A DNA stretch of 34,414 bases, taken from the NCBI GenBank assembly GCA_015056055.1, contig SVHC01000031.1, positions 1 to 34,414 of the forward strand. Reading direction: 5' to 3'. This stretch comes from Clostridiales bacterium. Lineage in GTDB: Bacteria; Bacillota; Clostridia; Christensenellales; Aristaeellaceae. Made by a program: the position numbers and the translations under genes. Under the pieces are notes generated by a model. That model saw only the letters and a list, made by a program, of their open reading frames with translations, ran no database searches and had not been told where the DNA came from. This document shows positions 1 through 34,414 of the stretch, piece after piece. Position 1 is the stretch's first letter, and every line of letters starts with the position of its first letter.

Positions 1-1
1 T

Positions 2-1468
2 CAGCATCAGCATACCTTCATGCTGACCGGCGCTACGGAGAAGAGCTCTGAAACCTTTGCGCATACCGGCTTTACCATCGCACCGCCGCCGCTGCGCGTC
101 TATCTGCGCGACTATGAGCCCTTCAGCGGCTTCATGAATGTGGATTCCGCGGCGAAGATTTCGGGCATTGTATCTGCAAACTACGATATCACCTCTCTTG
201 CGGTTCAGTTCTTCCCCAGTGAAGACGGCAGCACCGTGGAATACAAGGTTATGCCCGGTGTGAAGAGCTTTGATCTGTCGGAACTGAATATCCGTGTCAG
301 CGACCTGGAACTCGATGCATACGAAATGCAGATTGTGGTTCAGGGCAATGGTGAGACGAAGATCGTCGGTCAGCGCAGCTTCTCGCTGACCACTGAAGCT
401 GTCCCTGACGGGTTTACAGTGGATTATGATCTGCTGTCCGCATTCATCGGCAATGCTGCAAACAGAGAACTGTTCAATGCGTATCAGGTGGATTACACGA
501 TGCGCATCGAAGAAAACATGACCGAAACAGAGCGGTTCAATCTGGTCATGTCCCAGCGCAAGGATTACAACAATGCTGCCATGCGCGATACGCTGGAGGA
601 AATTCTCGCCGGTGTGGATGACAAGGATACCTATCTCATCGAACTCTATAAGAAGGAAATCGCCGATTTCATTGTGGATATGGGCGAAGAGGCAGAGACC
701 TATCAGTATGACAATGCCATGGTACAAGCCATTGCAGCCTGCCTTGCGCAGACAAAGAAGATAGACATCGATTTCATCGGTAAGGAGTACGGCGCCATTG
801 CTGAATATGACACTCTGATGCTCAAGGGTATGGGCATTGCGATCGAAAAGGTCAAGGATACTACGGACTTTGCTGAAAATATCGGCAAACTGTCTGCGAT
901 TGTGGAAGATTTCTATAAGGATTATTCCCGCGGCATGGAGATCATGGAGTACCTTGAGACGCAGTATGTGGGCAATGCGCAGTATCAGTATGCGCTGGAA
1001 GAACTGAAGTGCGAATACTACAACAACAGTTATCGTGTGTTCAACAACCTGTTCACTTACGCTTACCAAAAGGCTGTCGAAGATTTGAACGATGCGGTGG
1101 CGGAGATCGCATTGAATGCTCTCAGCGGCGGATTGTTCAAGGTATATAAGATCGCAGGCTTTGCTGAGGAGGTTCTTGATAAGGTCTACGATATCTATGG
1201 CGATTCCAACGATTATGTTACCTACGCTATCCAGTGTGAAACCTATCAGAATGCACGCGCAGCTTACCGCGATATTTTTGATCTGGTCGCACAGGATACT
1301 TCAAACGTGGCGAACATCGCAAAGCTCCAGCGCTCCTTCGAAATCACCCGCCTGTCGGCTATCCGCGCATTGGAAACGTTGATGGATATGAAGTCATATT
1401 CCTGCATCGACTATACTTATCCCATGATGCATCTCAGGGAATTGAAAAAGCTGATGCCTGGATTCTGA
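2..1468 (+). CDS. 3' part of an unrecognised, probably exported protein (5' end outside window)
   Basis: The frame is open from base 2 to the TGA at 1466-1468, so the first ATG (base 20) is probably not the start and the N terminus lies outside the window. About 488 codons are visible. The first ~130 residues look like a beta-sandwich of the Ig/Fn3 type: alternating hydrophobic strands, with a segment resembling the I-S-G-I-V-S-A pattern seen in adhesive or stalk domains of secreted proteins. The remaining ~350 residues are acidic and look mostly helical, with many Tyr, Glu and Asp and no clear membrane segment. I recognise no catalytic motif and do not assign a function. The Ig-like start and acidic composition suggest an extracellular protein, but the signal peptide that would show this is missing. 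A perfect 16-bp hairpin follows the stop. Confidence 0.75.
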   Translation, partial: QHQHTFMLTGATEKSSETFAHTGFTIAPPPLRVYLRDYEPFSGFMNVDSAAKISGIVSANYDITSLAVQFFPSEDGSTVEYKVMPGVKSFDLSELNIRVSDLELDAYEMQIVVQGNGETKIVGQRSFSLTTEAVPDGFTVDYDLLSAFIGNAANRELFNAYQVDYTMRIEENMTETERFNLVMSQRKDYNNAAMRDTLEEILAGVDDKDTYLIELYKKEIADFIVDMGEEAETYQYDNAMVQAIAACLAQTKKIDIDFIGKEYGAIAEYDTLMLKGMGIAIEKVKDTTDFAENIGKLSAIVEDFYKDYSRGMEIMEYLETQYVGNAQYQYALEELKCEYYNNSYRVFNNLFTYAYQKAVEDLNDAVAEIALNALSGGLFKVYKIAGFAEEVLDKVYDIYGDSNDYVTYAIQCETYQNARAAYRDIFDLVAQDTSNVANIAKLQRSFEITRLSAIRALETLMDMKSYSCIDYTYPMMHLRELKKLMPGF

Positions 1469-1506
1469 TTTCATTCTCACGGGTAAATACGTCGGATAAA
1501 AGATAC

Positions 1507-1550
1507 AAGCAGCTGCTGATGCTTACGGCATCAGCAGCTGCTTCGTTTGT
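1507..1550 (+). terminator. Perfect 16-bp hairpin downstream of the first gene
   Basis: The arms 1507-1522 and 1528-1543 are exactly complementary around a 5-nt loop. What follows is only weakly T-rich (cgtttgtc). It is probably the 3' end of the plus-strand transcript, but the T-tract is poor for an intrinsic terminator. Confidence 0.6.
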
Positions 1551-1555
1551 CAAAG

Positions 1556-1581
1556 AAAAACCACCGGCTTAATGCCGATGG
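1556..1581 (-). terminator. Intrinsic terminator of the ferredoxin/NapH/macro operon
   Basis: Read on the minus strand, an 8-bp stem with one G-U-type pair (1561-1568 with 1574-1581, loop 1569-1573) is followed by TTTTTCTTTG. It lies 48 bases beyond the macro-domain stop codon. Confidence 0.75.
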
Positions 1582-1629
1582 ATAAAAGGATTAGGCTGTG
1601 CACAAAAAAGGACTTCTAAGTGCTCGCCA

Positions 1630-2163
1630 TTAAATCATATCGTCAAATACCTTCTGTGCCTCCTGCATTTCCCTGGCGGAGAAAGCGCACAGTTTTACAT
1701 CCACATTGTAGTTCGGATAGTCCGATACAAATTTCCTGTATGCCCGGCAGCATTGTTTTGCAGACTCGGCAGCGGGGTTATCCAAAGAACCACCGAAAAT
1801 ACCGGAACTGATCAGCGGGAAAGAAATGCTGTGCAGCCCGTTATCCATCAGCACATACAGCGAATTGTAGTACGCATCAAACAGTTCTTTGAACGCATCG
1901 GGGGTTCTTCCAAAATCGGGACCGACGGCGTGGATGATGTATCCGGCATTGGTCATATTAAATGCCGGTGTTATAACCGCTGATCCATCTTTGAGCGGCG
2001 TTTTGTATTTGCTGCAGGCAGCCGTCAGCGCTGCCATACCGGCCTTTTTGAAAATAACACCACAGATACCGCCGCCTGCCCATAATCCGCTGTTGGCAGC
2101 GTTGACAACGGCATCGACGGTCTGATCGGCGCAGGATGCGTTTAGCAATGTAATCTTACTCAT
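1630..2163 (-). CDS. Macro-domain (ADP-ribose-binding) protein
   Basis: A stand-alone macro domain of 177 residues. Near the N terminus it has the family hallmark V-V-N-A-A-N-S followed by a glycine-rich loop (W-A-G-G-G-I-C-G), then a strand with G-Y-I-I-H-A-V-G-P, then F-P-L-I-S-S-G-I-F-G-G, the second phosphate-binding loop. Macro domains bind ADP-ribose and often hydrolyse ADP-ribosylated proteins, nucleic acids or O-acetyl-ADP-ribose; which of these applies here cannot be read from sequence. The ATG at 2163 is preceded by only a weak GGCGGC-like ribosome site. The upstream NapH-like gene ends 21 bases away on the same strand, and a terminator follows, so this is the last gene of a three-gene operon. 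The link between a macro domain and Fe-S electron-transfer proteins is unexplained. Confidence 0.9.
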   Translation of the reverse strand: MSKITLLNASCADQTVDAVVNAANSGLWAGGGICGVIFKKAGMAALTAACSKYKTPLKDGSAVITPAFNMTNAGYIIHAVGPDFGRTPDAFKELFDAYYNSLYVLMDNGLHSISFPLISSGIFGGSLDNPAAESAKQCCRAYRKFVSDYPNYNVDVKLCAFSAREMQEAQKVFDDMI

Positions 2164-2184
2164 GGAGTATTTTTGCCGCCTTTC

Positions 2185-2754
2185 TCACAGTTTTTCTTTT
2201 GCTTTTAGCTTGCAGATAGCCTGAGTCATTGTACCCATGGGGCAGAAGGTACACCATGTACGGGGTTTGAAGATGATGTTGACCACGAAACCGATGATGG
2301 TGGATGTGAGCATGATGCTGTAAAAACCAAAGGCGAACTGCGCGACCCAATCTGCTACCGTACCCGCAGTATAAGTCCATCCCCAGGGAATGCGGAACAT
2401 CCACAGCAGTTTGATGGCTTCACGCAGGCTCTCGGCGCCGGCTGCAACCAGATAGGTCTGAAAAATCATAATGCCAAACATGGAAAGGAAGAATGCCAGA
2501 AAGCCATACCGGAACCATTTGGAGGAAAGCCAGCGGGGAGCTTTGGTATTGCGGGAGCATTTGCCGCAAACGCCGAAAAGCTGACCTCTGCCGCAGTAAC
2601 GGTTGCAGAAAGCCTTGCTGCCTTTCAGAAGCGCAACAAACAGAGGTACCAAAAAATCGATCATTCCCAGCCAGGCAAACAGAATGTTGAAAAATCCGAG
2701 GGCAAAATAGATGATCGTCCAGATCCATAAGTAATTGTACCAATGCTTTTTCAT
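2185..2754 (-). CDS. NapH-like 4Fe-4S membrane protein
   Basis: A 189-residue protein with about four membrane segments (roughly residues 10-42, 82-102, 138-162). Cysteine pairs sit at C50/C54 and C63/C66, with C168 and C171 in a C-T-F-C-P motif. The layout of membrane helices plus Cys motifs resembles NapH/RdxA/CcoG-type polyferredoxin membrane proteins, which pass electrons across or along the membrane; it is shorter than typical NapH. The ATG at 2754 is chosen because it overlaps the ferredoxin stop codon as ATGA, indicating translational coupling. A longer in-frame start at 2829 would lie inside the ferredoxin gene and lacks that logic. The obvious electron donor is the ferredoxin encoded just upstream. 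The acceptor is unknown because no reductase is present nearby. Confidence 0.85.
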   Translation of the reverse strand: MKKHWYNYLWIWTIIYFALGFFNILFAWLGMIDFLVPLFVALLKGSKAFCNRYCGRGQLFGVCGKCSRNTKAPRWLSSKWFRYGFLAFFLSMFGIMIFQTYLVAAGAESLREAIKLLWMFRIPWGWTYTAGTVADWVAQFAFGFYSIMLTSTIIGFVVNIIFKPRTWCTFCPMGTMTQAICKLKAKEKL

Positions 2755-2948
2755 TTGTTTTCGTTCCTTTCTGCCACGGTGATGCATCCGGCGGGGCAGG
2801 ATTTGGCGCACAGACCGCAGCCGACGCATTTGGCTTCATCCACAAATGCATAGCACCCTTTATAAATGGAAATGGCGTTCTTGCGGCAGGTCTTCATGCA
2901 GACTCCGCAGGCTACGCAGATGTTTTTGTCCACGGCAGCAAGTTTCAT
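2751..2948 (-). CDS. 2[4Fe-4S] ferredoxin
   Basis: A 65-residue bacterial-type ferredoxin with two C-x2-C-x2-C-x3-C clusters: C11, C14, C17, C21 and C41, C44, C47, C51, the last followed by Pro. Two extra cysteines (C32, C55) are present. The protein should carry two [4Fe-4S] clusters and act as a cytosolic one-electron carrier. Its ATG at 2948 has an AAGGAAGTG ribosome site about 10 bases upstream. Its stop overlaps the start of the NapH-like gene (ATGA), so the two are probably made in similar amounts and may form a donor/acceptor pair at the membrane. It is the first gene of the minus-strand operon, with its own promoter at 2983-3011. Confidence 0.93.
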   Translation of the reverse strand: MKLAAVDKNICVACGVCMKTCRKNAISIYKGCYAFVDEAKCVGCGLCAKSCPAGCITVAERNENK

Positions 2949-2982
2949 AATCGGTCACACTTCCTTACATTTGAATACCTAA

Positions 2983-3011
2983 ATAATACACGAATATGCG
3001 AAGGAATGCAA
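2983..3011 (-). promoter_or_regulatory. Promoter of ferredoxin operon
   Basis: Read on the minus strand: TTGCAT (3011-3006), a 17-bp spacer, then TATTAT (2988-2983). It sits about 35 bases upstream of the ferredoxin ATG and is divergent from the GNAT promoter. Confidence 0.6.
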
Positions 3012-3041
3012 GGGAATATGCGGCGGGCAAGTGTTGAGCTA

Positions 3042-3070
3042 TTGAAGAAAAGCGCGTTTTATGATATTCT
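3042..3070 (+). promoter_or_regulatory. Promoter of GNAT gene
   Basis: TTGAAG (3042-3047), a 17-bp spacer and TATTCT (3065-3070) precede the acetyltransferase start at 3141, leaving a leader of about 65 bases. Confidence 0.55.
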
Positions 3071-3140
3071 CTAATGGGAGCGAAGGAGCAGTGGCAAAAT
3101 ATCATACAGAGATCATGGGACAATCAACCGGAGGTAAATT

Positions 3141-3794
3141 ATGCAAAATCTGACGATACGCCCGGAAACGGAAAAGGATTACAGGGCGGTTGAAAATCTT
3201 ACGCGCGAGGCATTCTGGAACGTATATAAGCCCGGCGCGGACGAGCATTATTTTGTACATACGATGCGTTCACACCCGGATTTCATTCCGGAGCTCGCGT
3301 TTGTGGCGGAAAAAGACGGGGAGATCATCGGCAACATCATGTACACCAAGGCATGGCTGGAAGATGAAAACGGTGAGAGAAAAGAGATACTTTCCTTTGG
3401 GCCGCTGTGCGTTGCGCCGAAGTATCAGAGACAAAAGCTTGGCAAGCTCCTGATTGAGCATTCCTTTGCGGCGGCTCACGAGATGGGCTACGATGTGAAC
3501 ATCAATTTTGGCAATCCCGGCAACTATGTCAGCCGTGGATTTGTAAGCTGCAAAAAGAAGAATGTCAGCTTTGTGGTTCCCGGCAATTTTCCTACGGCTT
3601 TGCTGGTGGCAGAGTTGGTCCCCGGCGCGCTGGACGGCAGAAAATGGATGTATATTCCCAGCACTGCGGCGGACTGCTGCGAGGATACCGATGCCGTGGA
3701 AGCATTTGATGCGACCTTCCCGCCGAAGGAAAAGGCATGGATGCCGAGTCAGGAAGAATTCTATATTTACAGCCATTCATCGGTGGTTCGATGA
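3141..3794 (+). CDS. GNAT-family N-acetyltransferase
   Basis: A 217-residue acetyltransferase of the GNAT fold, closest in character to the YhbS-like group (COG3153). The N-terminal strand has L-T-I-R-P-E-T-E-K-D-Y. The acetyl-CoA-binding motif A is visible as L-C-V-A-P-K-Y-Q-R-Q-K-L-G-K-L-L around residues 92-107, where the Q-x2-L-G-K loop replaces the textbook R/Q-x2-G-x-G/A. It would transfer an acetyl group from acetyl-CoA to an amine; the substrate is not predictable. The ATG at 3141 follows a GGAGGT site (3130-3135) at good spacing. It has its own promoter and terminator, so it is monocistronic. Confidence 0.88.
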   Translation: MQNLTIRPETEKDYRAVENLTREAFWNVYKPGADEHYFVHTMRSHPDFIPELAFVAEKDGEIIGNIMYTKAWLEDENGERKEILSFGPLCVAPKYQRQKLGKLLIEHSFAAAHEMGYDVNINFGNPGNYVSRGFVSCKKKNVSFVVPGNFPTALLVAELVPGALDGRKWMYIPSTAADCCEDTDAVEAFDATFPPKEKAWMPSQEEFYIYSHSSVVR

Positions 3795-3851
3795 TGCATT
3801 TTATCCGGCATACGGATGAAACAACGCGAAAACACATCTGCTTGGAGAAGA

Positions 3852-3885
3852 GGAGCTGCACCATAACAGGGGCGGCTTCTTTTTT
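3852..3885 (+). terminator. Terminator of GNAT gene
   Basis: An 8-bp stem with G-U pairs (3852-3859 with 3872-3879) is followed directly by six T (3880-3885). Confidence 0.65.
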
Positions 3886-3929
3886 AGGGTTTGATGAAAA
3901 AACATTCAACTGCAGGTTGAGCGTTCCAG

Positions 3930-3992
3930 AAAAATGCGTCATTGTGATTTGGGGCATGTGCCGCTATAATATCAGCAGAAGGACGCATTTTT
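3930..3992 (+). promoter_or_regulatory. XRE promoter flanked by an 11-bp inverted repeat (putative operator pair)
   Basis: TTGTGA (3942-3947), 17 bp, TATAAT (3965-3970) forms a near-consensus promoter. Exactly complementary 11-mers lie just outside it: aaaaatgcgtc at 3930-3940 and gacgcattttt at 3982-3992. The left arm abuts the -35 and the right arm falls just after the expected start of transcription. The arrangement suggests two half-operators for the downstream regulator, or a DNA loop; that is inference. Confidence 0.6.
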
Positions 3993-4017
3993 CAGGAAAT
4001 CAGGAGGAACAATCGAT

Positions 4018-5082
4018 ATGGATATTGGAAACAGAATTCGTAAGTTTCGCTATAAGGCATCCCTTACACAGGAACAGCTTGCCGAAAAACTGGGCGTAAG
4101 CGCGCAGGCGGTATCCAAATGGGAAAATTCAGCGGCAATGCCGGATATCGTGTTGCTGCCGGAGTTGGCAGAGGTGTTTGGTGTTTCGATCGATGAACTG
4201 TTTGATCTGACCGTAGACCAGAAGCTGCGGCGCATTGAAAACCGGATGGAGATGCAGGATGAGCTGCTGCCGGATGTATTCCGCGAGTATGAAGAATTCC
4301 TAAGGGAACAAATGGAGGGCGGTGAACATAAGCAGAAGGCGACCGGCTTGCTGGCGCATCTTTATCACCACCGGATTGAATCCTTTGCAAGGAAGGCTGC
4401 ATTCTATGCGCGCGAGGCAATCCGCATGGCGCCTGAAAAGAAGGATTGCCAGTGGATCCTGCAAAAGGCGGAAGGCAGCGCTGCGTGGGATTGGAACACT
4501 GCCAATCACAGCCGGACTATAGATTTCTATAAAAAGGTAATTGAGGAGGATTCCATTGAACCCCAAACGCCTCTGCCGTATTTTTACCTGATCGATAATC
4601 TGATTGCCGACCACCGGACGAAGGAAGCGGCGGAATATTTGAAACGCTTTGCACAGCTTCCCGCGCACAGACCGTTTATGGTTCCGGTATATGAAGCAGC
4701 CATAGCGCTTGCGGAATTTGATGAGGGGAAAGCCGATGCTATCATGGAGAAGACTTTAGGGGATTTTGCGGGAGAAACGGCAATACTTTTTGAAGCGGCG
4801 CAGTATTATGCCCGGAAATGCGACTATGAAAAGGCGATTTATTACTATGAGGCATCCTATGCGGCGGAGGAAGACTGCAAGCCGCGCTTTACGGATGCTC
4901 TGGAAGGAGTCGCGATCATTTATGAAATTCAGGGTGAATATCAAAAGGCTGTGGACGCGCGAAGCCGCATTCTGGAAGCTTTGAAAAAGGAATGGGGCTT
5001 TTCGGAGGAAACCGTTGTACATCAGGCGGAGCAGGAACTTGACCGACTGATAAAAATGGCATCTGATGCAGGTTCCAGATAA
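4018..5082 (+). CDS. XRE-family transcriptional regulator with TPR-like C-terminal region
   Basis: 354 residues. Residues 6-60 form a canonical XRE helix-turn-helix: T-Q-E-Q-L-A-E-K-L-G-V-S as helix 2 and turn, then A-Q-A-V-S-K-W-E-N as the recognition helix, ending in the usual S-I-D-E-L-F-D-L. A charged helical linker follows (about 65-105). The rest (about 110-350) is helical with repeated A-x-x-Y-x-x-x-x-x-Y/F-x-x-A patterns typical of tetratricopeptide repeats, which in such regulators often bind a peptide or partner protein. The ATG at 4018 follows AGGAGG (4002-4007). It is transcribed alone from the palindrome-flanked promoter at 3942-3970, and self-regulation is likely but inferred. 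A MATE exporter follows, with its own promoter. Confidence 0.9.
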   Translation: MDIGNRIRKFRYKASLTQEQLAEKLGVSAQAVSKWENSAAMPDIVLLPELAEVFGVSIDELFDLTVDQKLRRIENRMEMQDELLPDVFREYEEFLREQMEGGEHKQKATGLLAHLYHHRIESFARKAAFYAREAIRMAPEKKDCQWILQKAEGSAAWDWNTANHSRTIDFYKKVIEEDSIEPQTPLPYFYLIDNLIADHRTKEAAEYLKRFAQLPAHRPFMVPVYEAAIALAEFDEGKADAIMEKTLGDFAGETAILFEAAQYYARKCDYEKAIYYYEASYAAEEDCKPRFTDALEGVAIIYEIQGEYQKAVDARSRILEALKKEWGFSEETVVHQAEQELDRLIKMASDAGSR

Positions 5083-5173
5083 ACGGCAGCGGGATTATGT
5101 GCGTGCCGGCGGGGATGTGCGCGGCTAACCTTGGTTTTTCAGCTCTCTGCTTCAAAGTTTTCGTATTTTCTCT

Positions 5174-5202
5174 TTCATACTTTGCGGAGTCTGCGGTATA
5201 AT
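5174..5202 (+). promoter_or_regulatory. Promoter of MATE exporter gene
   Basis: TTCATA (5174-5179), a 17-bp spacer, and a perfect TATAAT (5197-5202), 36 bases before the ATG at 5239. Confidence 0.6.
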
Positions 5203-5238
5203 GGATGCATAAATTTCGCACGAAAGAAGAGACACATT

Positions 5239-6594
5239 ATGGCACAGCCGAAAAATTCCATGGTCACTGACCTGACCGGCGGCAGCGTTACAAAGCTGCT
5301 TTTGAAATTTGCATTCCCGCTGTTTATCTCCAATGCGCTGCAGGCGATTTACAACATCGTCGATATGGTCATCGTAGGGCAGTATATCGGCGGCGCGGGT
5401 ATGTCTGCCGTATCCATCGGCGGCGACCTTCTGCACCTTCTGACCTTTGTCGCAATGGGCTTTTCCTCTGCGGGTCAGGTTCTGATTGCACAGGCGGTTG
5501 GCGCGAAAGATTCGGATCGGGTGAAGAAAACCATCGGAACGATGTTTACCTTCCTTCTGGCGGTATCGATTTTGATCTCTGTCGGAGGATTTTGCATCCG
5601 CAGCTGGATGCTGGGCGTTCTGAATACGCCTGCCGAGTCCTATGCATACACGATGGATTACACCGTTACCTGCCTTGTGGGTCTGGTGTTCATTTACGGC
5701 TATAACATTGTCAGCGCCATTCTGCGCGGCATGGGCGACAGCCGCCGTCCGTTTGTATTCATTGCGATTGCGGCGGTTGTAAATATCGTGCTGGACTTTG
5801 TGTTCGTTGCGGGCATGGGCATGGAGGTATTCGGCGCGGCTCTTGCAACGGTTATCAGCCAGGCGATCAGCTTTATCATTTCCATTGTGTACCTCTATCG
5901 CAACCGTGAAAGCTTCGGATTTGACTTTAAGCTCGCAAGCTTCGCTATGGAGAGAAATGCGCTCAGGAGCATTCTGGCGCTGGGCATTCCGATGGCAATC
6001 CAGTCTGCGGCGATCAATATTTCCAAAATCGTACTCACTGCATGGATCAACCTGTACGGCGTGGTATTCTCCGCACTGTCGGGCATTTACAATAAGGTCA
6101 ACATGATGATCGGCATTGTATCCAACTCCTTCACCACTGCGGGCAGCAGCATGGTAGGTCAGAATCTGGGTGCAAAGAAGTACGAACGCGTACCGAAGAT
6201 CATGTTCACCGTTGGCGTGTGCGGTATGATCATCTCTGTTGCATGCTCACTGGCGGTACTGTTCTTCTCCGATCAGATTTTTGATATGTTCACCACGGAT
6301 GCAGAGGTTCTGAAACTGGGCTACATTCTGGTATGGCCGATGATTTTGAATTTCTTCGGCTCGGCAACCCGCAGCATCAGCTTCTCCCTGATCAACGGTT
6401 CCGGCAATACCAAGCTGAATTTTGCTGTCGCCATTATTGATGGAATGATCAGCCGCATCGGTATTGCGGCGGTTCTGGGTTTTGCCGTCGGCATGGGCTG
6501 CGAAGGCTTCTGGTACGGCGATGCACTGGCGGGCTTTATGCCGCTGGTAATCGGTATGTGCTATTTCTTCTCCGGAAGGTGGAAGAACAGATAA
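5239..6594 (+). CDS. MATE-family multidrug/metabolite exporter
   Basis: 451 residues, the standard MATE length, with about twelve hydrophobic segments. The N terminus (T-D-L-T-G-G-S-V-T-K-L-L-L-K-F-A-F-P-L) and the early segment I-Y-N-I-V-D-M-V-I-V-G-Q-Y-I-G are typical of the DinF/NorM-related bacterial MATE clade. The second half repeats the pattern with I-M-G-S/A-type helices, I-S-G-I-Y-N-K and an Q-N-L-G-A stretch, as expected of the internal duplication. It would export organic cations or metabolites in exchange for Na+ or H+; the substrate is unknown. The ATG at 5239 is used although the ribosome site (AAAGAAGA) is weak; an upstream in-frame extension to 5131 precedes the promoter and is rejected. 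A strong terminator follows. Confidence 0.92.
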   Translation: MAQPKNSMVTDLTGGSVTKLLLKFAFPLFISNALQAIYNIVDMVIVGQYIGGAGMSAVSIGGDLLHLLTFVAMGFSSAGQVLIAQAVGAKDSDRVKKTIGTMFTFLLAVSILISVGGFCIRSWMLGVLNTPAESYAYTMDYTVTCLVGLVFIYGYNIVSAILRGMGDSRRPFVFIAIAAVVNIVLDFVFVAGMGMEVFGAALATVISQAISFIISIVYLYRNRESFGFDFKLASFAMERNALRSILALGIPMAIQSAAINISKIVLTAWINLYGVVFSALSGIYNKVNMMIGIVSNSFTTAGSSMVGQNLGAKKYERVPKIMFTVGVCGMIISVACSLAVLFFSDQIFDMFTTDAEVLKLGYILVWPMILNFFGSATRSISFSLINGSGNTKLNFAVAIIDGMISRIGIAAVLGFAVGMGCEGFWYGDALAGFMPLVIGMCYFFSGRWKNR

Positions 6595-6604
6595 TAAGTC
6601 AAAG

Positions 6605-6632
6605 CGGCATTCTGAATCGGAATGCCGTTTTT
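6605..6632 (+). terminator. Terminator of MATE gene
   Basis: Stem 6605-6612 / 6620-6627 (8 bp, 7-nt loop) followed by TTTTT (6628-6632). Confidence 0.85.
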
Positions 6633-6660
6633 ATGTGCGAATTTTGCCCAATGCGCGTCA

Positions 6661-6689
6661 TTGAAACATCTTTTCGGCTGTGGTATAAT
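6661..6689 (+). promoter_or_regulatory. Promoter of FAD-dependent oxidoreductase gene
   Basis: TTGAAA (6661-6666), 17 bp, TATAAT (6684-6689). A small inverted repeat (tatgcg 6703-6708 / cgcata 6716-6721) lies in the leader just downstream. Confidence 0.75.
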
Positions 6690-6766
6690 TATTTTAGCAG
6701 GGTATGCGTTATTTTCGCATAAAACGGGATTATATATAAACGGACTCTTTGGAAGGAGAGGATAAC

Positions 6767-8137
6767 GTGAATTATGATGTAATTATTATTGGCGCAGGTC
6801 CGGGCGGTATTTTTGCGGCATATGAACTGATGCAGCTGAAACCTGAATTGAAAGTTGCCGTATTTGAAGCGGGAAATGAACTGGCCAAGCGCCGCTGCCC
6901 GATTGACGGGGACAAGATCAAAAGTTGCATAAACTGCAAAAGCTGTTCCATTATGAGTGGCTTTGGCGGTGCGGGTGCCTTTTCCGACGGGAAATACAAT
7001 ATTACCAACGATTTCGGCGGTACGCTTTACGAATACATCGGCAAGCGACGTGCACTGGAACTGATGCACTATGTGGACAAGATCAATCTGAGCCATGGCG
7101 GCGAGGGTACGAAGCTGTACACTACCGCGGGCAGCCGGTTTAAGACGATCTGTATTCAGAACGACCTGCATCTGCTGGATGCTTCCGTGCGTCATCTGGG
7201 TACCGATATCAATTTCATTGTGCTGGAAAATCTGTATGCAGAGCTGAAGGAAAAGGTGGAATTCTTCTTCAACACGCCTGTGCAGACGGTTGCGCGTCTG
7301 GAAGAAGGATACGAAGTCAAGTGCGCAGACGCATCGTACAGCAGCAAGGAGTGCATCATTTCCGTCGGACGCAGCGGCAGCAAATGGATGGAAAAGGTAT
7401 GCCGCGAACTGAAGATTCCCACAAAGTCCAACCGCGTGGATATCGGCGTGCGCGTAGAGCTGCCTGCTGCCGTATTCGCCCACCTGACGGATGAACTGTA
7501 TGAAAGCAAAATCGTATATCGCACGGAGAAATACGGCGACCGCGTGCGCACATTCTGCATGAATCCCAAGGGCGCGGTGGTAAGTGAGAATACCAACGGC
7601 ATTATTACCGTAAACGGTCACAGCTATGAGGACCCGGCCCGCCAGACGGAAAACACCAACTTCGCGCTGCTGGTTGCAAAGCATTTTTCCGAACCGTTCA
7701 AGGATTCCAACGGATACGGCGAAAGCATTGCCCGCCTGAGCAATATGCTGGGCGGCGGCGTAATCGTGCAGCGGTTCGGCGATCTGATCAGAGGACGTCG
7801 TTCCACGCCCGGCCGCATTGAGGAGGCATTTGTAACGCCGACCCTGAGCGCAACGCCCGGCGATCTGAGCCTGGTTCTGCCCAAGCGCATTCTGGACGGC
7901 ATTATCGAGATGATCTATGCGCTGGATAAGGTCGCGCCCGGTACGGCAAACGAGGATACGCTGCTCTACGGCGTTGAGGTCAAGTTCTACAATATGGAAG
8001 TGGAAGTCAGCGACAAACTGGAATCCCGCTATAAGGGTTTGTATGTTATCGGTGACGGAAGCGGAATCACGCATTCCCTGTCGCATGCTTCGGCAAGCGG
8101 CGTGCACGTTGCAAGGAATATTGCGGAGAACAGATAA
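6767..8137 (+). CDS. FAD-dependent oxidoreductase (COG2509-like) with Cys cluster
   Basis: 456 residues. The N terminus is a Rossmann dinucleotide fold: Y-D-V-I-I-I-G-A-G-P-G-G (G9-x-G11-x-x-G14), then E34 at the end of strand 2 to bind the ribose of FAD. Next come cysteines C44, C54, C57, C60 and S-G-F-G-G-A-G-A-F-S-D-G-K, a block I associate with the predicted FAD-dependent dehydrogenases of COG2509. The C terminus has the second FAD motif (Y-V-I-G-D-G-S-G-I-T, then S-L-S-H-A-S-A-S-G). The start is GTG at 6767, because GGAAGGAGAGG (6751-6761) lies at proper distance; an in-frame TTG at 6749 overlaps that site and is rejected. It is monocistronic with its own promoter and terminator. The substrate is unknown. 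Confidence 0.88.
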   Translation: MNYDVIIIGAGPGGIFAAYELMQLKPELKVAVFEAGNELAKRRCPIDGDKIKSCINCKSCSIMSGFGGAGAFSDGKYNITNDFGGTLYEYIGKRRALELMHYVDKINLSHGGEGTKLYTTAGSRFKTICIQNDLHLLDASVRHLGTDINFIVLENLYAELKEKVEFFFNTPVQTVARLEEGYEVKCADASYSSKECIISVGRSGSKWMEKVCRELKIPTKSNRVDIGVRVELPAAVFAHLTDELYESKIVYRTEKYGDRVRTFCMNPKGAVVSENTNGIITVNGHSYEDPARQTENTNFALLVAKHFSEPFKDSNGYGESIARLSNMLGGGVIVQRFGDLIRGRRSTPGRIEEAFVTPTLSATPGDLSLVLPKRILDGIIEMIYALDKVAPGTANEDTLLYGVEVKFYNMEVEVSDKLESRYKGLYVIGDGSGITHSLSHASASGVHVARNIAENR

Positions 8138-8196
8138 GCGGAGACGGAAGCGCCAACAAATATTTGGATGCTGATTGGCTTAGAAATAATGAAAGA

Positions 8197-8240
8197 CAAA
8201 TGCCGCTGCAGATTTGAAGGTCTGCGGCGGCATTTGTTTT
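8197..8240 (+). terminator. Terminator of FAD oxidoreductase gene (possibly bidirectional)
   Basis: A stem of about 15 bp (8197-8212 with 8221-8236, 8-nt loop) is followed by TTTT (8237-8240). The minus-strand side is moderately T-rich, so it may also end the convergent ftsH transcript. Confidence 0.8.
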
Positions 8241-8290
8241 AGAGGGATGGAGAGGAAGATAACAGGTGGCGCAAATTTTGTCTCCTGAAA

Positions 8291-10111
8291 TCAGGAATTG
8301 AGAATGCTCATAAACTCATCGCCGGAAATAGTCTCGTTTGAATAGAGATATTGCGCGAGGGCGTCGAGCTTTGAACGGTTTTCGTTGATAATGTTGCAGG
8401 CTTTTTCGTACTGCTGTTTTACAAGGGCGATAACATGCCGATCAATTTCCGTCTGTGTCTCAACAGAGCATGCAAGCGTTGCATCACCGCCGAGATACTG
8501 ATTGGTTACGGTTTCAAGGGCAACCATTCCGAATTGCTCGCTCATTCCGAATCGCGTGATCATAGAACGTGCAAGACGCGTGGCCTGCTCAATATCATTG
8601 GATGCTCCGGTGGAAATGCTTCCGATAGCGATGGCTTCGGCTGCGCGTCCGCCCGCATAGGTGGCGATCCTGTTTTCAATCTCTTCCTTGCTCATCAGGT
8701 AATGATTGCCTTCATCCACCTGCATGGTATAGCCCAACGCGCCCGATGTACGGGGAACGATGGTGATCTTCTGAACAGGAGCGGAATTGGATTGTTTTGC
8801 AGCTACAAGTGCATGACCAATCTCATGATAGGCAACAATCATTTTTTCCCGATCGGTAAGAATGGCGTTCTTTTTCTGGTAACCGGCGATAACAACTTCG
8901 ATGGATTCTTCCAAATCGGCCTGCGTTGCTGCTTTGCGTCCAGTACGCACGGCACGCAGGGCGGCCTCGTTGATAATATTGGCAAGTTCAGCGCCGGATG
9001 CACCGGATGCCATGCGGGCGATTCGGGTGAAATCTACATTGCCGTCGGTTTTGATTTTTTTGGCATGAACGCGCAGGATTGCCTCGCGTCCTTTCAGGTC
9101 GGGCAATTCTACGGGAACGCGACGGTCAAAGCGACCGGGTCGTGTCAGCGCGGGATCAAGGGATTCGGGACGGTTGGTTGCGGCCAGAATCATAACGCCG
9201 GTATTTCCTTCAAAACCGTCCATTTCCGTCAACAGCTGATTCAACGTCTGTTCACGTTCGTCATTTCCACCCATGGCGTGACCGTTGCGCTTCTGACCGA
9301 TAGCGTCGATCTCGTCGATAAATACGATGCAGGGGGCTTTTTCTTTTGCCTGCTTGAAAAGATCCCTTACCTTGGATGCGCCCATACCTACGAACATTTC
9401 CACGAATTCCGAGCCGGAAATAGAAAAGAAAGGTACGTTTGCTTCGCCTGCAACAGCCTTGGCAAGCATTGTTTTGCCGGTACCCGGAGGACCTACAAGC
9501 AGTACGCCCTTAGGCATTGTCGCGCCGATTTCTTTATACTTGCCGGGATCATGCAGATAGTCGACGATCTCCGCAAGACTTTCTTCAGCTTCATCAACAC
9601 CTTCAACATCGGAGAAATTGATTCCGTCAGAGGATTTTACATAGATTTTTGCATTGGATTTGCCCATGTTGAAAGACAGGGAATTCGGACCGCCGGCTTT
9701 GTCCATGAATTTTTTTGTGATAAAGCGGCCGAGCAGGATCATCATGCCCATTGGCAGAACCCATGAGAGCAGAAAACTCAGGATAAAACTGGGTTCCTCA
9801 ATGATTTCTCCGGAAAAGGTCGCACCGGCTGTATAAAGCCTGTCTGTCAGGCTGGGATCGCTGACGATGGCGGTGGTATAGACGTGTTGCTGTTCTTTAT
9901 CGGTGAATGTGATCTGGTTGGATGATTCGCTGATCTGCACAAGACCGATATTTTCCTCCGCGATCATGGTCATGAAAGTGCCATAGTCCACATCCGTAAT
10001 CTGAAGTCCTGCAAACCAGGGCATCAGCAGGGAGTTAAAAAGGATAATGATCACCATTGCAATTGCGTAGTAAAAGAGCAACGGCTTTTTCGGATTTTTG
10101 ACTTCATTCAT
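8291..10111 (-). CDS. ftsH: ATP-dependent zinc metalloprotease FtsH
   Basis: 606 residues, membrane-anchored AAA+ protease that degrades misassembled membrane proteins and regulatory substrates. Two transmembrane helices (about 11-32 and 107-129) enclose an external domain. The AAA module has Walker A G-P-P-G-T-G-K-T (207-214), pore loop around M239-F-V-G (240-242), Walker B I-V-F-I-D-E (262-267) and the arginine finger region R-P-G-R-F-D-R (324-330). The peptidase has the zinc motif H429-E-I-G-H433 and the third ligand D506 in [14 protein letters not shown] replaces the commoner HEAGH without loss of ligands. The ATG at 10111 follows AAGAGG at good spacing. Longer in-frame forms (to 10246) run through the promoter and are rejected. 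It is monocistronic. Clostridia often carry several ftsH copies, so this need not be the only one. Confidence 0.97.
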
Positions 10112-10156
10112 TGGTATACCTCTTTTCAGGAAGTTATCAACCTGATTTATAGAGAT

Positions 10157-10185
10157 ATTATAAGATTTGCCGGAGCAAAGTGCAA
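10157..10185 (-). promoter_or_regulatory. Promoter of ftsH
   Basis: On the minus strand TTGCAC (10185-10180), 17 bp, TATAAT (10162-10157), 46 bases before the ATG. Confidence 0.75.
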
Positions 10186-10298
10186 TGGATACAGTATGGA
10201 ACAAAAGAAACGTTTTGGTGGACGCCATCGGCAAAGCCTTCAACATTGGGCCATAATTGCATCTTTCGAATGGATCTGTTGTTTGGATGCCATGAATG

Positions 10299-10326
10299 AA
10301 AAAACCGCGAAGCCGAAGCTTCGCGG
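10299..10326 (-). terminator. Terminator of trpB
   Basis: On the minus strand a perfect 9-bp stem CCGCGAAGC/GCTTCGCGG closed by a UUCG tetraloop, followed by TTTTTT (10304-10299). Confidence 0.93.
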
Positions 10327-10345
10327 AAAAGAATTTCAGAGATGT

Positions 10346-11563
10346 TTACAGCTGGAACTGCTCGCCGTAGCCGTAATGCTCAACGATGTAGTCGACATCC
10401 TTATCGCCGCGGCCGCTGAGGGTGGCGAGGATGGAGCCGGTGCCCATTTCGCGGGCCTTGCGCATGGCAAATGCAACTGCGTGGGAGCTTTCGAGTGCGG
10501 GGATGATGCCTTCGTACTTGCTGAGGGCGAAGAATGCCTCAACAGCCTCTTCGTCGGTAACGCCTTCGTACTTTACGCGGCCGAGGTCGTGCAGGTAGGC
10601 GTGTTCCGGGCCGACGGAGGGATAGTCCAGACCGCTGGCGATGGAATATACCGGAGCGGGGTCGCCGTTTTCGTCCTTGAGCATGATGCTGTTGAAGCCG
10701 TGCATAACGCCGGGCTCACCATACTTCATGGAAGCGGCGTGGTCGCCGAGATTGTCGCCGCGGCCGAGGGGCTCAACGCCGTACAGGTCGGAGGTGGAAT
10801 CCAGGAACGGTACGAAGGTACCGATGGAGTTGCTGCCGCCGCCTACGCATGCGCAGACAACGTCGGGCTCCAGACCGGTCATATCCTTGAACTGTTCGCG
10901 CATTTCGCTGCCGATAACCATCTGGAAATCGCGGACCATCAGCGGGAACGGATGCGGGCCAAGAACGCTGCCGATGCAGTAGATGGCGTCCTTATAATCG
11001 CGGGCATAGGCTTCGAATGCGGAGTCAACCGCTTCCTTCAGCGTCTGCAGACCGTGGGTTACGGGAACAACGTTTGCGCCGAGAATCTTCATGCGGGTTA
11101 CGTTGGGAGCCTGCTTGGCGATATCGACAACGCCCATGTGAATTTCGCATTCCAGACCGAAGAAGGCAGCTGCGGTTGCAAGGGCAACACCGTGCTGACC
11201 TGCGCCGGTTTCGGCGATGAGCTTCTTTTTGCCCATGTACTTGGCGAGCAGACCTTCGCCCATGCAGTGGTTGAGTTTATGGGCGCCGGAGTGGTTCAGG
11301 TCTTCACGCTTGAGATAAATCTGCGCGCCGCCGACCTTGCGGGACAGGCGTTCGCAGTGATAAACGGGCGTGGGACGACCCTGGAAATCGCGGCGGATGC
11401 GGCGCAGCTCATTAATGAACTGTGCGCTGTGGCAAATGGTCTGATAGGCTTCGGTGATTTCGGCAAATGCAGCCTTGAGTTCATCGGAAAGAACAGCGCC
11501 GCCGTACGGACCGAAGAAACCGTTGCGGTCAGGCGTATAGCGCAAATAAGTGCGGTAATCCAT
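10346..11563 (-). CDS. trpB: Tryptophan synthase beta chain (orphan copy)
   Basis: 405 residues, close to the usual ~400 of TrpB1. TrpB condenses indole with L-serine on pyridoxal phosphate (PLP). The PLP lysine is K96 (G-A-H-K), the catalytic glutamate is E118 in E-T-G-A-G-Q-H-G, the PLP phosphate loop is G-G-G-S-N (241-245), and S383 in S-G-R-G-D-K-D contacts the PLP ring nitrogen. Several usually invariant spots differ: [10 protein letters not shown] instead of H-K-x-N-x-x-L-G-Q-A, D-I-A-K-Q where D-V-E-R-Q is usual, and G-R-G-D-N-L-G-D-H instead of G-H-G-I-E-T-G-E-H. No trpA or other trp gene is nearby, so it may be a salvage enzyme taking up free indole or a divergent paralogue. The start ATG at 11563 has GGAGGAG; its own promoter and terminator make it monocistronic. 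Confidence 0.9.
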
Positions 11564-11594
11564 GCGTATCTCCTCCAGAGAATGTATGACGATT

Positions 11595-11623
11595 ATTATA
11601 GCACACTTGTTGCGAACAGGCAA
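11595..11623 (-). promoter_or_regulatory. Promoter of trpB
   Basis: On the minus strand TTGCCT (11623-11618), 17 bp, TATAAT (11600-11595). The leader is only about 25 bases, so there is no room for a trp leader peptide or T-box upstream of this trpB. Confidence 0.7.
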
Positions 11624-11659
11624 GCATAATAAGAAAAGAATGATAAGCGAAAAACGCAC

Positions 11660-11688
11660 TTGACAACGGGCGTCCTGTAATGTATCCT
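11660..11688 (+). promoter_or_regulatory. Promoter of flavoprotein / M16 / glycosidase genes
   Basis: TTGACA (11660-11665, perfect -35), 17 bp, TATCCT (11683-11688). It is divergent from the trpB promoter, with about 36 bases between the two -35 elements. Confidence 0.7.
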
Positions 11689-11737
11689 TTTGGTAAAAGA
11701 ATGTGCAAATCTTAATATATGGCCGGGAGGCGGCAAG

Positions 11738-13084
11738 GTGAATATTCTGGTTCTGAACGGAAGCCCTAAGGGAAAGTACAGCATTACGGTGCAGACGATA
11801 AGGTATCTTGAACTTATGCATCCGGAGCATACTTTTAATGTGCTGGATGTGGGACAGAGGATAAAGGCGCTGGAGAGGGATTTTTCTCCGGCGGCAGAGG
11901 CAATCCAAAAGGCGGATGCGCTGCTGTTTTCCTATCCGGTATATACGTTCATTGCACCCAGCCAGCTGCACAGGTTTATTGAACTGATGAAGGAGCATGC
12001 TGCGCCGGCAGAAGGCAAATTTGCCACGCAGATTACGACCTCCAAGCATTTTTATGACGTGACGGCGCACCGCTATATTCAGGACAACTGCCAGGATATG
12101 GGCATGCGTTTTGTAAGAGGCCTGTCCGCCGATATGGATGACCTTTTGACGGAAAAGGGACGCAGTGAGGCGGAGAACTTCTGGAAACATTTCTGCTGGT
12201 GCGTGGAAAACGGATTCTGCGAACCGGATATGCGAATCCGTGCCGAGGCTGCCTTTGTTCCCGCGACAGCGTGCGAAGAAGTTCCCTCCCGCAAGGGCGA
12301 CGTTGTGATTGTTGCGGACTTTGGCGAAGACGATGCACAGCTTAAAGGTATGATCGCGCGTTTCAGGGCGAAACTGCCTGTGGAAAGCCGCATTGTCAAT
12401 ATCCGCGAGTATCCGTTCAAGGGCGGCTGCCTTGGCTGCTTTAACTGCGCTGCGGATGGAAAATGCATCTATACCGACGGATACGATGAGTATCTGCGAA
12501 ACAACATCCAGACGGCGCAGGCTGTTGTGTATGCCTTTAAGATTCGTGACCACTCCATGGGCGCACGGTTCAAGATGTATGATGACCGCCAGTTCTGCAA
12601 CGGGCATCGAACGGTCAGTATGGGAATGCCCGTCGGCTACATTGTAAGCGGTGCATACGGCGCGGAAACCAATCTGCAGACGATCATTGAAGGAAGATGT
12701 CAGGTCGGGTCGAACGTATTCTGCGGCGTGGCAACGGATGAACGGGATACCGATGCGGCGATTGACCAGTTGGCGGCGTCCGTGGACTATGCGCTGCGTG
12801 AAAGCTTTTTGCAGCCGCAGAATTTCTACGGAATCGGCGGCATGAAGATTTTCCGCGACCTGATTTACCAGATGCGCGGTATGATGAAGGCGGATCATAA
12901 GTTCTACAAGGCGCATGGGCAGTACGATTTCCCGCAAAAGAAAAAGGGGACCATTTTGAAAATGTACCTGGTCGGCATGCTGATATCCTCGCCGAAGATT
13001 CGCGCGAAAATGGGCAACAAGATGAACGAAGGCATGCTGATGCCGTATAACAAGCTGTTTGAAACACTTTCGAAGAAAAAATAA
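11738..13084 (+). CDS. Tandem flavodoxin-fold NAD(P)H/FMN oxidoreductase-like protein
   Basis: 448 residues with two flavodoxin-like halves. The first begins [15 protein letters not shown], the FMN-phosphate loop of the NADPH-dependent FMN reductase family, and includes F-S-Y-P-V-Y-T-F near residues 67-74. The second (from about 193) begins D-V-V-I-V-A-D-F-G and has [17 protein letters not shown] (four Cys), the motif of iron-sulfur-flavoprotein-like members. It then contains [14 protein letters not shown]. Redox use of FMN is likely and the substrate unknown. The GTG at 11738 is chosen because GGGAGG (11725-11730) precedes it at 7 bases; an upstream TTG (11690) is rejected. It leads a run with the M16C protease, 22 bases downstream. 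Confidence 0.8.
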
Positions 13085-13106
13085 CGACAGTACAGGAGGA
13101 AGAAAC

Positions 13107-15989
13107 ATGGGCTACAACATCGGCGAAACGAATTATGGCTTTACCGTGGTACGCGTGCATACGGACGCGGAAGTTCCGGGCAGAGTTGTGGAAATGGTGC
13201 ACGACAAAAGCGGCGCAAAGGTCTGCTGGCTGGACAACGGCATCAACAACAAGCTGTTCTCCGTGGCATTCAAAACCCTGCCGGAGGACAGCACGGGAGT
13301 ATTCCACATTCTGGAACACTCTGTTCTGTGCGGTTCCAGGAAATACCCGATCAAGGCGCCTTTTGTGGAGCTGATGAAGAGCTCCATGAATACGTTCCTG
13401 AATGCCATGACCTTCCCGGATAAGACGATGTATCCGGTATCCAGCCGCAATGAGCAGGATTTCCTGAATCTGGCGAGCGTATATCTGGATGCTACGTTTG
13501 CACCGCGCATTCTGGACAATCCCAATATCTTCTATCAGGAAGGACATCATATCGAGCAGACTGCGGACGGCATGCAGTTCAAGGGCGTCGTATTCAACGA
13601 GATGAAGGGCGCAATGAGCAGCGTGGAGCGCGTGATCGGTCAGAAGATCGGCAGCATGCTGTTCCCGGATAACTGCTACGGCTTCAATTCCGGCGGCGCA
13701 CCCGAGGCGATTCCGGATCTGACCTATGAGCAGTTCTGCGCCAGCTACAGAAAATATTATCATCCGTCCAACGCCTATTTCGTACTGGACGGCGCGATTC
13801 CCATGGATAAGCTGCTGCCCATGATCGACGAATACCTCGTTGGCTATGAGAAGAGCAATGAGAAGATCGTGATCGAGCTGCAGAAGCCCGTTTCCTCCGA
13901 AGAAACGCAGTATTACGAGATTTCCCGCAATGAGGACAGCAAAAATAAGTCCCACTTCACGATGGGCAAGATCATCGGCACCTGGGACGAAAAGGTCAAG
14001 AACCTTGCAGTGAATGTGCTGATCGATGTTCTGACCGGCTCCAACGTGGCGGTTCTGAAGGCTGCGATCCTTGGCAGCGGTCTTGCACAGAATGTTTCCC
14101 TGCGATTCAGCGCGTCGGGCGCACAGCCGTACATCGTAATGGATGTGGAAAATGTAGCCGACGGCAAGGAAAAGGAACTGCGCAAGTTGATTCACGATAC
14201 CGTGGGTTCTATTGTGGCTGCCGGAATCGACCGCAATCAGCTGATTGCCGCAATTAACCAGCTGGAATTCAATACTTGCGAAGCAGAAGAACCGCAGGCA
14301 CTGCACCGCGCCATCCGTATGCTCGGTTCCTGGCTGTATGACGGCGATCCCATGATGAATCTGCGCCATAAGGAAGATTTCGCCACCCTGCGAGCCATGC
14401 TCGACGGACGCGATTTTGAAAAACTGCTGCGCGAGATGCTGATGGACGAGGAAGGCATGGCGATCCTGCATACGCTGCCGTCCTATACGCTGGGCGAGAA
14501 CCGCGAAAAGGCCGAAAAGGCACGCGTTGAGGCAACCGTAAACGCATGGACCGAGGAAGAGCGCGCTGCCAATATCCGCCTGAATGAAGAACTGGCAATC
14601 TGGCAGAAGACGCCCGACACCGAGGAGAATCTGGCTAAGTTCCCGATCCTTTCTCTGAACGAAATTGATGACAAGCCGGAAGAGGTCTTCACCGAGGAAG
14701 ACAAGGTCATGGGCGCAACCGTCCTGTACCATCCCGTTCCGAAGCAGAGAGTCATTCATACCAACGCATATTTCTCCCTCACGGACTGCACGCTGGAAGA
14801 ACTGACGGCGGCAGGACTGATGGTGAAGCTGTTTACCCAGCTGCCCACCGCCAAAAACACCACCGCACAGCTGCAGGAAAAGATTCGCCGCGATATCGGC
14901 CGCATCAATTTTGGTCTGCAGGTGCACAGCAAGAAGAATGTAACCAAGGAATGTACGCCGTACATCGTGGCTTCCATGAGCGTATTGGAAGATAAGCTGG
15001 AGGAAGCACAGCGCCTGATGGCGGAAATCCTGATCACCACCCGCTTCGGCGCAGAGGAAAAGCAGAGAATCCGCGAAATCGTCATGCAGGAAGAGATGAT
15101 GACCAAGCGCGTCGGCATCAATTCCGGTCATTCGCTGGGCATGCTCAACACGCTTTCCCGCTACAGTGCGGATGCTGCCGTTGACGATGCGGTTGCCGGA
15201 TTCACGAGGATCCAGTGGATTCATGATCTGGCTGCAAACTTTGACGAGCGCTATGATGCACTTGCTGCCCTCATGCGCAGGATCCGTGATGAGGCAGTCT
15301 GCCGCCGACACATGGTCGCCAGCGTTACCGCCGGTGAAAAGATCGACCTGTCCGGCATGATCGCACTCTATCCGGAAGGAAACGATGCGCCCGCTGCAGT
15401 TGACTATAAGGCAAACATTCCGCAGTATGTGGGCAACCGCGTGCCTGCGCAGATCGGATTTGCCGTGCGCGGATATCATCTGAATCAGATGGGCCTTGAG
15501 CACACCGGCAGCTATCAGGTAACGGCGAATATGCTGTCGCTGGATTATCTGTGGGACCGCATCCGTCTGCAGGGCGGCGCATACGGCGCAGGCTTCCGCA
15601 TGGATCGCAGCGGCAGGATCTACAGCTATTCCTACCGCGATCCCAGCCCGGGAAAGTCCCTGAAGATTTATGAGAAGATCACCGATCACCTGCGTGCCTT
15701 CGTGGCAAGCGGCGCAAAGCTGGATAAGTACATTATCTCTGCTGTCGGCACCTCTGACCCGCTGCGCGGCGCAAAGAGCATCGGCGACAAGGGCGATCAC
15801 GACTGGCTGAATGGCTATACCTTCGAGGATGACGTGCGCTTCCGTCGCGAAATGCTTGCAACTACGCCCGAAAAGATGCTGGAGTGCTGCGACATTCTGG
15901 ATAAGTTCGTATCCGACGGCGCGGTCAGCGTTGTGGCTCCCGATTCGCTTCTGAAGGAATGCGGCGAGCTGGAAATTGTGGATTTGTAA
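13107..15989 (+). CDS. M16C-family zinc metalloprotease (presequence-protease-like)
   Basis: 960 residues, the full length of the one-chain, four-domain M16C proteases (PreP/Cym1 and bacterial relatives), which form a closed chamber and degrade unfolded peptides. The inverted zinc motif H67-I-L-E70-H71 is preceded by T-G-V-F and followed by [15 protein letters not shown], characteristic of this subfamily. The downstream glutamate ligand is probably E165 in [10 protein letters not shown]. No signal peptide is present, so it should be cytosolic. The ATG at 13107 has AGGAGGA at 13094-13100; an in-frame extension to 13059 runs into the upstream flavoprotein gene and is rejected. It probably shares the transcript with the flavoprotein gene before it and the glycosidase after it. 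Confidence 0.95.
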
Positions 15990-16002
15990 GAGTGAACATA
16001 TG

Positions 16003-16032
16003 GAATACGGGCAGCTTTCGCTGTCCGTATTC
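16003..16032 (+). other. 13-bp stem-loop between protease and glycosidase genes
   Basis: Arms 16003-16015 and 16020-16032 pair at all 13 positions (one G-U), loop TTTC. There is no T-tract, and the ribosome site of the next gene begins 11 bases later. It is more likely a partial terminator, RNA-processing or mRNA-stability element than a full stop. Confidence 0.6.
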
Positions 16033-16054
16033 TGCATGAATTGGAGGGAGAATT

Positions 16055-17740
16055 TTGATTCTGCCGAATGTGTGGGGTCAGGGGCAGCTGTTTGCCTTTT
16101 CGGCCCTGGACGGGGATTCGTTTTCGCGGGATGACCTTGCGGGTATCCTGTCGGGAGATAAAATCGGCGTCCGTTTTTTCACAAAGGTCAAAAGAGAACT
16201 GGCGCTGATTTTAAGCGGCGGTCCGGCGCCGGAATTTGATGCGGTTACGGGCGATGTGATTTCCCTGCGCTATCACGGCGAGGAGCTGGGCATGGTATTT
16301 GCCGAAAGGCACCTTATTTGCGGAACGGCTGCAGGCGGCGCAGTTGCAGCCTGCATGGTGGAAGGAATATGCCGCACCGAGTACCGCGAGGGAATCGAGA
16401 TTCACGATACCGGAGACGGTGAATATACTGCGCTGGCCCGGGAAGGAAACCGATTCGCCTTCGCCTTTGCACAGTCTTTGGAGGATGCGGTAAGCCTTGC
16501 CGTGCGCGGCCTTGAAGTCGATGCAAACGCCGTGAAGGAAGAACGGCTTTGCATGTACCGCAAACATTTTTTGCCGGAAGAGCATCCGTATGCGCAGCTT
16601 TATGCAAAATGCATATCCGTGCTCAAAACGCAGCTGTACACGCCGGAAGGGCAGATTCGACACACATGGTCCACACCGGACAGACTCCCGCACAAATACA
16701 TGTGGCTGTGGGATTCTGTGTTCCACTCTGTGGGCTGGCGCAATCTGGATGGAAAACTGGCGGAGGATTTGATTCTGGCCGTTTTCGATGCGCAGCGTGA
16801 GGATGGCTTCATTCCGCACATGGCTGCGCCGGATATGGCAACCGGAATTACGCAGCCGCCGGTATTGGGCTGGGGTGCGCTCAAAGTATTTGAAAAGACG
16901 GGAAACAGGGATTTTCTGCGTACAGTGTTTGAGAAGAACCGACGCTTCCTGAAATGGTGTGTGAATCGCCGCCGCCGCACGGATGAGATGCTTTTCTCCT
17001 GGAATACCGAGGACGATATCAACTGCCGCTGCGGCGAATCCGGTATGGACAATTCGCCCAGATTCGATGCCGCTGCCATGCTGCAGACGATTGATTTTTC
17101 CTGCTTCATGGCAAACGATGCGCGCTGCATGCAGAAAATGGCAGAGATTCTGGAACTTTCCGAGGAGGCTCAGGAGTTTGCGGATTTCTACCGCGAGATC
17201 AAAACTGCGGTGAATGAAAAGCTCTGGTGCCCTGAGGACGGATTCTATTACGACTACGATATTCTGACGGAAAAAATCCATAAGGTGCGCACGGTTGCAT
17301 CCTTCCTGCCGTTGTTTGCCGGTATCTGCGAAGAAAAACAGGCACAAAAGCTGGTTCAGGCTCTTTTCGACCCGGAGGATTTCAAAACGCCGCTTATGAT
17401 TCCAAGCGTCTCCCGCAAGGAAGAAACCTTCGGCACGGATATGTGGCGCGGCTCTGTATGGATCAATTTCAATTATATGATCGTACAGGGGCTTAAGGAA
17501 TTCGGTTTTGCAAAGGAAGCGGAGGAAATCGCCGCCCGCACGCTTGAAACTCTTAAAGAGTGGTACGTCCGCAAGGGCGTAATCTACGAATTCTACGACT
17601 GGGAAAACAAAATGGCTCCGTGTGAACTCAAGCGCAAAGGGCCGGTGTACGAACCGTATGATTTCACCATTCGCAGCCAGTCTGTGCGCGATTACGGCTG
17701 GACCTGCGCGCTGGCTATCGATTGGCTGGAAAATGCATAA
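16055..17740 (+). CDS. Trehalase/GH63-like (alpha/alpha)6 glycoside hydrolase
   Basis: 561 residues. A beta-rich N-terminal region (about 1-170) precedes an (alpha/alpha)6-barrel region. Motifs in order: H-K-Y-M-W-L-W-D-S-V-F-H-S-V-G-W (about 213-228), R-E-D-G-F-I-P-H, E-S-G-M-D-N-S-P-R-F-D around 328-338 (the Asp of G-M-D-N-S matches the proposed acid catalyst of GH63/mannosylglycerate-hydrolase enzymes), W-R-G-S-V-W-I-N-F-N-Y-M, I-Y-E-F-Y-D-W-E-N (candidate second acid), and Y-G-W-T-C-A-L-A-I-D-W near the end. No signal peptide is visible, so it likely acts on an intracellular alpha-glycoside or alpha-mannoside; the exact substrate is open. The start is TTG at 16055 after GGAGGGAG (16043-16050). 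It lies downstream of the protease, with a hairpin between, and a strong terminator follows. Confidence 0.85.
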   Translation: MILPNVWGQGQLFAFSALDGDSFSRDDLAGILSGDKIGVRFFTKVKRELALILSGGPAPEFDAVTGDVISLRYHGEELGMVFAERHLICGTAAGGAVAACMVEGICRTEYREGIEIHDTGDGEYTALAREGNRFAFAFAQSLEDAVSLAVRGLEVDANAVKEERLCMYRKHFLPEEHPYAQLYAKCISVLKTQLYTPEGQIRHTWSTPDRLPHKYMWLWDSVFHSVGWRNLDGKLAEDLILAVFDAQREDGFIPHMAAPDMATGITQPPVLGWGALKVFEKTGNRDFLRTVFEKNRRFLKWCVNRRRRTDEMLFSWNTEDDINCRCGESGMDNSPRFDAAAMLQTIDFSCFMANDARCMQKMAEILELSEEAQEFADFYREIKTAVNEKLWCPEDGFYYDYDILTEKIHKVRTVASFLPLFAGICEEKQAQKLVQALFDPEDFKTPLMIPSVSRKEETFGTDMWRGSVWINFNYMIVQGLKEFGFAKEAEEIAARTLETLKEWYVRKGVIYEFYDWENKMAPCELKRKGPVYEPYDFTIRSQSVRDYGWTCALAIDWLENA

Positions 17741-17760
17741 ACCATCGCTCACAGTTCAAA

Positions 17761-17800
17761 CCCTTCCCTTGCTGAAAGGCAGCAGGGGAAGGGATTTTTT
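17761..17800 (+). terminator. Terminator after the glycosidase gene
   Basis: 14-bp stem with one G-U pair (17761-17774 with 17780-17793), 5-nt loop, then a single A and six T (17795-17800). Confidence 0.92.
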
Positions 17801-17816
17801 AGTCTTCGCACGGTCT

Positions 17817-17866
17817 GTCACCCCAGTCACCAGTCACTTCAGTCACTTCAGTCACCCCAGTCTTCG
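17817..17866 (-). repeat. Left 9-nt GTCAC repeat array (inverted relative to the right array)
   Basis: GTCAC recurs at 17817, 17826, 17833, 17842 and 17851, with a degenerate copy at 17860; steps are 9, 7, 9, 9, 9. Bases 17848-17866 (tcagtcaccccagtcttcg) are an exact 19-nt reverse complement of 18426-18444. Confidence 0.8.
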
Positions 17867-18078
17867 CACTGCCTGTCACTCCGTGAGGCAGTGTTCCGGA
17901 ACTGCGCACTTCGTGGTTACCACCCTCGGTACGCAATAGTTGTTTCCCTTCGTTCGCAAGCTCACTTGGGATACTCCTTTGCTTACCGGGCTTACTGCGG
18001 CCTGTTTCCGCCACTGGCGGCGGCCTTCGTGCGCCCCCGCTCCTACAGGGCTTTGCCCCTCCGATTCGCACTGCCACC

Positions 18079-18198
18079 AGCCTTCCCCTTGAGGGGAATG
18101 TAGCACGGCTTACCGTGACGAATGAGGTGAACCATATATCAAGTTACGACCTCATCAGTCTCGCTTTGCTCGACAGCTTCCCCTGAAAGGGGAAGCCT
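18079..18198. repeat. ~120-bp palindromic intergenic repeat element
   Basis: Ends agccttcccctt (18079-18090) and aaggggaagcct (18187-18198) are complementary at 11 of 12 bases. Each end also forms its own small hairpin (ccttcccc/ggggaa; cttcccc/ggggaag). Inside, atgaggt (18122-18128) pairs with acctcat (18149-18155). This nested layout matches a repeat type I recall as common between genes in gut Clostridia; that recollection cannot be checked here. Confidence 0.6.
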
Positions 18199-18267
18199 TC
18201 TGTATATAGCAGCTTTTATCCCATTTTGTCTACTGGATCAAAACTGCTGCGTTTCTCTTAGCCCACA

Positions 18268-18300
18268 GCCTTTCCGGTCATGCCCTACGACCGGAAAGGC
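18268..18300. repeat. Perfect 12-bp inverted repeat
   Basis: Arms gcctttccggtc (18268-18279) and gaccggaaaggc (18289-18300), loop of 9. No T-tract follows on either strand. Confidence 0.7.
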
Positions 18301-18339
18301 CGGTGAATACAAACAGGCAGCCGGCACTGATAGTATATA

Positions 18340-18376
18340 CCTCTTATATATTATATATAAATAACTATATAAGAGG
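18340..18376. repeat. AT-rich 11-bp inverted repeat
   Basis: Arms cctcttatata (18340-18350) and tatataagagg (18366-18376), with an AT-only loop apart from one C. It lies immediately before the right 9-nt repeat array. Confidence 0.6.
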
Positions 18377-18404
18377 GCGGGAGCTCGGTTACACAGTCAC
18401 CCAA

Positions 18405-18512
18405 GTGACAAAAGCGACCAGTGACCGAAGACTGGGGTGACTGAGGTGACCAGGGTGACCGGGGACTGGAGTGACCGAAGTGACCAAAGTGACCGAAGTG
18501 ACCAAAGTGACC
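18405..18512 (+). repeat. Right 9-nt GTGAC repeat array
   Basis: GTGAC starts at 18405, 18421, 18437, 18446, 18455, 18471, 18480, 18489, 18498 and 18507. Steps are 9 or 16, the 16 being a 9-mer plus a 7-mer spacer such as gactggg. The last units alternate gtgaccgaa and gtgaccaaa. Confidence 0.85.
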
Positions 18513-18553
18513 ATGTACTGAAGGGACAGAGCATACGCTCGGCGGGTGATGCG

Positions 18554-18610
18554 GAAATGTAATTTCAGACGCCGAAATGTATGATTCGGACACTGAAATG
18601 TACTTTTCAG
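18554..18610 (+). promoter_or_regulatory. Three tandem ~20-bp palindromes upstream of a promoter (operator-like)
   Basis: Each unit is built on gaaatgta: gaaatgtaatttc (18554-18566), ccgaa...ttcgg (18572-18589) and ctgaaa...tttcag (18593-18610). Arm sequences change between units but stay self-complementary (ccgaa/ttcgg against ctgaa/ttcag). The last unit ends 10 bases before the -35 element at 18621. Operator function is inference. Confidence 0.5.
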
Positions 18611-18620
18611 ACAAAATCGC

Positions 18621-18648
18621 TTGAATGAGTAAAAAAGACTGCTATAAT
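18621..18648 (+). promoter_or_regulatory. Promoter of DUF6273 / solute-binding gene pair
   Basis: TTGAAT (18621-18626), 16-bp spacer, TATAAT (18643-18648), about 50 bases before the ATG at 18701. Confidence 0.7.
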
Positions 18649-18700
18649 AAAATTGGAATATGTAACATTGGATATGCATTATACAAAGGGGAATTCCGAT

Positions 18701-19504
18701 ATGAAAAAGGCAAAACTTCTTGTGGGGATGCTTATAACCATGCTGCTGTCGGGGTGCATAGTCTTTTCGGCAGGCGCGGAAGAAATGCCTGCTCAAGTGG
18801 GCGGTTACATCACCTTTGGTCACTATGAGCAGGACAATAACCTCGAAAACGGTCCGGAACCCATAGAATGGCAGGTTTTGGATGCTAGGGACGGAAGGGC
18901 ACTTGTAATCAGCCTTTATGGATTGGACACCCGCCCCATTCACAATACGGATGAACCTGCTACATGGGAAAGTTGTGATCTGCGCACGTGGCTGAACGGT
19001 GAATTTATAAAAACGGCATTTACGGAGGCGGAAATCGCCGCGATTGTTACCGTTACGGTGGAAGCGCATGAGGGAATCGACTCCTATATGCTTGGGGCAA
19101 CTGAAGACATCAATCCCGGGAACGATACGCAGGATCAGATCTTTATTCTAAGCGAGCGGGAAGTTCGTGGAGACGCGGGTTATAACTATTTCGGAGGACC
19201 CAATTCCCGAATTTGCAAGGCAACGGAATATGCGATAGCACAGGGAGCGTGGGCATATGACGGCAGGTATTATGAGCCGACACCGCAGGAAATCCGTTCC
19301 GGCGAGTGGGACAGTGGCGCGGGGAAATGCTTCTGGTGGCTGCGCTCGCCAGGTATCGTGCAGGGAAGTTTCGTTTGCGCTACATACGAGGGTTACTTAT
19401 GGATATCCGACCATGTGAACCACACGAAAGAGATTTTCTTTGGAGATCCCAATTATACTGGATATATTACCGTTCGCCCGGCAATGTGGATTGAACTCGG
19501 GTAA
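18701..19504 (+). CDS. Exported DUF6273-domain protein (probable lipoprotein)
   Basis: 267 residues. The signal sequence M-K-K-A-K-L-L-V-G-M-L-I-T-M-L-L-S-G-C ends in a lipobox L-S-G-C (Cys19); a signal peptidase I site A-G-A/E-E a few residues later is an alternative. The mature part opens G-G-Y-I-T-F-G-H-Y-E-Q-D, continues P-I-E-W-Q-V-L-D, has C-D-L-R-T-W-L-N-G-E-F near residue 92, and ends with W-W-L-R-S-P-G and V-R-P-A-M-W-I. This sequence of motifs is the signature of DUF6273, a domain of unknown function, often surface-exposed, in gut Clostridia. The ATG at 18701 has AAAGGGGA at 7 bases. It is followed after 54 bases by a solute-binding-type gene with a similar signal peptide, so the two likely share a transcript and a cell-surface location. 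Confidence 0.85.
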   Translation: MKKAKLLVGMLITMLLSGCIVFSAGAEEMPAQVGGYITFGHYEQDNNLENGPEPIEWQVLDARDGRALVISLYGLDTRPIHNTDEPATWESCDLRTWLNGEFIKTAFTEAEIAAIVTVTVEAHEGIDSYMLGATEDINPGNDTQDQIFILSEREVRGDAGYNYFGGPNSRICKATEYAIAQGAWAYDGRYYEPTPQEIRSGEWDSGAGKCFWWLRSPGIVQGSFVCATYEGYLWISDHVNHTKEIFFGDPNYTGYITVRPAMWIELG

Positions 19505-19558
19505 CAGGAATAATCTTTTCAAATGTTGAGGGTATTTTGATAAAGGGAGGACAGAAGA

Positions 19559-21442
19559 ATGAAAGCAACGCGAATGATCGCATACATAATGGTGATAGTC
19601 TTAGTTCTTGGACTATGCGCTTTTCCGGCAGGCGCAGAGGATGAGATACAGCTTTTGTCCATCATCGCCATTGAGGGCGAAACCGTCTGGATACACACGG
19701 ACGCGGGGCTTGTTCCCTTTTCAAAGGACGGAAAGGCGATTGGAAAGGCCGTGCATCCCGGCGCGGATGCCTATGCCATTGATGCGGACGGGAATATCTT
19801 TTACAGTGTGGACGGCAATATTTTTGAAATCGACCGCGAGGGAAATGAACTTGCCGGATGGGAAACGCCCATTGAAACGCTGAATAAGATTCTGGTAAAC
19901 GATACGCATATTATTTTTCTTGGGGAAGAGACATACGGCTCCATTTGTATGGCGGATGACACGGTGAGAAGCGTCTTTTCGGATAAGCTGGGCCGGTACG
20001 GGGATATCGGGCTGTACAGTGCGGATTTGTTCCTGCTGATGGATGGAATGGTTGTAACCCTCGTGGACTGCGTTTTGCTGGATGCGGAAGGAACCGCGCA
20101 TGTTTCCAGTTATGATGATATCGTTCGCAGCTCGGAGGAGGGGATCTATCTGAGGGCATCCGACACGATCTATTTCCTTGGCGAGTGGGAAGGAGAAATG
20201 GAAGACTACATGCAGCTTCCGGATAAGAGCTTTGTGGATGACATAATGATGGGTGAGGAGGCAGTATATGCAATTTACAAAGGGCAGCTTTGCGCTTACC
20301 CGTTCCCGGAGGAAATTGCAGAGGAAAAGGTGCTGACAATTGTCGATGGAAGAGTTCGTTCCTTTGATGACCGCGTTACCAAGTCGATAGAGATTTTTGA
20401 ACAAAGGCATCCGGAATACACCGTGAAGCTGGGGGCTATGATCAGCCGCGCAAAACTCAATACTGCGCTGATGGCGAATGACCCGGGTTATGATATTCTG
20501 AATATGGACTATAGCGACCCTATGGCGCTCTATAAAATGTCCGGAATGTTCCGGGATCTTTCCGGAAACGCCGTGATTGCGGAAAACATCGCACAGTGGA
20601 CGGACATGCCTTTCCTGTACGAAAGCGACGGAAGCCTGTACGGCATACCGGTGATAGCGATTCCGTATGGTTTTAGAATTACCAGGGCGCTATGGAATGA
20701 GATCAATGTGGATATTGATAAAAACTGGACATGGGACGATTTCTTTTCCCTTGCAGATATTGCGCGGGAATTGGGACTTTTCCTTGTGGAAGACGGCAAA
20801 TATTGGAATGTGATACGCACGCAGTATGAAAGCAAATATTGCGATATTATTGATGGAGAAGCGAACTATGATACGGAAACCTTCCGTAAACTCGCATCTA
20901 TGTGGAAGCAGCTGGAAGAGGAAGGCCTGATTGCCCATGAGATGGAAGAAAGCAGCCATGTCCTTCTGGAATTCTGCCCGATGGATGTTCTGGAATATGG
21001 ATCCGAAAATTATGTGTATCTGGGAATGCCTGCGATGGATGGCGAGATTGTAACTCCGATTCGGATGGACGCGTTTTATATCAATCGTTACAGTGAACAC
21101 GCGGATGCGGCAGAGGAATTTATGGAGATTTATACTTCGCCGGAAGTGCAGAACTGGTCCTTCGGCGGCATGTCGGTATTTCTGCCCGATATGGAGGAAA
21201 ATGAAACGATTCGCTTCCATAAAGAACACAATCTGTCGCTTGCTGGAATCTTACCTGTGAATCTGGATGAAGCGCTGGAAGAATGGCAGTATTATCTGCG
21301 AACCGGCAATCTTTACGAGGCATTCCCCGCTGATGACGATTATCTGGTGGAACTGATTGAAAGCTTTGTGGCGGCTGAACTTACTCTGGAAGAATTTATT
21401 CTGGAAGCACAGGAACGGGCCGATTTGATGATCGGTGAATAG
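19559..21442 (+). CDS. Secreted fusion: N-terminal repeat-rich beta domain + ABC extracellular solute-binding domain
   Basis: 627 residues. A signal peptide (residues 1-26, ending F-P-A-G-A before E-D) directs export; no proper lipobox is seen. Residues about 30-265 show repeated short strands separated by D-x-D/N-G turns (D-A-D-G-N-I-F-Y-S-V-D-G-N-I-F-E-I-D), like a small beta-propeller or sensor domain. From about 270 to the end it resembles family-1 solute-binding proteins: I-E-I-F-E-Q-R-H-P-E-Y-T-V, L-N-T-A-L-M-A-N-D-P-G-Y-D-I-L, L-Y-G-I-P-V, and W-T-W-D-D-F. No ABC permease or ATPase is nearby, so it either serves a transporter encoded elsewhere or acts as a sensor. RBS GGGAGG at 19545-19550. 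Confidence 0.8.
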   Translation: MKATRMIAYIMVIVLVLGLCAFPAGAEDEIQLLSIIAIEGETVWIHTDAGLVPFSKDGKAIGKAVHPGADAYAIDADGNIFYSVDGNIFEIDREGNELAGWETPIETLNKILVNDTHIIFLGEETYGSICMADDTVRSVFSDKLGRYGDIGLYSADLFLLMDGMVVTLVDCVLLDAEGTAHVSSYDDIVRSSEEGIYLRASDTIYFLGEWEGEMEDYMQLPDKSFVDDIMMGEEAVYAIYKGQLCAYPFPEEIAEEKVLTIVDGRVRSFDDRVTKSIEIFEQRHPEYTVKLGAMISRAKLNTALMANDPGYDILNMDYSDPMALYKMSGMFRDLSGNAVIAENIAQWTDMPFLYESDGSLYGIPVIAIPYGFRITRALWNEINVDIDKNWTWDDFFSLADIARELGLFLVEDGKYWNVIRTQYESKYCDIIDGEANYDTETFRKLASMWKQLEEEGLIAHEMEESSHVLLEFCPMDVLEYGSENYVYLGMPAMDGEIVTPIRMDAFYINRYSEHADAAEEFMEIYTSPEVQNWSFGGMSVFLPDMEENETIRFHKEHNLSLAGILPVNLDEALEEWQYYLRTGNLYEAFPADDDYLVELIESFVAAELTLEEFILEAQERADLMIGE

Positions 21443-21455
21443 CACGATAAAAGTT

Positions 21456-21495
21456 AACCCCGCACAGGCTTTTCGCTCTTGTGCGGGGTTTGTAT
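21456..21495. terminator. Bidirectional terminator between solute-binding gene and barstar
   Basis: 11-bp stem AACCCCGCACA/TGTGCGGGGTT (21456-21466 with 21480-21490). The plus side continues TTTGTATAT and the minus side AACTTTTATC, so both convergent transcripts can end here, though neither T-tract is strong. Confidence 0.7.
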
Positions 21496-21500
21496 ATAAA

Positions 21501-21773
21501 TCACTGGTTGAGAAATGTGATTGTAAGAGAAGGATTGTTCTCGGCGGCATCGCAGAGGGTTTCTGCCAGCTGGTGCGCGTACCCGCCGAGGGTATCGGTC
21601 AGGCGGGTAAAATCATGCAGCACGATTTCGCATGCTTCCCTGCGCTCTGTCAGAAGGTCGTAAAGGGCGTCCAGATTGCGCCCGTAGTAATCGGGCAGGG
21701 AAAGCTGCCCTTTCAAATGGTCGTGCGCTGCTGCACGGGTCGCCATTTCGGAGGCGTACAGATGAACGGTCAT
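21501..21773 (-). CDS. Barstar-family ribonuclease inhibitor
   Basis: 90 residues, the same size as barstar. The inhibitor helix that plugs the barnase active site is clear: L-S-L-P-D-Y-Y-G-R-N-L-D-A-L-Y-D-L-L (residues 24-41), matching barstar L-P-E-Y-Y-G-E-N-L-D-A-L-W-D. The two aspartates equivalent to barstar D35 and D39 are kept; W38 is replaced by Tyr. The ATG at 21773 overlaps the barnase stop codon by one base (TGATG), so toxin and inhibitor are translationally coupled. It should stay in the cytosol and protect the producer from its own RNase before export. It is the last gene of the HD-barnase-barstar operon. Confidence 0.93.
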   Translation of the reverse strand: MTVHLYASEMATRAAAHDHLKGQLSLPDYYGRNLDALYDLLTERREACEIVLHDFTRLTDTLGGYAHQLAETLCDAAENNPSLTITFLNQ

Positions 21774-22330
21774 CAGTCGTTTCCTCCGTAGAGCAGTTCA
21801 AAACTTTCGTAATGGTCCTCGGTGTAGTAGATCAGGCCGTCGTTTGAGAACACGATGCGCTTTGCGCCGCGGCTGTTTTTGCCGTTGGTATCAATATCGC
21901 ACTCATAGTATTTGCGCCCTTTTGCCTTGGGCAGAATGCCTTCGCGGTTGCCGAAGGTGTCGCCGCCGATGGCATAGCCGGGGGCGTATTTCTCCACGCT
22001 GCCGCCCGTCCAGCCGAGGTCGTTTGCCTCGTTCTTGGTGATGAAATTGCCGGGCAGATAACCGTAGGTGTGAATATACAGGGCAACGTCTTCCGCCGAG
22101 TAGTACCAGCCGTCCTCGTCAATCGGGGGAGCGTGGCTTCTGGGATTTTCGGTTGCGGGATTGGATGTGTTGTCCGCATCGTCTCCGATCAGGATATCAA
22201 CAACATCGCCGATGAGGATCGAAGTGGGGCCGTCCGCGCCGCCGATGATGCCGATGGTAGCGTCATCACATGCGGTCAGCGAAATGATCGTGACAAGCGC
22301 CAGAAGCAGTACCAGTATGCGCTTTTTCAT
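21773..22330 (-). CDS. Exported barnase-family ribonuclease with N-terminal GGADGPT motif
   Basis: 185 residues. A lipoprotein signal (M-K-K-R-I-L-V-L-L-L ... I-S-L-T-A-C, Cys21) is followed by I-G-I-I-G-G-A-D-G-P-T-S-I-L-I-G-D (26-42), an acidic linker, then a complete barnase-type domain from about residue 75. Catalytic equivalents are K99 (barnase K27), E143 (E73), R154 and R158 (R83, R87) and H173 (H102), in L-P-G-N-F-I-T-K, Y-E-C-D-I, R-G-A-K-R-I and D-H-Y-E-S-F. It should cleave RNA, preferentially after G as in the family, outside or on the surface of the cell. The ATG at 22330 is chosen because GGGAGGG lies 7 bases upstream; a second ATG at 22345 overlaps that site. The 26-42 segment matches a motif of decarboxylase beta subunits and is unexpected here. 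Confidence 0.92.
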   Translation of the reverse strand: MKKRILVLLLALVTIISLTACDDATIGIIGGADGPTSILIGDVVDILIGDDADNTSNPATENPRSHAPPIDEDGWYYSAEDVALYIHTYGYLPGNFITKNEANDLGWTGGSVEKYAPGYAIGGDTFGNREGILPKAKGRKYYECDIDTNGKNSRGAKRIVFSNDGLIYYTEDHYESFELLYGGND

Positions 22331-22352
22331 GAGGATCCCTCCCATAATAAAA

Positions 22353-23033
22353 TCAGCTGTACATCACGGAATCGTTGATCACCAGCTTGAACTGGCAGCC
22401 AAGCGCTGCGGCTGCCTTTTTGCACATCTGCATGCGCACAAGGAAGATGGTGAAGTATTCCATCACAGAGCAGTAGGTAAGGTCGATGGTGAGCGAAAGC
22501 TCGATGGTGTTCGTTTCCGGATTGAGGCGGAATTCGTTTTTCACAACGGAATAATTGACACGGTCGTGAATATCATCGTCGGCGATTTTTGCATCGCGCA
22601 CGCGGTTGCGGCGCACGTCGGATTTATCTGCCATGATGAGCGCTGCTGCCAGGGGACTTACGGGCGCGCCGGTGCCTTCGTCGTGATTGCCGATGGCGCT
22701 GATGATTTGCGCCACTTCGCCTGCATCCATGTTCAGGCCGGAAAGCAGATGGAAGGCCAGAATGGCGCCGCTTTGCGCATGGTCGGCACGGTTTACCACG
22801 TTTCCGATGTCGTGCATGTAGCCTGCGATTTTGGTAAGCTCAATGGTGCGCTCGGGATAATTCAGGTCGCCGAGCAGTTCGGCTGCGCGCATGGCCGTCA
22901 GCGTAGTGTGGCGAAAGCCGTGTTCTGTGTAGCCGATGGCGCCCATGCAGGCGTCTGCCTGAGCAATATAGGTATTGATGGCGTCGTTTTTTCGAATGTC
23001 TTCAAAGCACAAAACGCGGTTTGCGTTTTCCAT
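22353..23033 (-). CDS. HD-domain phosphohydrolase
   Basis: 226 residues. The HD metal-binding residues are visible: H42 (F-R-H-T-T), the H74-D75 doublet (G-Y-M-H-D-I-G-N), H85 (R-A-D-H-A-Q-S-G-A) and H117 (G-N-H-D-E-G), the order seen in HD/HD-GYP-like hydrolases acting on nucleotides or phosphoesters. The C-terminal third (about 150-226) is less typical and may contact another domain or partner. No signal peptide, so cytosolic. The ATG at 23033 follows AAGGAG; an extension to 23084 runs through the promoter and is rejected. It is the first gene of the operon with barnase (22 bases downstream) and barstar; whether a nucleotide hydrolase relates to the RNase pair is unknown. Confidence 0.88.
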   Translation of the reverse strand: MENANRVLCFEDIRKNDAINTYIAQADACMGAIGYTEHGFRHTTLTAMRAAELLGDLNYPERTIELTKIAGYMHDIGNVVNRADHAQSGAILAFHLLSGLNMDAGEVAQIISAIGNHDEGTGAPVSPLAAALIMADKSDVRRNRVRDAKIADDDIHDRVNYSVVKNEFRLNPETNTIELSLTIDLTYCSVMEYFTIFLVRMQMCKKAAAALGCQFKLVINDSVMYS

Positions 23034-23068
23034 GTAGGTTCTCCTTTCGGGATTCAATGTCCAAGGTA

Positions 23069-23097
23069 AATATAGCATGCGCATGTAGGGTTGTCAA
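23069..23097 (-). promoter_or_regulatory. Promoter of HD-barnase-barstar operon
   Basis: On the minus strand a perfect TTGACA (23097-23092), 17 bp, TATATT (23074-23069), 35 bases before the HD gene. Confidence 0.8.
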
Positions 23098-23132
23098 CTG
23101 CATTTTCCGCATGTTAAACATGGGTGAAAACC

Positions 23133-23162
23133 TAGGCAGAAGACCGCATTTGCATGTATAAT
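23133..23162 (+). promoter_or_regulatory. Possible promoter of mnmG-rsmG
   Basis: A perfect TATAAT (23157-23162) lies 28 bases before the TTG start; the -35 is weak (TAGGCA at 23133-23138, 18-bp spacing). Confidence 0.45.
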
Positions 23163-23190
23163 AGGAATAACTCGACAGGGGGAAACAGGA

Positions 23191-24981
23191 TTGGAATATT
23201 TTGATTCAATTGTTATAGGAGCCGGTCATGCAGGCTGTGAAGCTGCGCTTGCGCTTGCGCGCATGGGGCACAGCACGCTTTTGATGACCCTCAATCTGGA
23301 TAGTATTGCGCTTTTGCCGTGCAATCCCGCCATCGGCGGCACGGCGAAGGGGCATCTGGTGCGCGAGCTTGACGCACTGGGCGGCGAAATGGGACGCGCG
23401 ATCGATGAAACGCTGATTCAGTCCCGCATGCTCAACACCGGCAAGGGTCCGGCAGTGCATTCGCTGCGCGCACAGGCGGATAAAAAGCAATATCCTCTGC
23501 GCATGCGCCGCGCACTGGAAAATCAGCCCCGGCTGAAGATCCGTCAGGCGGAGGCTGTTCGCATCGTGACGGAAAACGGCGCGGTTTCCGGCGTGGAAAC
23601 GGCTACGGGCACGATTGTGAACTGCCGCACGGTGGTAATCTGCGGCGGCGTTTATCTGAAAAGCCGCATCATCATCGGCGATCATTCCTGGGCAGGCGGT
23701 CCGCAGGGTACGGTCAGCGCCATCGGGCTTACGGATTCGCTGATGGATCTGGGATTTGAAATCCGCCGGTTCAAGACGGGTACGCCTGCACGCATCGACG
23801 GCCGCACCATTGATTTTTCCAAAATGGAGCCGCAGCCGGGTGACGAGCCGGTAGTTCCGTTCTCCTTTATGACGGATGTGCCGCCGGTCAATCGCGCGCT
23901 GTGCTACCTTACTTATACCACGGAAGCCACGCATGAAATCATCCGCAAAAACCTGCACCGCGCTCCCATGTACAAGGGCAGCGTGAAGGGTACGGGCGCG
24001 CGCTACTGCCCCTCGATTGAGGATAAGGTGGTGCGCTTTGCCGATAAGCCGCGCCATCCCGTATTCCTGGAGCCGGAAGGCCTTGAAACCGTGGAATGGT
24101 ATGTTCAGGGCGTGTCCACTTCGCTTCCGGAGGACGTGCAGTACGAAATGTACAAAACGATTCCCGGTCTTGAAAATGCTGATGTACTGCGCCTTGCATA
24201 TGCCATCGAGTACGACTGCATCGATCCCACCATGCTGGATTCCACGCTGGCGGCAAAGCACGTTCCCGGATTGTACTTTGCGGGTCAGATCAACGGTACC
24301 TCCGGTTATGAAGAGGCAGCCGCACAGGGCCTGTATGCGGGTTTGAATGCTGCGCTGTACATGCAGGGCAAAGCGCCCGTGATTCTGGGCCGCGCGGATG
24401 CATATATCGGCGTAATGGTGGATGATCTTGTTACCAAAGGCGTGGACGAGCCGTACCGCATGATGACTTCCCGCGCCGAATACCGTCTGCTTCTCAGGCA
24501 GGACAATGCCGACCTGCGCCTTACCGAAATCGGCTACAACGCCGGTCTTGCAAGCGCAGAAAGGTACGAGCGCATGTGCAAAAAGCGCGAGGATTCGGAG
24601 AAAGCCATTGCCGCAATTCGCAAAACGCCGCTGTACAACGCCTTGAAGCAGCCGGATGCAACGCTTAAAAACATGCCCGACGCTCCGGAATTGCCGCCCG
24701 AGGTTGCCGAGCAGGTGGAAATTACCATCAAGTATGAAGGCTATATCGACCGTCAGAAGAGCGACAGGGAACGCTTCCGCCACATGGAAAGCCATCTGAT
24801 GCCGGAAAATGTGGATTACATGCAGATTGACGGACTGCGCATCGAAGCGCGCCAGAAGCTCAACGCCGCGCGTCCGCGCTCCTTGGGTCAGGCTGCGCGC
24901 ATCCCGGGCGTTTCGCCGGGCGACGTTACGGTGCTGATGGTCTATCTGGAAAAAATGCGCCGCACGGAGGGCAAAGCATGA
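23191..24981 (+). CDS. mnmG: tRNA uridine-5-carboxymethylaminomethyl modification enzyme MnmG (GidA)
   Basis: 596 residues. With MnmE, MnmG installs the carboxymethylaminomethyl group at U34 of tRNAs reading two-codon-box codons, using FAD, NADH and methylene-THF. The FAD motif [15 protein letters not shown] is at 8-22, and [14 protein letters not shown] near 43-56. Further family blocks are [36 protein letters not shown] and [16 protein letters not shown]. It is about 30 residues shorter than the B. subtilis and E. coli proteins, but the C-terminal region with [10 protein letters not shown] is present. The start is TTG at 23191 with CAGGGGG upstream. Its stop overlaps the rsmG start (ATGA). 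mnmE is not in the window. Confidence 0.97.
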
Positions 24982-25697
24982 GAGAAGAATTTATCCGCCT
25001 TTTGACAGAGGGTCTTGCCGCCATGAGAATCACGCCGCCGGAGGGCGCGGTGGAAAAGATGGCGCAGTTTCAGGAAATGCTTGCCGAGGCGAATGAGCAT
25101 ATGAATCTGACGCGCGTGAGTTTTGAGCCGCGCGAGGCAGTTGACCGCAATTATCTGGACTCGGTTGCGCCGCTTGCGCACGGTCTTGCGGATAACGCAA
25201 AATATGTGCTGGATATCGGCAGCGGAGCCGGTTTCCCCGGTATTCCGATGGCGATTATGATCGGTCACCATGCCCGCGTGGTGATGGTGGATTCGCTCAA
25301 AAAGCGCGTGCTGTTTCTGCAGGAGGCCATTGATAAGCTTGGTCTGAATGCAGAGGCAGTGCATTCCCGCATGGAGGATTTCTCCCGTGCCAAGAGGGGC
25401 GTTTTCGATCTTGCTACGGCGCGTGCGGTTGCAAAGGTCGGCGTGCTTTCGGAGCTTGCCGTTCCGGCCCTGAAAATCGGCGGCAGCCTGATCGCCTATA
25501 AGGGACCGTCCGCAGGCGAAGAACTTGCCGAGGCGGAGCGTGCCCTTCGCATCCTCGGCGCCGAGCATGCTGCCACGCTTCCTGCACCCATCCCGGGCAG
25601 GGATTGGGAACATTCCCTTGTTGTCGTCAAGAAAGTAAAAAAGACTCCGGATCAGTATCCGCGCAAGGCGGGCGAGCCGGAGAAAAAACCGCTGTAA
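24978..25697 (+). CDS. rsmG: 16S rRNA (guanine-N7)-methyltransferase RsmG (GidB)
   Basis: 239 residues, usual length. RsmG methylates N7 of G527 (E. coli numbering) in 16S rRNA using S-adenosylmethionine; loss gives low-level streptomycin resistance in several species. The SAM-binding motif is [14 protein letters not shown] (about 76-89), preceded by the family block N-L-T-R-V[14 protein letters not shown]. Later blocks are [10 protein letters not shown]-x-F-L and A-T-A-R-A-V-A-K. The ATG at 24978 overlaps the mnmG stop by four bases, the classic gidA-gidB coupling. The C-terminal tail is Lys/Pro/Glu-rich. A strong terminator follows. No parA/parB or other origin-side genes follow here, unlike in some genomes. 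Confidence 0.97.
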
Positions 25698-25700
25698 GAT

Positions 25701-25745
25701 AAAAAACATCCCCTGTACCGCAAAAAGTACAGGGGATGCAGTTTT
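25701..25745. terminator. Bidirectional terminator between rsmG and ferritin-like gene
   Basis: Perfect 12-bp stem (25707-25718 with 25727-25738, 8-nt loop). The plus side runs into TTTT (25742-25745), and the minus side into TTTTTT (25706-25701), ending both convergent transcripts. Confidence 0.9.
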
Positions 25746-25753
25746 ATCGGCAG

Positions 25754-26242
25754 TTACTCGTCGATGCGGGAGAGCATATGCATAAGCTGGCTCATGTGAC
25801 CACGTTCCTGGCGGCCGATTTCAGCAAATACGGCGCGGGACTCGTCATCCTGCGTGAGACGTTCCAGCTCGGCATAGAACAGAATGGAATCCTTTTCGGA
25901 TTCGATTGCACCTTCGAGGATGGCGCGCGGATTGTCAAACCCGTGCTTTTTCGCTGTGGCAATCAGTCCGTCGGTGAAAATGATTTCGGCGGCAATTGCG
26001 CTGAGATAGGCGCTGGCCTCCATGCTGTAATCCGCGGCTTCCGCATGCTTATCGAGGATGCGGGCGGACAGACGCTGGAACTCGGCCTGGTGGCGGGATT
26101 CATCCTCTGCAAGGAACAGAAGCATATCCACGGCTTCGGGCGATTTGCTCAGCTTTGCGGCGCGGCGATAATATTCGTGCCCGCGCTTTTCCATTTCCGC
26201 GGCAATGCGCAGACCCTCCAGATCGTTAAACGCATGTACCAT
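25754..26242 (-). CDS. Ferritin-like di-iron protein (rubrerythrin-like, no rubredoxin domain)
   Basis: 162 residues forming a four-helix bundle. Candidate di-iron ligands are E16/E18 in helix 1, E48 and H51 (E-S-R-H) in helix 2, E114/E116 (I-E-S-E-K-D) in helix 3, and E146 and H149 (E-R-G-H) in helix 4. These two E-x-x-H motifs are the pattern of the rubrerythrin erythrin domain, often a peroxide scavenger in anaerobes. The C-terminal rubredoxin domain of full rubrerythrin is missing, so the electron donor would be separate. The ATG at 26242 is preferred (GGAGG 7 bases upstream); a GTG one codon earlier is 4 bases from the site. It lies about 20 bases after the DUF1858 gene, in the same operon. 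Confidence 0.88.
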   Translation of the reverse strand: MVHAFNDLEGLRIAAEMEKRGHEYYRRAAKLSKSPEAVDMLLFLAEDESRHQAEFQRLSARILDKHAEAADYSMEASAYLSAIAAEIIFTDGLIATAKKHGFDNPRAILEGAIESEKDSILFYAELERLTQDDESRAVFAEIGRQERGHMSQLMHMLSRIDE

Positions 26243-26264
26243 CACATTGTCCTCCGTAAAGAAC

Positions 26265-26456
26265 TTAGCCTACTACTTCGTTGAGGGCTTCGATCAGTTC
26301 GTCAATATTGATGCCGTGAACCATGCAGGCTTCCTCAACGCTTTCGCCCTGAGAGTGCGGGCAGCCCAGGCAGTGCATGCCGGCAGCCATGAAGACCTTG
26401 GCGGTTTCGCGGTTCATGCGCAGAACTTCACCGATAGTCATGTCCTTAGTGACCAA
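26265..26456 (-). CDS. DUF1858-domain small protein with C-x2-C motif
   Basis: 63 residues. The form M(L)[11 protein letters not shown] followed by a helix and [10 protein letters not shown] is the hallmark of DUF1858, small proteins of anaerobes often encoded near hybrid-cluster or other redox proteins; the C-x2-C may bind a metal or cluster. Start choice: the ATG at 26465 directly abuts AAAGGAG with no spacing, whereas the in-frame TTG at 26456 sits 9 bases from it and gives the usual family N terminus, so TTG is preferred (ATG would add three residues). It is the first gene of a two-gene operon with the ferritin-like protein, consistent with a shared role in oxidative or redox stress, which is inference. 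Confidence 0.85.
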
Positions 26457-26483
26457 TGGAATCATCTCCTTTCGTACTCTATA

Positions 26484-26512
26484 ATCTTACACGCATTGCG
26501 GGAAAATTGCAA
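26484..26512 (-). promoter_or_regulatory. Promoter of DUF1858 / ferritin-like operon
   Basis: On the minus strand TTGCAA (26512-26507), 17 bp, TAAGAT (26489-26484), about 20-28 bases before the start codon. Confidence 0.55.
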
Positions 26513-26550
26513 GCAAAATCTTCCGTAGATGCGTAGGGAAAAACAAAAAT

Positions 26551-26579
26551 TTGTGAATATGCCGTTTTGAGTATATTGA
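26551..26579 (+). promoter_or_regulatory. Possible promoter of Myb-like regulator gene
   Basis: TTGTGA (26551-26556), 17 bp, TATTGA (26574-26579). A 6-bp inverted repeat (attgaa 26621-26626 / ttcaat 26636-26641) closes around the G-rich ribosome site, directly before the ATG. Confidence 0.45.
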
Positions 26580-26641
26580 ACGGCTGCCTCGCGCATACTC
26601 TTTATCATCGGTTGATTATTATTGAAATGGGGTAGTTCAAT

Positions 26642-27385
26642 ATGGAACAGGCAATGAACAGGGCATCAAAGCGTTCGGGATGGAGCGAGAAGGAAACAAA
26701 TCTTCTGTGGGAAACAGCGGATGAGGCGCAGCAGCAGGGACTGCCGCTGAAGGCGGTTTTTGACAGGATCGCAGCACAGACCGGCAGAAGGCCGAACAGC
26801 ATACGCAATTACTATTATGCGCAGGTTCGCCAGAGGGAAGGCGAGCATGAGCATCCGGCCCGGTTCGTGCCGTTCCGCGAGGACGAGGTAAGGTGGCTTC
26901 TGGAAATGGTCCTTCGCGACCGTGCGGAGGGAAGGTCGGTACGTTCCTGCCTGCAGAGGCTTGCGGACGGCGACCACAGCCTGATGCTGCGCTATCAGAA
27001 CAAATATCGCGCAGTAATCAAAACGCGTCCTGAACTTGTGCAGGAAATCGTGGAATCCCTGAAAGAGGAAGGCGTGAACTGCACGCTGCCGGAGGTCAAC
27101 CACAGAACGCGCATCTCCATCGGCGAGGCAGCGGAGCACATGGCGGGCAGCGTGGCATGGTCGCGGGATGCGGAGCTTGTGCGCGCGGTGGAAACGCTCT
27201 CCAATTTCTTAAGCGGGCAGCGTCCTGCCATGGAGGAGGATATCATCCGCTCCGCATCGGAACTGGTGGAACCCATCAAGGAATTCGTTGCAAAGCCGCT
27301 GGCCGAGCGCGAAAACGAAATCGAGGAATTCTGTGCAAAAATGTGTGAGCGCATCGGCGCGCTGGAAGCGTGCCTGCCGCTGTGA
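26642..27385 (+). CDS. Myb/SANT-like DNA-binding protein (RsfA-like)
   Basis: 247 residues. Residues 12-62 form a Myb/SANT-like helix-turn-helix (G-W-S-E-K-E-T-N-L-L-W-E-T-A ... R-R-P-N-S-I-R-N-Y-Y-Y), the type found in RsfA/prespore-specific regulators and related Firmicutes proteins. A second partial repeat follows at about 75-115 (F-R-E-D-E-V-R-W-L-L-E-M-V). The C-terminal half is helical and acidic and ends in a coiled-coil-like segment rich in Glu, possibly for oligomerisation. The ATG at 26642 has only a GGGG ribosome site inside a small inverted repeat. It converges on the SNF2 helicase gene, sharing a hairpin terminator. Target genes are unknown; a sporulation link is known for RsfA but only suggested here. 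Confidence 0.75.
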   Translation: MEQAMNRASKRSGWSEKETNLLWETADEAQQQGLPLKAVFDRIAAQTGRRPNSIRNYYYAQVRQREGEHEHPARFVPFREDEVRWLLEMVLRDRAEGRSVRSCLQRLADGDHSLMLRYQNKYRAVIKTRPELVQEIVESLKEEGVNCTLPEVNHRTRISIGEAAEHMAGSVAWSRDAELVRAVETLSNFLSGQRPAMEEDIIRSASELVEPIKEFVAKPLAERENEIEEFCAKMCERIGALEACLPL

Positions 27386-27389
27386 AAAG

Positions 27390-27427
27390 AATATCCCCTA
27401 AGGCGGTTAAAGCCTTTAGGGGATATT
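27390..27427. terminator. Shared terminator of Myb-like and SNF2 helicase genes
   Basis: 12-bp stem AATATCCCCTAA/TTAGGGGATATT (27390-27401 with 27416-27427), with an inner GGC/GCC extension. The minus side reads on into CTTTTC and the plus side into TTGC only, so it favours the helicase operon. Confidence 0.65.
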
Positions 27428-27429
27428 TG

Positions 27430-29136
27430 CTATAGACTTTCTTCTTCCAACAACCGTTCAACGAGATTCGTGATATGCTCCCTTGCCTGCGATTCGATAA
27501 ACATCTGATCTTCGGGCGAGGGAGTTTCATCGCCCATAAGGCCGACAAACTGGCTGATTTTCAGTCCGAGTGCATCCTGCATGGCGCGGTCGGAGCCGCG
27601 CGGGCTGACGAGATAGTAGCACAAAAGGGAATCTTCCTGACCGATTCGGTGTGCGCGGTCCTCCGCCTGCGAATGCACGGCGGGTGACCAGTCAAGCTCG
27701 CCGAATACCACGCAGGTTGCCCTTTGCAGGTTGAGTCCGCTTGCGGCGCGCAGAGAAAGGCACAGAAGATTGCTCTTTCCCTCCATAAACGCGGAATAGG
27801 CGGCTTCCTTTTGCCGCTCGGTTTCGCGTCCGGTGATGAACTTGGGCTTGTAGGGCTTGAGTTCCTCTTTATAGATATCCATAACGGCGTGATGATGCGC
27901 CATCAGGAGAACCTTTTCGCCGCCTTCCAGCAGCGCGCGCACAAAGGCGCATACCCACGGCGCTTTGGCAACGCCGGTCGCCTGACGCTCCAGCTGGCTG
28001 ATGGCGTCGGCCAGAATGGCGCGGCGGGCGGGGTTTTCTTCGGCACGGTACTGAGAAAGCGGCGCAAATGCGCTTTTCATCAGTTCGCGGTACACCTTGT
28101 CGTCCGAATCGATTTCGATAACGAGCCTGCGCTTGGGCGGCAGCTCCGCAAGCACGTCGCTTTTCACGCGGCGCAGCATAAGCCCTTCGCGCTTGAGATA
28201 ATCGCCCAGCAGATCCGGCTTTGCCACGATGTTGCTGCCGTAACCGTAGCACCATTCGCGGGAAAAGCTTTCCCAATCACCCAGAAAGTGAAAATCCAGA
28301 ATGTTGATCACGTTCCAGATCTCGCCGCCGTGGTTGTAGATCGGCGTGCCGGAAAGACCGACCACGTTTTCCGCTGCGGAGGAGACGAGGCTTGCGGCGG
28401 AATATTTTTCCGTGCCGGAGTGGCGCAATTCCTGCATTTCGTCAAAAAGAACCGTTCGGAATCCCATCTTGGGCAGCGCTTCCTTCCAGCCGCGCAGGAG
28501 CAGATAATGCGTAAGATAAATCTCGCCTTCGGGCAGCGGCTTTGGCGTAAGGCCGCGCAGAACATGCACGCGCACATCCGGCCCCAGAAAACGCTCGATT
28601 TCGCGCCGCCAGTTGGTAATCAGGTGCGGCGGTGCGCAGATAAGCGCAGGATATGCCTGCGTGGCGGCGAGGAACGAAAGCCCCTGAACCGTTTTTCCCA
28701 GACCCATTTCATCAGCAAGCAGGCAGCGGCGGTTTGCCAGCATAAAGGCAAGACCGCGCTTCTGGAAATCCATAAGCTCCGCGCGGAATGCGGCGGGCGT
28801 TTCGGCGGTTTCGGGTGCAAGGCGGGCGGCTTCGCGGCGCGCAGCATATTCCCGTGCCTCGCTGAGCGCTTCCTCCCATTTGTCCCTGTCGCCCTCGCGC
28901 ACGGTGAGCGGATAACGCAGCATCAGCCAGTTTAGATCGCCGATCACGCGCCTGTGCGCAGTAAAGCGAGCCACGCCGCGCCCCTTGCCGTCGCAGCCGG
29001 GAAACAGCCGCTTGGCAAGTTCGGTCACGCAGGGCTCGCCTTTGATTTCCCAACACTTTCTGCGCCGGTTATAGGAAAGGGTTCCGTAAGTGTACGCATC
29101 GGGATCGCCGTCGCGCAGATAAGACGGATAATTCAT
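27430..29136 (-). CDS. SNF2-family DNA helicase/translocase (SMARCAL1-like)
   Basis: 568 residues. Residues 1-110 are a distinct N-terminal region (C-W-E-I-K-G-E-P-C-V-T-E-L-A-K-R-L-F) resembling that before SMARCAL1/HARP-type motors. The SNF2 core follows: F-Q-K-R-G-L-A then Walker A D-E-M-G-L-G-K-T (142-149), motif Ia L-I-C-A-P-P, motif II D-E-M-Q (232-235, a variant of DEAH/DEGH), motif III L-S-G-T-P-I (261-266), then the second RecA lobe with S-L-R-A-A-S-G-L-N-L-Q and motif VI Q-A-E-D-R-A-H-R-I-G-Q (about 490-500). It should translocate on double-stranded DNA with ATP. The ATG at 29136 overlaps the stop of the nuclease gene (ATGA) and has GGGGG 8 bases upstream; a longer start at 29166 is rejected. 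No methyltransferase is nearby. Confidence 0.92.
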   Translation of the reverse strand: MNYPSYLRDGDPDAYTYGTLSYNRRRKCWEIKGEPCVTELAKRLFPGCDGKGRGVARFTAHRRVIGDLNWLMLRYPLTVREGDRDKWEEALSEAREYAARREAARLAPETAETPAAFRAELMDFQKRGLAFMLANRRCLLADEMGLGKTVQGLSFLAATQAYPALICAPPHLITNWRREIERFLGPDVRVHVLRGLTPKPLPEGEIYLTHYLLLRGWKEALPKMGFRTVLFDEMQELRHSGTEKYSAASLVSSAAENVVGLSGTPIYNHGGEIWNVINILDFHFLGDWESFSREWCYGYGSNIVAKPDLLGDYLKREGLMLRRVKSDVLAELPPKRRLVIEIDSDDKVYRELMKSAFAPLSQYRAEENPARRAILADAISQLERQATGVAKAPWVCAFVRALLEGGEKVLLMAHHHAVMDIYKEELKPYKPKFITGRETERQKEAAYSAFMEGKSNLLCLSLRAASGLNLQRATCVVFGELDWSPAVHSQAEDRAHRIGQEDSLLCYYLVSPRGSDRAMQDALGLKISQFVGLMGDETPSPEDQMFIESQAREHITNLVERLLEEESL

Positions 29137-29495
29137 ATAGCAATCCCCCAGTTGCGGCTCAGGCATACGGTGTAGACCGGTTTGCCGTGCAGTTTTGCCG
29201 GAAGATCAACGCCGTGCCGCGTGGCGACGATCAGGCAGGAAACGGAAGCAGAATCCAGATAGCGGCCGATTTGCTTCATGATGGTTGCGCGGGCTGCACG
29301 CTTTTTAACCTCTATACCGATGGTGCCTGCCAGAAAATCAATCCGCGCGCCCTTTTCCAGATGAGCTTCGTGCGTGAAGGGAATCCCTGCCTTTTCAAGC
29401 GCCTGTGCAACCAGGTGATGCAGGTCATATTCTTCGCACGTGGGAGAGGGGCGCACGGTTTTCAGTGCTGCAAGAATGCGGGTTACTTCGCCCAT
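29133..29495 (-). CDS. Small PD-(D/E)XK-type nuclease-like protein
   Basis: 120 residues. The order of acidic and basic residues fits a PD-(D/E)XK nuclease core: E22 in the first helix (E-E-Y-D-L-H-H-L-V), D53 (G-A-R-I-D-F-L), E62-x-K64 (I-G-I-E-V-K-K) and Q75 in the following helix (I-M-K-Q-I-G-R-Y-L). The rest looks like strands and helices of that fold (S-C-L-I-V-A-T). I infer metal-dependent DNA cleavage; the family cannot be named securely (VRR-NUC-like is possible). The ATG at 29495 lies 13 bases inside the upstream nucleotidyltransferase gene, with no strong ribosome site, so translation is probably coupled. It overlaps the SNF2 helicase start (ATGA), suggesting a helicase-nuclease pair. 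Confidence 0.75.
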   Translation of the reverse strand: MGEVTRILAALKTVRPSPTCEEYDLHHLVAQALEKAGIPFTHEAHLEKGARIDFLAGTIGIEVKKRAARATIMKQIGRYLDSASVSCLIVATRHGVDLPAKLHGKPVYTVCLSRNWGIAI

Positions 29496-30217
29496 CGCTC
29501 ACACACGTCGTGATAGGCTTCCACGGTGCCGATGTCCACGCATTCGCCGTCGAAGGTGTAAACGCGTACATCCTTCTTCTGATAGAGCCATTCCGGGAAA
29601 TGACCGGGCGCATCGGGATTGTTGCCCTCCTCCAGATACTGCGCGATCATGGGCACAGTATCGCGGCGGTAGCAATAGATGGCGTAAATACCGATGTCGC
29701 TCTGGGGCTCTGCGGGCTTTTCCACAAGGGAAGTTACCTGACCGTTCGGTGCAAGGGTTGCTACGGCAAAGCGGCGCAGGTCATTGATGTTGTCGATCTT
29801 TTTGCCGAGCAGGCAGTCGCAGCCGTGGCGGTGGAAATCATCGGTGAGCTCTTTGAGCGGGAAGGTAAAAAGATTGTCGCTTGCCGCGATCAAAAGATCA
29901 TCGTCGATGCAGGTGTTCTTCAGAACGAAGTTCACGTCGCCGATTGCGCCGAGGCGGTTGTCGTTGTCGGTGGTGCCGTCATCCCATACGGTGACGGGGA
30001 TTTTGCGTTCTTCGGAAGCATTCCACTCTTCAAACACTTTTGCAAAGCGGTGGTTGGTAACAAGATGGATCTCGTCAATTTCGGCGATGGTGTGCATCTC
30101 GTCAATCAGGCGGTCCAGAATTGTTCTTCCTGCGATGGGAAGAAGTGCCTTGGGTTTGTCTATCGTCAAAGGATACAGGCGGGTGGCGTATCCGGCAGCA
30201 AGAATAATTGCTTTCAT
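29483..30217 (-). CDS. NDP-sugar pyrophosphorylase-type nucleotidyltransferase
   Basis: 244 residues of the NTP_transferase fold. The nucleotide loop is M-K-A-I-I-L-A-A-G-Y-A-T-R-L-Y-P-L-T with the downstream D-K-P-K-A-L-L-P-I-A-G (residues 1-31), the pattern of RmlA/GalU/GlmU-type enzymes that make NDP-sugars from NTP and sugar-1-phosphate. Here A-A-G-Y-A replaces the usual A-G-G-x-G. Later S-D-N (residues 113-115, metal-binding Asp), L-V-E-K-P and F-D-G-E-C-V-D-I-G-T fit the family. The sugar and base are unknown, and no hexapeptide-repeat domain is present. The ATG at 30217 has AAAGGA about 11 bases upstream. It leads an operon with the nuclease and SNF2 helicase, an unexpected pairing. 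Confidence 0.9.
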   Translation of the reverse strand: MKAIILAAGYATRLYPLTIDKPKALLPIAGRTILDRLIDEMHTIAEIDEIHLVTNHRFAKVFEEWNASEERKIPVTVWDDGTTDNDNRLGAIGDVNFVLKNTCIDDDLLIAASDNLFTFPLKELTDDFHRHGCDCLLGKKIDNINDLRRFAVATLAPNGQVTSLVEKPAEPQSDIGIYAIYCYRRDTVPMIAQYLEEGNNPDAPGHFPEWLYQKKDVRVYTFDGECVDIGTVEAYHDVCERWAK

Positions 30218-30252
30218 CTGACAGTGGTCCTTTCATAAAATAGGATGATTAT

Positions 30253-30281
30253 AGGATAGCATAAATATTGCGGATATTCAA
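30253..30281 (-). promoter_or_regulatory. Promoter of nucleotidyltransferase-nuclease-helicase operon
   Basis: On the minus strand TTGAAT (30281-30276), 17 bp, TATCCT (30258-30253), 35 bases before the ATG; divergent from the ABC exporter promoter. Confidence 0.65.
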
Positions 30282-30310
30282 GCATGGATGTTAAGAGTTT
30301 GGGAACGGTA

Positions 30311-30339
30311 TTGTGTTTTATGGGAAGAAGAAGTATACT
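30311..30339 (+). promoter_or_regulatory. Promoter of ABC exporter operon with regulated leader
   Basis: TTGTGT (30311-30316), 17 bp, TATACT (30334-30339). It predicts a leader of about 205 bases before the first exporter gene, containing a short ORF and a terminator. Confidence 0.7.
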
Positions 30340-30372
30340 AAGGAAAATATTAAATGAAAGGAGGCGGGCTCG

Positions 30373-30450
30373 GTGATCTGGAATCTTGCAAAGAATCATG
30401 TATCTGCAAATGGAGCTGTGTGCCCGTCTGCCGTTTTGCCTGTGCTGTAA
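30373..30450 (+). CDS. Putative 25-residue leader peptide of ABC exporter operon
   Basis: A GTG start (30373) sits 8 bases after a strong AAAGGAGG (30357-30364), and the frame runs to TAA at 30448-30450. The peptide begins M-I-W-N-L-A-K-N-H and ends A-V-L-P-V-L. Its codons 17-20 (30421-30432) contain TGCCCG and GCC, which can pair with the 5' arm of the downstream terminator. By analogy to the bmrB leader of the B. subtilis bmrCD exporter, slowed ribosomes in this ORF could change folding of the leader and let transcription continue. The ribosome site and the position between promoter and terminator are seen directly; the regulatory role is inferred. Confidence 0.65.
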   Translation: MIWNLAKNHVSANGAVCPSAVLPVL

Positions 30451-30505
30451 GGATTTGCATGGGGAATTTTGGCCATCGGGCATATATATGTCTGATGGCC
30501 TTTTT
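30421..30505 (+). promoter_or_regulatory. Leader terminator with competing anti-terminator (transcription attenuator)
   Basis: Terminator: 30471-30480 and flank pair with 30489-30500 (ggccatc/gatggcc plus inner pairs), followed by TTTTTATAT from 30501. Competing pairing: TGCCCG (30421-30426) is the exact complement of CGGGCA (30477-30482), and GCC (30430-30432) can pair with GGC (30471-30473), which would block the terminator. A ribosome finishing the leader ORF (stop at 30448) would cover the first strand; a ribosome stalled early would not. Confidence 0.6.
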
Positions 30506-30550
30506 ATATCTGTAAATCGAAAAAAGGATAAAATTCCGGAGGTGGTTTTT

Positions 30551-32404
30551 GTGAACCTGAGAAGATGGAAGCTGATCGGTGCATTTATGCGCGGAAACAG
30601 TATGCGCTATCTGGGCGCAGTCTGCGCAGTCGTCCTTACGGTAACGATCGGCTTCGTAACGCCGCGTGTTTTGGGCGGCACGGTGGATGCCATTCTGGAC
30701 AAAGTTCGGGGGCAGGACAATCCGCTTACATTCTTTGGCGTGATGAATGATTTCCTTTATGCCAGAGGCGGGCGGGACTATCTTCTGAGCAGGCTGTGGC
30801 TGCCTGCAATAGCCCTGATTGCGCTGAATCTTTTCAATGGCGTCTGCCAGTATATGCGAGGCCGCTGGACGGCGGAAGCAAGCGAATCCATCGCCAAGAA
30901 TATGCGCGATCGGCTGTACAAGCATCTGCAGGTGCTGCCGTATGACTATCACGTCAAGGCGCAGACGGGTGATTTGATTCAGAGGTGTACGTCGGACGTT
31001 GAAACCATTCGACGCTTCCTTGCCAGCCAGGTGGTGGAAATTTTCCGCGCCATTCTGATGATTATTGTGGCGCTGACGATCATGCTCGGCATTCATGTGA
31101 AAATGACGCTGTATTCCATGATGCTGGTGCCGCCGCTTTTTCTGTTCGCCATGTTTTTCTTCAAATGGGTGCGCAAGGCATTCACGCTTTCGGATGAAGC
31201 GGAAGGCAGAATGAGCGCCGTGCTTCAGGAAAATCTGACGGGCGTGCGCGTTGTGCGCGCATTCGGCAGGCAGAAGTTTGAGGTGGATAAGTTCAACGAG
31301 GCGAACGATGATCTCCTGAAAAAATCCCGCAAACTGTGCGATCTTCTGGCAGTGTACTGGTCGGGCTCGGACCTTATGAGCATGACGCAGACGGGCATCA
31401 CGCTCGTGATGGGTGTGTTTATCGTGGCGGCAGGTCACGGCGAGCTCACGGTCGGCGAGATGACGGTGTTCACAAGCTACATATCCATGCTCCTGTGGCC
31501 GATTCGCCAGCTGGGCAGAATCCTTTCGGATATGGGTAAGGCGCTGGTATCCTTTAACCGCATTGACGAGATTCTGGCTCAGAAGCCCGAAGAGGACAGC
31601 CCCGAGGCCGTATGCCCCCCGATTGACCGTGAAATTGCGTTCAAAAACGTGCATTTTGCCTATGAAGAGGCCAACCCTGTGCTCCGCGGCGTGAATTTCA
31701 CGGTGCAGCCGGGGCAGACGGTGGCCATTCTGGGCGCAACCGGCAGCGGCAAATCCACGCTGATGCATCTTCTGCAGCGTTTGTACGATGTGCAGGATGG
31801 TGAAATTACCATCGGCGGCGTGGATATCCGGAAGATTCAGAAGAACCATCTGCGTTCGCGCGTAGGTCTGATTCTACAGGAACCGTTCCTGTATTCCCGA
31901 ACCGTAAAGGACAATATCGCCATTTCTGCCACGGATGCGGCGGATGAGGACATTTATGCGGCAGCACGCACGGCCTGTGCAGACGGGTTTATCCGCGATT
32001 TTGAAAACGGATACGCCACCATGGTGGGCGAGCGCGGCGTGACGCTCTCCGGCGGTCAGAAGCAGCGCGTTGCCATCGCAAGAACGCTTCTGCGCGAAAA
32101 CGATATTCTGATTTTTGATGATTCCCTTTCGGCAGTGGATACGCAGACCGATAAGGCTATCCGCGAAGCGCTGCATCAGCAGAAGGCCGAGGGCAAAAAG
32201 GGTGCCACCACGTTCATTATTTCGCATCGTCTGACCACGCTTTCCGAGGCGGATTTTATCGTGGTGCTCGACGGCGGCGAAATCGTGCAGCAGGGCACGC
32301 ATACGGAGCTGATTCATGAAGAGGGTTTGTATCGCAGAATTTATCAGATTCAGTCTGCTCTGGAAGAAGAGTTGGGACGCGATACAGAAGACGAAGAAGC
32401 GTAA
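30551..32404 (+). CDS. Heterodimeric ABC exporter subunit 1 (degenerate catalytic NBD; BmrC-like)
   Basis: 618 residues. Residues about 15-340 hold six transmembrane helices; residues about 365-600 form the nucleotide-binding domain. Walker A is G-A-T-G-S-G-K-S-T (about 395-403), Q-loop L-Q-E-P, signature L-S-G-G-Q-K-Q-R (about 498), Walker B I-L-I-F-D-D-S-L-S-A-V-D (about 519-530) and the H-loop I-S-H-R. The second acidic residue after Walker B is Asp, not the catalytic Glu, marking the degenerate site of heterodimeric exporters such as TM287/288 and BmrCD. The GTG at 30551 follows GGAGGTGG (30538-30545); an in-frame extension to 30386 runs through the leader terminator and is rejected. The partner starts 18 bases after its stop. 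It probably exports drugs or lipids. Confidence 0.94.
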   Translation: MNLRRWKLIGAFMRGNSMRYLGAVCAVVLTVTIGFVTPRVLGGTVDAILDKVRGQDNPLTFFGVMNDFLYARGGRDYLLSRLWLPAIALIALNLFNGVCQYMRGRWTAEASESIAKNMRDRLYKHLQVLPYDYHVKAQTGDLIQRCTSDVETIRRFLASQVVEIFRAILMIIVALTIMLGIHVKMTLYSMMLVPPLFLFAMFFFKWVRKAFTLSDEAEGRMSAVLQENLTGVRVVRAFGRQKFEVDKFNEANDDLLKKSRKLCDLLAVYWSGSDLMSMTQTGITLVMGVFIVAAGHGELTVGEMTVFTSYISMLLWPIRQLGRILSDMGKALVSFNRIDEILAQKPEEDSPEAVCPPIDREIAFKNVHFAYEEANPVLRGVNFTVQPGQTVAILGATGSGKSTLMHLLQRLYDVQDGEITIGGVDIRKIQKNHLRSRVGLILQEPFLYSRTVKDNIAISATDAADEDIYAAARTACADGFIRDFENGYATMVGERGVTLSGGQKQRVAIARTLLRENDILIFDDSLSAVDTQTDKAIREALHQQKAEGKKGATTFIISHRLTTLSEADFIVVLDGGEIVQQGTHTELIHEEGLYRRIYQIQSALEEELGRDTEDEEA

Positions 32405-32421
32405 AAGAGAGGTGAGAATTC

Positions 32422-34260
32422 ATGCAGTTCCAGGAAGAACAGGATTATACCAAACGATTTGATGCAGGACTCTGGCTCAAGCTTTTGAAATATGCCAGGC
32501 CGTTTTATGGTCACCTCGCCGCCGTTGCGGTCACAATGCTTATATGCGCGGGCATGGATGTAGTGTTCCCGCTGCTTACAAAAGAAGCCATTGACGTATA
32601 CATTGCGCAGGGTCGCGCAAGCGAAATCGGCTGGTTTGTGCTGAAATATTTCGCCGTCGTGCTGATTCAGGTTGCAAGCATTTTCACCTTCTGCTTTTTA
32701 TCGGGCAGGGTGGAGGTGGGTATGTGCCACCGCATCCGCAAGATGGGCTTCAAAAGGCTGCAGGAGCTGCCGTTTTCGTACTACGACAGAACGCCCGTGG
32801 GCTACCTGATCGCCCGAATGACCAGCGATACGCAGCGTCTGGGCGATACAATCGGCTGGGGGCTGATCGATCTTTTCTGGGCGGCAGGCTATATCGTGAT
32901 GTCGGCGGTCGTAATGCTCCGTATGAATGTACATCTGGCGGTGATTACGCTGTGCGTCATACCGATCATTGCCGTATTTGCTATCTATTTCCAGAAGAAG
33001 ATTCTGGCCAATTACCGTCAGGTACGCAAGATCAATTCCAAGATCACCGGCGCTTTTAATGAAGGAATTATGGGCGCAAAGACGACGAAAACACTCGTTC
33101 GCGAAAAAGCGAATGCGGAGGAATTTGTAGAACTTACCGGCAATATGAAAAAGAATTCCATTCGCGCTGCCATACTTTCTGCACTGTTCTATCCTCTGGT
33201 CATGTCGTTGGGCGCGATGGCGTCATCCTATATCATCTGGAAGGGCGGCGGCGATCTGCTTGCCGGAATCGGCGGACTGTCCATCGGTACTTTGAGCGCA
33301 TTCATCACCTATGCCACCGGCATCTTTGAACCCATCAGTAACGTTGCGCGTATTTTTGCGGATCTGCAGTCCTCGCAGGCGGCTGCCGAGCGCGTGATAA
33401 CGATGATGGAAACCGAACCTGAAATTGCCGATACGCCCGAAGTAGAAGCGCAGTTTGGCGACAATTTCAATCCCAAACGCGAAAACTGGCCGGAAATGCA
33501 CGGTGATGTCACGTTTGAAAACGTGAGCTTCCGGTACAAAGAGGGCGAACAGGTTCTGAAGAATTTCAGCCTGAACGTCAAAGCAGGTGAGACCATTGCA
33601 CTTGTCGGTGAAACGGGCAGCGGAAAATCCACCATCGTAAATCTGGTGTGCCGCTTCTACGAGCCTACCGAAGGAAGGATTCTGATTGACGGCGTGGATT
33701 ACCGCGAACGCAGCCAGCTTTGGCTTCAGTCGAATCTGGGCTATGTATTGCAGCAGCCGCATCTGTTCTCGGGCACAATCCGGGACAATATTCGTTATGG
33801 AAATCTGACTGCAACCGATGAACAGATCGAAGAAGCAGCGCGCAGGGTCAATGCGGAAGAGTTTATTCTGGGCTTTGACAAGGGCTATGATACGGATGTG
33901 GGCGAGGGCGGTAATCGCCTTTCCACCGGTCAGAAACAGCTGATTTCCTTTGCACGCGCGCTGATTGCCGACCCTGCGATCTTTGTGCTGGATGAGGCGA
34001 CCAGCTCCGTTGATACCGAAACCGAGATGAAAATCCAGCAGGCAATTCAGCAAACGCTCTCCGGGCGCACGAGCTTTATCATCGCGCACCGTCTGAGTAC
34101 TGTCCGCACGGCGGACCGCATTCTGGTGATTCAGGGCGGCGAGGTCATCGAGGAAGGCAGCCATAAGGAGCTTCTGCGTCAAAAAGGATACTATTACAAC
34201 CTGTACGCCAATCAGTTCAAGGAAGAACTGGAGCAGGCTGTGCTGGGCATAAGAAAGTAA
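32422..34260 (+). CDS. Heterodimeric ABC exporter subunit 2 (catalytic NBD; BmrD-like)
   Basis: 612 residues with an N-terminal six-helix transmembrane domain (about 25-325) and a nucleotide-binding domain from about 360. Walker A is G-E-T-G-S-G-K-S-T (about 395-403), Q-loop L-Q-Q-P, and Walker B I-F-V-L-D-E-A-T-S-S-V-D with the catalytic Glu (about 524), H-loop I-A-H-R. Its signature is L-S-T-G-Q-K-Q rather than L-S-G-G-Q. In the dimer this weak signature would face the degenerate Walker B of subunit 1, while the intact Walker B here meets the perfect L-S-G-G-Q of subunit 1: one active and one inactive ATP site, as in asymmetric multidrug exporters. The ATG at 32422 has GAGAGGTG upstream. 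It ends the operon. Confidence 0.94.
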   Translation: MQFQEEQDYTKRFDAGLWLKLLKYARPFYGHLAAVAVTMLICAGMDVVFPLLTKEAIDVYIAQGRASEIGWFVLKYFAVVLIQVASIFTFCFLSGRVEVGMCHRIRKMGFKRLQELPFSYYDRTPVGYLIARMTSDTQRLGDTIGWGLIDLFWAAGYIVMSAVVMLRMNVHLAVITLCVIPIIAVFAIYFQKKILANYRQVRKINSKITGAFNEGIMGAKTTKTLVREKANAEEFVELTGNMKKNSIRAAILSALFYPLVMSLGAMASSYIIWKGGGDLLAGIGGLSIGTLSAFITYATGIFEPISNVARIFADLQSSQAAAERVITMMETEPEIADTPEVEAQFGDNFNPKRENWPEMHGDVTFENVSFRYKEGEQVLKNFSLNVKAGETIALVGETGSGKSTIVNLVCRFYEPTEGRILIDGVDYRERSQLWLQSNLGYVLQQPHLFSGTIRDNIRYGNLTATDEQIEEAARRVNAEEFILGFDKGYDTDVGEGGNRLSTGQKQLISFARALIADPAIFVLDEATSSVDTETEMKIQQAIQQTLSGRTSFIIAHRLSTVRTADRILVIQGGEVIEEGSHKELLRQKGYYYNLYANQFKEELEQAVLGIRK

Positions 34261-34268
34261 AAAAACGG

Positions 34269-34299
34269 GCAGTGCTGTTGAAAAAACGGCGCTGCTTTG
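34269..34299 (+). terminator. Weak terminator after the ABC exporter operon
   Basis: gcagtgc (34269-34275) pairs with gcgctgc (34289-34295), one G-U, around a 13-nt loop, followed by TTTGA. The T-tract is short, so termination is uncertain. The remaining bases to 34414 contain no gene I can support. Confidence 0.4.
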
Positions 34300-34414
34300 A
34301 TTGTCAAAAAACGCGAATATCGTTTAGGCTAGAAAAGAAAAATCCAATCCGCAGCGGCGGCGTGTACGGCGCGAGGAGCGAATTTTTTCGAAGGAGAGCC
34401 AGCGAACCGAAGAA

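Follow-up and report, generated by a model that had tools for sequence, protein, structure and literature searches.

How is transcription of a two-subunit ABC exporter decided when a small upstream open reading frame (uORF) and an intrinsic terminator stand between the promoter and the first exporter gene? This question is raised by a locus of a Clostridiales bacterium (Aristaeellaceae; GCA_015056055.1, SVHC01000031.1, positions 1-34,414, forward strand). The window is this whole stretch of 34,414 nt. A sequence-only reading had proposed that the leader ORF controls the exporter by transcription attenuation. The comparison of relatives described below supported a leader-ORF transcription attenuator upstream of a heterodimeric exporter.

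The leader and the exporter operon in the window

The features of the locus are given in Table 1. The ribosome site, the 25-codon ORF, the terminator with its U tract and the exporter GTG (at 30551, the start of subunit A), all noted earlier, were located in the sequence. The leader ORF is translatable, has a ribosome-binding site and lies between the promoter and the terminator, and the terminator lies upstream of the structural gene, the exporter. The terminator hairpin (30471-30500) has 13 counted pairs and a 4-nt loop, is followed by TTTTT, and starts 20 nt past the uORF stop codon. The promoter had been called good. This wording was too generous for the window, where the -35 box matches only 3/6 consensus bases and the consensus scan did not list the promoter. 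At the promoter position of relatives, at least 10/12 consensus bases were present in 70/84 leaders (1.2% of shuffles). A nucleotidyltransferase-like gene (29483-30217, minus strand) is divergent from the exporter and shares the intergenic region with it. The best 25 of its 33 NCBIfam matches were all below the cut-offs.

Table 1. Features of the putative attenuator leader and the exporter operon (window positions)
Feature	Position	Strand	Remark
Sigma-70-type promoter TTGTGT-N17-TATACT	30311..30339	+	weak -35; 8/12 consensus bases; TTGTGT 30311-30316, TATACT 30334-30339, spacer 17 nt
Segment 1	30357..30374	+	uORF ribosome-binding site AAAGGAGG and the following bases as far as the start codon; partner is segment 2
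Leader uORF	30373..30450	+	GTG start, 25 codons and TAA (30448-30450), V/M-IWNLAKNHVSANGAVCPSAVLPVL
Segment 2	30415..30432	+	inside uORF; partner is segment 1 or segment 3
Segment 3	30471..30485	+	terminator 5' arm; segment 2 can pair with it instead of with segment 1
Intrinsic terminator with U tract	30471..30505	+	arms covary across relatives
Ribosome-binding site, exporter subunit A	30538..30542	+	
ABC exporter subunit A	30551..32404	+	617 aa; GATGSGKS, LSGGQ, degenerate Walker B FDDSLSAVD
ABC exporter subunit B	32422..34260	+	612 aa; GETGSGKS, LSTGQ signature, LDEATSSVD, canonical catalytic Glu

One degenerate and one canonical Walker B motif form the pattern of heterodimeric exporters, and by its motifs the exporter appears to be heterodimeric, as expected. 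The best solved relatives by sequence were ABCB1-type proteins; bacterial exporters, TM_0288 and YheI/YheH among them, came next. Within the 60 chains listed per subunit, A matched YheI and B matched YheH; ABCB1-type chains and TM_0288 scored higher, as did chain A of 6raf in the case of B. We take YheI/YheH to be BmrC/BmrD, with BmrC as the degenerate subunit. None of the best 25 NCBIfam families per subunit reached its cut-off.

The segment TGCCCG (30421-30426) had been described as an exact complement of CGGGCA (30477-30482), and it is. In the fold of a transcript ending at the terminator loop, this anti-terminator (2:3) extends to nine pairs (30418-30426 with 30477-30485) and the uORF ribosome site is unpaired. 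The anti-terminator, which uses sequence inside the uORF, and the terminator (3:4) are mutually exclusive in the window. The fold of the leader 30345-30510 contained the terminator and a helix joining the ribosome-site region to the end part of the uORF. In this second helix (1:2), the uORF ribosome site at 30360-30369 pairs with uORF bases 30422-30432. It hides the ribosome site of the uORF and was absent from the sequence-only reading. With this additional helix the leader becomes a three-way switch of an anti-anti-terminator (1:2), an anti-terminator (2:3) and a terminator (3:4). Against shuffles, the window duplexes reached z -2.4 (2:3) and z -2.3 (1:2), and the folding of 30345-30510 reached z -2.6. 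These pairings beat shuffles only modestly, so the case rests on relatives. A detector for a ribosome site, a uORF, a helix hiding that site and a terminator matched 2 of 200 overlapping tiles covering both strands of the window, and both were this leader. For the window and 15 related loci, Rfam covariance models gave 0 matches at the gathering score and, at a lax threshold, a single chance-level match (E 0.88).

Conservation of the layout, the pairing and the uORF

Matches to exporter A with E up to 1e-150 were present in 171/251 genomes of the window's family. Set A comprised the upstream regions of the family's 109 closest loci, bar one (L018); these are L002-L016, L020 and L032-L124, with exporter-A matches of E up to about 1e-176. 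L018 and two loci from other families of the order (L017, L019) fall within the same E range and were placed, with 23 more distant loci, in comparison set B (26 in all). L015 and L116 were of insufficient length for the test, which left 107 testable orthologues in set A. The detector required a ribosome site, a terminator, a uORF 12-60 codons long and, for 1:2, a duplex of -14 kcal/mol or lower. The layout was detected in 84/107 testable orthologues vs 5/321 Markov-resampled controls, and in 1/94 coding-region windows; the other 23/107 orthologues were without a detected leader. The strict detector matched 76/109 loci of set A, and after L044 and L088 had been dropped by hand as spurious, 74 leaders were kept.

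The leader reached beyond set A. Among homologues from named genome records (80 loci, 79 of them long enough, six of the 80 repeating set-A genomes), a leader was found in 24/79 vs 0/237 controls. Five of these 24 repeat set-A genomes, which leaves 19 further leaders. Leaders outside set A include those of Christensenella sp. UBA3857 (L152) and Fervidicella metallireducens AeB (L153). In comparison set B a leader was found in 6/26 loci, one of which (L027) looks spurious.

Model R1 gave one strong match in genome G000, which was this leader (E 2e-12); the next stood at 0.001, with 150/764 candidates scored. Matches at E 0.01 or better were present in 21 of 41 family genomes. Of the best 14 matches in these genomes, 13 lay directly upstream of exporter A, and the remaining one (L243) was rejected as an ordinary terminator. 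The same leader upstream of other genes was also considered and rejected: of the weaker loci, 16 were read, and most of these resemble either a terminator or an ordinary ribosome site. One weak match (L246, G034:C45:14519-14665, minus strand, E 7e-4) has a ribosome site, an 11-codon ORF and a terminator before a lipoprotein-like gene, and is perhaps a chance look-alike.

Other arrangements were seen upstream of related exporters. In Catenibacillus scindens DSM 106146 (L172), a 37-codon uORF with a very strong 1:2 duplex (-26.3) has its terminator 118 nt past the stop codon; this locus was found by the strict detector and missed by the looser one. More distant exporter lineages, 44-48% identical (L132, L136 and L211; L021 and L134), have their own uORF, helix hiding the ribosome site and terminator, and inside each group the peptides resemble one another (MYNKNFAFG-like, MFGF-like). 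Another leader, with no obvious uORF and common to two genera, precedes a different exporter lineage that is 45-46% identical (L023, about 1340-1460, plus strand; L026, about 1288-1400, reverse). It consists of GGAGGGTCGAA followed by a hairpin GGATAAGAT..CAGG / CCTGAT..CTTGTCC with a U tract. The element GGAGGGTCGAA was found only in L023 and L026 among the loci compared, and this leader had no Rfam match.

Pairing was examined in the 74 leaders by a species swap, in which each segment 1 was paired with all segments 2, and each segment 2 with all terminator 5' arms. The 1:2 duplex was 4.3 kcal/mol better with its own than with swapped partners (-19.7 vs -15.4 kcal/mol, z -14.3). The 2:3 duplex was 3.5 kcal/mol better (-16.7 vs -13.2 kcal/mol, z -10.2). 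With GC- and length-matched swaps, the own partner was better in 51/60 cases for 1:2 (p about 1e-9) and in 52/67 cases for 2:3 (p about 8e-9). Against dinucleotide shuffles, 1:2 was significant (p<0.05) in 50/74 and 2:3 in 28/74 leaders. In the 19 further leaders, 1:2 reached z -8.5 and 2:3 reached z -3.0, and several leaders outside the family lacked a convincing 2:3 (e.g. L193, -3.4).

Column covariation was counted in alignment A2, which holds 24 leaders hand-chosen for length from 36 hand-picked ones. For 1:2 plus 3:4, 79.5% of cells were paired vs 72.5% in shuffled alignments, and 52 vs 23 cells were changed on both sides. Double-sided covariation of 2:3 in fixed columns of A2 was not significant (3 pairs vs 4.1 in shuffles); we suppose that this is because its register shifts. 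Identity between segments 1 and 3 was rejected as a signature, since the shared word measured 4.42 nt within a leader vs 4.17 nt between leaders. Judged by these comparisons, 1:2 and the terminator have firm support as predicted helices; the predicted 2:3 has firm support within the family and less beyond it. Conservation in related genomes, on which the sequence-only reading had made its proposal depend, was borne out: the ORF is kept (84/107 loci) and the anti-terminator is species-matched (2:3 z -10.2).

The peptide fared differently. A search for conserved M-I-W-N-L-A-K leader ORFs before homologous exporters had been suggested, and it fails because the ORF is kept and the peptide is not. 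In the 74 leaders the uORFs have 16-57 codons (median 25), and the median pairwise peptide identity is 0.18. Substitutions outside segment 2 numbered 90/93/103 at codon positions 1/2/3 in 26 non-overlapping pairs of 0.60-0.97 nucleotide identity, of which the low end aligns poorly. In the 11 pairs at 0.70 or more identity they numbered 46/42/40. The leader peptides thus look unconstrained, with no sign of amino-acid selection in these counts. The stop codon of the uORF ends 0-25 nt past segment 2 in 61/74 own frames vs 10/148 other frames, a comparison that somewhat favours the own frame, as the detector demanded a stop before the terminator. The ORF seems to be kept for where its start and stop lie.

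Ribosome position and the predicted choice between the helices

The masking model hid the ribosome footprint on a transcript ending in the terminator loop, and 2:3 was scored as formed at 5 or more pairs. When the P site was placed at codons 1, 2, 3, 4 and 5, 2:3 formed in 59, 61, 59, 52 and 40 of the 74 leaders, respectively. It formed in 28/74 at codon 6, in 10/74 at codon 15, and in 4/74 when the A site held the stop codon. In the absence of a ribosome, the median leader formed 11.6 pairs of 1:2 and 1.8 pairs of 2:3. These results point to a leader that is off when untranslated, off when fully translated, and on when a ribosome is halted at the start. On at codon 3 together with off at termination was found in 55/74 leaders; the complete off/on/off pattern at equilibrium was found in 35/74 only.

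Without a ribosome, 2:3 already had at least 5 pairs in 24/74 leaders, the window's included. In these leaders the off state would need an earlier formation of 1:2 during transcription, or the basal level would be leaky. The window's own model without a ribosome had 12.9 pairs of 2:3 vs 3.6 of 1:2, and the minimum free energy fold likewise. Here 2:3 also remains when the P site lies at codons 6-12, and it disappears (0.3 pairs) once the stop codon occupies the A site.

The comparison of sequences supports the ORF, the competing helices, the position of the stop and an apparent lack of peptide constraint. Together they make it probable that the leader is a ribosome-mediated transcription attenuator, induced by ribosome arrest close to the start codon, whichever peptide is encoded. 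We infer the following order of events and trigger, with drug export as the presumable purpose. By default the nascent leader would fold into 1:2 and 3:4, and transcription would end after about 160 nt, counted from a start placed by the -10 box. If a ribosome were held within roughly the first five codons, it would cover segment 1 and leave segment 2 free. Segment 2 would then pair with segment 3, the terminator would be lost and the exporter operon would be transcribed. A ribosome that reaches the stop codon would cover segment 2, so that the terminator forms again. The trigger would therefore be an arrest near the start codon whatever the peptide sequence. The simplest trigger may be antibiotics that target the ribosome and prevent initiation or formation of the first peptide bonds. 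The leader would then regulate the exporter in vivo, and antibiotics may induce it.

Four rival explanations are less probable. A classical stalling-peptide attenuator, in which particular leader amino acids and one drug together arrest the ribosome within the uORF in the manner of the erm or msrD leaders, is unlikely. It would account for the uORF present in each detected leader, for the similar peptides kept in the closest pairs and for the persistence of 2:3 in the window's model when arrest falls at codons 6-12. The lack of constraint on the peptides (90/93/103; median identity 0.18) speaks against it, however, as does the reading frame of segment 2, which by eye differs by species (..CGRL.., ..FLRP.., ..AQPP..); mid-ORF positions in most leaders, moreover, leave the anti-terminator unfreed. 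Amino-acid starvation, in which the ribosome stops at cognate codons for want of charged tRNA (trp/his type), is highly improbable. The window uORF has a Trp codon at position 3, but any Trp occurs in only 18/74 uORFs and two or more His in 9/74, codons 2-9 are mixed, and the target is an exporter rather than a biosynthetic operon. No run of cognate codons as in trp/his leaders was found in the 74 uORFs.

A sensor of translation initiation or ribosome supply, in which 1:2 gates translation of the uORF and the leader reports general translational capacity rather than drugs, is quite unlikely as well. The helix hiding the ribosome site gives the strongest signal and holds up beyond the family, where 2:3 is weak, and the untranslated leader favours 2:3 in 24/74 models; both would suit such a sensor. 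The median leader without a ribosome forms 1:2 and not 2:3 (11.6 vs 1.8 pairs), however, so that a low ribosome supply would turn the exporter off. Finally, a plain terminator that lowers basal exporter transcription, with the uORF and the complementarities present by chance, is scarcely plausible: each single pairing in the window is modest when taken by itself (z about -2.3 to -2.4), but the anatomy is kept in 84/107 orthologues vs 5/321 controls and the pairing is species-matched. The unconstrained peptides and the masking models taken together indicate that the leader most likely senses arrest close to the start whatever the peptide.

Known attenuators and the meaning of a probably peptide-independent leader

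The closest systems were compared as described in the available text of the cited papers. In Bacillus subtilis, bmrB-bmrCD has a uORF, a predicted terminator, anti-terminator and anti-anti-terminator, and a heterodimeric ABC exporter, with chloramphenicol, erythromycin and lincomycin as reported inducers (PMC4191407). The window leader is alike in its uORF, its three predicted helices and its downstream heterodimeric ABC exporter. The terminator of bmrB lies inside the uORF, whereas that of the window leader lies 20 nt past the stop codon. The likeness to bmrB-bmrCD that had been proposed therefore stands for the logic and not for the placement of the terminator. The anti-anti-terminator of the window leader holds the uORF ribosome site and gives the strongest pairing signal, whereas the role of its bmrB counterpart is left open in that text (PMC4191407).

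In vmlR of B. subtilis, a ribosome held on the uORF blocks the anti-anti-terminator and the anti-terminator forms; induction relies on arrest during translation initiation (PMC9226507). The window leader is predicted to be alike in that a held ribosome prevents the anti-anti-terminator. The vmlR uORF has three codons (MIN), acts also by translation attenuation and controls an ABCF factor (PMC9226507), whereas the uORFs here have 16-57 codons, are unconserved in sequence and precede an exporter. The cplR leaders are, like the window leader, Clostridial and uORF-based. Arrest with little context-specificity is expected for them; they have a short conserved uORF (MR[I/M]) and also hide the ribosome site of the resistance gene (PMC10201436). 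A very short conserved uORF of the vmlR/cplR type was not found in the 74 leaders. The masking models predict arrest at or next to initiation as the inducer; for vmlR and cplR, arrest at or just after initiation that depends little on context is described (PMC9226507, PMC10201436).

In Streptococcus pneumoniae, patAB resembles the window leader in its predicted three-helix attenuator (terminator, anti-terminator and anti-anti-terminator) upstream of an ABC exporter pair. The named inducers are fluoroquinolones and DNA damage, and the terms 'leader peptide' and 'open reading frame' are absent from the available text (PMC4319486). A survey of premature terminators listed 205 attenuation candidates upstream of ABC transporter genes as 'ABC-leaders', one of which precedes a multidrug export operon in lactobacilli; its available text describes no conserved uORF class for Clostridial exporters (PMC2965389). 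In the full-text literature, mostly that outside subscription journals, no account of such a leader class from these Clostridia was found. The leader probably belongs to the leader-ORF transcription attenuators, with logic and target as in bmrB and an anti-anti-terminator and predicted start-proximal arrest as in vmlR, and it matches the full definition of neither type.

A more specific reading has, in our estimate, barely better than an even chance. The leader would act as a peptide-blind position meter, whose frame is kept for its start, stop and length, free of amino-acid selection, and which allows read-through only with a ribosome at the first five or so codons. The helix hiding the ribosome site, the competing anti-terminator and the stop codon would be spaced for sensing arrest at the first codons. 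Such a meter would be tied to one exporter lineage in a family of largely uncultured Clostridia, would reach other Clostridia, and would respond alike to all start-arresting inhibitors. It would give a testable rule for the sensing of translation inhibitors: arrest at codons 1-5 turns the exporter on, and a ribosome at the stop codon turns it off. The comparison also shows that conservation of a leader ORF need not extend to its peptide, and searches that rely on conserved uORF peptides would overlook switches of this kind. The leader would also make drug or stress export the likely function of this exporter lineage.
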